Shown here one piece after another: positions 1 through 64,000 of a stretch of 64,000 nucleotides of DNA. Position numbers and translations under genes: made by a program. Below the pieces are notes generated by a model that saw only the letters and a list, made by a program, of their open reading frames with translations, was not told the origin of the DNA and made no database searches. Source of the stretch: Longimicrobiales bacterium. GTDB taxonomy: Bacteria; Gemmatimonadota; Gemmatimonadetes; Longimicrobiales; Gaopeijiaceae. Positions within the stretch are counted from its first letter, which is position 1. Each line of letters opens with the position of its first letter. The stretch covers positions 1,777,340 to 1,841,339 of the forward strand of contig OX638356.1 of assembly GCA_951813395.1 (NCBI GenBank), in the 5' to 3' direction.

Positions 1-852
1 GCTGACGCCCACACGCCCGATGACGCCGGCACCGGGCAGGCCGTTCGCCAGCGCGGGGTCGGTGAGGCGCGTCCAGCTGTTGCCGCCGTCCGCCGAGCGG
101 AAGAGGCCGCTCCCCGGGCCGCCGCTACGGAAGTGCCAGGGCCGCCGCAGGTAGTCGTACATGCCGGCGTAGACGATGTCGGGATTGAGCGGGTCGATCG
201 CGACGTCGCTCGCGCCCGTGGTCTCGTTCCTGTAGAGGACGCGTTCCCACGTGTTGCCGCCGTCCGCCGATCGGAAGAGGCCCCGCTCCTCGTTCGGTCC
301 CCACGCGTGGCCCATGGCCGCCGCGAAGACGATCCGGGGGTTGCGGGGATGGATGACGATGCGCGAGAAACGCTCCGTTTCGGTCAGCCCGAGGTGCGTC
401 CAGGTCGCCCCGCCGTCGATGCTCCGGTAGATGCCGTCGCCGATCGAGATGCTGTTGCGCACCGCGCCCTCCCCGGTGCCCACATACACCACGTCCGGGT
501 CGTCCGGCCGCACCGCTATGGCCCCGATCGACAGCGTGCCCCCGTCCTCGAAGACCGGCTCGAAGGTGGTGCCGCCGTTCGTGGACCTGAAGAGTCCTGA
601 AGACGAGGAGCCGACGTACAGGATGTTGCGGTTGTCCGGGACGCCGGCGACGTCCGAGATCCTTCCCGAGAACATGGCGGGGCCGATTTCGCGCCAGGAA
701 AGGCCGGACAGGACCGCTCCATCGCCCACAAGCGCGTTCGGCCCGGTGGTGGTGGCCTGGGCAGCGGGCGAGTCGGGCGCTGGCTGACAGCGCGCCAGGG
801 CGAGGGCCAGGAAGACCGCGAGAAGGGATGCGGCTGCGCGGTTCCGGATCAT
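1..852 (-). CDS. exported Asp-box (BNR/sortilin-type) beta-propeller protein, 3' part missing
   Basis: The reverse strand encodes the first 284 residues of a secreted beta-propeller protein; the rest lies beyond base 1. The start is the ATG at 852-850, with AAGGAG about 7 bases upstream. A signal peptide with a Leu/Ala core ends in LALARC, a lipoprotein-like Cys. At least four Asp-box motifs follow (RSTNGGTTF, RSIDGGATW, RSADGGNTW, RSADGGNSW), each closing a propeller strand, with linkers such as VYVGTGEGAVRNS and HAWGPNEERGLFRS. This pattern is that of the large VPS10/sortilin-like 'glycosyl hydrolase' proteins common in Gemmatimonadota and Acidobacteria, whose substrate is mostly unknown. 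It lies 108 bases downstream of the FG-GAP gene on the same strand and could be cotranscribed or separate. Confidence 0.8.
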   Translation of the reverse strand, partial: MIRNRAAASLLAVFLALALARCQPAPDSPAAQATTTGPNALVGDGAVLSGLSWREIGPAMFSGRISDVAGVPDNRNILYVGSSSSGLFRSTNGGTTFEPVFEDGGTLSIGAIAVRPDDPDVVYVGTGEGAVRNSISIGDGIYRSIDGGATWTHLGLTETERFSRIVIHPRNPRIVFAAAMGHAWGPNEERGLFRSADGGNTWERVLYRNETTGASDVAIDPLNPDIVYAGMYDYLRRPWHFRSGGPGSGLFRSADGGNSWTRLTDPALANGLPGAGVIGRVGVS

Positions 853-960
853 GACGAACTCCTTCCGGCCGGAGCGGCGTGCCCGGTTAGGATAGGGGGC
901 CCCGAGTGCGGCGGGCAAGCGGTAACGGTGCCCCCTGCATGTCAGGTCAGCCCGTCACGC

Positions 961-3900
961 TCAGCGTCGCCCGATTCTCCGCGTATGCCAGGTCTCGACG
1001 ACCTCAGGGTACGGGTATGACGCGGCACCGGGGCGGTCCCGAGCGTCCACGGCGCTGACGCGGTCGCCCTCTGCCACTCCCCGCCCGGCCTCGTCGTACG
1101 GGTATTGGCCCATCCCGTCAAAGGGCATGGGGCCCACCTTCCACCCGGCGGCGGTATTCATGTCGGCGTCCTTCAGCCATCCCTCGGTGTATATGACGAA
1201 GTCACGAGTCCACCCCTCGCGCAGATCCGGCAGTCCGCCGGCATCGAAGCGGAGCGACAGCTCGTCGCCGGGGCCCATGATCGGGTAGCGGTCGTCGGCT
1301 TCCCCGACCAGCGGGAGCACGTCGCCGTAGCGCGTGAAGCGCCCGACGATCGGACGCCAGCGCGGCTCCTCCGACACCGTTCCGTAGTCGAACCAGGGCG
1401 GGCCCGAGCGTCCGCCTTTCCGGTATTCCCGGGAGAATCCGCGGTAGCGCAGGTCGGCCGCGGCAGGTTCAAGCACGGTCAGCCTTGTGGGGGCCGCGGG
1501 CGCGCCCACCGAGAAGAAGACCTCGTCCCAGTAGATGTTCATGTTGGTGCGGATGCGAACGCGGTGGTCGGAGGTCGGAAAGAGCCCGGTGAGATCCTGC
1601 ACGATCGTCTTGTTTTTCCCCGACGGGAAGCTGAGCTCGGCGACCGCGGTCTCCCACTCGCCGTCCTCGCCGATCACCTGCAGGTGCGGCATGACGGTTG
1701 CCAGCGCGGAAGACTGCGAGAGCGCGACGTTGATGCTCGCGTCGGTCGGAAAGATCCATCCGCGCAGGTACAGCTGAATCGGCTGGCCGGGGTCGAAGTC
1801 GCCCAGGTCGAGGACGAGATCGTGCAGCTCGCTGATGCCCTGGTATCGGAGCGGCCTGAAGTCGCCGACGTACACGTCGTCCGACGCCGCAAGCGCCACC
1901 AGAGCGTCGCGTCCGAGGTGGTCGGTGGCCCAACGGGGTGAACGCCGCTCCCCAACCTGGTGGAGTGCCAGGCGGACCTCGGGTCCCGGTGCCACAAAGC
2001 GCTCATCGACGAAGACATCGACGGAATCCGGATGATCGACCGCGATCAGATCGATTTCGTCGATATAGAAGACCTCCCACAGCTCATCGGTGACCCGCAG
2101 TTCGAAATGGCCATTTCGTTCGCGGAGCGCGTCGCCCGGAATGCGAAGGTATTCCTTCGACGCGTGCGGCGGGGCGTAGTGCGCTTCTCCGCGCGCCATG
2201 AGACCGGTCGGCATTCCCAGCGCACTCTTCCACAGGATGTCGGTCACGAACTCGAAGCGTTCTCCGTTCCAGGCGAACAGCGTTGGGCACGAGCCCTTGA
2301 GAATCTGCTCTTCGACGATCGACTGGTTGGCGTCGCTGTAGAGGATGTTCTGGGGCACACCGTTGGGCCATCGCACCCTGATCACGTCAGCGCCCGGACG
2401 CTGGCCGAGCCCGACATGAATTTCGGGCTTGTCGACGACCACGGTCCGGTACAGAGCGCCCGCCCGCACCTCGACCTTTGCCCCGAGACCGAAGTGGTTG
2501 TTCTTGCCGCTGCCGGTGGAAAGCCCGACGAGCCGAATCTTCAGGTACCGGTTCGCGTTGCCGCCGTCGTTGCGCAGCAGCCTCACCGAACCATCGGCGG
2601 TCGATGCGAACAGGTCGAGATCGCCGTCTGCGCCGAAGTCGGCCGCCACGATCCGACGGAGCGGAGGAAGCCGGGGGATGAGATGTGAAAGGTCTTCGAA
2701 GCGCCCGGCGGCGGCGTTCCGATAGAGGCCTATGACACCCTCGCCGCTGGACGACTCGCCGGCCAGTGCGATATCGAGCCAGCCGTCGTTGTCGAAGTCA
2801 AGTAGAATGCCGTCGTGGATCACGAGCCGGGATGCGCCCGCCAGCAGGGCTTCCGGTCGTCGGTCGCTTTCGAATCTGCCGCCGCCCTGATTGAGCCAGA
2901 GGGCGACTCCGGAACCGCCGCGTGGTGCAGTCAGGAGATCGAGCCAGCCGTCGTTGTCATAGTCCCCCACCGAGACGATGCCATGGCGGTCCGCTGCCAC
3001 CCCCCGCTCACCGGCTCGCTCGGCCAGCCGGCCGGAGCGTTCGTTATCGTAGAGTTTCAGCGGCCCGCCCGGATCCGCGACGGCAAAGTCGAGGTCGTCG
3101 TCGTCATCGAAGTCGCCGAACGCGGCCGAGCCGCCGGGGGCAACCGGCTGCCGCAGCCCCGCGAGCGCAGTCACATCGGTGAACGTCCCATCGAGGTTGT
3201 TGCGCAGCATCGCACCGTCGGAGTCGGCGGCGAACGCCAGATCCAGGTCGCCGTCGTGGTCGTGGTCGAGGAAGAGCGGCGCGCCGGAGGGAAGCGGGGC
3301 TCCGAGCGGTTCCGTCATTTCCCGAAACGAGCCATCGCCCTGGTTGCGGAAGATCGCCCCCGTCCCACCGCGGGCGAGGTACAGGTCAAGATGGCCATCG
3401 TTGTCGATGTCGCCGAACGCCGCGTCGGTGGGGACCGGGCCGGCGAGTCCCGCGCCAGCCGTCTCGTCCACAAAGCCGGCGGAATGACCGCGCAGAAACC
3501 GCCCACCCGCGTAGATGTCGAGATCCCCGTCGCCGTCATGGTCCATGACCAGTAGCGCCCCCGCGGCACCGCCGCCGGACGGAATGCCCGCGCTCGCCGT
3601 CACGTCGGTGAAGCGAAGCGCCGCAAGCACGGTTTCGGCATCGCGTTCGCCGTCTCCGATCAGGTCGCTGAACGTGACGATCGGCAGCCCGGCCAGCACT
3701 CCGCCCGTGCCGCGCAGGTCGCGCAACCCCCGCTGATAGCCCGGTGTCGTGCGCATCACATTGTGAAACGGAAGGAACTCGGCCAGAGCGGTCATGGCAT
3801 CGCCGTCCCTGGCCGCAGCCAGGGCCGCGTCGAAGAGGTCCTGGCCCTCAACCGGGAACACGGGCACGATCTGGCGGAGTGCTTCGAGACCCACGGTGGC

Positions 3901-4488
3901 GGAGTCCGCCAGCCCGACCGCCAGCAACGCCTGCACGTGTTCGACGCGCGCCGCAACGTTGCCGGGATCAAGTTCCGCCAGCACACCCAGCGTCGATGCG
4001 CGCCGGGCACCTGCTTCCGCACTGGTCGAATCGGCGTCGAGCGACGCGAGCGCGTACAGCGTCCTGCCGTGTGTTGCGTCCGATGCCAGTCCTCGCTCCA
4101 GTTCAGCGCGGGCCACGTCCGCGCGGTCGGACGCGAGCAGGACATCGGCAAGGATCAGCCGCACGTCGGGATCGTCCGGGTCGAGGTCGAGCGCACGGCG
4201 CACCGCCGTCCCGGCGTCGGCCAGACGCCCCATCCCGAGATACGCGAGACTCAGATTGGCGAGCGCCGCCGGCTCGCCCGGAGCCATCCGCACCAGCCGC
4301 TCGAACTCGGTGGCGGCTTCCTGAAGCCGGTTCTCCTCGAGGTGCGCGAGGCCAACCGTCTGGATGGTCAGGAGTTCCGCCACGTCGGGGGGAGCGTCCC
4401 GGCACGTCGCCAAAACGGCGCCCGCGAGCGCGCCCGCGAGCGCCATTGCGGCGGTACTCCCGGGCACCGTCGTGCGAAGTCCTCTCAT
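961..4488 (-). CDS. TPR / FG-GAP (VCBS) / ASPIC-UnbV exported protein with extra C-terminal domain
   Basis: About 1175 residues. The reading frame is open far upstream, but that part only mirrors the preceding gene. The likely start is the ATG at 4488, which overlaps the preceding stop as ATGA. The N-terminus is hydrophobic and ends in AVLATC (possible lipoprotein site). Helical TPR-type repeats follow (about 40-200; LAHLEENRLQEAATEFERL, LDLDPDDPDVRLILADVLL). Then come FG-GAP/VCBS blades with calcium-type DHDGDGDLD, DIDNDGHLD and DFDDDDDLD motifs, and an ASPIC/UnbV-like segment (GLGAKVEVRAG, VRWPNG). A long C-terminal region beginning near CPTLFAWNGERFEFVTDIL resembles regions that follow ASPIC domains in environmental bacteria. 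Probably an envelope or extracellular binding protein. It is the last gene of the coupled cytochrome/FG-GAP unit. Function unknown. Confidence 0.8.
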   Translation of the reverse strand: MRGLRTTVPGSTAAMALAGALAGAVLATCRDAPPDVAELLTIQTVGLAHLEENRLQEAATEFERLVRMAPGEPAALANLSLAYLGMGRLADAGTAVRRALDLDPDDPDVRLILADVLLASDRADVARAELERGLASDATHGRTLYALASLDADSTSAEAGARRASTLGVLAELDPGNVAARVEHVQALLAVGLADSATVGLEALRQIVPVFPVEGQDLFDAALAAARDGDAMTALAEFLPFHNVMRTTPGYQRGLRDLRGTGGVLAGLPIVTFSDLIGDGERDAETVLAALRFTDVTASAGIPSGGGAAGALLVMDHDGDGDLDIYAGGRFLRGHSAGFVDETAGAGLAGPVPTDAAFGDIDNDGHLDLYLARGGTGAIFRNQGDGSFREMTEPLGAPLPSGAPLFLDHDHDGDLDLAFAADSDGAMLRNNLDGTFTDVTALAGLRQPVAPGGSAAFGDFDDDDDLDFAVADPGGPLKLYDNERSGRLAERAGERGVAADRHGIVSVGDYDNDGWLDLLTAPRGGSGVALWLNQGGGRFESDRRPEALLAGASRLVIHDGILLDFDNDGWLDIALAGESSSGEGVIGLYRNAAAGRFEDLSHLIPRLPPLRRIVAADFGADGDLDLFASTADGSVRLLRNDGGNANRYLKIRLVGLSTGSGKNNHFGLGAKVEVRAGALYRTVVVDKPEIHVGLGQRPGADVIRVRWPNGVPQNILYSDANQSIVEEQILKGSCPTLFAWNGERFEFVTDILWKSALGMPTGLMARGEAHYAPPHASKEYLRIPGDALRERNGHFELRVTDELWEVFYIDEIDLIAVDHPDSVDVFVDERFVAPGPEVRLALHQVGERRSPRWATDHLGRDALVALAASDDVYVGDFRPLRYQGISELHDLVLDLGDFDPGQPIQLYLRGWIFPTDASINVALSQSSALATVMPHLQVIGEDGEWETAVAELSFPSGKNKTIVQDLTGLFPTSDHRVRIRTNMNIYWDEVFFSVGAPAAPTRLTVLEPAAADLRYRGFSREYRKGGRSGPPWFDYGTVSEEPRWRPIVGRFTRYGDVLPLVGEADDRYPIMGPGDELSLRFDAGGLPDLREGWTRDFVIYTEGWLKDADMNTAAGWKVGPMPFDGMGQYPYDEAGRGVAEGDRVSAVDARDRPGAASYPYPEVVETWHTRRIGRR

Positions 4489-6272
4489 CCTTGTCCCGGC
4501 CTCTCCCGGACGGTCACCAGTTCGCCTGCCCGCACCGGACCGACCCGCGTCGTTCTGCCGCCGCCCGGCCAAACTACCACGATGCTGTCGGCTGCCCCCG
4601 CCTCCCCGAGACCGAAGATAAGCGGCTGGAGTGACGACTGGGAAAGATAGGACGAACCCGTCGAGACGAAACGCCGCTGTGTGCGGCCGGTGGAGTACAC
4701 GGTCACAAGGGCGCCCAGCGCGTCGTGGTTGGGTGGGGCACCCGCGAGGCGTATGCCGATTCCCGGAGGTGCGGCCAGATCGTTGCGATAGAGCCTCGGC
4801 GCGCCCCCGTTGACCGTGATGAGCAGGTCGAGGTCCAAGTCGCCGTCGATGTCGGCGGTGGCGATGCCACGCCCGACAACGGGCTCTCGAAAGTCGGCTC
4901 CCACCAGGTCGCTGGCATCGATGAACTCTCCCGCGCCGTCTCCCAGAAAGAGCTGGGGCCGCTGTGCGAAGGCCTGTTCCCGCCGTACCGCGCCGATGCC
5001 GGGTTCGATGTGTCCGTTGGCAGCCAGCACATCCGCAGTGCCGTCGAGATCGAAGTCCGCGAAGGCCACGCCGAACGTCAGAGGCACCAGCGTGGGGCGA
5101 GCGAGACGCGCTGCCCCCGCCCGGTCCTGAAAAAGATCGTTGCCGATCCTGGTGAACAGGGCGAGCGGCTCGTGCGCGAAGTTGCCTATCGCGATCGCCC
5201 ACCCGCCATCGCCTGTCAGGTCGGCGACGTCGATGCCCATTCCAGCGCGGGCCCGCCCGGCTTCGTCGAAGGCCACGCCGGCGCGCACGGCGATGTCGGT
5301 GAAGGTGCCGTCTCCCTCGTTGCGATACAGGAAGTTGCGCTGCGTGTCGTTGGCGACCACCAGATCCGGCCAGCCATCGTCGTTGAAATCGGTGACGGCC
5401 ACGCCCAGCGACTTCCCGTCCGGATTGGTGACGCCGGCGGCGTCGGTAATGTCGGCGAAACGCCCCGTTCCGCCCGGGTTCCGGTAGAGACGGCAGGTTT
5501 CGCCCTCGTACTGCTGCGGCGTGGCGTACGACTTGGTTGTTCCGTCGATGGTGGCAAAGAGATCGGTTTCCGGGGTCCAGCGCACGTAGTTGCAGACGTA
5601 GAGGTCGACCCACCCGTCGAGGTCGACATCCACCCAGGCCGCTCCGGTCGACCACGCCGGTGGCCCGCCGGGCGGATCCCCGTCCACTCCGGCCGACCCC
5701 GTGACGTCGGTGAACCTGCCGCCCTCGTTGCGCAGAAGGCGGTTCTGGCCCACCGCGGTGAGGTACACGTCGGCGTCGCCGTCACCGTCGTAGTCCGCGA
5801 CGGCTACGCCCATGCCGTACAGCGACAGGTCGAGTCCCGCGGCTGCTGTCGCGTCCTCGAACCGTCCGCCTCCGAGGTTGCGGTACAGGCGTTGGGTGGG
5901 CCGGTCACCGGGGCGTTCGTGACCCGGCCACCAGTCCGAGTTGACCAGGAGCAGATCGACCAGGTGGTCGCCGTCGTAGTCGAAGAAGGCCGCGCCGCTG
6001 CCGAGTGTCTCCGGCATCCACTTCTCCCCAAAGGCGCCGTGCGAATGCTCGAAGTCGATTCCGGCCTCGGCGGAGACTTCGGTAAAGAGCAGCCCGGCTG
6101 CGACCGTACCGCCGACAGTTGTCGTGTCGGGCGGTGACGAGTATGGCGGAAGGGGCTCGGGCCCGGGATCGCCGCATCCGGGCGCAGCGCACACGAGCAC
6201 GAACGCAGTCACAAGCGAAGGCACGCGGCCGATGCAGCTTGGGCGACCGCTCCGTGCCACATCACGTCTCAT
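4485..6272 (-). CDS. FG-GAP/VCBS repeat lipoprotein with C-terminal ASPIC/UnbV domain
   Basis: 595 residues. The N-terminus has a signal sequence with a candidate lipobox (CAAPGC) followed by a Pro/Gly/Ser-rich linker. The body is a run of FG-GAP/VCBS blades (DYDGDHLVD, DYDGDGDAD, DVDLDGWVD, DFNDDGWPD, DFDLDGTAD, DIDGDLDLD), the integrin-like calcium-binding propeller pattern. The last 100 residues (LGALVTVYSTGRTQRRFV, VVWPGGGRTT) match the ASPIC/UnbV module found in CRTAC1-like proteins. Both ends overlap neighbours by ATGA (4485-4488 and 6269-6272), so the three genes are very likely translated as one unit. Probably anchored in the envelope; ligand not known. Confidence 0.85.
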   Translation of the reverse strand: MRRDVARSGRPSCIGRVPSLVTAFVLVCAAPGCGDPGPEPLPPYSSPPDTTTVGGTVAAGLLFTEVSAEAGIDFEHSHGAFGEKWMPETLGSGAAFFDYDGDHLVDLLLVNSDWWPGHERPGDRPTQRLYRNLGGGRFEDATAAAGLDLSLYGMGVAVADYDGDGDADVYLTAVGQNRLLRNEGGRFTDVTGSAGVDGDPPGGPPAWSTGAAWVDVDLDGWVDLYVCNYVRWTPETDLFATIDGTTKSYATPQQYEGETCRLYRNPGGTGRFADITDAAGVTNPDGKSLGVAVTDFNDDGWPDLVVANDTQRNFLYRNEGDGTFTDIAVRAGVAFDEAGRARAGMGIDVADLTGDGGWAIAIGNFAHEPLALFTRIGNDLFQDRAGAARLARPTLVPLTFGVAFADFDLDGTADVLAANGHIEPGIGAVRREQAFAQRPQLFLGDGAGEFIDASDLVGADFREPVVGRGIATADIDGDLDLDLLITVNGGAPRLYRNDLAAPPGIGIRLAGAPPNHDALGALVTVYSTGRTQRRFVSTGSSYLSQSSLQPLIFGLGEAGAADSIVVVWPGGGRTTRVGPVRAGELVTVRERPGQG

Positions 6273-9196
6273 CGGGCGACCTCGAGCCGGTGGACCGGAA
6301 TCGGTTGCGCCATGAGGTTCGCGCCGGGGTTTCGGGCGCGGTAGGCCCGGGTGACCTCCTGGGCCGCTTCGTCGACTCCGTAGTAGAGGTACGCGGCCTC
6401 GGCGCGAGCGGCCTCCGCTGCGCGGCCCAGCGCCCGCAGCGCCAGCATGCGGTGGTAGTGGGCCACGCGGTCTTCCGGGTCGATCTCGAGCACCCTGTCC
6501 AGCGCATCGAGCGCGTCCTCGTAGCGGCCCCCGAGGAAACGGGTCCGGCCGAGCGCCCGCCAGGCCGCCCGGTCCCCGGGGAACACCTCGAGCACCCGGA
6601 GGTAAGCGAGCGCGGCGTCTTCGTAGCGGCCGTCTTCCCGGAGGACCTGTCCCCAGACCCAGGCGGCCCGCGCGTTGCCGGGGTCAATGGCCTCGGAACG
6701 TTCGAGCGCCCCGTACGCCAGTGCGAGATTCCCCTCGGCGAAGGCGGTGCGCGCGAGGTTGAGCGGGCCGTCGACGCGGTCGGGGGCCATGGCTTCCACC
6801 CGTGCGAACGCTTCGGCGGCCCGTCGCAAGTCACCCTCCAGCAGCAGAGCGATCCCGTAGTCGTTGTGGCGCGTCCAGTCGCGCGGGCCCGCGTTCCCCG
6901 CGTCCGCCGCACGTGCCCCCGGCGGGGCGACCAGGACCTGCACCGAGTCGGCGGCGATCCGGGTTACCGGCAGGTCGGGCGGCGCATCGAATGCGGCGAA
7001 GCCGGCGCGATTCGACTCGAACGCAAAGACGCTGTACGCGCGATCGAACTTCCGCCACAGCAGGCGCGCCGTCACGGTGAGCGTTGAACCGGCAAGCGAG
7101 GCCGGCAACGTGAGTTCGTAGTGCGCCAGATCGGCTGTTCCGGGTCCGATGACGTTCGCGTAGACGGTCGTGTGGATGTCGTGGGCGTTGCGGCGATGAA
7201 TTGCGTTGCCGTTCCCGTCGACCAGGACGGACTTGAACGTGTGCGCGTAAGGGTCCAGGTAGCCGTCGGCCTGCAGCAGGCCGCTCGCCGAGATCCGGCG
7301 TCCCGCGGCATCGGTGACTGTAAACTCGATCCACCCCTCGTTCGAGTCGTTGGTTCCTCCGGGGAAGGTGTGCCCGACGCCCAGGTTCCTGACAACGACG
7401 TCGAAGACAACGGGCTGTCCGGACGGAAGCGACGCACCGCGGGGGGCAACGAGCTGCGGCGGATCCCCGTCGGGGACCCGGACGGCGAAGATGTCGATAC
7501 GCAGCTTCTCCTCCTGCAGGAAGTCCTCGATGCGTCGCAGCGTCGCGCTGTCTCCGCGCACGAAGGGGAGCGCGGTATTGGCGGCGAGAAACCGATGCGA
7601 GCGCACCATCCCGTCCTCGGCGGCGAGGTCGCCCCGGACTGCCGGTTCGGGCGGCATGTGGCAGTCCTGGCAGGTTTGCCGTGCCGCCGGGAGATAGAAC
7701 GTGCGCGCCGCATTGTGCGACACTCCGCTGTCGTCCCAGTTGTCGAACTCGTTCTGGCCGCGCAGCCAGCGGTAGTCGTTCACCGGCTCTGTCAGGCTGA
7801 CCTTGTGGCAGGTGGCGCAATACGTGCTTTCGCGAAAGAAGGGCTTGAGCATGCGCGCGGCGTGCGGGGTCGGACGTGCCCTGAGTGCTGCGTCGTGCAG
7901 GAGACCACCGGGGGACTCCGGGGCCGATGCCGGGAAGATGTAGGGGTCGACAGCACCGCCCGCGATGTTGTAGTTGCCGTTTCCGCTCCGGTCATGGATG
8001 CGGTCGATTGCGTGGCACGCCAGACATGTGAGTCCCGCTTGCGCCTCTGCTGTTCCCCGGTCGACTTCGCGCCCCATCGATCCGGCGAGCAGGAGCACGG
8101 GATCGTGGCATCCGGCACACCACTTGCTCTTGACGCGTCCCACGCCGTCGGAGGCGTTCCCCGGCGACGCGAGATGGCGGTCGATCCAGCGATTGGTCTC
8201 CACCGCCTCCGAGCGCATCGCGAGGATCGTCGCTTCGTAGAACGGATTGTTGAACGACGCGAAGCGGTGCGCTGACGCGGCCCATTGGTCGACGATATCG
8301 GCGTGGCAGCGCTCACAGCTCCCGGACCCGATGCGCGCCTCCATCACGAATCCGCGGGCTGCGGCCTCTGACCGAATGGCTTCGGCGCGCTCGCCAGGCG
8401 CTTCCATGGTGAGGACGCGAGCGGCGAGGAATCCTCCGGTGGTGGTTGTGGCGGGCGAGGGGAAGAACGGGCTTTCGGGTGGTACCGCCGCTGTCGGCAC
8501 CCAGCCTGACGGCCCGAACTCTCCGTGCAACATCGCGCGCGCATCCCGGTCGGCGCCGCCGGACTCCTCCGACCCCGGGGTGCCGGCCATCCTCCCGCCT
8601 GCGACCCCGCCCATCGCGACGGCTCCGTGCACGACGAAGAGCGCCATGCTCGCCGCAGCCGCGGTCCCGAGGAAGCGGGCCAGGCGGGCAGCGGTCGGAG
8701 GCGTGTGGCTTACCGCCCGGTGTGCCGCGTAACCGCCGAACACCAGTATGGCCGCGCCGATGTGCAGCCACCACGCCCAGCGGTGCTCCGCGCTCGCCGC
8801 GGCGGTCAGGATAAAGAGCCCGCTCACCGTAAGGGCCACTCCGACGGCGGCCTGGGACACGCCGGTCCATGCGGCTTTCGCATGGTACCGCCGCCACACC
8901 CTGGGCAGATGAGCGACCAGGAACACGGCCATCAGCCCGGCCAGCAGCAACCCGGCCCCCGTGTGGGCGAGCAGAAGCACCTGATAGAAGTGGGGGATAC
9001 TTGCCGCACCCAGAGCGAATGGTTCGAGTCCGACGCGATCCGCGAGACGGACCAGAAGGAGATAAAGCGTATCCGCGACCATGAAGCCCGACAGCGCGAT
9101 TGTGACGGCCAACAGACGCTTGAGTGCCGGGGACAGGAGAGTGGGCAATCTCCGCGGTACGCCCGCGCGGCCACCTCGCTTCACGTACAGCTGCAT
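6269..9196 (-). CDS. membrane pentahaem cytochrome c with C-terminal TPR domain
   Basis: About 975 residues from the ATG at 9196; an in-frame GTG at 9286 would add 30 Pro/Arg-rich residues, and neither has a strong ribosome site. The N-terminus has about four or five membrane helices (LLAVTIALSGFMVADTLYLL, LLAHTGAGLLLAGLMAVFLV and others). A periplasmic part then carries five CxxCH haem sites: CERCH (8303-8317), CAGCH (8105-8119), CLACH (8013-8027), CATCH (7805-7819) and CQDCH (7658-7672). A beta-rich segment follows, then about four TPRs at the C-terminus (LRRAAEAFARVEAMAPD, YEDALDALDRVLEIDPED). The haem layout recalls cytochrome c554-type multihaem proteins; no CxxCK (NrfA) site is seen. 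It heads the unit with the two FG-GAP genes and probably moves electrons across the envelope. Substrate unknown. Confidence 0.82.
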   Translation of the reverse strand: MQLYVKRGGRAGVPRRLPTLLSPALKRLLAVTIALSGFMVADTLYLLLVRLADRVGLEPFALGAASIPHFYQVLLLAHTGAGLLLAGLMAVFLVAHLPRVWRRYHAKAAWTGVSQAAVGVALTVSGLFILTAAASAEHRWAWWLHIGAAILVFGGYAAHRAVSHTPPTAARLARFLGTAAAASMALFVVHGAVAMGGVAGGRMAGTPGSEESGGADRDARAMLHGEFGPSGWVPTAAVPPESPFFPSPATTTTGGFLAARVLTMEAPGERAEAIRSEAAARGFVMEARIGSGSCERCHADIVDQWAASAHRFASFNNPFYEATILAMRSEAVETNRWIDRHLASPGNASDGVGRVKSKWCAGCHDPVLLLAGSMGREVDRGTAEAQAGLTCLACHAIDRIHDRSGNGNYNIAGGAVDPYIFPASAPESPGGLLHDAALRARPTPHAARMLKPFFRESTYCATCHKVSLTEPVNDYRWLRGQNEFDNWDDSGVSHNAARTFYLPAARQTCQDCHMPPEPAVRGDLAAEDGMVRSHRFLAANTALPFVRGDSATLRRIEDFLQEEKLRIDIFAVRVPDGDPPQLVAPRGASLPSGQPVVFDVVVRNLGVGHTFPGGTNDSNEGWIEFTVTDAAGRRISASGLLQADGYLDPYAHTFKSVLVDGNGNAIHRRNAHDIHTTVYANVIGPGTADLAHYELTLPASLAGSTLTVTARLLWRKFDRAYSVFAFESNRAGFAAFDAPPDLPVTRIAADSVQVLVAPPGARAADAGNAGPRDWTRHNDYGIALLLEGDLRRAAEAFARVEAMAPDRVDGPLNLARTAFAEGNLALAYGALERSEAIDPGNARAAWVWGQVLREDGRYEDAALAYLRVLEVFPGDRAAWRALGRTRFLGGRYEDALDALDRVLEIDPEDRVAHYHRMLALRALGRAAEAARAEAAYLYYGVDEAAQEVTRAYRARNPGANLMAQPIPVHRLEVAR

Positions 9197-9312
9197 GGAA
9201 GATCCGGTTGGGCGCTTGGGCCGCGGTTCCGGTCCCGGAGATTCGCCTGTGGGCTTGCGGCAGTGGGAGGGAGCAGGCCGTCGCACCGCGTAGGTCAGGT
9301 CTCTCGGTTTTT

Positions 9313-9341
9313 ATTATCCGCGTGGAGTGGGCGAGGCGCAA
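9313..9341 (-). promoter_or_regulatory. candidate promoter of the cytochrome/FG-GAP unit
   Basis: On the reverse strand TTGCGC (9341-9336) and GATAAT (9318-9313) are separated by 17 bases, a sigma-70-like arrangement in a locally AT-rich patch. Transcription would begin near 9306, upstream of both possible starts of the cytochrome gene. Sequence match only. Confidence 0.4.
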
Positions 9342-9382
9342 GCCGGAAAGACCGCGGGGATTGCCTTAGCAGACGATTGCGC

Positions 9383-9412
9383 TTGACACGCCCCGCTGCC
9401 GCGGCCCATTAT
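9383..9412 (+). promoter_or_regulatory. candidate infC operon promoter
   Basis: TTGACA (9383-9388) and CATTAT (9407-9412) are separated by 18 bases. Transcription would start near 9420 and give a leader of about 275 bases before infC. It is back-to-back with the candidate promoter of the cytochrome unit. Confidence 0.5.
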
Positions 9413-9572
9413 TAGAATCTGTACCGCCTACGGCGAACCGCAGGACCGGCCGCTTGGCTGGCGGTGCTGACAATCAGGAAGCAGAGGACTGACAGCCTCT
9501 CACCCTCGTAGCTATCGGGCTTCCGGGTCCCAGGTCGGCGGGGTGCGCTTGCGCCTTCGCCGCCAGGTCACG

Positions 9573-9598
9573 AGGCCCGGTCTTCCGGGCCTTTTTTT
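9573..9598 (+). terminator. intrinsic terminator within the infC leader (probable attenuator)
   Basis: AGGCCCGG (9573-9580), a TCTT loop and CCGGGCCT (9585-9592) form an 8-bp GC stem running into seven T residues (9592-9598). It lies after the likely infC promoter and about 100 bases before the infC start, so it would cut off the operon transcript unless prevented. The leader before it holds further helices (a GGCGG..CCGCC stem near 9537-9564), and an upstream CCGGG (about 9525-9529) could pair with the CCCGG of the terminator arm. In other phyla infC-rpmI-rplT leaders are controlled by ribosomal protein L20 or by transcription attenuation; that this leader works likewise is inference. Confidence 0.7.
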
Positions 9599-9695
9599 GG
9601 TAGCCGGTCGATCCGTTTTCGGAAGACGCGAATGGTGACGGGTGGCGCGAAACGGGGGCCTTGAGCCACCCCCAACGATAAAGGAGAGTTCCAAG

Positions 9696-10208
9696 ATCGC
9701 GGAAAGACGTGTCCGGGTGAACGAGCAGATCCGAATCAGCCCGATTCGACTGATCGCAGAGAGTGGAGGACAGATCGGAATAGTTTCGCTGGACGAGGCG
9801 CGCGCCCGGGCCGCCGAACAGGGACTGGATCTGGTCGAAGTGGCCCCCGATTCGAGGCCGCCCGTGGTCCGCATGATGGACTACGGGAAGTACAAGTACA
9901 AGGCGGCGCGCGCCGCGCGGGAAGCCAGGCGAAAGCAGCACACGACCCAGATCAAGGAAGTCAAGTTCCGGCCCGGGATCGAGGACCACGACTACGAATT
10001 CAAGCTCCGCCACGCGCGGCGCTTTCTTGAGGAGGGGAACAAGGTCAAGCTGACCATGATGTTCCGAGGCAGGCAGATTACGCATCCCGAGCTGGGGCGC
10101 CAGGTGTTGCTCCGTCTTACGGAGGATCTCGGCGAGTTGGGGAAGATCGAACAGTATCCCAACTTCGAGGGTCGTCAGATGTCGATGATCCTGACCCCCC
10201 TGAAATAG
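9696..10208 (+). CDS. infC: translation initiation factor IF-3
   Basis: 170 residues. IF-3 binds the 30S subunit, keeps the subunits apart and checks the start codon. The N-terminal domain (RVNEQIRISPIRLI, GLDLVEVAP, PPVVRMMDYGKYKYK) and C-terminal domain (KEVKFRPGIEDHDYEFKL, NKVKLTMMFRGRQ) are both complete. The frame stays open to an ATG at 9642, but family alignment and a strong AAAGGAG (9680-9686) place the start at the ATC codon 9696-9698, giving IAERRVRVNEQ. Rare AUU/AUC-type starts are a conserved infC feature that lets IF-3 repress its own synthesis. First gene of infC-rpmI-rplT-pheS-pheT. Confidence 0.95.
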   Translation: MAERRVRVNEQIRISPIRLIAESGGQIGIVSLDEARARAAEQGLDLVEVAPDSRPPVVRMMDYGKYKYKAARAAREARRKQHTTQIKEVKFRPGIEDHDYEFKLRHARRFLEEGNKVKLTMMFRGRQITHPELGRQVLLRLTEDLGELGKIEQYPNFEGRQMSMILTPLK

Positions 10209-10274
10209 GGATTGCCGGCGATACCAGGTCGCCCTTTCTGCACCAGGCCACGACGACGATTCAGGAGAGGACCC

Positions 10275-10472
10275 ATGCCGAAAATGAAATCGAACCGGGG
10301 CGCCGCGAAGCGGGTCCGGAAGACGGGTTCGGGCAAGCTGACCAGGATGCGGGCCTACAAGTCTCACATCCTCACAAAGAAGAATCGGAAGCGGAAACGC
10401 AGACTTCGCAGCAGGACCGCGGTTTCGAAAGCCGATGCCGGGCGGATCCGCCGGATGCTTCCGGGAACCTAG
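10275..10472 (+). CDS. rpmI: 50S ribosomal protein L35
   Basis: 65 residues, the normal length, very basic: [20 protein letters not shown] at the start, then the L35 pattern [15 protein letters not shown]. It binds 23S rRNA in the large subunit. The ATG at 10275 follows AGGAGAGG; the upstream in-frame ATG at 10212 would add a non-family extension and was rejected. It lies between infC and rplT, the near-universal order. Confidence 0.97.
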
Positions 10473-10505
10473 GAACACAGTTGTCACTTCCAGGAGAGAA
10501 GACCG

Positions 10506-10865
10506 ATGCCGCGTTCGACTCGCGCCGTCGCACGGAATAAGCGGAAGAAGAAGATCCTCGGCTCCGCGAAGGGCTACTTCGGGGGGCGCAAGAACCTGTA
10601 CCGGACGGCCAAGGATGCCGTGGAGAAGGGGTGGGAGCATGCCTACCGGGACCGGAAGAAGAAGAAGCGGAACTTCCGGCGACTCTGGATCACCCGGATC
10701 AACGCGGCCGCCCGCCAGAACGACCTGTCCTATTCCCGGTTCATGAACGGGCTGCGGCGGGCTGGCGTCGAGCTGGACCGCAAGGCGCTCGCGGACCTGG
10801 CGATTCGCAGCCCGGACGCTTTTGCGTCGCTCGCGGATCGAGCGAAGTCGGCCCTCAACAGGTAG
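10506..10865 (+). CDS. rplT: 50S ribosomal protein L20
   Basis: 119 residues, the standard length. [38 protein letters not shown] and [20 protein letters not shown] are typical of L20, which is needed for 50S assembly and in several bacteria represses its own operon through the infC or rpmI leader. The ribosome site AGGAGAGA precedes the ATG by about 7 bases. Confidence 0.98.
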
Positions 10866-10907
10866 GGCGAAGCGGCGACAGAAGCCTGCGGGCCACAAAG
10901 CCCGCGG

Positions 10908-11942
10908 GTGTGTCCGGCCGCGAGCGGATTCGTGATCGAGGACCTGAGGAGGCTGGAGGAGGACGCCCTTGGGGAGGTCCGTGCGGCCCGCGATCCGCGT
11001 GAACTGGAAGAGGTTCGCGTCCGCTATCTGGGCCGCAGGGATGGGCTGGTTTCCCGGTTCCTGAGGCGCCTTGGCGGGCTGAGCCCCGAGGAGAGGCCGG
11101 CCGCCGGCGCGGAGGCCAATCGGGTAAAGGGCGCCATTGACCGGTTGCTGGAGGAGAGGCGGGCGGCGCTGTCGCTGGATGGCGCGTCCGGTGAGGCCGA
11201 CCCGGACCTGACCCTCCCCGCGCGGTGCGGCTGGCAGGGCACGATCCACCCGGTTAGCCGGGTGATCGACGACATCTGGTCGATCTTCCGCAGCCTGGGC
11301 TTCACGCGTGCCCGGGGTCCCGAGGTCGACACGGAGTGGTACAACTTCGTCGCGCTCAACACGCCTCTCGATCATCCCGCCGCGGACGAGCAGGACACGC
11401 TCTACCTGGCGCCGGGCCTGCTGCTCAGGAGCCATACCTCTCCGGTGCAGATTCGCACCATGGAGCAGTATCCCCCGCCGATCCGCATTGTCGCGCCCGG
11501 CATGGTCTACCGGAGGGACACCTACGACGCGACCCATACGCCCGCCTTTGCGCAGATCGAGGGGCTGGTGGTGGACGAAGGGGTCACGTTCGTGGACTTC
11601 AAGGCCACCCTGGCCGAGTTCGCGCGGCGCTTCTGGGGACCCGGGACCCGCGTGCGGTTCCGTCCGTCGTTCTTCCCCTTCACCGAGCCCTCCGCGGAGG
11701 TGGACGTCAAGAGAGTGATCGTGCGAGAGGACGGGCGGGAAGAGGAGACCGACTGGATCGAGGTCATGGGTGCCGGCATGGTCGACCCCGCGGTGCTGGA
11801 CAACGTGGGATACGACTCGGAGCGGTACACGGGCTGGGCGTTCGGGATGGGCCCGGCCCGCGTCGCACTGCTGAGGCACGGGGTGCGGGACCTCAGGCTC
11901 TTCTACGAGAACGACATGCGCTTTCTGGGGCAGTTCAGTTGA
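10908..11942 (+). CDS. pheS: phenylalanine--tRNA ligase alpha subunit
   Basis: About 344 residues from GTG 10908, or 336 from GTG 10932 (VIEDLRRLEED), which may be the true start because a GC hairpin (10885-10908) covers the first GTG. PheS is the catalytic subunit of the alpha2-beta2 enzyme that charges tRNA-Phe. It has the N-terminal coiled coil (EEVRVRYLGRRDGLVSRFLR) and the class II core: motif 2 in APGMVYRRDTYDATHTPAF, FRPSFFPFTEPSAEVDV and motif 3 GWAFGMGPARVALL. It is followed by pheT after 91 bases. Confidence 0.96.
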   Translation: MCPAASGFVIEDLRRLEEDALGEVRAARDPRELEEVRVRYLGRRDGLVSRFLRRLGGLSPEERPAAGAEANRVKGAIDRLLEERRAALSLDGASGEADPDLTLPARCGWQGTIHPVSRVIDDIWSIFRSLGFTRARGPEVDTEWYNFVALNTPLDHPAADEQDTLYLAPGLLLRSHTSPVQIRTMEQYPPPIRIVAPGMVYRRDTYDATHTPAFAQIEGLVVDEGVTFVDFKATLAEFARRFWGPGTRVRFRPSFFPFTEPSAEVDVKRVIVREDGREEETDWIEVMGAGMVDPAVLDNVGYDSERYTGWAFGMGPARVALLRHGVRDLRLFYENDMRFLGQFS

Positions 11943-12033
11943 GGGCCGCGGTGCCGATGCGGCTTCATGGCCCCGCCGGCGGACTCCCGCCACGCGCGGA
12001 CGGGGGGATTGGCGCGGGCGGGGGGACTGGCCG

Positions 12034-14541
12034 GTGAAGGTCTCGTTCCGCTGGGTCCGCGACGTGGCCCCGGGTATCGGACTGCGTGCCGCGGAGGCGA
12101 TGGAGCGGCTCGCCCTGCGGGGGGCGCCCGTGGAGGAGGCGGTCGACCTGGCCGAGAGGCTGAAGGACGTCGTGATCGGGCGCGTCCTGAAGGCCGGTCC
12201 GCACCCGAACGCGGACCGGCTCAAGCTGTGCCGGGTGGCCGGGCCGGACGGGGAAGTCCCCGTGGTCTGCGGAGCTCCCGTGGTGCAGGAAGGGGCTTGC
12301 TATCCCTTCGCTCCGGTGGGGGCCGTCCTGCCGGGCGGTTTCCGGATCGGGAAGCGCAAGATCCGCGGTTGCTACAGCGAGGGGATGCTCTGTTCCGAGC
12401 GTGAGCTCGAACTGGGCCAGGACCATGCCGGGATCATGTTGCTCGAAGGGCAGTACGAGGTGGGAGCGCCTTTCGCCGCTGCGGTCGGGCTCGACGATGT
12501 CCGCATGGACGTGGAAGTCACCCCGAACCGGGGAGACCTGCTGTCGCATGTTGGAATCGCGCGGGAACTCCACCCGAAAGGCCAGGGCGGGATCGCTTTG
12601 CCGCCGTTTCCCGGAAGCCGGGGCGAGCAGGTAGCGGGGTTCGCACGCGGTGCGGAAGAGGCCGCTTCGGGCGGGTGCCGCATCCGGATCGAGGACCCGT
12701 ATCTGTGTTCCCGGTATCTCGGAGCCGTCATACGCGGCGTGACGGTCGGTCCGTCGCCGGCCTGGCTGGCCGACCGCCTTCGCGCGGCCGGTGCGCGTCC
12801 CATCAACAATGTCGTCGATGCGACGAACTACGTCATGCTGGAACTGGGCCAGCCCCTGCATGCCTTCGACCTCGAGAAGCTGGCCGACGCAACCATTGTG
12901 GTCGGGCGTGCCCGCCCCGGCGAATCGCTGGTGACGCTCGACGACGAGCCGCGGGCGATCACCCCGGACATGCTCATGATTCGCGACGCCCGGCAACCCG
13001 TCGCGATCGCCGGCGTGATGGGCGGCCGCGACTCCGAGGTATCGCGGCAGTCCTCGGACATCCTGCTCGAATGCGCGCTCTTCGAACCGCGGCAGGTGCG
13101 CGCGACGCGCCGGGCGCTGGCGATGTCGACCGACGCGAGCTACCGCTTCGAACGCGGGGTCGACCCGTCCGCGATGGAGGCCGCGGTGCTGAGGGCCGTG
13201 TCCCTGATTCTCGCGACGGCGGGGGGAACGCTCGACGGGGAGATCATCGATGCGCACCCCCGGCCCTGGGTGCCCCCGGTCGTGGGGTTGCGCCCCTCGC
13301 GGGCAAGCCACGTGCTCGGCGTGGATTTCACGCCGGACGCGATCTCGGCGCTCCTGGTCCCGCTCGGCTACACGGTCGAGGCGGCAGGCGCGGACAGGCT
13401 CGACGTGACGGTCCCCGGTCACCGCAGCTACGACACGCTGCGTGAGGTGGACCTGATCGAGGAGGTCGCACGCACGCATGGCTACGATGCGTTCCCCGAG
13501 GTGATGTCCGCGGTCCGGGCCGGGACCGTCCCCGATCATCCGCTCTTCCAGCTCGAAGACCGGCTGCGGGACCTGCTTGCGGCCAACGGGATCAGCGAGG
13601 CGCAGACTCCCGCGCTCGGACCGAAACGGCATGGCGACGTAGCGCTTCTCAACCCGATGTCACAGGACGAGAGCCACTTGCGCCGGGATCGTCTCCCGGG
13701 GTTGCTCACGCACGTGGAGAGGAACATGTCGCGGGGTGTGCGCGACGTGCGCCTCTTCGAAATCGGGACCGCGTTTGCGCCCTCGGACGACGGCCCTCCC
13801 ATGGAGTCGTCCCGTGTGGCGGTGGTGCTCACGGGCGGACGTACGCCGCCCCACTGGTCCTCGCCGCCCGAGCCCTTCAACGTCTACGATATGGCGGGCG
13901 TGCTGGAGCTGATCGCCACCGAAGCCTGTCCCGGTGCAACGGTCGTACCGGCCGGCGCGCGCGCGGCTGGCGGACGGCCTGCAGGGCGCCGGCGGGCGGG
14001 CGTGGGCAGCGTCGACTCCGGGCCCGCCGCCGCTTGGGGCGCCGATGAGACTTCCGCCTGGGTGACGCCGCGCCTCTTCGCGCCGGGCAGGTGCTACGAG
14101 GTCGTCTCCGATGGCGGCGAGGCCGTGGGTTGGGGCGGCCAGATCCGCCCGGAGCTGCTGGACCTTCCCCCCTGGGCGGGCGCGGTGGTGGGCGCGGAGG
14201 TCGTGCTTCCGGCGGTGCCCGCTCCCAGACCCGACGTGACCGCGCGCGACCTGCCCGACCAACCCGCGGTCCAACGGGACATGGCGTTTCTTGTCCCGTT
14301 GGGCACCGCCGCCGGCGAGGTGCTCGACGCCGCGCGGAAGGCCGCGGGCCGCATGCTGGAGACCGGGGATGTCTTCGACGTCTACGAGGGAGAGGACCTG
14401 CCTTCGGGGACGCGCTCGGTGGCACTGCGCTTGCGCTTCCGCGCCCGGGGACGGACCCTGACGGACAGGGAAGTCGACAAGACCTGCCGTCGGGTGCTCA
14501 GAACAGTAAAGGAGAAGACCGGTGTCGAACCGAGGAGATGA
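12034..14541 (+). CDS. pheT: phenylalanine--tRNA ligase beta subunit
   Basis: 835 residues from GTG 12034. Domains in order: short N-terminal B1 part (MKVSFRWVRDV), tRNA-binding OB fold (about 45-150; VIGRVLKAGPHPNADRLKLC), the B3/B4 editing region (RPINNVVDATNYVMLELGQP, ASYRFERGVDPSAM), B5 and the catalytic-like core (REVDLIEEVARTHGYDAFPE), and the C-terminal anticodon-binding FDX-ACB domain ending DREVDKTCRRVLRTVKEKTG. A Gly/Ala/Arg-rich stretch near residues 640-670 looks like a low-complexity insertion. The 3' end overlaps the next gene by 20 bases. Confidence 0.96.
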   Translation: MKVSFRWVRDVAPGIGLRAAEAMERLALRGAPVEEAVDLAERLKDVVIGRVLKAGPHPNADRLKLCRVAGPDGEVPVVCGAPVVQEGACYPFAPVGAVLPGGFRIGKRKIRGCYSEGMLCSERELELGQDHAGIMLLEGQYEVGAPFAAAVGLDDVRMDVEVTPNRGDLLSHVGIARELHPKGQGGIALPPFPGSRGEQVAGFARGAEEAASGGCRIRIEDPYLCSRYLGAVIRGVTVGPSPAWLADRLRAAGARPINNVVDATNYVMLELGQPLHAFDLEKLADATIVVGRARPGESLVTLDDEPRAITPDMLMIRDARQPVAIAGVMGGRDSEVSRQSSDILLECALFEPRQVRATRRALAMSTDASYRFERGVDPSAMEAAVLRAVSLILATAGGTLDGEIIDAHPRPWVPPVVGLRPSRASHVLGVDFTPDAISALLVPLGYTVEAAGADRLDVTVPGHRSYDTLREVDLIEEVARTHGYDAFPEVMSAVRAGTVPDHPLFQLEDRLRDLLAANGISEAQTPALGPKRHGDVALLNPMSQDESHLRRDRLPGLLTHVERNMSRGVRDVRLFEIGTAFAPSDDGPPMESSRVAVVLTGGRTPPHWSSPPEPFNVYDMAGVLELIATEACPGATVVPAGARAAGGRPAGRRRAGVGSVDSGPAAAWGADETSAWVTPRLFAPGRCYEVVSDGGEAVGWGGQIRPELLDLPPWAGAVVGAEVVLPAVPAPRPDVTARDLPDQPAVQRDMAFLVPLGTAAGEVLDAARKAAGRMLETGDVFDVYEGEDLPSGTRSVALRLRFRARGRTLTDREVDKTCRRVLRTVKEKTGVEPRR

Positions 14542-14836
14542 GCTTTCGGCTGCATCCCGGGTTCCGGCGTTGGATCCGCTGGAGACGGCGGTGGAGCGCG
14601 CGATCGATGAGGTGCGTGCGATCCGGGAACGCTCCGCGGAAGCGGAGGCGCGCGCAGAGCGCAGCGAGCAGTTGCTGCGCCAGTTCGTGGACGGGCGGGA
14701 AGATCCCGGCACGCTCGCTACCCGCGTTGCGGAGCTGGAGGCCGAGAATGAGGTTCTCCGTGCCCGGATCGAGCAGGGTCGCGAGGGTGTGGAGCGCATG
14801 TTGGCGAGCATCCGCTTCCTGGAGGAGCGTCGATGA
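14522..14836 (+). CDS. small coiled-coil protein, ZapB-like candidate
   Basis: 104 residues from GTG 14522, inside the end of pheT, with AAAGGAGAAG just upstream. After a short Ser/Arg-rich head it is almost all heptad coiled coil (ERAIDEVRAIRERSAEAEAR, RVAELEAENEVLRARIEQ). It overlaps zapA by ATGA (14833-14836). The position before zapA and the coiled coil suggest a cell-division helper of ZapB type, but no family signature can be claimed; it could equally be an unrelated structural protein. Confidence 0.65.
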   Translation: MSNRGDELSAASRVPALDPLETAVERAIDEVRAIRERSAEAEARAERSEQLLRQFVDGREDPGTLATRVAELEAENEVLRARIEQGREGVERMLASIRFLEERR

Positions 14837-15114
14837 GCGAGTCGAGCGGCGGGTCCCGCAAGGCGATCCGGGTCCGGATCGCGGGTGAGACGTACACGCT
14901 GCGCACGGACGCGGACGAGGATTACACGCGTCGCTGCGCCGCGCTGGTGGACGAGCGCATGCGCGAAATCGGCGGAGAGACCGGGCTGGACGCGAAGCAA
15001 ACCGCGATTCTGGCCGCGCTCGCGCTCTCCGACGAGCTGTTTCGGCAGGAAGCCCGCACCCGCGCCCGCGCAACGGTTTTGGCGGGGAGAATCGAGAACG
15101 CACTGACAGAGTAG
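14833..15114 (+). CDS. zapA: cell division protein ZapA
   Basis: 93 residues. ZapA is a small cytoplasmic protein that bundles FtsZ filaments at the division ring. The N-terminal beta part (KAIRVRIAGETYTLRTDADE) and the ALVDERMREIG and AALALSDELFRQE helices match the family, which is usually 85-110 residues. The start ATG overlaps the preceding coiled-coil gene. No 6S RNA is seen after it. Confidence 0.85.
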   Translation: MSESSGGSRKAIRVRIAGETYTLRTDADEDYTRRCAALVDERMREIGGETGLDAKQTAILAALALSDELFRQEARTRARATVLAGRIENALTE

Positions 15115-15136
15115 CAGACACCCAAGGATCGAGCAG

Positions 15137-16432
15137 ATGCCCGACACCGAGCAAACCCGCCTTTCCCGCCGCGCCTGGCTTGCCGCCGCCTCTGGAACGG
15201 CGGCCTCGGGGTTCGTCATGACGCGCTGGGACGCGCTCAAGGCGGAGCCGTCCCCGGGCCCGATGCCGGTCCGGCCGCCGCAGCAGGTCGCCCCGGCGGC
15301 CGCCGACCCCACGAAGGTCCCGGGAAGGTTCGTCTCCGAGGTGGGGACGCGCGCCCCGGGCGTACAGCCCCGGCGCCTGGTGCGCACCCTCGCCCTGTCG
15401 AGTTCGTCGCGCACGCCGCTTCAGGACCTGCAGGGCACGATCACCCCATCGGACCTCCACTTCGAGCGCCACCACGCGGGGGTTCCCGACATCGTCGCGG
15501 GGGATCACGAGCTCCTCGTGCACGGCATGGTCGAGCGGCCGATGGTGTTCCGGATGGCCGATCTGAGGCGGTATCCACAGACGTCCCGCATCTGCTTCGT
15601 CGAGTGTTCCGGCAACGGTGGCGGCGCCTACAGCCGCTCCCGGATGCCCACGGCCATATCCCCGCAGCAACTGGACGGACTGCTCAGCACCAGCGAGTGG
15701 ACCGGCGCGATGCTTTCGACCATCCTGCGCGATGTGGGCGTGCGGCCGGGCGCCAGCTGGATCCTCGCGGAGGGTGCGGACGCCGCCGTCATGTCCAGGA
15801 GCGTGCCGCTGGACAAGGCGATGGACGACGCCATGCTGGCCTACGGACAGAACGGGGAGGCGATTCGTCCCGAGCAGGGATACCCGGTGCGGCTGCTTCT
15901 GCCCGGTTGGGAGGGCAACGCCCAGGTGAAGTGGCTGAGACGGATCGAGGTCACGGACCGTCCGACCATGACCCGCGACGAGACCTCGCGCTACACCGAT
16001 CCGCTCAAGGACGGAACGGCGCGGCAGTTCAGCTTTGTCATGGACGCCAAGTCGATCATCACGTTCCCGTCGTATCCCTACGTCCTGCCCGAGAGCGGCT
16101 GGTGGGAGATCGAGGGGCTGGCGTGGACGGGACGGGGAAGGATCACCCGGGTCGAAGTCAGCACGGACGGCGGGCGGTCCTGGTCCGACGCCGTTCTGCA
16201 GCCGCCCGTGCTCTCCAAGTCCACGGTCCGCTTCCGGCACCTCTGGGACTGGGACGGGCGCGAGACCGTGATTCTCAGCCGCGCAACCGACGAGACCGGC
16301 TACGTGCAGCCTACGATTCGGCAGCTCTGGGATGCGCGCGGGGAGGGTACCGCGTACCACCAGAATCATCAGCGCGCCTGGAAGGTCGCCGCGGACGGCG
16401 TGGTCACGTTCGGGCTGGGGGACTTGCTGTGA
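15137..16432 (+). CDS. soxC: SoxC-type sulfite/sulfane dehydrogenase, molybdopterin subunit
   Basis: 431 residues. It begins with a twin-arginine signal (LSRRAWLAAASGTAASGFV), so it is exported folded. The sulfite-oxidase fold has the molybdenum-ligand region CFVECSGNGGGAYS, with the conserved Cys in IECSGN-like context, and the C-terminal Mo-co dimerisation domain (GLAWTGRGRITRVEVSTDGG, FRHLWDWDG). SoxC pairs with a c-type cytochrome to oxidise sulfite or sulfane sulfur in the periplasm. The stop overlaps the start of the cytochrome gene (GTGA). No other sox genes are in view, so it may act as a stand-alone sulfite dehydrogenase (SorA role). Confidence 0.85.
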   Translation: MPDTEQTRLSRRAWLAAASGTAASGFVMTRWDALKAEPSPGPMPVRPPQQVAPAAADPTKVPGRFVSEVGTRAPGVQPRRLVRTLALSSSSRTPLQDLQGTITPSDLHFERHHAGVPDIVAGDHELLVHGMVERPMVFRMADLRRYPQTSRICFVECSGNGGGAYSRSRMPTAISPQQLDGLLSTSEWTGAMLSTILRDVGVRPGASWILAEGADAAVMSRSVPLDKAMDDAMLAYGQNGEAIRPEQGYPVRLLLPGWEGNAQVKWLRRIEVTDRPTMTRDETSRYTDPLKDGTARQFSFVMDAKSIITFPSYPYVLPESGWWEIEGLAWTGRGRITRVEVSTDGGRSWSDAVLQPPVLSKSTVRFRHLWDWDGRETVILSRATDETGYVQPTIRQLWDARGEGTAYHQNHQRAWKVAADGVVTFGLGDLL

Positions 16433-17103
16433 CGCCCGGCGGCGGCATATTCCGGCCGGCGCGCGACGGCGCCCTCGTGCCTGTGGCAGCCGTCCGAAAC
16501 GCCGGGCGGGGTCTGGCGCTGGCTGGGGCGGCGGTGCTCTTGCTGGCCGCTTGTGCGCCCGAGCAGCCCCCGCCGCAGGCGATGGCGGAGGACGGCGGCG
16601 ACTGGCACGCCGCATTGCCCGGGCATGCACCCGGACGCTTCGGATTCGGGACGCCGGCCACGGAAGACCGCGTGGCCCTTTGGGACATCGACATCAAGCC
16701 GGACGGCGAGGGGCTCCCGCCCGGCAGCGGTACGGTCGCCGAGGGGCGGGTGGTCTACGAGGCCCAGTGTCTCCAGTGTCACGGTCCCACCGGCACCGAA
16801 GGTCCCAATGACCGCCTGGTCAGTTCGGGTCCGTGGGAACAGTGGCCCGCCGGTCGAACCGTGGGGGGATACTGGCCCTACGCCACGACGCTCTACGACT
16901 ACACGCGCAAGGCGATGCCGCAGACCACGCCCGGCATACTGAGCGACGACGATGTCTATGCCGTCGTTGCGTACGTGCTGCATCTGAGCGGCCTGGTGCC
17001 GGCGGACGGGGTGATGGATGCCGCATCGCTCGCGGCGGTCGAGATGCCCTATCGCGACCGCTTCGTGCCGGACGATCGGACGGGAGGTCCGGAGATACGC
17101 TGA
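16429..17103 (+). CDS. SoxD-like c-type cytochrome lipoprotein, partner of SoxC
   Basis: 224 residues from the GTG at 16429, overlapping the soxC stop. The N-terminus is a lipoprotein signal (LALAGAAVLLLAACAPE). One haem site CLQCH (about residue 112) follows GRVVYEAQ, with a Met-containing segment later (YTRKAMPQTTPGILSDDDVY, a typical cytochrome c axial-Met region). Similar to the N-terminal haem domain of SoxD and to SorB-like electron acceptors. Presumably takes electrons from the molybdenum subunit and passes them to the respiratory chain. Confidence 0.82.
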   Translation: MTPGGGIFRPARDGALVPVAAVRNAGRGLALAGAAVLLLAACAPEQPPPQAMAEDGGDWHAALPGHAPGRFGFGTPATEDRVALWDIDIKPDGEGLPPGSGTVAEGRVVYEAQCLQCHGPTGTEGPNDRLVSSGPWEQWPAGRTVGGYWPYATTLYDYTRKAMPQTTPGILSDDDVYAVVAYVLHLSGLVPADGVMDAASLAAVEMPYRDRFVPDDRTGGPEIR

Positions 17104-17241
17104 CCGCCGGGCCGGTGCTTGCGCCCCGGTCGGCCCGCGAATACTGTAGGCGCAATCAAGGAAGTCCGCGGCCGGATCCCCCGCCGTGTTTGCCTTGTCG
17201 AATCACGCGGCCGGACGACGGTTCGGCCTTGGAGAAAATAC

Positions 17242-18810
17242 ATGGATCCGCTGGGTATGTCCCTGGCGGTCGGCGCGGTTGTCGCGGCAATCCTCGGGTA
17301 CCTCATCGGTAGGAACCGGGAGCGCGCACGGCAGCTTGAAGACAAGGAAGCGGCACGCGACGAGGCGTCGCTGATCCGCAAGCGGGCAGAGCAGGATGCC
17401 GACAGCCTGCGCCGTGCCGCCGAGCTGCAGGCCAAAGAGGACGTGTACCGGCTCCGGGAGACCTGGGAGTCCGAAGAGGGCCGGCGACGTGAGGATGTCG
17501 AGCGGGGCGAGCGCAGGCTGCTCGACCGCGCCGAGGCCGTCGACAGCAAGTCGGATGTCCTCGACCGTCGCGCCGATGCGCTGGATGAGCGGGAAGAGGG
17601 TCTGAAGCGCCAGGAGTCCGAGGTCGCCGGCCGGGGCGCGAAAGTCGAGCATGCCCTGGCGGAGGCGCGGGCCCGGCTGGAAGGGCTGGCGGGGATCACG
17701 GCCGACGAGGCCCGCGGCGAACTCGTTGCCGAGATCAAGGACGAGGCGCGCGCCGAAGCCGCGAACCGCGTTCGCGAGATTCGCGACGAAGCGCAGCGGA
17801 CGGCCGACCGCGAGGCGAAGCGGCTGGTGGCGATGGCCATCCAGCGCATGGCGGCCGACGAGACGGCCCAGCTTACCGTGTCGGTCGTGCAACTACCGTC
17901 CGATGAAATGAAGGGACGGATCATCGGCCGTGAGGGACGCAACATTCGCGCGTTCGAACAGGCCACCGGGATCGACGTGATCATCGACGATACACCCGAG
18001 GCGGTGGTGTTGTCGGGGTACAACCCCGTGCGGCGCGAAGTCGCCCGCGTCGCGCTCGCCAAACTCATCGAGGACGGCCGCATCCATCCCGCGCGGATCG
18101 AGGAGACCGTCGCGAAGAGCGAGAAGGAGGTCGAGGCCGACATGCGCGAGGCGGCCGAGGAGGTGCTGTACGGGCTGGGAATCCACAGTGTGCACCCCGA
18201 AATCGTCAAGGTCCTGGGGCGGCTGAAGTTCCGCACTTCGTACGGCCAGAACCAGCTGGCCCACGCAAGGGAAGTCGCGCTGCTGGCAGGGAACATGGCG
18301 GCCGAGATGGGGCTTGACGTGCAGGCGACGCGGCGCGCCGGGCTGCTCCACGACGTCGGCAAGGGGCTGACGCACGAGCAGGAGCTGACGCACGTGGAAC
18401 TGGGGTACCGGCTCTGCAAGCGATTCAAGGAACCGGACATCGTGTTGAACGCGATCAAGGCCCACCACGACGAAGAGCCGCACCGCTATGCCGAGGCCTG
18501 GCTGGTGACCGCCGCCGACGCGATCAGCGGCGCCCGTCCGGGCGCGCGGCGGGAGATGTTCGAGGGGTACGTGAAGCGACTCGAGAAGCTCGAGGAGCTC
18601 GCCACCGAACACCCCGGAGTCGAGCGATGCTTCGCGATACAGGCCGGCCGTGAGCTGAGGGTCATGGTGGAGCCGGAGAAGGTGTCCGACGAGGCCATGG
18701 CACGCATTTCGGAGGCAGTGGCCCGGAAGATCGAAGACGAGTTGCAGTACCCGGGCCAGATCAAGGTCGTCGTGATTCGCGAGACCCGTGCCATCGACTT
18801 CGCGCGCTAG
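17242..18810 (+). CDS. rny: ribonuclease Y
   Basis: 522 residues. RNase Y is a membrane-tethered endoribonuclease that starts mRNA decay. It has one N-terminal membrane helix ([18 protein letters not shown]), a long charged coiled coil (about 25-200), a KH domain ([19 protein letters not shown]) and an HD domain with [14 protein letters not shown] and AHHDEEPH. The ATG at 17242 follows GGAGAAA; the longer open frame upstream to 17119 lacks support. Confidence 0.96.
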
Positions 18811-18816
18811 AGCAGC

Positions 18817-18860
18817 CCGTGGACAAGATCCCCCCGGCATTCGAGCGGCTTTGTCCACGG
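18817..18860. repeat. perfect 10-bp inverted repeat between rny and folD
   Basis: CCGTGGACAA (18817-18826) and TTGTCCACGG (18851-18860) are exact inverted copies separated by 24 bases. It begins just after the rny stop and lies 92 bases before folD. There is no T-run, so it could be an RNA hairpin protecting or ending the rny message, or an operator; the sequence does not decide. Confidence 0.6.
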
Positions 18861-18952
18861 ACCGCCAGCTGGAACAACTTTCATTGTTCGGGGCCCGCGA
18901 CCCCCTGTTCGGGCCTGTAGTCACCACACGCAAAACGCGGAACTGGAGATCC

Positions 18953-19846
18953 ATGTCGGCCAAGATCATTTCAGGGAAGGAAATCGCCGGGACGATCCGG
19001 GATGAGCTGAACGAGAAGGTCTCGGCGCTCGCCCGGGAAGGGCTGATACCCGGGCTGGCGACCGTGCTGGCGGGCGACGATCCGGCCAGCCGGCTGTACG
19101 TGGGCATGAAGAACAAGGCCGCAGCGGCGGCAGGGATTCACTCGCGCCAGATCACGCTGCCGGACTCGGTGAGCGAGGCCGAACTTCTCGACCTCATCGC
19201 GTCCCTCAACGCGGACCCCGCGATCCACGGTATTCTGGTGCAGTTGCCGCTGCCCGGTCAGATCGACGAGTCCAAGGTCCTCCTGGCCGTCGATCCCGAC
19301 AAGGACGTGGACGGCTTCCATCCCGTCAACGTGGGCCGCCTCGCGACGGGCGACCCCAACGTCCTGGCGCCGTGCACGCCCCGGGGCGTGATCGAGATGC
19401 TGGTGCGGAGCGGTGTGGATCCTTCGGGAAAGCACGCCGTCGTGGTCGGGCGGTCGAACATCGTGGGCAAGCCGATGGCGCTCCTGCTGCTTCGCAAGGC
19501 GGCCGGGGGCAACGCCACGGTCACCGTCGCCCACAGCCGTACGCAGGACCTGGGCGCGGTGACGCGCACCGCCGACATCCTGATCGCCGCGGTCGGGTGG
19601 CCCGACACCATTACGCGGGACATGGTCAAGCCCGGCGTGACCGTGATCGACGTGGGCACCAACCGCGTGGACGACCCGACCCGGGAGCGAGGCTATCGCG
19701 TGGTCGGAGATGTCGACTTCGAGGGCGTCAGCGAGGTGGCGTCGGCGATCACCCCGGTGCCGGGCGGAGTGGGTCCGATGACGATTGCCATGCTTCTGGC
19801 CAATACCGTCGAAGCGGCGATCAGGCTGACCAGCGGCGCGCGGTGA
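18953..19846 (+). CDS. folD: bifunctional methylenetetrahydrofolate dehydrogenase / cyclohydrolase
   Basis: 297 residues. FolD interconverts methylene-THF, methenyl-THF and formyl-THF in one-carbon metabolism. Signatures: [14 protein letters not shown] (catalytic Lys region), [22 protein letters not shown], the NADP site [14 protein letters not shown] and [19 protein letters not shown]. The ATG at 18953 has GGAG close upstream; an open frame to 18788 is not conserved. The stop overlaps xseA as GTGA. Confidence 0.97.
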
Positions 19847-21204
19847 GCGACGACACGCTGGACCTGTTTGCCGATCGCGCACCCGCGCAAACCGGCGAGC
19901 CCTCGTCGGCCGCGGGCGCCGGAACGGAGCATTCCGAGGGCCTCTGGCCTTCGCGGACGCCCGGTCCCCGCGTGTGGACGGTCCGCCAGGTCAACCGGGC
20001 GGTGCGCCTGCAGCTGGAACAGACCCTCCCGCAGCTCTGGGTGGCCGGCGAGGTCACCAACTTTCGGCGGCAGCGCTCCGGGCACTGCTACTTCACCCTG
20101 AAGGACGATGTCGCCCAGCTGCGGTGCGTCATGTTTCGCAGGGAGGCGGCCCGGCTGCCCACCGACCCCCGCGAGGGAATGACCGTCCGCGTCTTCGGGG
20201 GGCTGACGCTGTACGAGGCGCGGGGCGTCTATCAGCTCGTGGCGGCCCGGCTGGAGGCGGAGAGCGAAGGCGGCATGTGGAAGCTCGCGTTCGACCGTCT
20301 GAAGCGGCGGCTGGACGCCGAGGGATTGACCGACGCGGCCCGCAAGCGGGGTCTGCCGCCCTTCCCGGGCACGGTGGGCATCGTGACTTCGCCGACGGGC
20401 GCCGCCCTGCGAGACGTGATTGCGGTCGTGGCGCGCCGGGCGCCGTGGGTGCGGCTTCTGGTGAGGGGTACCCGGGTACAGGGCCGCGGGGCGGGCGAGG
20501 CGATCGCGGCGGCGGTCTCCATCCTGGCGTCGCGGGACGTCGACGTGATCCTGGTCGCCCGCGGGGGCGGGACGATCGAGGATCTGTGGGGCTTCAACGA
20601 GGAAGCCGTCGCGCGCGCGGTCGCCTCGAGTCCGGTGCCGGTGGTCTCGGGCGTGGGGCACGAAACGGATGTCACCATCTGCGACCTGGTGGCGGACCTG
20701 CGCGCCGCGACTCCCTCGGCCGCGGCGGAGGCGGCGGTGCCGGATCGGCGGGCCGTCGTCCGGACTCTGGACAGCCTCGGAACCAGATTGGGGAAGGGGC
20801 TCGCCGGGCAGGCCCGGTCCCGGCGCTGGCGGCTGGATCAGGCGCGTGATCTGCTCTACCGGCGTGGTCGGCGGCGGGTGGAGACCGGTCGGGATCGGCT
20901 GACGAGAGAGCGATTGCTCCTGGCGGGGATCATGCGGAAGGGAATCGCGCACCATCGCGCCCGTCTCGCCCGGGCCGCCGCGTCCATGGAGGCCCTGTCG
21001 CCCATGTCCACGCTGGCGCGCGGATACGCGGTCCCGCTGGATGGGCGGGGACGGCTGCTGCGCACGACCGCGGACTTCCCGCCGGCGCTGGACTTCGGCC
21101 TGCGCGTCGTCGATGGCCGTGTGGCGTGCACCGTGGCCGACACGCCGGACCGGTCGCCGCCGGCCGCCTCGAATCGGGCCGGGAGGGTTCGCCGTGCCGA
21201 CTGA
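19843..21204 (+). CDS. xseA: exodeoxyribonuclease VII large subunit
   Basis: 453 residues from GTG 19843. Catalytic subunit of exonuclease VII, which degrades single-stranded DNA. N-terminal OB domain ([34 protein letters not shown]) and the nuclease core ([55 protein letters not shown]). The C-terminal helical arms are Arg-rich. It overlaps both folD and xseB. Confidence 0.97.
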
Positions 21205-21448
21205 GGGAGGACTGGACCGCCGCCTGAGGCGCATCGAGGAAATCGTCGCTTCGCTGGATTCCGATGCGGTCGATCTGGACGAGGCGCTCGCGCTTTTTGA
21301 AGAGGGTGTGGGTCACCTCCGGCACGCGCAGCGGATTCTCGAGACGGCGGAGCTGAGGGTAGAAGAGCTGATCGGCGCCGAAGGGGACGAGGCTCGGGAG
21401 TTCGAGGCCCCTGACCAGGGAGATCACGATGACGGGGACCGCGGCTGA
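21194..21448 (+). CDS. xseB: exodeoxyribonuclease VII small subunit
   Basis: 84 residues from GTG 21194, overlapping the end of xseA by 11 bases. The three-helix XseB pattern is clear: RLRRIEEIVASLDSDAVDLD, EALALFEEGVGHLRHAQRIL, ETAELRVEEL. It assembles along the XseA arms. It is followed, with a 20-base overlap, by the prenyl synthase gene, an arrangement also seen in proteobacterial xseB-ispA operons. Confidence 0.95.
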   Translation: MPTEGGLDRRLRRIEEIVASLDSDAVDLDEALALFEEGVGHLRHAQRILETAELRVEELIGAEGDEAREFEAPDQGDHDDGDRG

Positions 21449-22343
21449 GCTCTCGTTCGCGGCCTGGCTGGACGACCGCAGACACCGGATCGAGGCGTCA
21501 ATGCGCCGCTGCATGGACGAAATGGCCGCGGTGGTGCCCGCCGGACTGCTTGCCGCCGTCGAGGGCGGAGTCATGAGTGGGGGCAAGCGCCTGCGGCCGC
21601 TCCTGCTGGCGACGGCCTGCGAGGAGACTGGAGGTCGGTCCGGCGACCCGATCTTCGATCTTTCGGTTTCGGTGGAGCTGATCCACGCCTACTCGCTGAT
21701 TCACGACGATCTTCCCTGCATGGACGACGCGCCCCTGCGCCGGGGGAAGCCGACGGTCCACATCGTCCATGGCGTCCGCACAGCTACCTTCGCGGGTGCC
21801 GTCCTCATCCCGTGCGCCGCCGAGTGGGCCCACCGCAGCGCCCGCGCCTCGGGGTGCACGGAGTCGGCGGCCAGGGGCATCGTGGCCCACATGCTCGAAG
21901 CGGCCGGGGCGGGCGGAATGATCGGCGGTCAGGCGCTCGACCTGCTGTCGGAGGGACGGTCGTTGCGGGAGGAGGAGTTGGCGACCCTGCACGGCCTCAA
22001 GACCGGAGCGCTCCTCGCCGCCTCGCTGGAGATGGGCGCAATGGCATCGGGCGCCGGGGATGCGGCCTTGCGTGCGATCGGCAACTACGGGCGCGCGCTT
22101 GGACTGGCGTTCCAGGTGATGGACGACGTGCTCGATGCCACGGGGTCGGCGGACGTGCTCGGAAAGCGCCCTTCCGACGCGGAGTTGGAAAAATCCACCT
22201 ATGTTGGGCTGTTGGGCGTGGGCGGCGCGCGCGCACGTGCAGGGGAACTCGTCGCCCGCGGACTGGCGGCGCTCGACGATGCGGGCCTGGCCGCGCCCCG
22301 GCTCCGGCAGCTGGCGCGCTTTGTGATTCAACGCAAACGGTGA
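21429..22343 (+). CDS. ispA: polyprenyl (farnesyl-type) diphosphate synthase
   Basis: 304 residues. Condenses isopentenyl diphosphate with allylic diphosphates in isoprenoid synthesis. First aspartate-rich motif HDDLPCMDDAPLRRGKPT and second motif QVMDDVLDATG are intact, as is GGKRLRPLLLATA. The inserted residues of the first motif (DDLPCMDD) fit short-chain bacterial FPP/GGPP synthases. The exact product length cannot be read from sequence. Confidence 0.92.
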   Translation: MTGTAAELSFAAWLDDRRHRIEASMRRCMDEMAAVVPAGLLAAVEGGVMSGGKRLRPLLLATACEETGGRSGDPIFDLSVSVELIHAYSLIHDDLPCMDDAPLRRGKPTVHIVHGVRTATFAGAVLIPCAAEWAHRSARASGCTESAARGIVAHMLEAAGAGGMIGGQALDLLSEGRSLREEELATLHGLKTGALLAASLEMGAMASGAGDAALRAIGNYGRALGLAFQVMDDVLDATGSADVLGKRPSDAELEKSTYVGLLGVGGARARAGELVARGLAALDDAGLAAPRLRQLARFVIQRKR

Positions 22344-23281
22344 TGACCTTGGCATTCCGACATATCGCAGTTCTGGGAAGGGACGGTGCGGACCCCGGCA
22401 TCCGCGACGCGTACGAACAGGTCGCGCGGGTTGCGGCCGGTTTCGGCGCTTCGGCGTCGCTGGAGCCGAATCTGGGCTCATACACGGCCCGGTCCGCCGA
22501 AATTGTCGCAGATATGTCCGATTTTGTCGCATCCGCGAGCCCGGACCAGCCCGTCACCGATCCTCCTGTCGACCTGGTCATCTCGCTCGGCGGGGACGGG
22601 ACGCTGTTGCGGGCCGCGCGGTCCGTGTTCGGCCGGGGAATCCCCGTCCTGGGAATCAACATGGGCAGCATGGGGTTCCTGACATCGCTGTCCGGCCAGG
22701 TGATCGAGGAAGGTCTCCGGCATGTGCTGGCCGGCGAATACTCGATCGAGGAGCGGCGGACGCTCGACGCCGAGGTGCGCTCCCCGGACGGGGTCGTCCG
22801 GGCCAGGTTCACCGTGCTGAACGATGTGGTGGTTCACAAGGCGGGTGCTGCCCAGGTCGTCCGTCTCGACCTGTGGGTGGGACCGGAAGACGATCCGGAG
22901 GAGATCGGCAGCTTCTCGGGGGACGGGGTCATTCTCGCCACTCCCACCGGGTCCACCGCATATTCGCTGTCCGCGGGCGGTCCCATCGTCGTGCCCGAGC
23001 TCAACTGTTTTCTGGTGACTCCGATCCTGCCCCACACGCTGGCGGTTCGGCCCCTGGTGGTTCCCGGGGACGAGGAGATCACGGTCACCGCGCTCGACCG
23101 CCGCGAACCCCTTTTCCTGACCGTGGACGGACAGGAGGGAGGGCCGGTCGGGTACAGCGACCGCGTAGTGGTGCGCATGGGGGCGTCGCGCGTGCCGCTG
23201 GTCCGGCTGCCGGGCCACTCCTTTTTCACCACGCTGCGGCAGAAGCTGAGCTGGGCCGTCCGGCCGATCGACGGCGGGTAG
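22343..23281 (+). CDS. nadK: NAD kinase
   Basis: 312 residues from the ATG at 22343, overlapping the prenyl synthase stop (TGATG). It phosphorylates NAD to NADP. Motifs: SLGGDGTLLRAAR, LGINMGSMGFLTSLS, LNDVVVHK (the usual Asn-Glu position reads Asn-Asp) and TPTGSTAYSLSAGGPIV. The upstream open frame is an out-of-frame shadow of ispA. Confidence 0.96.
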   Translation: MTLAFRHIAVLGRDGADPGIRDAYEQVARVAAGFGASASLEPNLGSYTARSAEIVADMSDFVASASPDQPVTDPPVDLVISLGGDGTLLRAARSVFGRGIPVLGINMGSMGFLTSLSGQVIEEGLRHVLAGEYSIEERRTLDAEVRSPDGVVRARFTVLNDVVVHKAGAAQVVRLDLWVGPEDDPEEIGSFSGDGVILATPTGSTAYSLSAGGPIVVPELNCFLVTPILPHTLAVRPLVVPGDEEITVTALDRREPLFLTVDGQEGGPVGYSDRVVVRMGASRVPLVRLPGHSFFTTLRQKLSWAVRPIDGG

Positions 23282-23333
23282 TCCCGTTCGAACATGGCGC
23301 CGCCCATCCGGCCGTCGATATTGTTGATGACCC

Positions 23334-24998
23334 ATGTTCGTTGAGCTGATAATACGCAACTTTGCTGTCCTCAAGGATTTGCGAGTTCCACTTAAAGCGG
23401 GACTCAATGTCCTTTCGGGCGAAACCGGAGCCGGCAAGTCCATCGTGGTGGACGCGCTGGCGATCCTGCTGGGTGGCCGGGCATCGTCCGGCGTCGTGCG
23501 CTCGGGCGAGGCGCGTGCCCTGGTCGAGGGCGTGGTGGATGTCGGCGGTCTGGACGCTGTCGGCGAACTGCTGGCCGAGCTGGGAATGGAGGCCGACGAG
23601 GATCAGCTGGTGCTGCGCCGGGAGATCCGCGCCGAAGGGCGAAGCCGGGGCTGGGTCAACGGGTCGCCCGTGACCGCCGGGGTGCTGCGCCGGATCGGGT
23701 CGCTGCTGGTCGACATCCACGGCCAGCACGAACACCAGCGGCTCCTCTCCGGCGACTTCCAGCAGCAGGTGCTGGACGCGTTCGGCGGGTGCACCGGCGT
23801 TGCGGACAGGGTGACGGAGGGCTTCCGGCGGACCACCGACCTGAGGAACCGGCTGGCCGCCCTGGAGGAACGCCGCCGCGAGCTGGAGAGCCGCGCCGAC
23901 TTCATCCGCTTCCAGCTCGGTGAGATCCTCGGCGCCGAGCTCCATGCGGATGAAGACGAGGAACTGCGCGTCGAGGCGACCCGGCTCGCGCACGCGGACC
24001 AGCTGGCACGGGAGAGCTACGCGCTGCACGAGCTGCTGCACACCGCGGAGGACGCGGTCACGGACCGCCTGGCGGACTCGGCGGCCCGTCTGCGGCGCCT
24101 CGCCGAGACGGACCCGTCGCTCGCGGCGCACGCGTCCACGCTCGAAGACGCCTACCACCAGGTGTCGGACGCGGCCGCCCAACTGGCCGACTATTCGGCC
24201 GGGATCGAACACGATCCGGTGCGGCTGGAGAACATCCGTGACCGGCAGGCCCTGATTCAACGCCTGCAGCGCAAGTACGGCCCGACGCTGGCCGAGGTGA
24301 TCGGGCGGGGGGAGAGCCTGCGCGGCGAACTGCACGAACTCGAGACCGCCGACATGGACGCCGGCAGTCTGCAAAACGATTTGCAGCGGGCGGAAGCGGC
24401 CTGGCAAACCGACGCGGAGGAACTGTCGCGGCAGCGCGAGGAGGCTGCGGGACGCCTGTCCGGCGCGGCCGAGGCGATCTTCCCCGGCCTCGGACTGGAG
24501 GGCGGACGCTTTGGCGTCCACTTCGAGGAGCAGTCGGCCCCATCGGCCAAGGGCCGCGAACGCATCCGCTTCATGGCCAGCATGAACCCGGGCTTCCCGC
24601 CGGGCCCGCTCTCGCAGGTCGCGTCCGGCGGAGAGCTGTCGCGGGTCATGCTCGCGCTCAAGTCCGTCCTCTCGGACATCGACGATCTGCCCACCCTGGT
24701 CTTCGACGAGGTCGACGCCGGGATCGGGGGCATGGTGGCGGCCAACGTGGCCGACCGCCTGGCACAGGTGTCCCGCGGACGGCAGGTGCTCGTGGTGACG
24801 CATCTGGCGAGGGTCGCGGCGCGCGCGTCCAGTCACCTCGTGGTGGAGAAGGGCGCGATGGATGGTGCTGCGGTGAGCGTCGTGCGGCGGCTTGAGGGCG
24901 ATGAGCGGGTACACGAGGTCGCGCGCATGCTGGGTGGAGACGCTGGGTCGGGGGCATCCCTGGAGCACGCCCGGGAGCTGCTGGGCGGGGTCGTGTAG
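23334..24998 (+). CDS. recN: DNA repair protein RecN
   Basis: 554 residues. SMC-like ATPase acting on double-strand breaks. Walker A SGETGAGKS near residue 30, IHGQHEHQRLL, a central coiled coil, the ABC-type signature VASGGELSRVMLALK and Walker B TLVFDEVDAGIGG, then VVTHLARVAARA. It follows nadK after a 52-base gap, a common nadK-recN order. A LexA-type site was not identified. Confidence 0.97.
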   Translation: MFVELIIRNFAVLKDLRVPLKAGLNVLSGETGAGKSIVVDALAILLGGRASSGVVRSGEARALVEGVVDVGGLDAVGELLAELGMEADEDQLVLRREIRAEGRSRGWVNGSPVTAGVLRRIGSLLVDIHGQHEHQRLLSGDFQQQVLDAFGGCTGVADRVTEGFRRTTDLRNRLAALEERRRELESRADFIRFQLGEILGAELHADEDEELRVEATRLAHADQLARESYALHELLHTAEDAVTDRLADSAARLRRLAETDPSLAAHASTLEDAYHQVSDAAAQLADYSAGIEHDPVRLENIRDRQALIQRLQRKYGPTLAEVIGRGESLRGELHELETADMDAGSLQNDLQRAEAAWQTDAEELSRQREEAAGRLSGAAEAIFPGLGLEGGRFGVHFEEQSAPSAKGRERIRFMASMNPGFPPGPLSQVASGGELSRVMLALKSVLSDIDDLPTLVFDEVDAGIGGMVAANVADRLAQVSRGRQVLVVTHLARVAARASSHLVVEKGAMDGAAVSVVRRLEGDERVHEVARMLGGDAGSGASLEHARELLGGVV

Positions 24999-24999
24999 C

Positions 25000-25686
25000 G
25001 TGAGCGTGTCGAGACGCCGGGGCTGGTTTGACGGGCATGCTGGAAGGCTGCTCACCTCCGGGCCCGCGGTCCTGGTGCTTGCGTGCAATACTCCGTCGTC
25101 CCCACCCGTGGCCGACATTGCGTTGTTCACGGAGAGCGACTCCGCCTACGCCATTCGCGGGCTGATCGCACGGTTGGACATCGAGGATGAGCGGGCGATG
25201 TTCGGTTCTGTCACGGCCGTGGTGGAGAACGCCGACGGAGGGTACGTCGCTGCCGATGGTTTGAACCACAAGCTGGTCTTCATGGACCGGAACCTGAACC
25301 CGGTGCGCACGGTTGGCAGGCAAGGCGAGGGTCCCGGCGAGTACCAGCTGCCGGGGAAGCTGATCCGGGATGAAGATGAGATTGCCGTAGTAGACCAAAC
25401 CTACGGACGCGTGACCCTGTTGACTTCCCGTGGTGATTTCGTCCGCATGCACCGGCTGGGGGGTTTCTTGAGAGATATGGCGGTGCATTCCGAACTCGGC
25501 CTCAGCCTCCCCACACCCCCACGAAGAACCGGAATCCCGCCTCGAACGAACGCGCGTTCGGCACGTCCCCGCCGCTGCCCCCGACCACGTGCCGGTACAC
25601 CGCGCGGATCTCAAGGGGCTGACCGGCCGCACCCTCGCCTACCGCGACGTCCCGGTTGTAGACCAGCCCGAGCATCAATCGGCTGA
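25000..25686 (+). pseudogene. truncated 6-bladed beta-propeller (NHL-like) lipoprotein gene
   Basis: The frame begins at GTG 25000, two bases after recN. It encodes a lipoprotein-like signal (AVLVLACNTPSS) and then typical propeller sequence: VTAVVENADGGYVAADGLNH, KLVFMDRNLNPVRTVGRQGE, GPGEYQLPGKLIRDEDEIAV, YGRVTLLTSRGDFVRM. Near base 25490-25505 this stops and the frame continues only as Pro/Arg-rich reverse complement of the convergent gene. Two to three blades are present where six are expected, so the 3' half was probably lost by a rearrangement at the junction. Free standing function is unlikely. Confidence 0.7.
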
Positions 25687-27136
25687 ACGAGGCGCCGCTC
25701 CCCGGCACCAGCGCTTCGGGGTCGGGAACAGCCGCGAATCTCGTGCGTGTCGTCCCGATGGCGGCCGCCGCGCCCCCTGCGGGCGGCACCGTGTCCGGGG
25801 GCGGGGCCATGCGGATCGCGAACGCGTCCGTCCCCTTGCGGAAGTAGCGGTATCCGGTGAGCAGCCTCAGCGTCGGCGCCACTTCGAACCAGGGCGAGAG
25901 CTCCAGGAACTGGTAGTCGCCCGGGTCCCAGTCGAGATGAACCTGCGATGTCGTCGGAGCGAAGGTGACGTCGGGGTCGAAGGCGCGCCGCTCCGTGGTC
26001 CCCTTCATCTGCACGCCGTAGCGGACGTCGGCCCACAGCCCCACCCGGCGCCAGCGGCCGTTCATCCACGCCCGGGCTTCGATGTCCATCTGCGCGTCCC
26101 CGCTCCCGATGTCGAGGAAGTTCGCGGGGTCGTCCTCCTGACCCGTCGGGAGGCGGACCAGCGCCCCCGCGCCGGCGACCACATGGCTTGGCCCGTCCCG
26201 GTCTCCCGACTCCAGCAGGCGCGCGTTCACCCGCGCTTCGATGTCCCCGAGCGCCCAGAGTGACTGCCAGTTCTCGAGCGGATGGCTGGCCTCGATGCCG
26301 TGGGCGGGGTCCATGACCAGGCCCAGCAGCTCCTCGAAGGTCAGGGCGCCCGCCGCCAGGGGCACGGATCCGGGCGTCCCCGTGACGCCTGCGGCCTGGA
26401 AGGCTTCCGCCAGAGCCGCCAGGCGGGCCTGCAGCGCGGTGCCGGCGGACGACCATCCCACCGGCGCGAACATGGTTCCGTACATGGTCGCCAGCGAGTT
26501 TCTGAAGATCCGCGCGTCCGCGACGAGCGCCGTCGCGTCCCGGCACTCGGCCGACGTGTGATCGGTGGCGCAGGTGGCCGCCCGAAACGCGTCGTACATC
26601 GTGATGGAGCTCTGCAGGCGGGAAAGGAAGCCGTCCACCAGGCCGGGGTCGGCCATCCCGGGGCTGAAGCCGGCGTCGGAGTGAGCCGAGTCCGCGGCGA
26701 ACGTCAGCGAGAACTCGGTGTCGCTCCGGACGAACGGGACCTCCGCGCCCACGGTCAGCCAGTCGAAGACCCCCACGTCCAGGGACACGGGCACGCGAAC
26801 CGTCGCCTTCTCCATCACGGCGTCCAGCGTCCCGAGACTCACGGGGAAGTCTTCCCCTGCGGCGTTTCTCAATGCCGTCCGAAAGGGCGCCAGCTGGGGG
26901 AAAACACCTGCGTCCGCAGGCCCGGAGAAGGCGTCGCTCAGCTGTTCCAGCCCGGCCGAGCCGCTCCCCCACATGCCGTATCTCGAAGAGAAGGCGAGGT
27001 AGTCCCCGCGCAGGCCCAGGCGCACCGTGCCCCGGGGTACCAACGGCGAATACGGTTCCTGCGCGGCGGCGGCGACGGGCGCGCAAACGCAGAGCGCGCA
27101 CAGGAGGGTCGGGATGAGGGTTGAGGGTCGATGCAC
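25502..27136 (-). CDS. predicted outer-membrane beta-barrel protein
   Basis: About 544 residues from GTG 27136 (start uncertain; no clear ribosome site). A signal peptide (LIPTLLCALCVCAPVAAAAQ) precedes alternating amphipathic segments: VRLGLRGDYLAFSSRYGMWG, VRVPVSLDVGVFDWLTVGAEV, RVNARLLESGDRD, VGLWADVRYGVQMKG, LRLLTGYRYFRKGTDAF. The end FEAGFRFFVGVWGG resembles a barrel closing strand, though not a C-terminal Phe. No named family recognised. Its stop lies exactly at the break of the truncated propeller gene, so it may have arrived with that rearrangement. Confidence 0.65.
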   Translation of the reverse strand: MHRPSTLIPTLLCALCVCAPVAAAAQEPYSPLVPRGTVRLGLRGDYLAFSSRYGMWGSGSAGLEQLSDAFSGPADAGVFPQLAPFRTALRNAAGEDFPVSLGTLDAVMEKATVRVPVSLDVGVFDWLTVGAEVPFVRSDTEFSLTFAADSAHSDAGFSPGMADPGLVDGFLSRLQSSITMYDAFRAATCATDHTSAECRDATALVADARIFRNSLATMYGTMFAPVGWSSAGTALQARLAALAEAFQAAGVTGTPGSVPLAAGALTFEELLGLVMDPAHGIEASHPLENWQSLWALGDIEARVNARLLESGDRDGPSHVVAGAGALVRLPTGQEDDPANFLDIGSGDAQMDIEARAWMNGRWRRVGLWADVRYGVQMKGTTERRAFDPDVTFAPTTSQVHLDWDPGDYQFLELSPWFEVAPTLRLLTGYRYFRKGTDAFAIRMAPPPDTVPPAGGAAAAIGTTRTRFAAVPDPEALVPGSGASFSRLMLGLVYNRDVAVGEGAAGQPLEIRAVYRHVVGGSGGDVPNARSFEAGFRFFVGVWGG

Positions 27137-27300
27137 GGCTCGTCCGGGTTGTCGTGGGCCCGGGGATCGGGCGCCGACTCCGCGAAGGGGGTCGCGAAGA
27201 CAAGATAATGCGGCCCGCCCGCCCGGCGAACGTGTGGGGCGCCGCTGCGGGCCGGCGCGGGCGCGGCGATGGCCACCCGTCCCTGCCGCCCGTTCGCCGC

Positions 27301-27329
27301 TTGACACCGTAACGTGGCGCGCCTAGGGT
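27301..27329 (+). promoter_or_regulatory. candidate tRNA promoter
   Basis: TTGACA (27301-27306) and TAGGGT (27324-27329) are 17 bases apart. Transcription from about 27336 would cover tRNA-Gly (27406) and tRNA-Cys (27590). The 269 bases between the outer-membrane gene and tRNA-Gly hold nothing else that could be identified. Confidence 0.55.
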
Positions 27330-27405
27330 TTATTCCGCTCCGCGGGCATCGTATGGCGACCCGGGCACCGGGACGGCCTCGATGCGGCGCGGAAGCGGTC
27401 GAATT

Positions 27406-27478
<73 letters not shown>

Positions 27479-27589
27479 CTGACGATGGCAGTCCGGCACA
27501 GGGATGCCTCGCCGCGTACACCGGCGGGTGACTTTGACAGCCGAATCGCCGCAGGGGCGACGGCCGGTGCCGGACGCCCCTTTCCTGTC

Positions 27590-27661
<72 letters not shown>

Positions 27662-27740
27662 CTACCGTTTTCGGCGGACCCCGCGGCACTCCCCCGGGGC
27701 CGCCGCGGCAGTCGCCCGCCGCCGTCCCCGTCCGTTGCCT

Positions 27741-30260
27741 CTATGGAATCAGCCGCCTCGGCCCGGGCCTCAGCAGGAACACCCCCTCGTACATGCTGGT
27801 GACCACCACCGTACCGCTCTCGAAGTATGGGTACGCGGTCCACGCGCCCACGAATCCCGGCGGATCCCCCTCGTACGGCGTGGTGTCGAACCAGCCGATC
27901 TCGACCGGCGCCTCGGGGTCGCTGATGTCGAAGAGGCGGAAGCCGGCCTGGTAGTTGGCCTGGTACATCCGGTCGCCCTTGACGTACAGGTTGTGATCCG
28001 TGGCCCCTGAGGGACCGTCGACGCTGCCCACCAGGATCGGGTCGTCCAGCTCCGCCACGTCGAAGATGAAGGTCCGCGTGGCGGGCGCCGTGCCGACCAG
28101 TTCGTCCAGCTCGTCGTCCAGGTAGTAGTAGCGCTGGTCGTCGGTGAGCCAGCCCTGGTGCACGTAGGCCAGCCCGGGATAGGTGGCCGTGCCCACCGGG
28201 GCCGGCGCCTCCTTGTCGGTGACGTCGATGATCCGAAGCGCGGTTTCGTTGGACGCGAAGCAGAGTTCACGCCCCTGGAAGCGGTCGTCCGGTCCGTGGT
28301 AGACGACGCACTGGGCGTCGTGGGTGCGTCCCGGGTAGATCAGCCCCTCGGTGTCGGTGAAGCAGCCGGCGAAGACGGGGGACTTCGGATCTCGCACGTC
28401 GACCATGTGGAGGCCGCCCCCGCACGTCTGGCCGCCGCCGCTCGCCCCGACCGGGAAGGCGAAGCCGCTCTGGGTGTCGAGGACGAGGTTGTGGCCGCTC
28501 GCGATACCGCGGTAGACCGCGTCCGGAGCGAATTCGGACGGATCCGGACCGGAATCCCGCAGCCGCGTGAGGTCGAAGACGACGAGGCCGTGGTCGCCCG
28601 CGCCGTCGCCGGTGAAGAAGAGGTGGTCGGCGTAGACCTTCAGGTCGCGCGCGCCGCTCGGGTTGGCGGGGACCACGCCCACGTACCGGGGGGAGGCCGC
28701 GTCGGTGACGTCGACGATCGCCGCGCCTCCGGAGCGGCCCACCAGCGCGTATTCCCGGCCCGTGGCGGGGTCGATCCAGCCCCAGACGTCGCTGACCCGC
28801 TCGCCGGGCGCGCCGCCGAGGGCGGAGGTGGGCAGGAACGCGAGGAGGTCGACGCCGTCGCACGCGAACCCCGCGGCCGCGCCGTCGGAGCAGCGCACTT
28901 CACCGTCGGTGACCGCTTCGAGGCCGTCGCCGGGCCGAAGCGGCCCCGCGGGCGCTGACCACTCGCCGTCGGGCTCCCGCGTGAACACATGGGCGGTGCC
29001 CGCACCCCCGTCGGCCCCGGGCGCGCCCACGACCGCCACCGTGGGCGCGACGGCGAGCGCGGCGCCGAAGGCGGCTCCCGGGCCGGCCGCGCTTTCCACG
29101 GATGCATCCAGCTGCCAGCCGTCCTCGCGCATCGTGTAGCGGTAAACCCGCCCCGCTCCGGACGCTGCCCCGGGCGCACCGACCCAGAGTTGGTCGCCCA
29201 CGAGTGCGAGCGTGCTGCCGAACCGCCGGGGCTCGACGGGACGGTCCCGGGCCGCGGCCGCGCCGGCGTCGGCAGCAGCCTGGTCAGGCGCGGGCTCGGG
29301 GTGCTCGGGACTGGGCGGCGCCAGGACCTGCTCCTTGTCCCACACCCCGTCCGTTCCCCGGCCGAACACGTACACGGCGCCCGCGCCCTGGCCCGACCCG
29401 GGCGCGCCGACCACGAGCCGATTTCCCCCGCGAGCGATGGCCGCGCCGAACCGGGCATCGGCATCCGCGGAATCCGGGTACAGCGGTGCCGCCGGGGTCC
29501 ATCCCCCCTCGCCGCGGCTGATGACGAACACCACGCCTCCGCCGGCCGCCCCCTCGGAGGACAAGAGCAGCTCGTCGCCGTCCAGCGCCAGCGCCCAGAG
29601 GTCTTCGGCCTGGGCCCCGGGGAACTGGATCATGGTTGGAGGCTCCCATCCGCGTACGGGGTGCCGGGTGAAGACGTGCACCGCGGGAGGTTTCGCCCCG
29701 TCGCGCCCTACCGCGACCGCCACCCGATTCCCTTGCACGGCCACGGTCCGAGGCGGGGGCTGCAGGATTCGCATGACACCCGCGAAGTCCACCGCGGCGG
29801 CTCCGGGTCCCGCCTGGTCCTCCGGGCCGGCCTGCGCCTCGGCGCCCGCCCGGTCCCCCGGGTCCGCCAACGCTTCTGCGGTCGGCATGTCCAGGAGCTC
29901 CAGACTCGTCTCATGTCCCCAGCCCCCGCTCCCGGCGTCGCGGAAAAGGTGCGCTCCGAGCCGCACGTCCGGATCGCCCGCCCCCACGGCCACCCACCCG
30001 TCCCGCCATTGCAGCGACGGCGACCACCGCTGTCCCGCGGCCGCCGTCGCGGGCACCGACATCGTCCCGGCCAGCACCCACGCGCCTCCCGCGGACCGCG
30101 TGTACCGGTACAGCGCCGCCGGCCCCCGCGCCGATCCCGGCTTCCCGACGATCACCGTCTCGCCCGCCACGGCCACCATGCTGCCGAAGTCGTCCTGGGC
30201 CAGGGCGGGACCCGCAACCGCACATAGCGCCGTGATGGCGCCCACCGTCACCTTGAACAT
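27741..30260 (-). CDS. large exported FG-GAP / LVIVD (choice-of-anchor B type) protein
   Basis: 839 residues from ATG 30260 with GGGAGAAA upstream. A signal peptide (FKVTVGAITALCAVAGPALA) is followed by FG-GAP-like repeats built on the pattern 'VGAPGSGQGAGAVYVFGRG' and 'LVGDQLWVGAPGAASGAGRVY' (about 30-430), and then LVIVD-type repeats (about 480-830): AAIVDVTDAASPRYVGVVPA, LHMVDVRDPKSPVFAGCFTD, LRIIDVTDKEAPAPVGTATY, FRLFDISDPEAPVEIGWFDT. Such proteins (choice-of-anchor B family) are surface or secreted; their ligands are unknown. It is divergent from the selenoprotein/hut genes. Confidence 0.8.
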   Translation of the reverse strand: MFKVTVGAITALCAVAGPALAQDDFGSMVAVAGETVIVGKPGSARGPAALYRYTRSAGGAWVLAGTMSVPATAAAGQRWSPSLQWRDGWVAVGAGDPDVRLGAHLFRDAGSGGWGHETSLELLDMPTAEALADPGDRAGAEAQAGPEDQAGPGAAAVDFAGVMRILQPPPRTVAVQGNRVAVAVGRDGAKPPAVHVFTRHPVRGWEPPTMIQFPGAQAEDLWALALDGDELLLSSEGAAGGGVVFVISRGEGGWTPAAPLYPDSADADARFGAAIARGGNRLVVGAPGSGQGAGAVYVFGRGTDGVWDKEQVLAPPSPEHPEPAPDQAAADAGAAAARDRPVEPRRFGSTLALVGDQLWVGAPGAASGAGRVYRYTMREDGWQLDASVESAAGPGAAFGAALAVAPTVAVVGAPGADGGAGTAHVFTREPDGEWSAPAGPLRPGDGLEAVTDGEVRCSDGAAAGFACDGVDLLAFLPTSALGGAPGERVSDVWGWIDPATGREYALVGRSGGAAIVDVTDAASPRYVGVVPANPSGARDLKVYADHLFFTGDGAGDHGLVVFDLTRLRDSGPDPSEFAPDAVYRGIASGHNLVLDTQSGFAFPVGASGGGQTCGGGLHMVDVRDPKSPVFAGCFTDTEGLIYPGRTHDAQCVVYHGPDDRFQGRELCFASNETALRIIDVTDKEAPAPVGTATYPGLAYVHQGWLTDDQRYYYLDDELDELVGTAPATRTFIFDVAELDDPILVGSVDGPSGATDHNLYVKGDRMYQANYQAGFRLFDISDPEAPVEIGWFDTTPYEGDPPGFVGAWTAYPYFESGTVVVTSMYEGVFLLRPGPRRLIP

Positions 30261-30343
30261 CGTTTTCTCCCGGCTGTAGGCTGATCCAACAAGCTGAGGA
30301 TAGATTCCACGACCGGCAAACCCGTGACCAGGAGCCGGAGCAC

Positions 30344-30949
30344 ATGGCACACATCAGGTACGTCGCGCGCTCGGACGCGGGCGAATTGCTCGCGGAGCTC
30401 TACGACCGGTACTCGGACTCCGGGGGACGGCTGGACAACATCCTGCGGATCCATTCCCTGAATCCGCCCACGATGCAGCACCACTACGACCTCTACCGGC
30501 ACCTGATGGCGGGTCCGTCCCCACTGTCGCGCGTCCAGAGGGAGATGATCGCCGTGGCGGTTTCGGCCGAGAACGATTGCTTCTACTGAATCCGGCACCA
30601 CGGGGCGGGTCTCCGTCGACTCACCGGCAATGCCGATCTTGCCGAGGCGCTGGCGTGCGGGCAGCGACCGCGCGCGCTGGCCGCGGCCGACGCGGCGATG
30701 CTCGACTACGCGGTCAAGCTGACCCGGGATCCGGGGAGCATGGAGGCGGATGACGTCGACCGGCTCAGGGATGTCGGTTTTGACGACCGCGCAGTCCTCG
30801 ACATCTGTCAGGTCGTGTCCTACTACAACTACGTGAATCGTCTGGCCGACGGCCTGGGCGTTGAGTTGGAGGAGGAGTGGGACGACGCTCGCCCCACGCC
30901 GGCATCACGCCCCGCGCCTGGCGACGACAAGCGCCGCGACCGCCCATGA
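30344..30949 (+). CDS. AhpD-like peroxidase-related selenoprotein (TGA at codon 82 read as Sec)
   Basis: 201 residues if the TGA at 30587-30589 is read through. The frame before it (MAHIRYVARSDAGELLAELY, SRVQREMIAVAVSAENDCFY) and after it (IRHHGAGLRRLTG, LDYAVKLTRDPGSMEADDVD, VLDICQVVSYYNYVNRLADG) together form one complete carboxymuconolactone-decarboxylase/AhpD-type peroxidase-related protein. The TGA sits exactly at the second Cys of the CxxC redox motif (C79-F-Y-U82), followed by the conserved His pair. A SECIS-like hairpin lies at the right distance. The far stop overlaps hutH as ATGA, so full-length reading is built into the operon. RBS GGAG precedes ATG 30344. AhpD-like selenoproteins are known in other bacteria. 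The alternative, a nonsense mutation, is less likely but not excluded; no sel genes are in view. Confidence 0.85.
30587..30627 (+). promoter_or_regulatory. putative bacterial SECIS element
   Basis: Directly after the TGA, CCGG (30592-30595) can pair with CCGG (30624-30627), and inside it ACGG (30600-30603) pairs with CCGT (30613-30616), leaving a loop that ends in GGTCT (30608-30612). GGTCT occupies bases +22 to +26 counted from the T of TGA, the same place as the SelB-recognised GGUCU loop in the E. coli fdhF SECIS. The stem pairing is my manual folding. Confidence 0.7.
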
Positions 30950-32580
30950 TCACGGTCGACGGACAAGGACTGACGCTGGCGGAACTGGAAGCCGTGGCGC
31001 GGGAACGCCGCCCGGTGCGCCTGCACGCGGAGGCTGCCCAACGCGTACGCAACGCGCGCGCCCTCCTCGAGGTGCTTCTTCGCGGCGACCGGCCGATCTA
31101 CGGAGTGAACACGGGGTTCGGCAGGCTCGCCGACGTGCGCATTTCCCCCGCCGACCAGCGCGCCCTGCAGCGCAACATGGTCCGCAGCCATGCCGCGGGC
31201 GTCGGGCGCCGGCTGCCGGCGGAGGAGGTCCGGGCCATCATGCTGCTCCGTGCCAATACGCTGGCGCGCGGGCAGTCGGGCTGTCGGCTCGTCGTCGTGG
31301 AGCGGCTGCTCGATCTCCTGAATCACGGTGTGCATCCGGAGGTGCCGGAGATCGGGTCGGTCGGCGCAAGCGGGGACCTCGCGCCGCTGGCGCATGTGGC
31401 CCTCGTGCTGACGGGGGAAGGGCAGGCCGAGCAGAACGGGGAGTTGAAGGACGCCGCCGAGGTGCTCCGCGCCGTCGATGTCGAGCCCCTCGACCTCTCC
31501 GAAAAGGAGGCGGTGGCGCTCATCAACGGCACTCAGGCGACGACCGGAATCGGAGCGCTTGCGCTTTGTCGCTTCGCCCGTGCCCTCGACGCGGCCGATG
31601 TCGCGGGGGCCATGTCGCTGGAGGGCCTCAAGGGCACCCCGGATCCGTTCCGAAGCGAAATCCACGCTGCCCGTCCGCATCCGGGCCAGATTTCGACCGC
31701 CCGGCGGCTGTGGTCGCTGCTGCAGGGATCCGGGATCCGCGAGTCGCATCGTACCGGAGACCCGCGCGTGCAGGATGCCTACTCGCTGCGGTGCATGCCG
31801 CAGGTGCACGGCGCGGCGAGGGAGGCATGCGGCTACGCACACCGCATTCTGGCCACCGAAGCGAATTCGACCACCGACAACCCGCTGGTCCTGCCGAGGG
31901 GGGCCGCGCGGGACGGGCGGGGGACGGACGCCGGCGCCGACGGGGAGGGCGCGGCTGGTGAACCGGCTCCGGGAATGGTGATCAGCGGAGGCAACTTCCA
32001 CGCTCAGATCGTCGCCCAGTGCCTGGACCTCGTGGCCATCGCGGCCGCCGACATGGCGTCGATTTGCGAGCGGCGGATCGACCGCCTGCTCAATCCCGAC
32101 CTCTCGGGACTGCCCGCCTTCCTCACGACACGGCCCGGCACCCGTTCGGGGCTGATGATCGCCCAGGTAACCGCCGCCGACGCGCTGTCCGAGATGCGCG
32201 TCCTTGCGACGCCTGCGAGTATCGATTCCGTGTCGACCAGCGCTTCCCAGGAGGATCACGTCTCCATGGGCATGGCCGCCGCCAGAAAGGTGCGACGGAG
32301 CGTGGAGCTTCTCGAGACCGTTCTCGCGGCCGAGTTCCTGTGCGCCGCCCAGGCGGTGGAGTTCCACCGTCCGCTCCGCGCGGGAGACGGTGTGGAGCGT
32401 GCGCTGGCAAGGGTGCGAGACCATGTCCCGCGCCTGACCGGGGACCGGCCCCTCGGTACCGACCTGGAGACGCTCGCGGCGCTGGTTCGTGCGGGTGAGC
32501 TGTCGCAGCCGGAAGCTGTCGACGAGGCCGGCCACGATGCCGCGGACGGGGATTCCGACGGCTTGCACCGCCAGACCTGA
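30946..32580 (+). CDS. hutH: histidine ammonia-lyase
   Basis: 544 residues from ATG 30946, which overlaps the selenoprotein stop. Converts L-histidine to trans-urocanate and ammonia, the first step of histidine breakdown. The MIO cofactor triad Ala-Ser-Gly lies in [31 protein letters not shown]-like [11 protein letters not shown], and [11 protein letters not shown] are also conserved. An unusual Gly/Asp/Ala-rich insert of about 25 residues (after [10 protein letters not shown], before MVISGGNFH) is not typical. Extra open frame to 30877 is rejected in favour of the ATGA overlap. Confidence 0.96.
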
Positions 32581-32593
32581 GGAGACCGGGGAG

Positions 32594-34261
32594 ATGGCAA
32601 CGACGATCACCGGCGGGGCACGCACGATCCGGGCTCCCCGCGGCGCGACGCCCACCTGCAAGGGATGGACCCAGGAAGCGGTGCTGCGGATGCTGATGAA
32701 CAATCTCGATCCCGAGGTGGCCGAGAAGCCGGAGGATCTGGTGGTCTACGGCGGGACGGGCAGGGCAGCACGGACATGGGCCGCCTTCGACGCGATTGTG
32801 GCGGCGTTGCGGGCGCTGGAAGACGACGAGACGCTGCTGGTGCAATCCGGGAAGCCCGTGGGCGTCTTCCGCACTCACGCCCACGCGCCTCGCGTGCTGA
32901 TCGCCAACTCGAACCTGGTTGGGCGCTGGGCCAACTGGGAGCACTTTCACGAGCTGGAGCGCCAGGGGCTCATGATGTACGGTCAGATGACCGCGGGCTC
33001 CTGGATCTACATCGGCACCCAGGGGATCCTGCAGGGCACCTACGAGACCTTCGGCGCCATCGCGCGGACCCACTTCGGCGGATCCCTGGCGGGACGCTGG
33101 ATCCTCACGGGCGGGATGGGGGGCATGGGCGGCGCACAACCCCTGGCGGGCACGATGAACGGGGCTGCGGTGCTCGTCGTCGAAGTGGATCCCGAGCGGA
33201 TCCGGCGCCGGCTCGAGAGCCGCTACTGCGACCGCATGACACGCGATCTCGACGAGGCCGTCGGCTGGGTGCTGGGGGCTGCCGGGGCGGGGGAGGCGCT
33301 CTCGGTGGGACTGGTCGGCAACTGCGCCGATGTGCTCCCGGAGCTGATCCGGCGCGGCGTGACGCCCGACGTCGTGACCGACCAGACCTCGGCCCACGAT
33401 CCGGTGGACGGCTATGTGCCCGCCGGCCTCTCGATCGACGAGGCCGCCGTCTTGCGACAACGCGATCGAGCCGGGTATCGCCGGCACGCGATGGCATCGA
33501 TCCGCAGACACTGCGAGGCCATCGTGGAGATGGCCGGGCGCGGCGCGGTAGCCGTCGACTACGGCAACAACCTCCGCGGTTACGCGCGGGACGCGGGCTT
33601 CGACAACGCCTTCGCCTACCCGGGCTTCGTGCCCGCCTACGTGCGCCCCCTGTTCTGCCTCGGCAAGGGACCGTTCCGGTGGGTCGCGCTTTCGGGCGAC
33701 CCCGCCGACATCCACCGAACCGACGACCTCGTGCTGGAGATGTTCCCCGACGACGAGCACCTCTGTCGCTGGATCCGGATGGCGCGGGAACAAGTGGCGT
33801 TCCAGGGGCTGCCCGCGCGGATCTGCTGGTTGGGGCAGGGAGAGAGGGCGGCGTTCGGCGTCGCCATGAACGATCTGGTCGCCAGCGGCGAGTTATCCGC
33901 CCCGATCGTGATCGGACGCGACCACCTCGACACGGGCTCGGTGGCGTCACCCTTCCGCGAAACCGAAGCGATGAAGGACGGAACCGACGCCGTGGCGGAC
34001 TGGCCGGTCCTCAATGCGCTCCTCAACACGGCGTCCGGCGCGAGCTGGGTGTCGTTCCACCACGGCGGAGGCGTGGGCATCGGGGACTCGTTGCACGCGG
34101 GCCAGGTCCTCGTGGCCGACGGCACCCCCGGGATGCGGACCCGGATCGAGCGCGTGCTGACCAACGATCCCGGACTCGGCGTGGCCAGGCACGCGGATGC
34201 CGGATACGAAGAGGCCATCGCGACGGCTCGCGAGAAGGGGGTCCGGATCCCGATGCCGTGA
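32594..34261 (+). CDS. hutU: urocanate hydratase
   Basis: 555 residues, the usual length. NAD-dependent conversion of urocanate to imidazolone propionate. Signatures: [46 protein letters not shown] (NAD site), DQTSAHDP and [16 protein letters not shown] 32594 follows GGGGAG, 13 bases after the hutH stop. Transcribed with hutH. Confidence 0.97.
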
Positions 34262-34309
34262 CATGGAGGGCGCTGGCGGGCATCGGCGGGCGTCGCAGGC
34301 GCGGCCGCC

Positions 34310-35773
34310 TCAGCCCCCCGGCCCCAGTCCCCGCACGGCGTCCGCATACGCGCGGCCAACCGCCTCCTCGCGCGGGTGACGCCCGTCCCTCACCATCCAC
34401 TCTCCTCCGACCATCACGTCACGCACCGGGTTGTCCGTTCCGGAGAAGATCCACGAATCGAGCACGGCGTGACCGCGGCGCCCCACCAGCGCAGGGTGGT
34501 CCGCGTCGAGAACCACCAGATCCGCGCGCATCCCGCGCTCGATGCTGCCGCAGTCCACGGCCAGCGCCCGGGACCCGCCCCGCCAGGCCCGTCGAAGGAG
34601 CGCCCCACCCGCGCCGGAGAGCGCCGCGCCCCCGGCTCCCGGTCCGGCGTCCCCCGGCACGCCACGGCTCTCCAACGCCAGCCGCTGCCCGTAGTCCAGC
34701 AGGCGCAGTTCCTCGACCGGGCTGCGCGACACGTGACTGTCCGTGCCGATGCCGAAGCTTCCGCCCGCCGCCGCAAAGGTGCGCAGCGGAAACAGCCCGT
34801 CACCCAGATTGGCCTCGGTGGTCGGGCACAGTCCCACCACCGCGCCCCGCCGTGCGACGGCGTCCAGCTCCGCTTCGGTCGCGTGCGTGGCGTGAATCAG
34901 GCACCACCGTTCGTCGACAGGCGCGTGTTCCAGGAGCCACTCCACGGGGGGCGCGCCCCGGTCGGCAACACACTCGCGCACCTCTCGCCGCTGCTCGGCC
35001 ACGTGAACGTGCACGCAGGCGGTATCGCCTCCGGCGCTCCCGGCGAGGCGCGCCGCCAACCGGTGAAACGAACGCGGGGACGCCCCTCTCAGGCTGTGCA
35101 GCGCCCATCCCAGGGACACGGAGGGGTCGTCCCGCTCCTCGCTCCGCAGCAGCTCGTGCAACCGGGCCGCGCCCGCCATGTCCATCTGGAACCGCTTCTG
35201 ACCGCCTGCGAGCGGCCTGCCGCCGAAACCGCCCGAATCGTACACCGCCGGCAGGTGCACCAGGCGCATCCCCGCCGTCCGGGCCGCGGCCAGGATGCGC
35301 CGGCTCATCTCCGCGGGATCGTCGTATGCGCCGCCTCCGGGCGGGTGGTGGAGGTAGTGGAATTCGCCGACGCAGGTAAAGCCGGCCTTCAGAAGCTCGA
35401 CATACAGCTGGGCCGTGATCGCCTCCACGTCGTCGGGCGTCAGGCGTTCGAGGAACGAGTACATGACCTCGCGCCAGCCCCGGAACGAATCGGGCCCCGG
35501 TCCCTCGGCCAGGCCCGCCAGCGCGCGCTGGAACGAATGGCTGTGCACGTTCGGGACGCCGGGCACCGCCCACCCCGCCACGCGTTCGCCCCGCAGTTCG
35601 TCGATGCCCGCGTTCACCTCGACGATCCTGCCCCGCCTGTCCACCAGGATCTCGACATCACGCTGCCAGCCGTCCCCGACCAGGATCCGGTCGAACCGCC
35701 AGGCGCGGTACCCGGGGTTTGCATTCAGCGCGTCTTCGGCCACCGTACTCCTCGGCTCGTCGTTGGAACGCAT
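34310..35773 (-). CDS. hutF: formimidoylglutamate deiminase
   Basis: About 487 residues from ATG 35773 (ATG 35794 and TTG 35821 are alternatives). An amidohydrolase that turns N-formimidoyl-glutamate into N-formyl-glutamate, marking the formylglutamate branch of histidine degradation. Metal-site segments: VPNVHSHSFQRAL, VGEFHYLHHPPGG, CVHVHVAEQRREV, CLIHATHATEAELD and GTDSHVSRSPVEELRLL. It faces hutI head to head and hutU tail to tail. The following enzyme HutG is not in this window. Confidence 0.93.
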   Translation of the reverse strand: MRSNDEPRSTVAEDALNANPGYRAWRFDRILVGDGWQRDVEILVDRRGRIVEVNAGIDELRGERVAGWAVPGVPNVHSHSFQRALAGLAEGPGPDSFRGWREVMYSFLERLTPDDVEAITAQLYVELLKAGFTCVGEFHYLHHPPGGGAYDDPAEMSRRILAAARTAGMRLVHLPAVYDSGGFGGRPLAGGQKRFQMDMAGAARLHELLRSEERDDPSVSLGWALHSLRGASPRSFHRLAARLAGSAGGDTACVHVHVAEQRREVRECVADRGAPPVEWLLEHAPVDERWCLIHATHATEAELDAVARRGAVVGLCPTTEANLGDGLFPLRTFAAAGGSFGIGTDSHVSRSPVEELRLLDYGQRLALESRGVPGDAGPGAGGAALSGAGGALLRRAWRGGSRALAVDCGSIERGMRADLVVLDADHPALVGRRGHAVLDSWIFSGTDNPVRDVMVGGEWMVRDGRHPREEAVGRAYADAVRGLGPGG

Positions 35774-35851
35774 TGCGAAGTGGCGCAGAGCCATGCGACA
35801 ATCTCGCGCCAGACGCCTCAATCTATGTCTCCGTCACGGAACCGCCGCCAC

Positions 35852-37078
35852 ATGCCCACCAAGCCCTGGGACCGACTCTGGACGGGCGTCAACCTCGCGA
35901 CCATGACCGATGCGTCCCTGGGGGTCATCCGGCAGGGCGCGATCGCGGCCTCCGGAGGACGGATCGCCTGGCTGGGACGGGAGGCCGATCTGCCGGCAAC
36001 CCACACACGGATGGCCCGGGACGTCGTCGCGTGCGGCGGCGCGTGGCTCACCCCGGGTCTCATCGACTGCCACACCCATATCGTCTTCGGGGGCGACCGA
36101 ACCGCGGACTTCCGTCGCCGGCTCCACGGCGAGTCCTACGCCGACATCGCGAGGAGCGGCGGGGGCATCATGTCCACGGTGCGGGCCACCCGGGCGGCCA
36201 CGAACGAGGACCTGACCGCCCGCGCGGTCGCCAGGGGCCGCGAGCTGTGCTCTTGGGGCGTTACCACCATCGAGGTCAAGTCCGGCTACGGACTGGATCT
36301 GCCAACCGAGTTGCGCATGCTCGAGGTCGCCGCCGGCCTCTCCAGCCAACTTCCGGCGGATATCGCGCCCACGCTGCTCGCCGCGCACACGCTTCCGCCC
36401 GAATACGCCGGACGCCGCCAAGACTACGTCGGCCTCGTCGTCGATCGCATCCTGCCCGCCGCGCTGGAGCAGGGCCACGCGACGGCCATCGACGTCTTCT
36501 GCGAAGACATCGCGTTCACCCCGGCCGAAAGCCGCCGCATCCTGGAAGCCGGGATCGGGGCGGGGCTTCATGGCCGGCTCCACGCCGACCAGCTCACCGA
36601 CCTGGACGGAGGCGCGCTGGCGGCCGCGGTGGGCGCCCGCTCGGCGGACCACCTCGAGTACCTGTCGCGACGGGGAGTCGACGCCATGGCCGGAGCGGAC
36701 GTGTGCGCGGTCCTGCTTCCCGGCGCGGCGTACACCCTGGGGGCGGACCGCAGGCCGCCCGTGCCCGCCCTGCGGCGGGGCGGCGTGACAATGGCCATCG
36801 CCACCGACGCCAACCCCGGTTCCTCGCCGATCACCCATGTGGGCGCGGTGATGAACCTTGCGTGCATCCTCTTCGGGCTCACCCCGGAAGAGTCCCTGCT
36901 GGGCGTGACGGCCGCCGCGGCGAAGGTGCTGGCCCTGGACCATGATCGGGGAACGCTCCGGCCCGGGATGCGCGCCGACTTCGCGCTGTGGGACGTTCGC
37001 GACGTCGTGGAGCTGTGTTACTGGGTCGGAGCCAGTCCACTCCGGTCGCTGGTCAAGGACGCAAACCCCGTCCCGTAG
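35852..37078 (+). CDS. hutI: imidazolonepropionase
   Basis: 408 residues from ATG 35852 (ATG 35825 possible). Hydrolyses imidazolone propionate to N-formimidoyl-glutamate. Amidohydrolase motifs: LIDCHTHIVFGGDRTADF, TTIEVKSGYGLD, LAAHTLPPEYAGR, HGRLHADQLTD and IATDANPGSSPITH. Divergent from hutF with about 80 bases between them, which must hold both promoters; no clear operator could be identified. Confidence 0.96.
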   Translation: MPTKPWDRLWTGVNLATMTDASLGVIRQGAIAASGGRIAWLGREADLPATHTRMARDVVACGGAWLTPGLIDCHTHIVFGGDRTADFRRRLHGESYADIARSGGGIMSTVRATRAATNEDLTARAVARGRELCSWGVTTIEVKSGYGLDLPTELRMLEVAAGLSSQLPADIAPTLLAAHTLPPEYAGRRQDYVGLVVDRILPAALEQGHATAIDVFCEDIAFTPAESRRILEAGIGAGLHGRLHADQLTDLDGGALAAAVGARSADHLEYLSRRGVDAMAGADVCAVLLPGAAYTLGADRRPPVPALRRGGVTMAIATDANPGSSPITHVGAVMNLACILFGLTPEESLLGVTAAAAKVLALDHDRGTLRPGMRADFALWDVRDVVELCYWVGASPLRSLVKDANPVP

Positions 37079-37096
37079 GCCGATCGTTCACCCAAA

Positions 37097-37137
37097 ATGT
37101 CAACTAAAGTTCACAATATGTAAACGATACTTGACAT
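37097..37137. repeat. AT-rich patch with inverted repeat after hutI
   Basis: ATGTCAA (37097-37103) and TTGACAT (37131-37137) are inverted copies flanking an AT-rich core (AAGTTCAC..GTAAACGATAC). The patch is sharply poorer in GC than all its surroundings and lies between the convergent ends of hutI and the repeat-rich exported protein gene. It could be an operator, a terminator region or a leftover of inserted DNA; no T-run is present. Confidence 0.45.
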
Positions 37138-37146
37138 TGCGGTCCC

Positions 37147-38466
37147 TCATCCGCCGCGCCGCCGCGGGGGCGCGCTCCGCTTCGCCGGGGCCCTCGATGG
37201 GGGGCGCTTCGGCGCCGGACGGGCCTTGGGCGGTGAACGCTTCGGCGCCGGACGGGCCTTGGGCGGTGAACGTCGCGGGGCGGGACGGGCCTTGGGCGGC
37301 GAACGCCGGGGGGCCGAAGACCGCACCTTCGGCGGCGAGCGCCGGGGCGCCGTCGATTTGATCGCGGGCCGCCTGGGCGCGGTCCGGATGGTCGTCGGCT
37401 GCCGTTTCGGGGGCGACGTGCGCACCGTTGTCGGCATGCGCCGGGGCGCCGGCGTCCGAACGGCGGGTTGGGGTCGCCGCGACGGGACGGACCGCGTCCG
37501 CGGAGCCGGTCGCCGCGGCCGGTCGGAGGTGACGGTTTCCGGACGCTTTCTCACCTTCGGGGGCGTGCCGCGGATCGGAGAGGGCCGCCTGGTCGTGCTG
37601 GGGGTGCCGCGCGTGGACGGTCGCGGGATCGCGGTCCTGGCTCCCGGCTGGTTGCGCGGACGCGCCGTGCGCACGCCCCTCAACTGCGACGCCCCGTCGA
37701 GCGAGCGGCCGCGCCGCGAGTCGATATCGTCCAGCGTTCCGTTGGGTCCGCGCGGCCTCAGGGTGGCCACGGGTCTCTCCGGGCCGTTGTCCGTCACGTA
37801 TACGGGGGGCTCCTTGTATCGGGGGCCGAAGAGGGGCGATCGCCCGGCGTAGCCGTCATGCGCGTAGTGGCGACGGGACTGGTAACGCCGGCCGCGATCC
37901 CAGTCGTCGTATCCCCAGTACCGTCCCCCGTACACGCCGTATGGGTAGCGCGACCAGCCCGGCGTCCACGCGTAGGACCACGCCGGCGCCCATCCGTAGG
38001 ACCACGCCGGCGCCCAGGCGTAGTAGTGCTGGGCCAGATATCGCCGGGACGGCCATCCGAGGAACCCGAAGGGCCTCCACCAGGGGTTGTACCATCCATC
38101 CCACGCCACCGGACCGTAGCCAAACGGACCGGCGCCCCAGCAATCGAGGAACGGATCGTAAAGGAATGGATCGTACAGGTAGGCATCCCGGCAGTGGGAG
38201 CGCCCGAGGAGGCCGTGTCCGTACCCGCCCCAATAGTTGTCGTGCACCCCGAAGCCAAGGCTGAACGACATGCCCACTCCGAACCCGATTCCTCCGCTCA
38301 GGCCGAATGGCTGATAGCCGAGACCGATTCCGGGAACGGTCCAGGACGGATAGCCTCCCGCAGCCAGACCCATTTGCCAGGAAACGTGATTCGTTACCTG
38401 GGCGCCGGCCGCAGCCGGCCCGGCAAGCATCGCTGCCGCCACGAGTATCGCTCTTGCGTTCTTCAT
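37147..38466 (-). CDS. exported Gly/Tyr/Trp-rich protein with basic Pro-Lys repeat tail
   Basis: 439 residues from ATG 38466 with GGAGG upstream. Signal peptide MKNARAILVAAAMLAGPAAA, then a Gly/aromatic-rich half (GYQPFGLSGGIGFGVGMSFS, YAWAPAWSYGWAPAWSYAWT) resembling proteins that form surface or inclusion layers, and a very basic low-complexity half with repeated units such as APRRSPPKARP and APKRSPPKARP. The tail could bind nucleic acid or polyanionic cell-surface polymers. No family recognised. Confidence 0.7.
   Translation of the reverse strand: MKNARAILVAAAMLAGPAAAGAQVTNHVSWQMGLAAGGYPSWTVPGIGLGYQPFGLSGGIGFGVGMSFSLGFGVHDNYWGGYGHGLLGRSHCRDAYLYDPFLYDPFLDCWGAGPFGYGPVAWDGWYNPWWRPFGFLGWPSRRYLAQHYYAWAPAWSYGWAPAWSYAWTPGWSRYPYGVYGGRYWGYDDWDRGRRYQSRRHYAHDGYAGRSPLFGPRYKEPPVYVTDNGPERPVATLRPRGPNGTLDDIDSRRGRSLDGASQLRGVRTARPRNQPGARTAIPRPSTRGTPSTTRRPSPIRGTPPKVRKRPETVTSDRPRRPAPRTRSVPSRRPQPAVRTPAPRRMPTTVRTSPPKRQPTTIRTAPRRPAIKSTAPRRSPPKVRSSAPRRSPPKARPAPRRSPPKARPAPKRSPPKARPAPKRPPSRAPAKRSAPPRRRGG
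37205..37339. repeat. 33-bp tandem repeats coding the basic tail
   Basis: Two identical 33-bp units (37205-37237 and 37238-37270), a third at 37271-37303 with changes, and a degenerate 36-bp unit to about 37339. Each unit encodes 11 residues of the SPPKARPAP(K/R)R type in the reverse frame. Being contiguous and in frame, these are protein repeats and not CRISPR. Confidence 0.85.
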
Positions 38467-38640
38467 AACCCGGCCTCCGCGTAACAAGGAATCGCGGCTA
38501 ACGAGACGCATCGATCGTGCCAAGATGGAAGATCGGACTAACCCCTTGTCCCGACAAGGGTTGACGGCGAGAGGTGATCGCGGCCCGCGCACACGTGTCC
38601 GGGCCGGAGGACACGGTCCGACACATTCGGCGGACAGGTG

Positions 38641-38829
38641 TCAAGCGAAAACCCAACGGTGCACCAGCAGCAATGCCAGGAAGGCGAGCAGTGGAGCGAC
38701 GGTAAGGAGGAGCTTCGCCGCGGTGCCCCCGACCGAGGCTTGCCGCGCGCCGGAAGGGGCCCGTTGCGCGCTGGTTGCGGCCTGCTGCGCGCTGGCTGCG
38801 GCCCGCTGTGTGCTGGAAGACCGAGTCAA
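38641..38829 (-). CDS. small Ala/Gln/Ser-rich single-pass membrane protein
   Basis: 62 residues from TTG 38829, chosen because GAGGAG lies about 5 bases upstream. The N-terminal half is repetitive (AAASAQQAATSAQRAPSGAR) and the C-terminus is one hydrophobic helix (LLLTVAPLLAFLALLLVHRW). The tail-end anchor suggests an inner-membrane protein with a cytoplasmic disordered head. Unknown function; it lies just beyond the insertion sequence. Confidence 0.5.
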   Translation of the reverse strand: MTRSSSTQRAAASAQQAATSAQRAPSGARQASVGGTAAKLLLTVAPLLAFLALLLVHRWVFA

Positions 38830-38944
38830 GGTACTCCTCGCCCGTTGCCGGTAACCCGGCCGCCACGTTTCACCGGATGTCCGGGTGCGTGGTTGCGGCC
38901 GGCCTGGTCCCCAAGTGTCGGCGCTTCGATTTCGATCCGCAAGT

Positions 38945-38960
38945 GGACGTCGTGCCATCC
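38945..38960 (+). repeat. target-site duplication, left copy
   Basis: GGACGTCGTGCCATCC is repeated exactly at 40508-40523, directly flanking the insertion sequence. Long duplications are characteristic of the IS1202 group. Confidence 0.9.
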
Positions 38961-39034
38961 TGTGAAACCAAAGTAGAAATGTCCGGGGTTTGTCCAAAGT
39001 AAGAATGTCCGCCTCTAGAGTTGGGATTTTGGGG

Positions 39035-39070
39035 CCTTGGTGGGAGGGCGCGCGCGCCCTCCCACCAAGG
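39035..39070. terminator. perfect 36-bp palindrome downstream of the transposase
   Basis: CCTTGGTGGGAGGGCGCG (39035-39052) is followed at once by its exact complement (39053-39070). It starts 30 bases after the transposase stop, inside the element, and there is no T-run. It could form a very stable hairpin ending the transposase message or shielding the element from outside transcription. Confidence 0.65.
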
Positions 39071-39099
39071 TGACCCCCTCCGCGGATATCCCAGCCGCT

Positions 39100-40407
39100 T
39101 CACCGGTCCTTCCCAGCAGTCTCGTCGCGCTCCCGCGCCTTCCGCTTCGCGGCAGCCAGCCGGACATCGTTCTCGAAGCCCCGCCGCCAAGGGTGGTTCG
39201 GCCGGGGCTTCGGCGGCGAGGACTTGGCCCTCGCAGGCTTCTCGGGCGTGGGCGCCGGACGGGGCCTGGGCCGTGCTCGCCCCAAGCACTCGGCCTCCAG
39301 ATACCGGTCTGCGGCGCGGATGCGGGTCTCCCCGTTGAGCCGCAGTTCCACGACGACCGAACTCCCGGGCGATACGTGCACGGCCTCCCGCTCCGGGATC
39401 TGCCAGTACACATTGCGGAAACGGATCGTGAAGTCGCGCTGGACCTCCCGTGTCTCCGTCTCCGCGAAGAGCGCCTCCAGGTCCACCCCGGGCGGCAGCG
39501 GCCGGTGCGCGTCCATGGGATCGCGCGGCTCGACCGTGAAGCGGTCGTTCCAGAACGGTGTCCACCACTCGGTCAGGAAGCGGTTCGCCCCGCCGAGGGT
39601 GTCGATGCCTGCGACCCGCATCTCCTTGATCAGCCGGTCCTGCGCCGTCCCGAAGCTGCGCTCGACCCGGCCCTTCGCCTGGGGAGAACCTGCCAGGATC
39701 ACCTCGACGCCCAACACGTCGAGCCCCCGCGCGATGATCGTGTCCGTCCGCTCCTCCTTCCTCGACAGCCACTGTCCGAAGTGCCCGGCATGGTCGGTGT
39801 AGACGGCCAGGGGGCGGCCGTGGCGGCGCAGATACCCGATGATCGCCCGCCGGTTCTCCGCTCCGTCGTCGCGCTCGACGAACCGCCCCATCATCAGGCG
39901 GCTCGTCGCGTCGTCGTGGATCGAGATCAGCACGCACTCCCCCGCCCGGTCCTCCAGCCACCGGTGCACCGAACTGTCCCACTGGCCCAGCTCCCCCAGC
40001 GCCGCCCGCCGCTCCCGCCGCCTGCGGTGCTTCGCACGCCTTCGCCGCCGCTCCCACAGACCATCGGCGAGCATCCAGTTCCGCAGCGTCTCCACGCTTA
40101 CACGCACGCCGAAGGTCCGCTCCAGGTGCTCGGCAAGCAGCGTCGGCCCGAAGTCCCGGTACAGCGGATCTCTCGCGACGGCCATCACCCGCTCCCGAAC
40201 CTCGGTCGGCAGCGACCGGTTCGACGGCCGCCCGCGCAGACCGTGAACGACGGCCGCGTCGCCCTCGGTCTCGAACCTCCGCCGCATCCGCCGAAAGTGC
40301 CGCCGCGTCACCCCCAGCCGTTCCGCCCCCGCCGCCGGTGTCAACACTCCCTCGCTCACCTGCCTCAACACCGAAATCCGGTCCCGCTCCTTCACACTCA
40401 GGTCCAT
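39100..40407 (-). CDS. IS1202-type DDE transposase
   Basis: 435 residues from ATG 40407, preceded by GAGAGGAG; the longer frame to 40440 has no such site. N-terminal helix-turn-helix (VSEGVLTPAAGAERLGVTRR, FRRMRRRFETEGD) and a second helical segment (FGVRVSVETLRNWML). DDE integrase core: GQWDSSVHRW..IHDDATSRL (first Asp), VYTDHAGHFGQWL (second Asp) and KGRVERSFGTAQDRL (Glu). The C-terminus is Pro/Lys/Arg-rich. No frameshift or stop is seen, so it may be active. Confidence 0.92.
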   Translation of the reverse strand: MDLSVKERDRISVLRQVSEGVLTPAAGAERLGVTRRHFRRMRRRFETEGDAAVVHGLRGRPSNRSLPTEVRERVMAVARDPLYRDFGPTLLAEHLERTFGVRVSVETLRNWMLADGLWERRRRRAKHRRRRERRAALGELGQWDSSVHRWLEDRAGECVLISIHDDATSRLMMGRFVERDDGAENRRAIIGYLRRHGRPLAVYTDHAGHFGQWLSRKEERTDTIIARGLDVLGVEVILAGSPQAKGRVERSFGTAQDRLIKEMRVAGIDTLGGANRFLTEWWTPFWNDRFTVEPRDPMDAHRPLPPGVDLEALFAETETREVQRDFTIRFRNVYWQIPEREAVHVSPGSSVVVELRLNGETRIRAADRYLEAECLGRARPRPRPAPTPEKPARAKSSPPKPRPNHPWRRGFENDVRLAAAKRKARERDETAGKDR

Positions 40408-40507
40408 ACGCTCCTCTCTCGTCACGCGTTCGGCTACCAACCGAACATGATCCGAAAGAGGACATTTCTACTTTGCTAAGACCGGACATTTCTAAATCGG
40501 TACGACA

Positions 40508-40523
40508 GGACGTCGTGCCATCC
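40508..40523 (+). repeat. target-site duplication, right copy
   Basis: Exact copy of 38945-38960. The 245 bases from here to rho show no convincing gene; joining the two flanks without the element does not restore a recognisable reading frame. Confidence 0.9.
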
Positions 40524-40767
40524 CGTCCGGGACCGGTTTCGGGCGGCGCTCTTGCCAAGCACAGCCCCCGGGGTCAATCTTGATTGCACCGACACCGTGC
40601 TCGGCCTCGAAGCGATGGAGTGTCCGCACGGCGTGTTTTCCGGACCCGCAGTTCCTGCCCCAGGTCAAGGCCCGTGGTGTTTCCCGGAACTGCCCCTTAG
40701 GGGGACGGGCAAGGTTCGACCGGGTCCGCGGCCCGCACAGCGGGAGCCGTACTCTCTGCAAGGTGTG

Positions 40768-42051
40768 ATGACCGTGACCGAACAAGCCCCCACAGAATCT
40801 CGAGAGGATAGACAACCCCGAAGAGGACGACGGGGAAGAGGGCGCGGGCGCCGCAGGAGAAGCAGGCGCCCCCAGGAGGAAAACGAAGTGCAGGTCAACG
40901 ACGAAAACAGGGAACCCGGCGAAGCGCTCGGCGTGCTCGAAGTGCTCCCGAGCGGGTCGGGCTTCATTCGCAGGCCCGACGAGGGGTACATCCCCGGCAA
41001 TAACGACATCTACGTCGGGTCGCGCCTGATTCACAGATTCGGTCTCCGCACCGGCGACGAACTGGCAGGGATCGTCGGGCGCCGCCCCCGCAATGGAAAG
41101 AGTCCGCCGCTTCGCTATCTGGACCTCGTCAACGGACAGGCGCCGGACACCGCCGCCGGCAGGCCCGACTTCAATCGGCTGAGCGCCATGCACCCGCGCA
41201 ACCAGCTCCGTCTGGAGTGCGACCGCGTGCATGCGGGGGAGCCGGACATGACCAATCGGGTCATCGACCTCTTCTGCCCACTGGGCAAGGGCCAGCGCGC
41301 GATGATCGTCGCGCCGGCGAAGGCCGGGAAGACCACGATCCTGCAGGCCGTGGCCGAGGGCGTCGTGAAGAACCACCCGGAATGCGAACTCATGATTCTG
41401 CTGGTCGACGAGAGGCCCGAGGAAGTCACCGAGATGGAAATGTGCGGCTTCGGCGAGGTCATCGCTTCGACCTTCGATCTGACCGCGGAGCGCCACTGCC
41501 AGGTTGCGGAGATGACCCTTGCGCGTGCTCGCCGGCGGGTGGAGGCGGGCAGCGACGTGGTCATCATACTCGACTCCATCACGCGCCTGGCGCGTGCCCA
41601 CAATACGGTCGAGGAGGGGAGCGGACGCACGCTCTCGGGTGGACTGGACGCCAACTCGCTCGAGAAGCCGAAGCGGTTCCTGGGGAGTGCGCGGCTGATC
41701 AAGGAGGATCAGGGGGGTGGATCGCTCACGATCATCGCCACCGCCCTGGTCGACACGGGTTCGCGCATGGACCAGGTGATCTTCGAGGAGTTCAAGGGCA
41801 CGGGGAACAGTGAACTGGTGCTGAGTCGCGAACTCGCTGACCGCCGGATCTTCCCGGCCATCGACCTGCGGGCTTCCGCGACGAGGAAGGAGGAGCTGCT
41901 GCTGTCGCCCGAAGCGCTCCGGCTGTCGAGGGCGATGCGGCGTCAGCTGTCGTCCCAGCACCCCGCCGACGCGATGGACGAGCTCCTGCGGGTGATGCGT
42001 CAGACCCGGTCCAATGACGAACTCATTACCGTGGCCCTGGAGAGACTTTAG
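40768..42051 (+). CDS. rho: transcription termination factor Rho
   Basis: 427 residues from ATG 40768. Hexameric RNA-dependent ATPase. The N-terminus is very Arg-rich (RRGRRGRGRGRRRRSRRPQE), as in Rho of high-GC lineages. Then the cold-shock-like RNA-binding domain (GVLEVLPSGSGFIRRPDEGY, YIPGNNDIYVGSRLIHRFGL) and the ATPase: Walker A APAKAGKTT, LLVDERPEEVTEM, VIILDSITRLARAHN (Walker B) and the Q/R loops (TGNSELVLSRELADRRIFPA). Its last codon overlaps the stop of the convergent SRPBCC gene. Confidence 0.97.
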   Translation: MTVTEQAPTESREDRQPRRGRRGRGRGRRRRSRRPQEENEVQVNDENREPGEALGVLEVLPSGSGFIRRPDEGYIPGNNDIYVGSRLIHRFGLRTGDELAGIVGRRPRNGKSPPLRYLDLVNGQAPDTAAGRPDFNRLSAMHPRNQLRLECDRVHAGEPDMTNRVIDLFCPLGKGQRAMIVAPAKAGKTTILQAVAEGVVKNHPECELMILLVDERPEEVTEMEMCGFGEVIASTFDLTAERHCQVAEMTLARARRRVEAGSDVVIILDSITRLARAHNTVEEGSGRTLSGGLDANSLEKPKRFLGSARLIKEDQGGGSLTIIATALVDTGSRMDQVIFEEFKGTGNSELVLSRELADRRIFPAIDLRASATRKEELLLSPEALRLSRAMRRQLSSQHPADAMDELLRVMRQTRSNDELITVALERL

Positions 42052-42599
42052 GGAGGCGGGCGCCTGTCGCTTCCTTCAACGAGTCGCTTCAGCTGTTCGA
42101 GGCTCTCGCTCAGTTGAAGGCCCTGGGACTCGTCCAGCGTAAGGGCGGTCCACCCCAGGATGGGATTCCAGCCGAGATCGGCTCGCTCGGTCCATGAGAC
42201 CAGGGATCCGGCCCCGCTGGCCTCGATGGAGATCGTTCCCTCGAAGCGGATCGCCGCATCCTCGATTTCGACGAGGTAGTCCACCCTCGCCGCCGGCTGC
42301 GCGTCCAGCAGCGTCAGCGATCCCGACCCGAGCGCGGGGTCATCCCACACGCGCCGTGCGCCCGTGCCCGCCACGGGGCCGTCGAACCGCGAATCCACCT
42401 CGCCCCAGGGCGTCCACTCCGTCCACGCCTGCAGGTCGTTGACGAAGGGGAAGACCGTCTCGGGAGAGGCGGCGATCTCGACCGTCCGCCTGACCTCCAC
42501 GCTTCCCGGCAGAAGGATGCCCACGATCAGGAAGGAGGCGGCCAGCAGGGCGAGGATGCCCGCCACGATCACCCCCGGGCGCGCCACGGTGCGCAGCAT
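42048..42599 (-). CDS. membrane-anchored SRPBCC (polyketide cyclase-like) protein
   Basis: 183 residues. One N-terminal helix (VIVAGILALLAASFLIVGIL) followed by an SRPBCC/START-like fold (VRRTVEIAASPETVFPFVND, LQAWTEWTPWGEVD, FEGTISIEASGAGSLVSWTE). Such proteins bind hydrophobic ligands; the ligand here is unknown. Its ATG directly follows the tesA stop (TGAATG), so the two are probably coexpressed. It converges on rho with a 4-base overlap. Confidence 0.8.
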   Translation of the reverse strand: MLRTVARPGVIVAGILALLAASFLIVGILLPGSVEVRRTVEIAASPETVFPFVNDLQAWTEWTPWGEVDSRFDGPVAGTGARRVWDDPALGSGSLTLLDAQPAARVDYLVEIEDAAIRFEGTISIEASGAGSLVSWTERADLGWNPILGWTALTLDESQGLQLSESLEQLKRLVEGSDRRPPP

Positions 42600-43337
42600 T
42601 CAGCAGGCTCCGTCCAGCTTGCAGCGGTCGGCGAGGTATCCCGCCAGCAGGGACCAGACGTGGTCGGCCACGGCCTCGTGCCCCCCGGCGTTGGGGTGGA
42701 TCCCGTCCGGCTGGTTGCGAGACGGAACCGCGGCAACGCCCTCGAGAAGGAACGGGATGAGCAGGACCTCTTCGTTCTCTTCGGCAATCCGCGGAAACAC
42801 CGTCCGGAAGGCCTCGGTGTACCTGGCCCCCAGGTTGGTGGGGGCCTGCATTCCTGCCACGACGATGCCTGCCTGCGGGTGGCGGAGCCGCGTTTCCCGG
42901 ACGATCCAGTCAAGGTTGTCGTACAGCGCATCGGGACTCTGGCCGCGCAGTCCGTCGTTGGCCCCCAGCTCCACGAAGAGTACGGCCAGCCGCGAGCCGT
43001 GTCGCTCGAGCAGATTGGCCAGGCGCGCGCGTCCGCCTGCCGAGGTGTCGCCGCTGACGCCCGCGTTGACCACCCGGTACTGCTGTCCGGCGTCGGCCAT
43101 GCGCCGTCCGACCAGGGCCGGAAACGCCAGATCGGGGTCGCCCAGCCCGTAGCCGGCGGTCAGGCTCGTGCCGATGAAGACAATCCGGGGTGTACCCGCC
43201 GAATCCCGTTCGCCAGCTTCAGAAGGCGCAGTGACCGGTGCCGGCGACGTGACCGGACGGTCTCTCTCTTCCCCGCAGGCCGCCAGCGCTGCCGCCGAAG
43301 TAGCCAGTGAAAGGACAAGGACCGTACGAAAGATGAT
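42600..43337 (-). CDS. tesA: SGNH arylesterase / lysophospholipase (TesA-like), lipoprotein
   Basis: About 246 residues. Catalytic blocks: IVFIGTSLTAGYGLGD (Ser nucleophile in the GxSLTxG box), VVNAGVSGDTSAGG, VELGANDGLRG and the Asp/His box DGIHPNAGGHEAVA. The N-terminus is a lipoprotein signal (VLVLSLATSAAALAACGEE). No ATG, GTG or TTG lies in frame close to it; ATC 43337 is where a normal signal would begin, and the only nearby ATG (43523) is inside the opposite gene. The tesA/ybbA/ybbP arrangement, divergent as here, is conserved from E. coli. Confidence 0.85.
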   Translation of the reverse strand: MIFRTVLVLSLATSAAALAACGEERDRPVTSPAPVTAPSEAGERDSAGTPRIVFIGTSLTAGYGLGDPDLAFPALVGRRMADAGQQYRVVNAGVSGDTSAGGRARLANLLERHGSRLAVLFVELGANDGLRGQSPDALYDNLDWIVRETRLRHPQAGIVVAGMQAPTNLGARYTEAFRTVFPRIAEENEEVLLIPFLLEGVAAVPSRNQPDGIHPNAGGHEAVADHVWSLLAGYLADRCKLDGAC

Positions 43338-44046
43338 CGAAGCCCACGGGCTGACGCGGACATTCAGCAGCGGCGGCCGTCCCCTGGAGGTGCTCAGGAG
43401 CGTCGAACTGGAGATCTCCGCCGGCGAGTTCGTGGCGGTGGCGGGGCCGTCTGGGAGCGGAAAAACCACCCTTCTGGGTCTCCTTGCGGGGCTCGACCGA
43501 CCCACGGCCGGACGCGTGATCATCGATGGTCAGGACCTCGACGCGCTCACTGAAGATGAACGAGCGCGATTCCGGGTCAACCGCATCGGGTTCGTGTTCC
43601 AGACGTTTCACCTGCTTCCTGCCCTGACCGCGCTCGAAAACGTGCTGGTGCCGCTGGAACTGACGGGGCGAGCGGCGGATGGCCGGCGGACGGACTCGGG
43701 TCAACGCGCCGCGTCGAAGCGGGCCTCGGCGCTGCTGGACCGCGTCGGACTGGGCGACCGCGCCCATCACTACCCGGTGCAGCTCTCGGGTGGGGAACGC
43801 CAGCGCGTGTCCCTCGCCCGTGCATTCGCCAACCGTCCCCGGATTCTCTTCGCGGACGAACCCACGGGGAATCTGGACCGCGAGACAGGCGCGAGGGTGG
43901 CCGCGCTGCTCGAACGGCTCAATCGGGATGCCGGAACGACGCTCGTGCTGGTCACGCACGACGGTGAGCTCGCGGGCCGCGCGGACCGCATCCTCCGCCT
44001 GGAGGGAGGCCGTATCGTGGAGAAGGCGCCGCGGGCCGTTGGGTAG
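43333..44046 (+). CDS. ybbA: ABC transporter ATP-binding protein (YbbA/LolD family)
   Basis: 237 residues from ATG 43333. Walker A GPSGSGKTT, Q-loop FVFQTFHLLPALTALENV, signature LSGGERQRVSLARAF, Walker B RILFADEPTGNLD, H-loop VTHD. MacB/LolD-type ATPase that pairs with the following FtsX-like permease. A short Arg/Gly-rich insert (about 115-135) precedes the signature. Its start overlaps the divergent tesA region. Confidence 0.92.
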   Translation: MIEAHGLTRTFSSGGRPLEVLRSVELEISAGEFVAVAGPSGSGKTTLLGLLAGLDRPTAGRVIIDGQDLDALTEDERARFRVNRIGFVFQTFHLLPALTALENVLVPLELTGRAADGRRTDSGQRAASKRASALLDRVGLGDRAHHYPVQLSGGERQRVSLARAFANRPRILFADEPTGNLDRETGARVAALLERLNRDAGTTLVLVTHDGELAGRADRILRLEGGRIVEKAPRAVG

Positions 44047-44047
44047 A

Positions 44048-46588
44048 ATGGACGCGTTCCCGCTCCGCATGGCGCGGCGGCAGTGGCGGGCAACGCTGCG
44101 CCGCCTGGGCGTCTACATGACCTCGATCACGGTGGGGGTGGCCGCCCTGGTCGCGCTCCACTCCTTTCGCGACGACGTCGTCCGTTCGATCCAGGCGGAA
44201 AACCGGACCCTCCTGGGGGGAGATGTCCGGATCGGGGCGAACCGTCCGTTGCCCGACTCGGTGATGACCATCGTCGACTCGCTGGTGGCGAATGGCGCTG
44301 AGGCGGCGCGGGTGACCGGCCTCCTGTCCATGGCCCTGGCCGAAGAGAACGGGCGCACCAGACTCGTTCAATTGCGCGGCGTGGAGCCCGGCTTTCCATA
44401 CCATGGGCGGGTCACCACCGATCCGCCGGGCCTGTGGGGAGCGCTGGCGCGGGGTGCCGTGCTCGTCGATCCCGCGCTGATGGCGCAGATGAACATCGGC
44501 GCGGGTGACGTCCTGCGCCTGGGAAGCGCCGATTTCGTGGTCGCGGGTACGGTGGCCGGCCTGCCCACCGATGTCGGCCTGCAGACCGCCACAGGTCCGC
44601 GGGTGTTCGTCGCGCACGAGCGGCTCCCGGCGACCGGACTCCTGGGCATGGGAAGCCTTTCGAGGCACAACGTCTACCTGCGACTCCCCGACGGGGCGGA
44701 TCCGGACGAGATCGAGGAGGAGCACGAAGCGGTGCTGCGCGCCACGCGGGTATCGTTTCGCACACCGGAGGAACACGCGCGCTCCCTGACGCGGTCCACC
44801 GACTTCCTTGCCGACTACCTGGGCCTGATCGGCCTGGCGGCGCTGCTGCTCGGAGGCATTGGCGTGGGCAGCGCCGTCAACGTGTTCGTGCGTGCCAACT
44901 TCACCTCAATCGCGGTATTGCGGTGTCTGGGGGCGACGCGCCGGCAGGTATTCGCCACCTACGTTCTGCAGTCGGTCTGGATGGGGTTCCTGGGTTCGGT
45001 CCTCGGGGTGGTGGCCGGGCTCGTGGTGCAGCGGCTCCTCCCTCTCCTCATCCGGGATGTCCTGCCGGTCGAGGTCCAGTCCTCGATCTCACCCGGCGCC
45101 GTCGCATTCGGGTTGGCCCTGGGGACGTGGGTGGCATTCATCTTCGCGCTCCTGCCGCTGCTGGAAGTGCGGCACGTCTCCCCGCTGCAGACGCTGCGCG
45201 TGGTGGCCGAGGGTGTGCGGCGCCGGGACCGCGACAGGATCGCGGCCATCGCGGCGCTCGGAGCGACGGTGCTCGCGCTCACGCTTTTCGAGGCTCCGTC
45301 GCCCGAAGCCGGTTTTGCGTTTGCCGGAGGTCTGACGGTGATCACGGGCCTGCTCTGGTGCGTCGCGGCGGGTCTCGCCCGCGGCACGCGCCGGTTCTTT
45401 CCGCGCCGGTTGGGCTACCCTGTCCGGCAGGGAGTGGCAAACCTCTTCCGCCCCGGCAACCAGACCGTCGCCGTGACGCTGGCTCTCGGTTTCGGCGTGC
45501 TCGTGGTGGGTGTGATCGCACAGTTGCAGCGCAACCTCGCGAGAGAGCTGTCGCTCGAGCAAGGTGCCGGCGCCACCAACATGGTCCTCTTTGACATTCA
45601 GCCGGATCAGGAGGCCGCGGTCGAGGCGCTGCTGGGCCGCTACGCGGTGGGGGCGCCCGAAGTCGCACCGATGGTGACGGCGCGTGTGGCGGCGCTGAAC
45701 GGCCGTCCCGTGACCGACATCCTGGCCGACAGCCTCGACGAACGCCGGCCCGAACGGTGGACGTTGCGGCGCGAATACCGCAACACCTATCGCGCGGAGC
45801 TGAAGGAAAGCGAGGCGGTGGTGGCCGGCGAGTGGTGGGATGGCCGGGACACGCAGCGGCGCGAGCCTGGGCGCGTGTCGGTGGAGGAAGAGCTGGCCGA
45901 CGATCTCAGGGTGGGCGTGGGCGACGGGATCACGTGGATGGTGGGCGGCACGGAGATCCGCACCGTTGTCGCGAGTCTGCGCAGCGTGGACTGGGCCCGG
46001 CTGGACACCAACTTCTTCGTGGTCTTCGAGCCCGGCGTGCTGGAGGAGTTGCCGCGCACCAGCATCATGCTCGCCAGCGTGCCGGCCGACGATGACAGGG
46101 CCCGGTTTCAGGAGGCGCTGGTCCGGGACCATCCCAACGTGACGGTTCTGGACCTGGCGACGATAAGGCAGACCGTCGAGGCGGTCCTTTCGCGCGTGGT
46201 CGCCGCCATTCGGATTCTGGCGGGGCTCTGCACGGCCGCGGGGCTGATCGTGATGGCCGGATCGATCGCGTCCACGCGCGCGCAGCGCCGGCGCGAGGGT
46301 GCCCTGTTGCGGACGCTGGGGGCCCGGCCCGGACAGGTACGGCGGATCCTGCTGAGCGAATACGTCGCCCTTGGCGCCCTCGCGGGGCTGGCCGGCGGTG
46401 TCCTGGCCATCGGGGCCGGCTGGTTGTTGACCGTCCGCCTGTTCGGACTGGAATACCAGCCCGCGCTGGGGGTGGCCACGCTGATTTGGGTGGCCGTAGT
46501 GGTCTTGACGGTACTGGCGGGCGTGGCGAGCGGACGGGGGAGCGGTGGCGGCACACCGCTGCAGGTCCTGCGGGCGGAGGTCGACTAG
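44048..46588 (+). CDS. ybbP: FtsX-like ABC permease (YbbP family)
   Basis: 846 residues from ATG 44048, two bases after the ATPase stop. Two FtsX-type membrane blocks: one N-terminal helix (VYMTSITVGVAALVALHSF) and periplasmic part, a helix group (YLGLIGLAALLLGGIGVGSA, VWMGFLGSVLGVVAGLVVQR), a second periplasmic domain (about 500-690) and the last helices (ILAGLCTAAGLIVMAGSIAS, LGALAGLAGGVLAIGAGWLL). YbbAP-type systems are mechanotransmission or lipid/lipoprotein-extracting transporters; with TesA nearby, release of a hydrophobic compound is plausible but unproven. Confidence 0.9.
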   Translation: MDAFPLRMARRQWRATLRRLGVYMTSITVGVAALVALHSFRDDVVRSIQAENRTLLGGDVRIGANRPLPDSVMTIVDSLVANGAEAARVTGLLSMALAEENGRTRLVQLRGVEPGFPYHGRVTTDPPGLWGALARGAVLVDPALMAQMNIGAGDVLRLGSADFVVAGTVAGLPTDVGLQTATGPRVFVAHERLPATGLLGMGSLSRHNVYLRLPDGADPDEIEEEHEAVLRATRVSFRTPEEHARSLTRSTDFLADYLGLIGLAALLLGGIGVGSAVNVFVRANFTSIAVLRCLGATRRQVFATYVLQSVWMGFLGSVLGVVAGLVVQRLLPLLIRDVLPVEVQSSISPGAVAFGLALGTWVAFIFALLPLLEVRHVSPLQTLRVVAEGVRRRDRDRIAAIAALGATVLALTLFEAPSPEAGFAFAGGLTVITGLLWCVAAGLARGTRRFFPRRLGYPVRQGVANLFRPGNQTVAVTLALGFGVLVVGVIAQLQRNLARELSLEQGAGATNMVLFDIQPDQEAAVEALLGRYAVGAPEVAPMVTARVAALNGRPVTDILADSLDERRPERWTLRREYRNTYRAELKESEAVVAGEWWDGRDTQRREPGRVSVEEELADDLRVGVGDGITWMVGGTEIRTVVASLRSVDWARLDTNFFVVFEPGVLEELPRTSIMLASVPADDDRARFQEALVRDHPNVTVLDLATIRQTVEAVLSRVVAAIRILAGLCTAAGLIVMAGSIASTRAQRRREGALLRTLGARPGQVRRILLSEYVALGALAGLAGGVLAIGAGWLLTVRLFGLEYQPALGVATLIWVAVVVLTVLAGVASGRGSGGGTPLQVLRAEVD

Positions 46589-46614
46589 CTCGGGCGGACA
46601 ATCCGGATACCAGA

Positions 46615-46642
46615 GCGGGGCGCCTCCGCGGAGGCGCCCCGC
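46615..46642. terminator. strong bidirectional hairpin after ybbP
   Basis: GCGGGGCGCCTCC (46615-46627) and GGAGGCGCCCCGC (46630-46642) form a perfect 13-bp stem with a 2-base loop between two convergent genes. No T-run follows, so termination would depend on the hairpin itself or on Rho. Confidence 0.65.
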
Positions 46643-46691
46643 CCGGCACGCAAACGGCCGCTGGCTCGCGGCGGCGCGTTGTTTCGTCGCT

Positions 46692-47234
46692 CTACTGCGT
46701 CGCTCCGGACGAAGTCGTGGAAACCGTAGCAGTCTCAGTCTCTACCCAGCGGTTTCTCAAGTCGTCCCGGATCTCGTCCGGCAGCAGAGGGGAATTGGCG
46801 AGCAGCCGGGCCCTGCCGACGAGGCCCAGCGCTCTCGCGTTGCGGCCGTTCGCCTCCGCGACCCATGCAGCGTCCACGAATGCGTTCGCGGCCACGATCA
46901 CGTCGCCGAGTGCGAGCGCGCGGTGGCCGGCCGCCTCGAAGTCACGGAGGGCGTCACCCTTGTCGCCGTGATAGTAGGACAGGCGCGCCGCCTGTATGAG
47001 GTCCGCCACCCCCGCCGGGTCGCTGGACGGTCGCAGCTCGGCCGCCCGCCGGAACAGTGTGGCCGCGCGGCCCCATTCTCCCAGATCCTGCATGTGCTCC
47101 TGAGCCTTCATCTCGAGCGCTTCGATCTCGCTTACCTCGACGTAGGCGGTGGTCTGTGCGGAAGCTGCGGCAGCGCTGGCCGCCACGAGTGTTGCCGCCA
47201 TCGCGGCACGGGTCCATCCGGTCCTGATCTGCAT
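46692..47234 (-). CDS. exported helical (TPR-like) protein
   Basis: 180 residues from ATG 47234 with GGAG upstream. Signal peptide ending ASAAAASAQ, then paired helices (MKAQEHMQDLGEWGRAATLF, AARLSYYHGDKGDALRDFEA, IVAANAFVDAAWVAEANGRN) like TPRs, and a Thr/Ser-rich end. Periplasmic. No specific function recognised; the 187 bases upstream are free of genes. Confidence 0.72.
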   Translation of the reverse strand: MQIRTGWTRAAMAATLVAASAAAASAQTTAYVEVSEIEALEMKAQEHMQDLGEWGRAATLFRRAAELRPSSDPAGVADLIQAARLSYYHGDKGDALRDFEAAGHRALALGDVIVAANAFVDAAWVAEANGRNARALGLVGRARLLANSPLLPDEIRDDLRNRWVETETATVSTTSSGATQ

Positions 47235-47421
47235 ATCGATTCTCCGTTTCCCCTGAATCGGGTGTTGGGTTCGGGCGCGGGCCGTTGCCTCTCTCCGCGC
47301 CCCGGCGGCGGACTCGAATCCTGGCACCCCGCCGGAATCCTCTCGCCGCACGGTGGTCAGATACGCGAGCGGCGGGTAGATGTTTCACGGGCGGTGAAAC
47401 GAGCCCGATCTCCGAGGCGGG

Positions 47422-48582
47422 TCAGGCGAAGAATCGACGGAGCCGCGCGACGGCTCGCTCCAGGGTTTCCACCCTCTTGCAGAAGGCGAAGCGCACAAGC
47501 CCGTTCCCGTCCTCGGGCCGGTTGTAGAAGGACGATCCGGGAACGGGCGCGACGCCGCCCTCCCTGGCGAGCCACGTGCTGAAGGCGGTGTCGTCCAGGG
47601 CGCTGAGCTCCGAAAAGCCGGCCATGATGTAGTAGGCGCCCTCGGGCGGGCGGCAGGCGAAGCCCGATGCGCGAAGCCCGGCGTACAGCACGTCGCGGCG
47701 TCGCAGGTAGTCCCGTGCGATGCCCTCGTAGTAGTCGCTGCCCAGAGCATCGATGCCCGCCGCGCACGCCGCCTGCAGCGGGGCGGGAGCTCCGACGGTG
47801 AGAAAATCGTGGACCTTGCGGATCGCGTCGGTCAGGTGGGCGGGCGCGACGATCGTCCCGACTCTCCAGCCGGTCACGCTGAAGGTCTTCGACAGTCCGG
47901 AGATGATGATCGTCCGTTCGCGCATTCCCGGCAGTCTGGCCATTGGAACGTGCGTCCCGTCGTAGACGATGTGCTCGTAGATCTCGTCCGTGATGGCGAG
48001 GAGGTCATGCTCGATACAGAGCTCCGCGACCGCCTTCATTTCGTCGTCGCCGAAGACCCGTCCGGAAGGGTTGTTGGGGGTATTGATCACGATCGCCCGG
48101 GTACGGGGGCTCAAAGCCTGCCTCAGGCGGTCCGGATCCAGTCGAAACTCCGGCAGCGACAACGGCACGAAAACGGGGCTCGCCTGACAAAGGACGGCAT
48201 CCGGCCCGTAGTTCTCGTAGAAAGGCTCAAGAACGACAACTTCATCGCCGGGGTCGATGGTCGCGAGCATCACGGCCGCCATTGCCTCGGTGGCCCCGCA
48301 AGTGACTGTCACCTCACGGTCACGGTCCACCTCGATCCCGTACCACTCCCGGTATTTGCGGGCGAGCGCGGAGCGGAGCGCAGGGGTTCCCCACGTGATC
48401 GCGTACTGATTGTCGTCGTCCCGGATTGCCCTGCAGGCGGCGTCCTTGAGCAGTTGGGGAGCCGGGAAGTCGGGGAAACCCTGGGCCAGGTTGATTGCCT
48501 CGAACCGGCGCGCGACGCGGGTCATGTCGCGAATGACGGATTCGGTGAACGTGTGAGTACGAACAGCTGTGCGCCGGCTCAT
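47422..48582 (-). CDS. class I/II PLP aminotransferase (methionine/kynurenine type)
   Basis: 386 residues from ATG 48582. Fold-type I aminotransferase: INLAQGFPDFPAP, VTVTCGATEAMAAVM, INTPNNPSGRVF, ITDEIYEHIVYDG and the PLP lysine in SGLSKTFSVTGWRVG. Closest by motifs to the YbdL/KAT group (methionine or kynurenine as amino donor); aspartate-type enzymes cannot be excluded. Divergent from the sigma-like regulator. Confidence 0.88.
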   Translation of the reverse strand: MSRRTAVRTHTFTESVIRDMTRVARRFEAINLAQGFPDFPAPQLLKDAACRAIRDDDNQYAITWGTPALRSALARKYREWYGIEVDRDREVTVTCGATEAMAAVMLATIDPGDEVVVLEPFYENYGPDAVLCQASPVFVPLSLPEFRLDPDRLRQALSPRTRAIVINTPNNPSGRVFGDDEMKAVAELCIEHDLLAITDEIYEHIVYDGTHVPMARLPGMRERTIIISGLSKTFSVTGWRVGTIVAPAHLTDAIRKVHDFLTVGAPAPLQAACAAGIDALGSDYYEGIARDYLRRRDVLYAGLRASGFACRPPEGAYYIMAGFSELSALDDTAFSTWLAREGGVAPVPGSSFYNRPEDGNGLVRFAFCKRVETLERAVARLRRFFA

Positions 48583-48621
48583 GGTGGTGACACGATAGGC
48601 CTGCGACGTCGAGGCCGCTAG

Positions 48622-48650
48622 TTGACGAAGCGTTGGATTCGCAGTATTAT
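48622..48650 (+). promoter_or_regulatory. promoter of the sigma-like regulator gene
   Basis: TTGACG (48622-48627), 17 bases, TATTAT (48645-48650). A good sigma-70 match in a locally AT-rich patch. Transcription from about 48657 gives a short leader before ATG 48703. Confidence 0.6.
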
Positions 48651-48702
48651 ATGATATGCCCGCCTGGCGACGAATTGCGTGACCCATTTCGCGTAGCACC
48701 CG

Positions 48703-50193
48703 ATGACCCAGCCGACCCGCGCCGACTACCGTGACGCCGTAGATCGACTGTTGGCGTGCGCGGTGCTCTTTCACGGCGCCGACACCGTGGCCGACCTGGC
48801 AGACGTCGACTGGGCCGCGCTGCTGGAGCAGAGTGGTCTCGAAGGCGCGGCCAACGAGATCGATTTCACCCAATCCGCTTCGGCGCTGCGCTCCGAAATA
48901 CAGATCGGGCAAGAGTTTGCAGCCGCCTTGCAGAGTCTTGACGAGAGGCGCCGGCGGATTGCGCTCAAGAGGACATACGCCCGGAATCCGAGGAAGCTGG
49001 CGGCGCTGGGGAACGAGTTCGGGGTCAGCCGCGAGCGGGCCCGGCAACTGGAGGTCCGGTTGCGGTACGCGGTGGACCAGCAAGTGGCCGATTCCGTCCG
49101 GAGGGCGGTGGGTTGGCTTCGGCGCGCCGTCGGGTCCGCGGCCCGACCGGAGAAATTCGACCGGATCCTCGATCTGCTGGTGGGCGATGCGCCTCCCGAG
49201 TTGAGGACGGCCGCCGAAGTTGCGGTGATGTCCGCGGGCGGATACGAGAGGCTGGACGGTGTCGTGGGTGACGAGCGCTTCAGGGTGCTCATCAACCAGG
49301 CGCGCCTGCACGCGCCCGGGTTCGCCAACGAAGCGGGGGTCGTCGACGAGCAGGGCCTGCGGGCGGTCGTCGGCGGAGACGATGTGCCCGAGTGGGATGC
49401 TCTCGTGCGCAATGCGCGCCTGGTCCGCATCGGCCGGAGTCTGGTGATCCGCGACACGCGGAGGGCACGCGTCTTCGTGGCCCTGCAGCAGCTGGAACGA
49501 CCCTGCCGGCGAGAGACGATCGCCGAGGTCACGGGGCTGGCGGACGGTTCGTCCCTCTCCAGCCTGTTGTCGTCGGACCCGCTCTTCGTGCGCTTCACCA
49601 AGGATCGGTGGGGGCTCGCCGAATGGACGGACGAGCCCTACGAGGGTGTCGTCGAGGCGATCATGAAGCGCATCGGCGACGGTGGCGGCGAGGCCAGCGT
49701 GGCGTCCCTGGTTGCGGAGATCCCCGCGCGTTTCGACGTGCTTCCGGCGACGGTCAGAAACTACATCGGCACGAGGAAGTTCCAGGTCGTCGGAGAAATG
49801 GTCCGCGTCGTCGACCGGCCGACAACGCCCGTGCAGAGACTGAGCGAGGCACGGGACGTGGTATGGACCCGCGGGGGGAATCCGGTGCTTCGTTTCACGA
49901 TCGGGGGGCACCACCTCCGGGGCAACAGCCAGAAGATCTCGGGAGCAGTCGCCCAGCACCTCGGCGTGGGTCTCGACGAGTCGGCCAAGATCCCGTTCGC
50001 CCATCCGGCCGGTGTGGATGCGGCCTCGGTGATCTGGCGGTCCTACGATCCGAACGGGCCCGAGATGGGACGCCTGCGTGAGGCGCTGATCGAGTGCGGT
50101 CTGGTACCGGGAGACACGGCCTACGTGGCGCTGCATCCTGGCGGCCTGTCCATGTTGCAGGATGGATCGGAGTTGGTGGACGCGGCACCGTGA
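48703..50193 (+). CDS. large sigma-region-4-like helix-turn-helix protein
   Basis: 496 residues. Residues about 78-125 read like sigma-70 region 4 ([40 protein letters not shown]), with the RERARQLE signature that contacts the -35 element. There is no region 2, so it should not act as a full sigma factor. The rest (about 200-480) looks like helical/winged modules, including a repair-like unit (CRRETIAEVTGLADGSSLSS) and WTRGGNPVLRFTIGGHHLRG. Possibly a DNA-binding regulator or RNA-polymerase-associated factor. Target unknown. Confidence 0.65.
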   Translation: MTQPTRADYRDAVDRLLACAVLFHGADTVADLADVDWAALLEQSGLEGAANEIDFTQSASALRSEIQIGQEFAAALQSLDERRRRIALKRTYARNPRKLAALGNEFGVSRERARQLEVRLRYAVDQQVADSVRRAVGWLRRAVGSAARPEKFDRILDLLVGDAPPELRTAAEVAVMSAGGYERLDGVVGDERFRVLINQARLHAPGFANEAGVVDEQGLRAVVGGDDVPEWDALVRNARLVRIGRSLVIRDTRRARVFVALQQLERPCRRETIAEVTGLADGSSLSSLLSSDPLFVRFTKDRWGLAEWTDEPYEGVVEAIMKRIGDGGGEASVASLVAEIPARFDVLPATVRNYIGTRKFQVVGEMVRVVDRPTTPVQRLSEARDVVWTRGGNPVLRFTIGGHHLRGNSQKISGAVAQHLGVGLDESAKIPFAHPAGVDAASVIWRSYDPNGPEMGRLREALIECGLVPGDTAYVALHPGGLSMLQDGSELVDAAP

Positions 50194-50260
50194 GTGCGCT
50201 GGCCGGCCGGGGACTCGACCAGCCTTGACGCGAAACCGCAGGTCCGATTGAGCACGCGGC

Positions 50261-50578
50261 AGCACGACGCAGCGCCCGTACGGTCTGCGCACCGCGGCCG
50301 CCGGCGGTCCGGCGCTTCCCGTTGCCGGGGATTCGGATCCGCGGCGCTGGGGAATGCTCGCCCTGGTCGCCGAAGTTGCCCCTCAGGGCGCGGCCGGCAC
50401 CGCCCTGACGCTCCAGACCTGTCTCGGATTCCTCCTGGCGGCGGTCACGATCCAGGCCGTGCCCGCGGCGGCCGAAGTCGTGGGCTGGACCTGGGCCTTC
50501 GCATTGCTCGCGTTCGGGCCCGCGGCGGGAATCGCGGCGATCAGGCGGTTCCGGCGGCTTCGCGCTGACGGCGGATGA
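50261..50578 (+). pseudogene. 3' remnant of an MFS transporter gene
   Basis: In frame before and after the ATG at 50354, the sequence DSDPRRWGMLALVAEVAPQG, AGTALTLQTCLGFLLAAVTI and VVGWTWAFALLAFGPAAGIA matches the last membrane helices of major-facilitator transporters. The first ten or so helices are missing; sequence before about 50261 is not recognisable. The end overlaps the convergent YkvI-like gene. Best read as a broken gene. Confidence 0.6.
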
Positions 50579-51644
50579 GAATCCTGCCCCAGGTCAACAC
50601 CGGCAGGACGAAGACGGCCAGGTAGCCATACGTGATCCATCCGTAGCCCTGGGCGATCAGCGTTTCCAGGCCGAATTGTGCGATCAGCGCGCCCAGGCCC
50701 AGCATGGCCACCGCTGCGACGACGCGTGCCCGGGGAGAGAGTTGCCGGTTCCGCTCCTCGTACGTCTGGGCGATCCGTTCGTTGACGGCGTGGATCATCC
50801 CGGCCCCGGTTTCGACCAGAGTGCCGAAGAGCATCACCTGGAAGGCGATCTGGAAGCCGCGCGAGCCGAGCATCTCCAGCATGTAGTTGACCGGTACCGT
50901 TGCCGCCAGGATTTCCGGATACTCGCCCGCGATCGCCACGAAGAAGAGCAGGGCGGGGATCATCGCGATGGGACCGGTGAGGAGCCCCGCGATCAGGGTG
51001 TCCCGGCGGCTGCGGTGGTGGCGAATCGTGATGAGGACCGCCGGGAGGACGGCGAGGTTGTATCCCGCGTACTCCAGGCCGCCGCGGATCCAGCTCGCCT
51101 CCGCGACGCCGACCGCAAAGGAGGCGTGGATCGAGGGGCCGAAGCTGCGCAGGCACAGGATGAAGAAGATGAGGTAGACCAGGTACAGGACGCCCGACCA
51201 ACCGGCGAACGCACGCTCGATCACGCGGTTTCCCCCGAAGACCAGGAACCCGACGAGGGTCAGGATGCCGATGGCGCCCGCGAGGTAGGGGAGTCCGAAG
51301 GTCTCTTCCACGATCGACCCGGCCGCTGCGGCGATCACGGCGAGCACGATCATCATGAGGGCCAGGTAGAGGATCTCGAACGCGATCCAGTATCGCCCCA
51401 GCAGACGCTGGAAGAAGCTCCGGTAGTCGAAGGCCCGGAACACGCGGGCGAACTCGTAGCTCACGACGCACACGGCGCTCCAGACGGCGGTGGACAGGGC
51501 CATGGCGAGAATCCCGCCCAACGGACCGTGCGAAAGGAAGAACTCGGCCAACTCCCGTCCGGTACCGTAGCCGCCGGCAATCACGACCGACTGGAACATG
51601 AAGCCGGGCAGCAGATAGCGGCGCAGGACGCTCACCGTGGTCAC
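50541..51644 (-). CDS. YkvI-like integral membrane protein
   Basis: 367 residues with about ten membrane helices (LPGFMFQSVVIAGGYGTGRE, LALMMIVLAVIAAAAGSIVE, IPALLFFVAIAGEYPEILAA, FGTLVETGAGMIHAVNERI). The first helix with AGGYGTGRE fits the YkvI family of the APC-type transporter superfamily, whose substrate is unknown. Complete frame; 28 bases separate it from the ABC gene upstream of it on the same strand. Confidence 0.8.
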   Translation of the reverse strand: MTTVSVLRRYLLPGFMFQSVVIAGGYGTGRELAEFFLSHGPLGGILAMALSTAVWSAVCVVSYEFARVFRAFDYRSFFQRLLGRYWIAFEILYLALMMIVLAVIAAAAGSIVEETFGLPYLAGAIGILTLVGFLVFGGNRVIERAFAGWSGVLYLVYLIFFILCLRSFGPSIHASFAVGVAEASWIRGGLEYAGYNLAVLPAVLITIRHHRSRRDTLIAGLLTGPIAMIPALLFFVAIAGEYPEILAATVPVNYMLEMLGSRGFQIAFQVMLFGTLVETGAGMIHAVNERIAQTYEERNRQLSPRARVVAAVAMLGLGALIAQFGLETLIAQGYGWITYGYLAVFVLPVLTWGRILIRRQREAAGTA

Positions 51645-51671
51645 CTCCGTTGGTTGGGGACGGCGGTCAAG

Positions 51672-53269
51672 CTAGGACCTCACGCCGGGGGGCGCTACCA
51701 GCGACTCCGCGCGGGCCAGACCCCAGTCGCCGCAGATGGCGAGGACCGCTGCGGGGACGGCGCCGGACAGGATCATGACGGGATCCGATAGTGCCAGCCC
51801 CGCCACGATCGGGTCGCCGAGCCCACCCGCGCCGATGAAGGCGGCCAGGGTCGCGGTGCCGACATTGATCACGGCCGCCGTGCGCACGCCGGCCATGATC
51901 ACGGGTGCCGCCAGGGGCATTCGGATGCGCGTAAGCAGCTGCACCTCGGTCATTCCCAGCGCCCGTCCCGCGGAGACGGCGTCGGGCGCGGCCTCGACGA
52001 TGCCCGTGTAGGTGTTGCGAAGGATCGGCAGGAGCGAATAGAGGAAGAGCGCCACCACCGCCGGTGCCGCGCCGATCCCGAACACGGGGATCATGAATGC
52101 GAGGAGCGCGATTCCCGGAATGGTCTGAAGCAGGCCCGCCGTCCGAATGACAGCCTCGGCGATCGAGCGCCGCCGCTCCAGCGCGACACCGGCCGGCAGC
52201 GCAACCAGAATCGCCGCGCCCAGCGACACCAGCACCAGCAGGAGGTGCCGGGCGATCTGCCTTCCAAGGTCCGCGCGCTCGATCCACATATGTGCGGGCA
52301 GTGCGAGCAGGATGCTCCGTCCCTCACCGCGGGCCGACCGGCCGCTGTCGTCCCCGGCGTCCTCCCGGTCGCCAGGCGCAAGCCCGATGTCCACCAGCAG
52401 GCTGGTGGCAGCCTCCCCGACCGCGGCGCCATCGACCTCGATGCGCTCGTTTGCGCGCCGCACGGCTTCGACATCGATCCGGCCGGCCATGCGGGCAAGC
52501 GCAAGCACGGCTTCCGGACGATTGGCGTAGAAGTCGCCGCTCACGAGGGGAGCCGCGTCGTAGGGCGGGAAGAAGCCCCGGTCGTCGGCCAATACGGTCA
52601 GGTCGTAGCGCGAGATCGCACCATCCGTCGAATACGCGTCGATCACGTCGACCGCCCCCTCGGCGAGCGCCTGGTACTTCACCGCCTGGAGAAGACTGTG
52701 GGTTTCCCGGAATTCGATCGCGTACTCGGCGGCGAGCCCTTCGAGGCCGTCCGCGCGCCCCATGAAATCCGGGGAAAAACCGGCGGCCAGCTCTGGTGCC
52801 GCCTCGGCCAGCCCGGTCAACGTGCGCAGGTTCAGGGAGTCCGCGGCCGCCCTGCGCATGGCGATCGCATATGTGTTCTCGAAGCCCAGCGGGGGCAGCC
52901 AGCGCACGTTCCAGCTCGCCAGGAACGCGTCGCTGACCCTGCGGAAGACCTCTGCCGAGCCACCCGCCGCCGATTCTCCGAGAATCGCCGCGAGCCCGGT
53001 GCCCGTGTATTCGGGATAGACATCCACATCCCCGCGAATCAGGGCCTGAAACACCAGTTCGGTGGAAGCAAACCCCGGTCGGCGGTCGACCGCGTACCCC
53101 TGTGACTCGAGTACCTGTGCGAAGGCCTCGGCCAGGAGGTAGCTCTCGGCGAACGGCTTGGACGCGACGACGATCGGCGCCGTCTGCGCGTCCGCACGAC
53201 CCGTCGCAGCGACCAGGCCGCATGCCGTGCAGAGGGCAAGGACGATGGTTACTCTGGCTCGGCGCCCGG

Positions 53270-53273
<4 letters not shown>
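51672..53273 (-). CDS. fused binding protein-permease of a quaternary-amine (osmoprotectant) ABC system
   Basis: 533 residues from GTG 53273, overlapping the ATPase stop as GTGA. Order: signal peptide (VTIVLALCTACGLVAATGRA); OpuAC/ProX-like binding domain (about 30-300; IVVASKPFAESYLLAEAFAQ, DVDVYPEYTGTGLAAILGE, DVIDAYSTDGAISRYDLTVL); a linker; then a BPD permease domain (about 345-520; RTAGLLQTIPGIALLAFMIP, IVEAAPDAVSAGRALGMTEV, GTATLAAFIGAGGLGDPIVA). Substrate probably betaine, choline or a similar amine. Having the binding domain first differs from the EgtU type, where it follows the permease. Confidence 0.87.
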
Positions 53274-53988
<715 letters not shown>

Positions 53989-53998
<10 letters not shown>

Positions 53999-54984
53999 GG
54001 CGCACCCTCGCGCAGGGCCCGCACAAGCAGGTCGTCGTCCACATTGCCGCCGGTGACCAGCGCTACGACGGTCCGACCGGAGTCCACCGGAAGGCGCCCG
54101 TACATCAGCGCGGCCACCCCCGCCGCTCCGGAGGGCTCGACCACCAGCTTGGCACGGGTCAGCAGGAAGCGCATCGCTGACAGAATCTCGGCATCGGAAA
54201 CCAGCACCACGTCCTCGACGAATTCGGCGACGTATCGATAGTTCAGCTCTCCGGCCATGGGGGGAGCCAGCCCGTCCGCGACCGTGTCCGTGGCATCCAG
54301 ACGGGCCGCACGTCCCTGATCGAGGCTCCGCCGCATCGAGGGAGCCCCGTCGGGTTCCACGCCGAAGATGCGCACGGCCGACGCGCCGTCCCCCGGTGCC
54401 CCGGGGCCGGCCAGCGCCCCGGCGACCCCCGCAATCTGCCCCCCACCTCCCACGGGCACCACGATGGTCTTGTCGCCGGGAAGATCCTCGTCGATCTCGA
54501 GACCGGTCGAGCCGTGGCCGGCGATCACCGCCGTCGAGTCGAACGGATGGAGGAATGTCAGCCCGTCCTGCTCGGCCCTGCGCCGAGCCTCGCGGAAGGC
54601 GTCGGCCGCCGTCCCGTGGAGCACGACGTCGGCGCCGTACCCGAGGGTCGCCGCGACCTTGGTGCGCGACGCCCGCTCCGGCATCACGACCACCGCGCGG
54701 GTGCCGGTGCGCCGCGCCGCCCACGCCACGGCCTGCGCATGGTTCCCGGCCGAAATCGTTATCACCCCCCGGGCGCGCTCCCCGTCGCCGAGGCAGGCGA
54801 TCGAGTTGAGGGCGCCCCGCACCTTGAACGACCCCGTCTTCTGCAGGTTCTCGCACTTCAGCCAGACGGGCGCGCCGATCCCGTCCCCCAGCGTGCGAAG
54901 CGACAATACCGGCGTCCGATGGAGCGCAGCCGCCACGCGCCGTCTGGCGTTTTCAAAGTCTTTTCCCTCAAGCCAAGCGTTCAT
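53989..54984 (-). CDS. threonine/serine dehydratase-like PLP enzyme
   Basis: 331 residues from ATG 54984. Fold-type II PLP enzyme: the PLP lysine in LQKTGSFKVRGALNS, SAGNHAQAVAWAA, PVGGGGQIAGVAGAL (phosphate loop GGGG) and a serine-containing end VTGGNVDDDLL. Length and lack of a C-terminal ACT regulatory domain point to a catabolic-type threonine dehydratase or serine racemase. It leads the ABC genes in a three-gene unit, so a substrate amine or hydroxy amino acid could be linked. Confidence 0.88.
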
Positions 54985-55148
54985 GCTCCATCTCGGAATC
55001 GGCTGCTCCCGGCGTTTGTATTTGCCTGCGTGAGTTCGTATTTTGGGCCAGGCAACGTCCTGGGCCAAGACAGCCGATTGGGCCCGGTCACGGGATGCCG
55101 GCCGGCGGATCCCGCCGCACGCGACCCAGAACACGAGGATTGACACCC

Positions 55149-57887
55149 ATGAGAATCCGGTCACGGTCTGAAGGGTCCGGTATTGTCGCGCTAGCTGTTC
55201 TGGTCATTGCATCGAGTTTCGTCCCGGCAGATGCCCAGGCTCAACAGGGAACGATCACGGGCGTGGTGACGGACGCCGAAACGGGGGCGCCCGTAGCGGA
55301 CGCGGCGGTGGAGGCGCTGGATGCGGCCGGACCCGTCGCCAGCAACGCGGAAGGCCGGTTCAGCCTGACGGTGGCTGCGGGGACGCACTCCGTGGTGGTG
55401 ACCGTGATCGGCTACGAGACCACGCGGGTCGACGGCGTCGGGGTGGAGGCCGGGGGTACCGCGAACTTGACCATCTCGCTGCGCTCGCAGGCGCTGCTGC
55501 TGAATCCCGTAGTGGTTACGGCTTCGCGCCGCCAGGAAAAGGCGCTCGACGCGCCCGCTTCGATTGCGACGGTCTCCGGGGCGGATGTGGCGAGGGTCGC
55601 GGCGGTCACCGTGGCCGAGCACGTCAAGACGCTTCCCGGGGTGGACGCGGTCCAGACGGGCATCGCCCAGGGCACCCTGGTCGCCCGCGGTTTCAACAAC
55701 GTCTTCTCCGGAACGCTGCTGACGATCATCGACAACCGTTACGCGCGCATTCCTTCGCTCAGGTTCAACGCGTACCAGATGCTTCCGACGACCGACCTGG
55801 ATATCGACCGCATCGAAGTCTCGCTGGGTCCCGGGGCGGCACTCTACGGACCCAACGCCTCGAACGGCGTGATGCACATCATCACGTCCTCCCCGATCGA
55901 CCGGCAGGGTACGACGATCTCGCTGGCCGGCGGCGAGCGCTCGATCTTCCACGGCCAGTTTCGCACGGCCCACTCCCCCTCCGAGAGTTTCGGGCTGAAG
56001 ATCTCCGCGCAGTACCAGCGCGGAAACGACTGGGAATTCAACGACCCCGGCGAGGCCCAGGCCCGCATGGCCGGATGCAGCATCTGCGTCCGGGACTACG
56101 AGTCGGAACGCTACTCCGCCGACGCCCGCCTCGACTTCCGGTTCGCAGGCGACGGGTCCTTCATCGTCAACGGCGGAACCACCACGGTCGCCAAGGGCTT
56201 GGACATGACCGGCATCGGGGCCTTTCAGGTGAAGAACTGGGCGTACAACTTCGCGCAGGCCCGCCTGTCCAAGGGCCGGCTCTTCGCCCAGGCGTTCCTG
56301 AACATGACCGATTCCGGGGGCGATCCCAACGCGCCTGTTCAGGACGGCACCTTCGGCCTCCGCACCGGCGCAACCGTCGTGGACCAGTCACGCACGATGG
56401 CGGCGCAGTTCCAGTACGGCTTCGACATCGGGTCCTGGCAGAGCTTCACCTACGGCATCGACTGGCAGCGGACCGAGCCGCGCAGCGGCGGCACGATCTT
56501 CGGGCGCAACGAGAACGACGACATCATTGCAGAAGTCGGTACCTATCTGCACTCGGAGACATCGCTCGGCGACCGGATCGACCTGGTCACGGCCATCCGT
56601 CTGGACGATCACAACCGTCTCGCGGACGCCAACATTTCTCCGCGTGCGGCGCTCGTGTTCCGGCCCGCCGACGGTCAGAACTTCCGCTTCACCTACAATC
56701 GGGCGTTCGCGACCCCGACCACCACCAACCTCTTCCTGGACGTCATCGCGGCGCAGATTCCGCTGCCGGGGGGGCTCAGCTACGGCATCCGCGCGCTCGG
56801 CGTGCCGTCCGGGGGCTTCACCTTCGGCGCCCAGTGCCCGGGCGGCGTCATGTCCTACTGCATGCGCTCGCCATTCGTGCCGGGCCAGGCCCTTCCGGCG
56901 AACGCCGCGGCGCTGTGGGCAGGACTCCTCGAGATTCTCCCCTCGCTCCTCCCCCCCAGCTTCGCGCCCTTCGCCGGTCCTCTGCAGAGCCTTCTGCAGA
57001 ATCCGGGCGCGCTGCCTGGTGATCCCATGATCGGCACGGTCTTCCGCCGGCTGGACCAGTCGGCCATCGATCCGGCGGACGCGTTCCCGCTGGACTCATC
57101 GCCCGTGGAGAGCATCGCCGATCTCACCTCGACCATCAACAACACCTACGAGGTCGGATACAAGGGCCTGATCAACGACCGAGTGCGGCTGTCCGCGGAC
57201 GTGTACTTCAGCCGCGTGGAGAACTTCGTCGGCCCGCTCCGTGTCGTGACCCCGAACGTCTTCTTCGATCCCGAGAGCACCACGGAATTCGTCCTCCATC
57301 GCCTGGCGCCGCTGATCCAGGCGGGTGTGGTGACCCTGGAGCAGATCAGGCCGATCGTCGAGGGGGTGGCTCAGCTCCCCCTCGGCACCATTGTGCCCGA
57401 TCAGGTCGATTCGCACGATCTGCTGGTCACCTACCGCAACTTCGGGGAAGTGGACTTCTGGGGAGCCGACCTCGCCGCGCAGATTCTGGCCTCGGACCGT
57501 GTGCGGATCAACGCCGCCTACTCGTTCCAGAGCGACGAGTGCTTCGACTTCAATGAGGACGGAAACTGCACCAGTTCCGACATCGCGCTGAACGCCCCGA
57601 ACCACAAGGGATCGCTCGGATTCGTCTTTGACGACCCGGCGGCGGGGTTCTCCTTCGGCGCGCGGATGCGGATGACCACGGCGTTCCCCATGAACTCCGG
57701 CGTGTACATCGGAGATGTGGACGGGTACGGCGTTCTGGATGCCTCGATCGGCTACCGGCTCCCGTTCCAGCCCGGCACGCATGTGTCGCTGACGGCCAGC
57801 AACCTCCTGAACAACCTGCACCAGGAGTTCGTTGGTGCGCCGGAAATCGGAAGGATGCTGCTGGCGCGGGTCAGGTACGACTTCTGA
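55149..57887 (+). CDS. TonB-dependent outer-membrane receptor
   Basis: 912 residues from ATG 55149 (GAGG upstream). Signal peptide (LAVLVIASSFVPADAQAQ), a CarboxypepD_reg-like beta sandwich (about 35-110; ITGVVTDAETGAPVADAAVE), a TonB-box-like NPVVVTASRR, a plug domain (LPGVDAVQTGIAQGTLVARG, IEVSLGPGAALYGPNASNGV) and a beta-barrel ending in RVRYDF with a C-terminal Phe. Takes up a ligand using TonB/ExbBD energy; ligand unknown. No SusD partner is next to it; argR follows at once. Confidence 0.92.
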   Translation: MRIRSRSEGSGIVALAVLVIASSFVPADAQAQQGTITGVVTDAETGAPVADAAVEALDAAGPVASNAEGRFSLTVAAGTHSVVVTVIGYETTRVDGVGVEAGGTANLTISLRSQALLLNPVVVTASRRQEKALDAPASIATVSGADVARVAAVTVAEHVKTLPGVDAVQTGIAQGTLVARGFNNVFSGTLLTIIDNRYARIPSLRFNAYQMLPTTDLDIDRIEVSLGPGAALYGPNASNGVMHIITSSPIDRQGTTISLAGGERSIFHGQFRTAHSPSESFGLKISAQYQRGNDWEFNDPGEAQARMAGCSICVRDYESERYSADARLDFRFAGDGSFIVNGGTTTVAKGLDMTGIGAFQVKNWAYNFAQARLSKGRLFAQAFLNMTDSGGDPNAPVQDGTFGLRTGATVVDQSRTMAAQFQYGFDIGSWQSFTYGIDWQRTEPRSGGTIFGRNENDDIIAEVGTYLHSETSLGDRIDLVTAIRLDDHNRLADANISPRAALVFRPADGQNFRFTYNRAFATPTTTNLFLDVIAAQIPLPGGLSYGIRALGVPSGGFTFGAQCPGGVMSYCMRSPFVPGQALPANAAALWAGLLEILPSLLPPSFAPFAGPLQSLLQNPGALPGDPMIGTVFRRLDQSAIDPADAFPLDSSPVESIADLTSTINNTYEVGYKGLINDRVRLSADVYFSRVENFVGPLRVVTPNVFFDPESTTEFVLHRLAPLIQAGVVTLEQIRPIVEGVAQLPLGTIVPDQVDSHDLLVTYRNFGEVDFWGADLAAQILASDRVRINAAYSFQSDECFDFNEDGNCTSSDIALNAPNHKGSLGFVFDDPAAGFSFGARMRMTTAFPMNSGVYIGDVDGYGVLDASIGYRLPFQPGTHVSLTASNLLNNLHQEFVGAPEIGRMLLARVRYDF

Positions 57888-57927
57888 CGGCCCGGCGGCC
57901 CAGGGACCGCGGCGGTCGCCCGTCAAC

Positions 57928-58389
57928 GTGACCTCCGGAGGAAAGCGCGAGCGGCAGGCCAGGGTGCTCGAGATCATCCGGCGCACCCGCGTGCCCCATC
58001 AGAAGGCGTTGCGCAAGCTCCTGGCCGCCCAGGGGTTTCCGGTGGCCCAGGCCACGCTTTCGCGCGACATCCGGGATCTGCGCCTGGTCAAGGTCAAGGC
58101 CGCGGACGGCAAACCCCACTACACGCTGCCCGAAGAGTGGGATCACGTGCCCCCCCTCGACGCCATTCTCCCGGCGCTCTTTGTATCCGCGGAAGCGGTC
58201 GGGAACCTGATCGTCGTGCGCACCCTGAACGGCGGCGCGCAGACCGTCGCGTCCGGGATCGACTGGGAGGAGTTCGAGGGGCTGGCGGGCACGATCGCGG
58301 GGGACGACACGGTGCTGATCATTCTGCGTGACGCCGGGGCCGCCCGGAAGGTCGTGAAGATCCTCGGGAGGCTGGCTGGCGGGCGGTAG
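57928..58389 (+). CDS. argR: arginine repressor ArgR
   Basis: 153 residues from GTG 57928 (the frame is open to 57832 inside the receptor gene). N-terminal winged helix (RERQARVLEIIRRTRVPHQK, AQATLSRDIRDLRLVKV) and C-terminal hexamer/arginine-binding domain (LIVVRTLNGGAQTVASGIDW, GTIAGDDTVLIILRD). Arginine-bound ArgR represses arginine synthesis genes; here it lies just before argG and argH and near an ARG-box-like site. Confidence 0.9.
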   Translation: MTSGGKRERQARVLEIIRRTRVPHQKALRKLLAAQGFPVAQATLSRDIRDLRLVKVKAADGKPHYTLPEEWDHVPPLDAILPALFVSAEAVGNLIVVRTLNGGAQTVASGIDWEEFEGLAGTIAGDDTVLIILRDAGAARKVVKILGRLAGGR

Positions 58390-58469
58390 CCGTGTCGTGA
58401 CGGTCCGTCGACCTGCGCGTGGGCGGCGGACGTGTGCGCCGACCGGGCCCCCGGGGCGGCGGCGTGACC

Positions 58470-58508
58470 TTGACCTCAGTATCTGAAATGCATATTCATT
58501 CATAATCA
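58470..58508 (+). promoter_or_regulatory. argG promoter overlapping an ARG-box-like site
   Basis: TTGACC (58470-58475), 17 bases, TATTCA (58493-58498). Across the -10, TGAAATGCATATTCA (58484-58498), followed by TTCATAA, resembles the AT-rich palindromic ArgR box (TGAAT..ATTCA). The 308-base gap between argR and argG otherwise holds a GC-rich leader without recognisable features. ArgR bound here would block polymerase. Spacing of the half-sites differs by a base from the E. coli consensus. Confidence 0.5.
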
Positions 58509-58697
58509 CAGTATTTTTTTCCTTCTTTTCGCAGCGGTAGGAACCGCGCATCCGGCCGGACCGTCACCGACACCGGCCGGCACCCGGTTGCCATGGGTGG
58601 GCCCGGGGCGCAGGGCGCTTGATATCGTACGGCCTTGGCGGGAGACGTACGGCCCCTGTAGCTCCGGTCCCCCAACCGCTGGCGGGGGACTCAAGTC

Positions 58698-59999
58698 ATG
58701 AAAGTCGTGCTGGGATACTCGGGCGGTCTGGACACTTCGGTCATCGTGCCCTGGCTGCGCGAGAACTACGGGGCCGATGTCGTGTGCATGGCCGCGGACG
58801 TGGGGCAGCGGGGCGGCGTCGCGAAGCTTGCCGGGAAGGCATTCGCTACCGGGGCTTCGGCTTTTTTCGGCGAGGATCTGCGTGAGGAGTTCGTCTCCGG
58901 GTACGTCTTTCCGGTCCTGCGTTCGGGCGCGGTCTACAGCCGGAAATACCTGCTCGGGACCGCCATCGCACGCCCGCTGATCTCGCGCCGCATGGTCGAG
59001 ATCGCCCGCAGAACGGGCGCGCATTCCCTGGCACACGGATGTACGGGGAAGGGGAACGATCAGCTGCGCTTCGAACTGTCCTTCGCCGCCCTGGCGCCCG
59101 ACCTGCGGGTGATTGCTCCCTGGAGGGAGTGGGACATCAGCTCGCGCGAAGACGCGTTCGAGTACGCGGAAAAGCGAGGGATTTCGCTGGAGGGGGTCGA
59201 CGAGGAGAAGCTCTACTCGCGCGACGAGAACCTGTGGCACATAAGCCACGAGGGCGGTCCCCTCGAGGATCCCGCGAACGCTCCCGGGGACGATGTGTTC
59301 CTGTGGACGCGCGATCCCGCCCTCGCGCCCGATGTCGCGCTCGAGCTGGAGGTGGGGTTCGAGCAGGGTGTGCCGGTGACGATCGACGGAGAGGCGCTCT
59401 CGCCCCTCGCGCTGCTCGAGACCCTGAACGCGGTCGGATCGGAGCACGGTGTGGGCCGCGCCGACGTGATCGAGGATCGCGTGGTCGGGATCAAGTCTCG
59501 CGGCGTTTACGAGACGCCCGGTGGCACGATCCTTCTCACCGCGATCCAGGAACTCGAGCAGCTGGTACTTTCCAGGCGGTGTCTGGGGCTCAAGGACCAG
59601 CTTGCGCCGCGCTACGCCGACCTTGTCTACGAGGGGCGCTGGTGGACGCCCGAGCGGGAGGCGCTGGACGCGATGGTCGATTCGCTGATGAGAAACGTCA
59701 CCGGGACGGTGCGCCTGCGGCTGTTCAAGGGGCAGGCGACCGTGCTGTCTCGCAGCGCGCCCGCATCCCTTTACGACCTCGATCTCGCGTCCTTCGGGGC
59801 GAGCGAAGGCTACGCCCACAGCGACTCGTCGGGCTTCGTGAAGCTCTTCAGCCTGCCTCAGCGCGCCGTTGCCGCCCAGGGGGTCGCGACCGCGAATGCC
59901 GCCGTCGTGCCGGCTTCGGATACGCCCGCCTCTCGACCGGTCGCGCCCAACGGCAGGCAGTCTCGCGCCGGCGATCTGGTCCACGCGAGGCGCGGCTGA
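58698..59999 (+). CDS. argG: argininosuccinate synthase
   Basis: 433 residues. Joins citrulline and aspartate with ATP. N-terminal ATP PP-loop YSGGLDTSVIVPWL, then LAHGCTGKGNDQLRFELSF, SREDAFEYAEKRGI, WHISHEGGPLEDP and SRGVYETPGGTILL. Length slightly exceeds the usual 400 because of a Pro/Ala-rich C-terminal tail. RBS GGGGGA precedes ATG 58698. Confidence 0.96.
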   Translation: MKVVLGYSGGLDTSVIVPWLRENYGADVVCMAADVGQRGGVAKLAGKAFATGASAFFGEDLREEFVSGYVFPVLRSGAVYSRKYLLGTAIARPLISRRMVEIARRTGAHSLAHGCTGKGNDQLRFELSFAALAPDLRVIAPWREWDISSREDAFEYAEKRGISLEGVDEEKLYSRDENLWHISHEGGPLEDPANAPGDDVFLWTRDPALAPDVALELEVGFEQGVPVTIDGEALSPLALLETLNAVGSEHGVGRADVIEDRVVGIKSRGVYETPGGTILLTAIQELEQLVLSRRCLGLKDQLAPRYADLVYEGRWWTPEREALDAMVDSLMRNVTGTVRLRLFKGQATVLSRSAPASLYDLDLASFGASEGYAHSDSSGFVKLFSLPQRAVAAQGVATANAAVVPASDTPASRPVAPNGRQSRAGDLVHARRG

Positions 60000-60014
60000 C
60001 CGGCTGCCGCTGTC

Positions 60015-61403
60015 GTGGACGGATCGGGCCACGCGCTCTGGGGAGCGCGGTTCGAGGACGGACTGTCGCCCGAAATGGAGGCGCTCAACCGCTCGCTCGA
60101 CGCGGATTGGCGCCTTTGGCCTCACGATGTCCGGGGAAGCCGGGCATGGGCGCGGGGGCTGGAGCGGGCGGGGTTGATCTCTTCCGCCGAGGCCGCCGAG
60201 ATCGATCGCGGCCTGGTTGAGGTCGCGCGAGACCTGGCGGCGGCCGGCGGCCCGTCCCGATTCGCCGACGAGGACATCCACACGGTCGTCGAGCGCCTCC
60301 TGACCGAGAAGGTGGGGCAGGTCGGCGGCAAGCTCCACACGGGCCGATCCCGAAACGACCAGGTCGCCACCGACTTCAGGCTGTGGGGCAGGGAGGCGAT
60401 CGATCTCCTGCGCGGGAACCTGTCATCGCTGATCGCGACGATTGCGGACAGGGCGAAAGAGCACGCGGGCATCGTGATGCCGGGCTACACCCACATGCAG
60501 CCGGCCCAACCGGTCCCGGCCGGCCACTGGCTGCTGTCGAGGGCGTGGCCGCTGCTTCGAGACATGGAGCACCTGGGTGCCGTGCGCAGGGAGTGCGACG
60601 TCCTTCCGCTGGGCTCCGGAGCCATCGCCGGATGTCCCTTCGATGTCGATCGCGGTGCGCTGGCGGCCGACCTGGACTTCGGCCGCGTTTCCGAGAACTC
60701 CATGGACGGCGTCTCGGATCGCGACTGGGCGGTCCGACTGCTCTTCGGAGCGGCCATGACGGGCGTGCACCTGTCCCAGTTGGCCGAAGATCTCGTTCTG
60801 TTTTCCAGCAGTGAATTCGGGTATGTGCGGCTTGGCGACGCCTTCACCACGGGGTCGTCGCTGATGCCGCAGAAGCGGAACCCGGACGTGGCCGAGCTGA
60901 CGCGGGGCAAATCGGGACGGCTGGTCGGAAATCTGACGGGCACCCTCACGATGCTGAAGGGCCTGCCGACCGGATACAATCGGGACCTGCAGGAGGACAA
61001 GGAGGCCGTCTTCGATTCGGTGGACACGCTGGCCGTCGTGTTGCCGGCGATCGAGGGGGCGGTGGCCGGCATGGCGCTGCAACCGCTGCGGATGGGTCAG
61101 GCACTGCGCGCCGAGCTCCATGCCACCGACCTCGCCGACTACCTCGTGCGGCGCGGCGTGCCCTTCCGGGAGGCGCATCACATGGTGGGCGAGCTGGTGC
61201 GGGTTGCCGAGAGCGCGGACAAGGGGCTGGGAGACCTGACCCTCGAGGAGATGACCGCGGTTGCCCCCACCTTTGGCGAGGATGTCTTCGCTGTCTTCGA
61301 TCCGGTCGCCTCGGTCGAGTCGCGCGCGGTGCGCGGAGGCACGTCCGAGGCCGCGCTGCAGGCCCAGCTGGAAGCACTGGAGACGGCCCTGGCGCGGGCC
61401 TGA
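60015..61403 (+). CDS. argH: argininosuccinate lyase
   Basis: 462 residues from GTG 60015, 15 bases after argG. Splits argininosuccinate to arginine and fumarate. Fumarase/aspartase superfamily: KLHTGRSRNDQVATD, YTHMQPAQPVPAGHW, SENSMDGVSDRDW and the signature GSSLMPQKRNPDVAEL. Last step of arginine synthesis, in one unit with argG. Confidence 0.97.
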   Translation: MDGSGHALWGARFEDGLSPEMEALNRSLDADWRLWPHDVRGSRAWARGLERAGLISSAEAAEIDRGLVEVARDLAAAGGPSRFADEDIHTVVERLLTEKVGQVGGKLHTGRSRNDQVATDFRLWGREAIDLLRGNLSSLIATIADRAKEHAGIVMPGYTHMQPAQPVPAGHWLLSRAWPLLRDMEHLGAVRRECDVLPLGSGAIAGCPFDVDRGALAADLDFGRVSENSMDGVSDRDWAVRLLFGAAMTGVHLSQLAEDLVLFSSSEFGYVRLGDAFTTGSSLMPQKRNPDVAELTRGKSGRLVGNLTGTLTMLKGLPTGYNRDLQEDKEAVFDSVDTLAVVLPAIEGAVAGMALQPLRMGQALRAELHATDLADYLVRRGVPFREAHHMVGELVRVAESADKGLGDLTLEEMTAVAPTFGEDVFAVFDPVASVESRAVRGGTSEAALQAQLEALETALARA

Positions 61404-61422
61404 CCGATCTCGCGACCCGACG

Positions 61423-62439
61423 CTACAGCGACCTTCCCGCCGCCTCCGCGAAAACCCCCAGGCCGTCCATCAGGTCGTCGAACTCCGCGAAGGTCAGGGA
61501 CTGATCTCCGTCGGACACGGCCGTCTCCGGGTCGGGGTGCACCTCCACGATGAGTCCATCGGCACCGGCCGCGAGGGCCGCGCAACTCAGCGGGCCGACC
61601 AGATCGCGGCGCCCGCCCGCGTGCGACGGATCGGCGATGACGGGGAGGTGCGTCTCCAGCTTCAGCCACGGGATGGCGGCCAGATCGAAGGTATTCCGCG
61701 TCTCGGTCCCGAAGGTCCGGATTCCCCTTTCGCACAGCACGACCTGCATGTTGCCCCGGCTCATGATGTACTCCGCCGCCAGCAACAGATCCTTCAGCGT
61801 CGCCGACATGCCTCGCTTCAACAGCACCGGGCGCTGCAATTCCCCTACCTCGCGCAGGAGCGAGAAGTTCTGCATGTTGCGCGCCCCGATCTGCAGCATA
61901 TCGGCGTATCCGGCCACCAGCTCCGCGTCGCGGGGATCCAGCACTTCCGTAACGACCGGGAGCCCGGTCTCGCTTCTGACCTCCGCGAGTATGCGCAGAC
62001 CCTCCTCCTTGAGTCCGTCAAAGGAATAGGGGGAGGTGCGAGGCTTGAACGCGCCCCCGCGCAGGAGCGAGGCTCCCGACCCGGCGACGGCGCGGCCCGT
62101 CTCCGCCATCATCGTGGCCCCTTCGACCGAGCAGGGGCCCGCCGCGACCAGGCATTTCGGTCCCCCGAAGCTGTGGTCGCCCACCCGCACCGCTGTGGAT
62201 CGGTCGGCGGAAAAGCCCCGGGCCGCGAGCTTGTACGGACGCATGACCGCGTGCACCGACTGTACGCCTGGAATCGACAGCAGCGACACGTTGGCCAGCC
62301 GGGCCTCGTCACCGATGCAGCCGATAATCGTACGGCTCTCTCCGATCGATATGTGGGTGCGAAGTCCGAGGGCTTCGACACGCTCGCGGATGTAATCGAT
62401 CTGATCCGCGGTGATGCCCTTCCTGGCGACAATGATCAC
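61423..62439 (-). CDS. aroF: 3-deoxy-7-phosphoheptulonate (DAHP) synthase
   Basis: 338 residues from ATG 62439. Condenses PEP and erythrose 4-phosphate, the first step to aromatic amino acids. N-terminal ferredoxin-like regulatory domain ([33 protein letters not shown]), then the TIM barrel: [44 protein letters not shown] and [12 protein letters not shown]. This is the short Thermotoga/Bacillus type. Confidence 0.95.
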
Positions 62440-62616
62440 GGTGAGGGTTCCTGGGGCTGCGATTCACGGGGAATTGGCGGGAGCGGAAACAAGTGAAGTA
62501 TAGCACTCCTGCCCGGTTCGTCCGGAACCGCTCGCCCGGTCGATCTGGAACCGGTTGGCGGCATGGCGTAGATTTGGGTCTCGCCAATCCCCGCAACCCG
62601 GTCACCCGGTGAGCCC

Positions 62617-63342
62617 TTGAGTCCGTCAACCGTCGACCCGCCCACCATCCAGGAACTCAAGAGCATGGCGGGGCGCGACGCGGCCGGCAGCGTCGGGTCC
62701 GGCATGCGGGTGGGGCTTGGGACCGGCTCGACCGTCGCCCACTTTCTCTTGCATCTCGGTGACCGGATCGCATCCGGTGAGCTTTCCGACGTGGTCGGGG
62801 TCCCGACCTCCATCCGCACGGAAGAGAAAGCCCTTGAACTGGGCATTCCTCTGGGGACGCTCGGCGGGCTTGGGGCACTCGACCTCACGGTCGACGGTGC
62901 CGACGAAGTGGATCCCCGGCTGAATCTCATCAAGGGGCTCGGCGGGGCGCTACTCAGGGAAAAAATGGTGGCGCAGGCGTCGCGGCGAATGCTGGCGATC
63001 GTGGACGACACTAAGCTGGTCGAGCGGCTCGGCCAACGCGCGCCTCTGCCGGTCGAGGTCGTCCCGTTCGAGTTTGCGAGTCATCTGCCGTGGCTGGAGC
63101 GCTTGGGGGCCGAGCCCGTGCTCCGCCGGAACGGGGACGGGAGCAGATACCTGACCGACAACGGCAACTTCGTGATTGACTGTCACTTCGCGGGTGGAAT
63201 CCCGGATCCGGGCGCGGTCGACGAGTCCCTGGGGCGGCGGGCGGGTGTGGTCGAATCGGGACTGTTCCTGGAGATGGCCGACGAGGTTGTCGTAGCGGGG
63301 AAGACGGGCGTGTATCGCATGACCGGGGTGGCCTCGTGGTGA
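62617..63342 (+). CDS. rpiA: ribose-5-phosphate isomerase A
   Basis: 241 residues from TTG 62617 (GTG 62609 is upstream and out of frame). Interconverts ribose 5-phosphate and ribulose 5-phosphate. Motifs: [48 protein letters not shown] (catalytic Asp), [10 protein letters not shown] and VEVVPFEF. The start was chosen by family length and the first conserved helix. The stop overlaps rpe. Confidence 0.95.
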
Positions 63343-64000
63343 TGCGAATCGCCCCGTCCATTCTGGCCTGCCGCTTCGCCGAGCTGGGCAGGGAGGTGCG
63401 CGCGGTCGACGAAGCCGGCGCCGAGTGGATTCACGTCGACGTCATGGACGGCCATTTCGTGCCGAATATCACGATCGGTCCCCTCATCGCCGACGCCGTG
63501 CGGCAGGTAACCTCGCGCACCGTGGATGTGCACCTGATGATCCAGGACCCCGATCGATACGTCGCGGACTTCGCCGAGGCGGGTGCCGACGTGATTACCG
63601 TGCACGCCGAGGCCGCGGTGCACCTGCAGCGCACGCTCGCACGGATCCGGGGCATGGGGAAGAGGGCGGGAGTGGCGCTGAACCCGGCCACGCCGCTGAC
63701 CGCGGTCGAGGAAGTGCTTGATGACCTCGACCTGCTCCTGATCATGACCGTCAACCCCGGGTTTGGAGGACAGGCGTTCATCCCCGGGTCGCTCGACAAG
63801 GTTGCGCGGGCGAGGAGAATGGTCGAGGAGCGGCGCCCGGGCGAGGTGGACATAGAGGTGGACGGTGGCGTGAGCGTCAGGACGGCGCCCGGGCTCGTCC
63901 GGGCCGGGGCGACGGTGTTGGTGGCCGGCTCCGCGGTTTTCGGGCACGTGGGCGGCCCGGGCGCGGGAGTGGACGCGATTCGCGCGGCGACACGGGACGT
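63342..64000 (+). CDS. rpe: ribulose-phosphate 3-epimerase, 3' end outside the window
   Basis: 219 codons visible; nearly complete for a 220-230-residue family. TIM barrel with [36 protein letters not shown] (metal His/Asp), [28 protein letters not shown] and [13 protein letters not shown]. Follows rpiA as TGATG (ATG 63342; GTG 63339 also in frame). Together they link ribulose 5-phosphate to ribose and xylulose 5-phosphates. Confidence 0.95.

Follow-up and report, generated by a model that had tools for sequence, protein, structure and literature searches.

A predicted AhpD-like selenoprotein encoded directly upstream of hutH in Gemmatimonadota

In this work, we address a question raised by a single codon in the genome of a Longimicrobiales bacterium: does the TGA found within an AhpD-like reading frame, exactly at its redox motif, mark a broken gene, or does it encode selenocysteine (Sec)? 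The frame lies in a stretch of 64,000 nucleotides (contig OX638356.1), hereafter the window, whose numbering is used throughout unless the contig is named. With TGA82 taken as a residue, the coding sequence (30344-30949, + strand) specifies 201 amino acids and extends from ATG to a terminal TGA at 30947-30949. The in-frame TGA at 30587-30589 is residue 82, with the local context ...SAENDCFYUIRHHGAGLR.... Direct reading of the codon agrees with the original prediction, which had put it exactly at the second redox position of a CxxC motif (C79-F-Y-U82), ahead of the histidine pair (His85-His86). As also predicted, standard gene calling breaks the gene here; its two halves are listed as separate open reading frames (ORFs) of 81 and 83 amino acids. 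The elements of the locus on which the argument depends are the following.

30542-30544, + strand: codon of Glu67, corresponding to Glu118 in the proton relay of M. tuberculosis AhpD; invariant, 12 residues before Cys79, like Glu118 to Cys130
30578-30580, + strand: codon of Cys79, the first redox cysteine, corresponding to AhpD Cys130; invariant in the alignment, spacing as in PMC3141380
30587-30589, + strand: in-frame TGA, predicted Sec82 codon; a column with Sec or Cys only in 96 distinct loci
30599-30601, + strand: codon of His86, corresponding to AhpD His137; invariant, 4 residues past U82, like Cys133 to His137
30600-30616, + strand: predicted bacterial SECIS hairpin, stem ACGGGG/CUCCGU and loop CGGGU, starting 10 nt past the TGA; comparative evidence

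Joined over the one TGA, the two same-frame segments give the full AhpD/CMD-type protein that had been proposed. The product matches the NCBIfam family TIGR01926 (peroxidase-related enzyme) with an E-value of 2.3e-40 and a score of 138.3 bits (cut-off 81.8), and this match spans the TGA, covering residues 7-175 of 202 and nearly the whole model (positions 6-175 of 178). Pfam CMD is matched as well (E=1.5e-10). The AlphaFold model is all-helical, as expected of TIGR01926, with a mean pLDDT of 91.6, and the nearest solved folds found by Foldseek are AhpD-like (3c1l, 2pfx, 6k40, 2oyo and 2prr), which are also the nearest by sequence.

The reading of homologues, in relatives and more widely in Gemmatimonadota, gave 96 distinct loci after exclusion of four duplicate records; related records by sequence are Gemmatimonadota metagenome-assembled genomes. 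The codon at the Sec column is TGA in 85 loci and TGC or TGT (Cys) in the remaining 11, with no other residue at all, so that the homologue alignment called for by the original prediction gave Cys or Sec exclusively. All 24 aligned orthologues have TGA at the same column, and none of them contains a further in-frame stop or a frameshift up to residue 172. Across 211 pairs of aligned orthologues the median dN/dS was 0.21 before the TGA and 0.25 after it, with a maximum of 0.51 after it; purifying selection is thus indicated by the alignments for the sequence 3' of the TGA, through residue 172. Placing the Sec and Cys labels on a 98-row tree takes only 3 changes, versus 10.6 when the labels are shuffled. 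Three divergent homologues were noted. Two distant AhpD-like ones, L080 and L085 (genomes G047 and G037), have an in-frame TGA with the first Cys replaced (GGAAU and GGAPU, respectively) and possibly represent a lone-Sec form devoid of the resolving Cys. The third, L084 (also G047), carries CPFU with TGA on a long branch, and its membership of the family is not clear.

The genome of the window (4.09 Mb, one contig) holds one clear copy each of selA, selB, selD and tRNA-Sec, all four of the genes that a search had been recommended for. Scores were 489.7 bits for selA, with the ORF uninterrupted, 313.5 bits for selB (cut-off 242, a 651-aa ORF) and 378.3 bits for selD; tRNA-Sec(UCA) reached 79.7 bits against a gathering score of 47 and was called by ARAGORN as tRNA-SeC with anticodon tca. 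The selD gene (73954-74880 of the contig) has its own in-frame TGA, in the motif GAGUACK, and SelD is likewise a predicted selenoprotein. When the whole genome was searched with the protein, two loci came up: the gene itself and, at 2871966-2872517 of the contig, a paralogue that is 45% identical, belongs to TIGR01926 and has TGA at the equivalent codon; the paralogue forms its own Sec clade, conserved across the phylum. By a hand count over genomes that are not independent of each other, selA was found in 32 of 33 relatives having a TGA homologue, as against 12 of the 26 relatives in which none was read. In the former group, the one genome where selA was not found is assembled into 830 contigs and is 88% complete. 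Two of the three Cys-only genomes among the relatives checked lack selA.

Bacterial SECIS elements are hairpins positioned shortly past the UGA, whose small apical loop contains a G (PMC1088965), and the window hairpin agrees with these in location and loop guanosine. Within the subfamily of the window gene its consensus is ACGGRG-CGGGN-CUCCGY; in 27 distinct sequences 96.3% of the pair cells are standard, versus 30-54% in slid controls, and the variable third base of a Gly codon in the stem is only A or G, opposite U. Two-sided compensatory changes number zero in this subfamily. In the paralogue family the hairpin has another sequence, GAYCUC-loop-GAGRUC; it is 100% paired, and four sequences show a two-sided exchange of C-G for U-A. 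A generic test, devised after the hairpins had been seen, required, 12-32 nt past the codon, at least 5 pairs and a loop of 4-7 nt with GG near its start; it was passed by 80 of 85 Sec loci, by 2 of 11 Cys loci and by 6.8% of upstream control codons. The five Sec loci failing it are of the paralogue family, with a GACCUC/GAGGUC stem and GU instead of GG in the loop. Folding of the window copy on its own, 3' of the TGA, does not favour the hairpin, which is not the minimum free energy structure and has unremarkable z-scores. Since single-sequence folding of the region gave no signal, the case for a SECIS element rests on comparison, which does support it. The Rfam scan of the window at gathering scores returned two tRNAs and nothing else. 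A 98-nt tRNA-Thr(cgt) called by ARAGORN at 59451-59548 (- strand) is absent from these Rfam tRNA matches, and may be a false call or an insertion-bearing tRNA.

If the AhpD-like gene were decaying and the TGA a nonsense mutation in it, the two separate ORFs of 81 and 83 amino acids produced by standard callers would be explained. Such decay can hardly be reconciled with a TGA shared by 85 of 96 loci and by the gene's own paralogue, with the lack of any other stop or frameshift in the 24 aligned orthologues, or with dN/dS values far below 1 after the TGA. Conservation of the TGA and its flanking sequence led us to reject the pseudogene, whose probability we consider negligible, and the original view that a chance nonsense mutation is unlikely holds on the same shared column. 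Decaying copies in relatives, which would have spoken against a selenoprotein, were not seen where the gene is absent: upstream of hutH in the gene-less relatives no convincing AhpD remnant was found, the best match having E=0.008 over 20 residues.

An intact gene could still end functionally at the TGA, its product being the 81-aa N-terminal piece or a protein made by re-starting downstream. An ATG-initiated ORF does exist at 30698-30949, and most ribosomes would halt at a Sec UGA when selenium is low. However, residue 82, His86 and the subsequent helices are conserved as one AhpD fold, purifying selection persists through residue 172 and the Cys homologues are uninterrupted, which makes functional truncation very improbable. 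Decoding of TGA as another residue, such as Trp or Cys, through a code change or a suppressor is scarcely credible either: the Cys found in non-TGA homologues is also compatible with a Cys-inserting suppressor, but TGA is at the same time the terminator of this gene and of most orthologues, the genome has a dedicated tRNA-Sec(UCA) with SelA, SelB and SelD, and the SECIS-like hairpin goes with TGA and mostly not with TGC. A changed code was rejected on these three grounds. We therefore read codon 82 as selenocysteine and the gene as encoding an AhpD-like TIGR01926 selenoprotein, at a probability of about 0.96 on sequence evidence. The "probable selenoprotein" of the original prediction is upheld by the sel machinery, by a column of Sec or Cys only and by the lack of decaying copies.

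In the proposed mechanism, SelB with Sec-tRNA(Sec), recruited by the hairpin at 30600-30616, would decode UGA 30587-30589 as Sec82. Nucleophilic attack would then come from the Sec82 selenol and resolution from the Cys79 thiol, while protons would be relayed, as in AhpD, through Glu67, Tyr81 and His86. Glu67, Cys79, C/U82 and His86 are invariant in the alignment and in their spacing match the M. tuberculosis AhpD residues Glu118, Cys130, Cys133 and His137; where AhpD has His132 the window protein has Tyr81, as in PA0269 (PMC3141380). The M. tuberculosis enzyme, which works with AhpC, also carries the motif at another chain position. The Cys-type structures 3c1l (Mlr4105), 2pfx, 6k40, 2oyo and 2prr share the fold of the window protein with TM-scores of about 0.8-0.9, and in 3c1l and 2pfx a CYC or CFYC motif aligns with C79-F-Y-U82, with Cys and not Sec at the second position. 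The substrate reduced would be a (hydro)peroxide or a related oxidant. By analogy, peroxidase chemistry is perhaps the somewhat favoured activity; the related PA0269 has only weak peroxidase activity (PMC3141380), and what TIGR01926 proteins do is for the most part deduced. For the window protein we infer Sec insertion and, likewise, the activity, reductant and substrate of what would be a thiol/selenol oxidoreductase.

The selenoprotein family as such is already known. AhpD-like CxxU families were first reported in 2005 from Sargasso Sea data (PMC1088965) and again in 2008 (PMC2398784), and a 2026 review lists "AhpD-like protein, TIGR01926, CxxU" among prokaryotic selenoproteins, with MCB9421940.1 as the exemplar (PMC13188914). 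The window protein shares with this entry the family, above cut-off, and the Sec at the second CxxC position, while it differs in coming from Gemmatimonadota, in being encoded directly upstream of hutH and in having a second Sec paralogue in the genome. With NF041238 (AhpD_rel_CFYUT, alkylhydroperoxidase-related (seleno)protein) it has the AhpD domain and the CFYU motif in common, but membership was rejected, since the score of 57.1 bits lies below the cut-off of 175 and only part of the 357-position model is matched; the paralogue scores 74.9 bits against the same cut-off. The association with hutH was not found described in open-access papers, where nothing on point was met concerning a link between Sec and hutH, or Sec with translational coupling. 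The histidine-utilisation (hut) genes of the window are given below.

30946-30949, + strand: ATGA overlap of the hutH start (30946-30948) with the terminal TGA of the selenoprotein gene (30947-30949), read from the sequence
30946-32580, + strand: hutH, histidine ammonia-lyase (TIGR01225, 648.9 bits, cut-off 539.15)
32489-34261, + strand: hutU, urocanate hydratase (TIGR01228, 939.8 bits); longest ORF, match from residue 45 (about 32621)
34310-35821, - strand: hutF, formimidoylglutamate deiminase (TIGR02022, 523.2 bits; NF006684, 569.4 bits)
35900-37078, + strand: hutI, imidazolonepropionase (TIGR01224, 419.1 bits); the part scanned, start may be slightly upstream

Adjacency to hutH is conserved. 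Among 38 orthologues at least 57% identical and with a readable flank, 34 have hutH directly downstream, and in one more (L047), cut by a contig end, the coordinates place hutH beside the gene. Relative to the stop, hutH starts at -1 (the 4-base overlap) in 27 of the 34 hut-linked orthologues and 6 nt past it in five. Since the gene is directly upstream of hutH/hutU with a 4-base overlap, the selenoprotein and histidine ammonia-lyase probably share one mRNA and are translationally coupled. No sigma-70 promoter or terminator pattern was found near the gene. The converse of the adjacency does not hold, as several relatives, some same-genus genomes included, have hutH without the selenoprotein gene, so that the gene is dispensable for histidine catabolism. 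One internal TGA was reported in each of two hutH matches from relatives (G020:C107:57543-59069 and G007:C138:651-2168), for which faulty assembly or an artefact at the N terminus could be responsible. A possible reason for the pairing would be protection of the hut enzymes, or removal of peroxide during histidine catabolism.

The arrangement allows for one addition to the Sec reading, in which read-through of UGA82 would meter hutH translation, since no ribosome that halted there would arrive at the overlapping hutH start, so that low selenium would mean less histidine catabolism. The stop/start overlap in 27 orthologues and the adjacency in 34 of 38 are consistent with such a gate, as is the lack of a strong Shine-Dalgarno motif, by eye, just 5' of the hutH start in the window. 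On the other hand, overlaps of this kind are common at bacterial operon junctions and may reflect co-transcription alone, five orthologues start hutH past the stop, and same-genus genomes do have hutH without the gene. We consider selenium sensing unlikely; if true, a selenoprotein gene would translationally meter a catabolic operon throughout a Gemmatimonadota family.

Obtained results correct a gene which standard annotation would split, and bring the predicted selenoprotein genes of this genome to at least three, two AhpD-like ones and selD. They also indicate that the AhpD-like Sec form is widespread in Gemmatimonadota. A predicted redox selenoprotein heading the hut genes across a family is unexpected, and it offers a concrete hypothesis on the role of this protein and on how amino-acid catabolism may depend on selenium.
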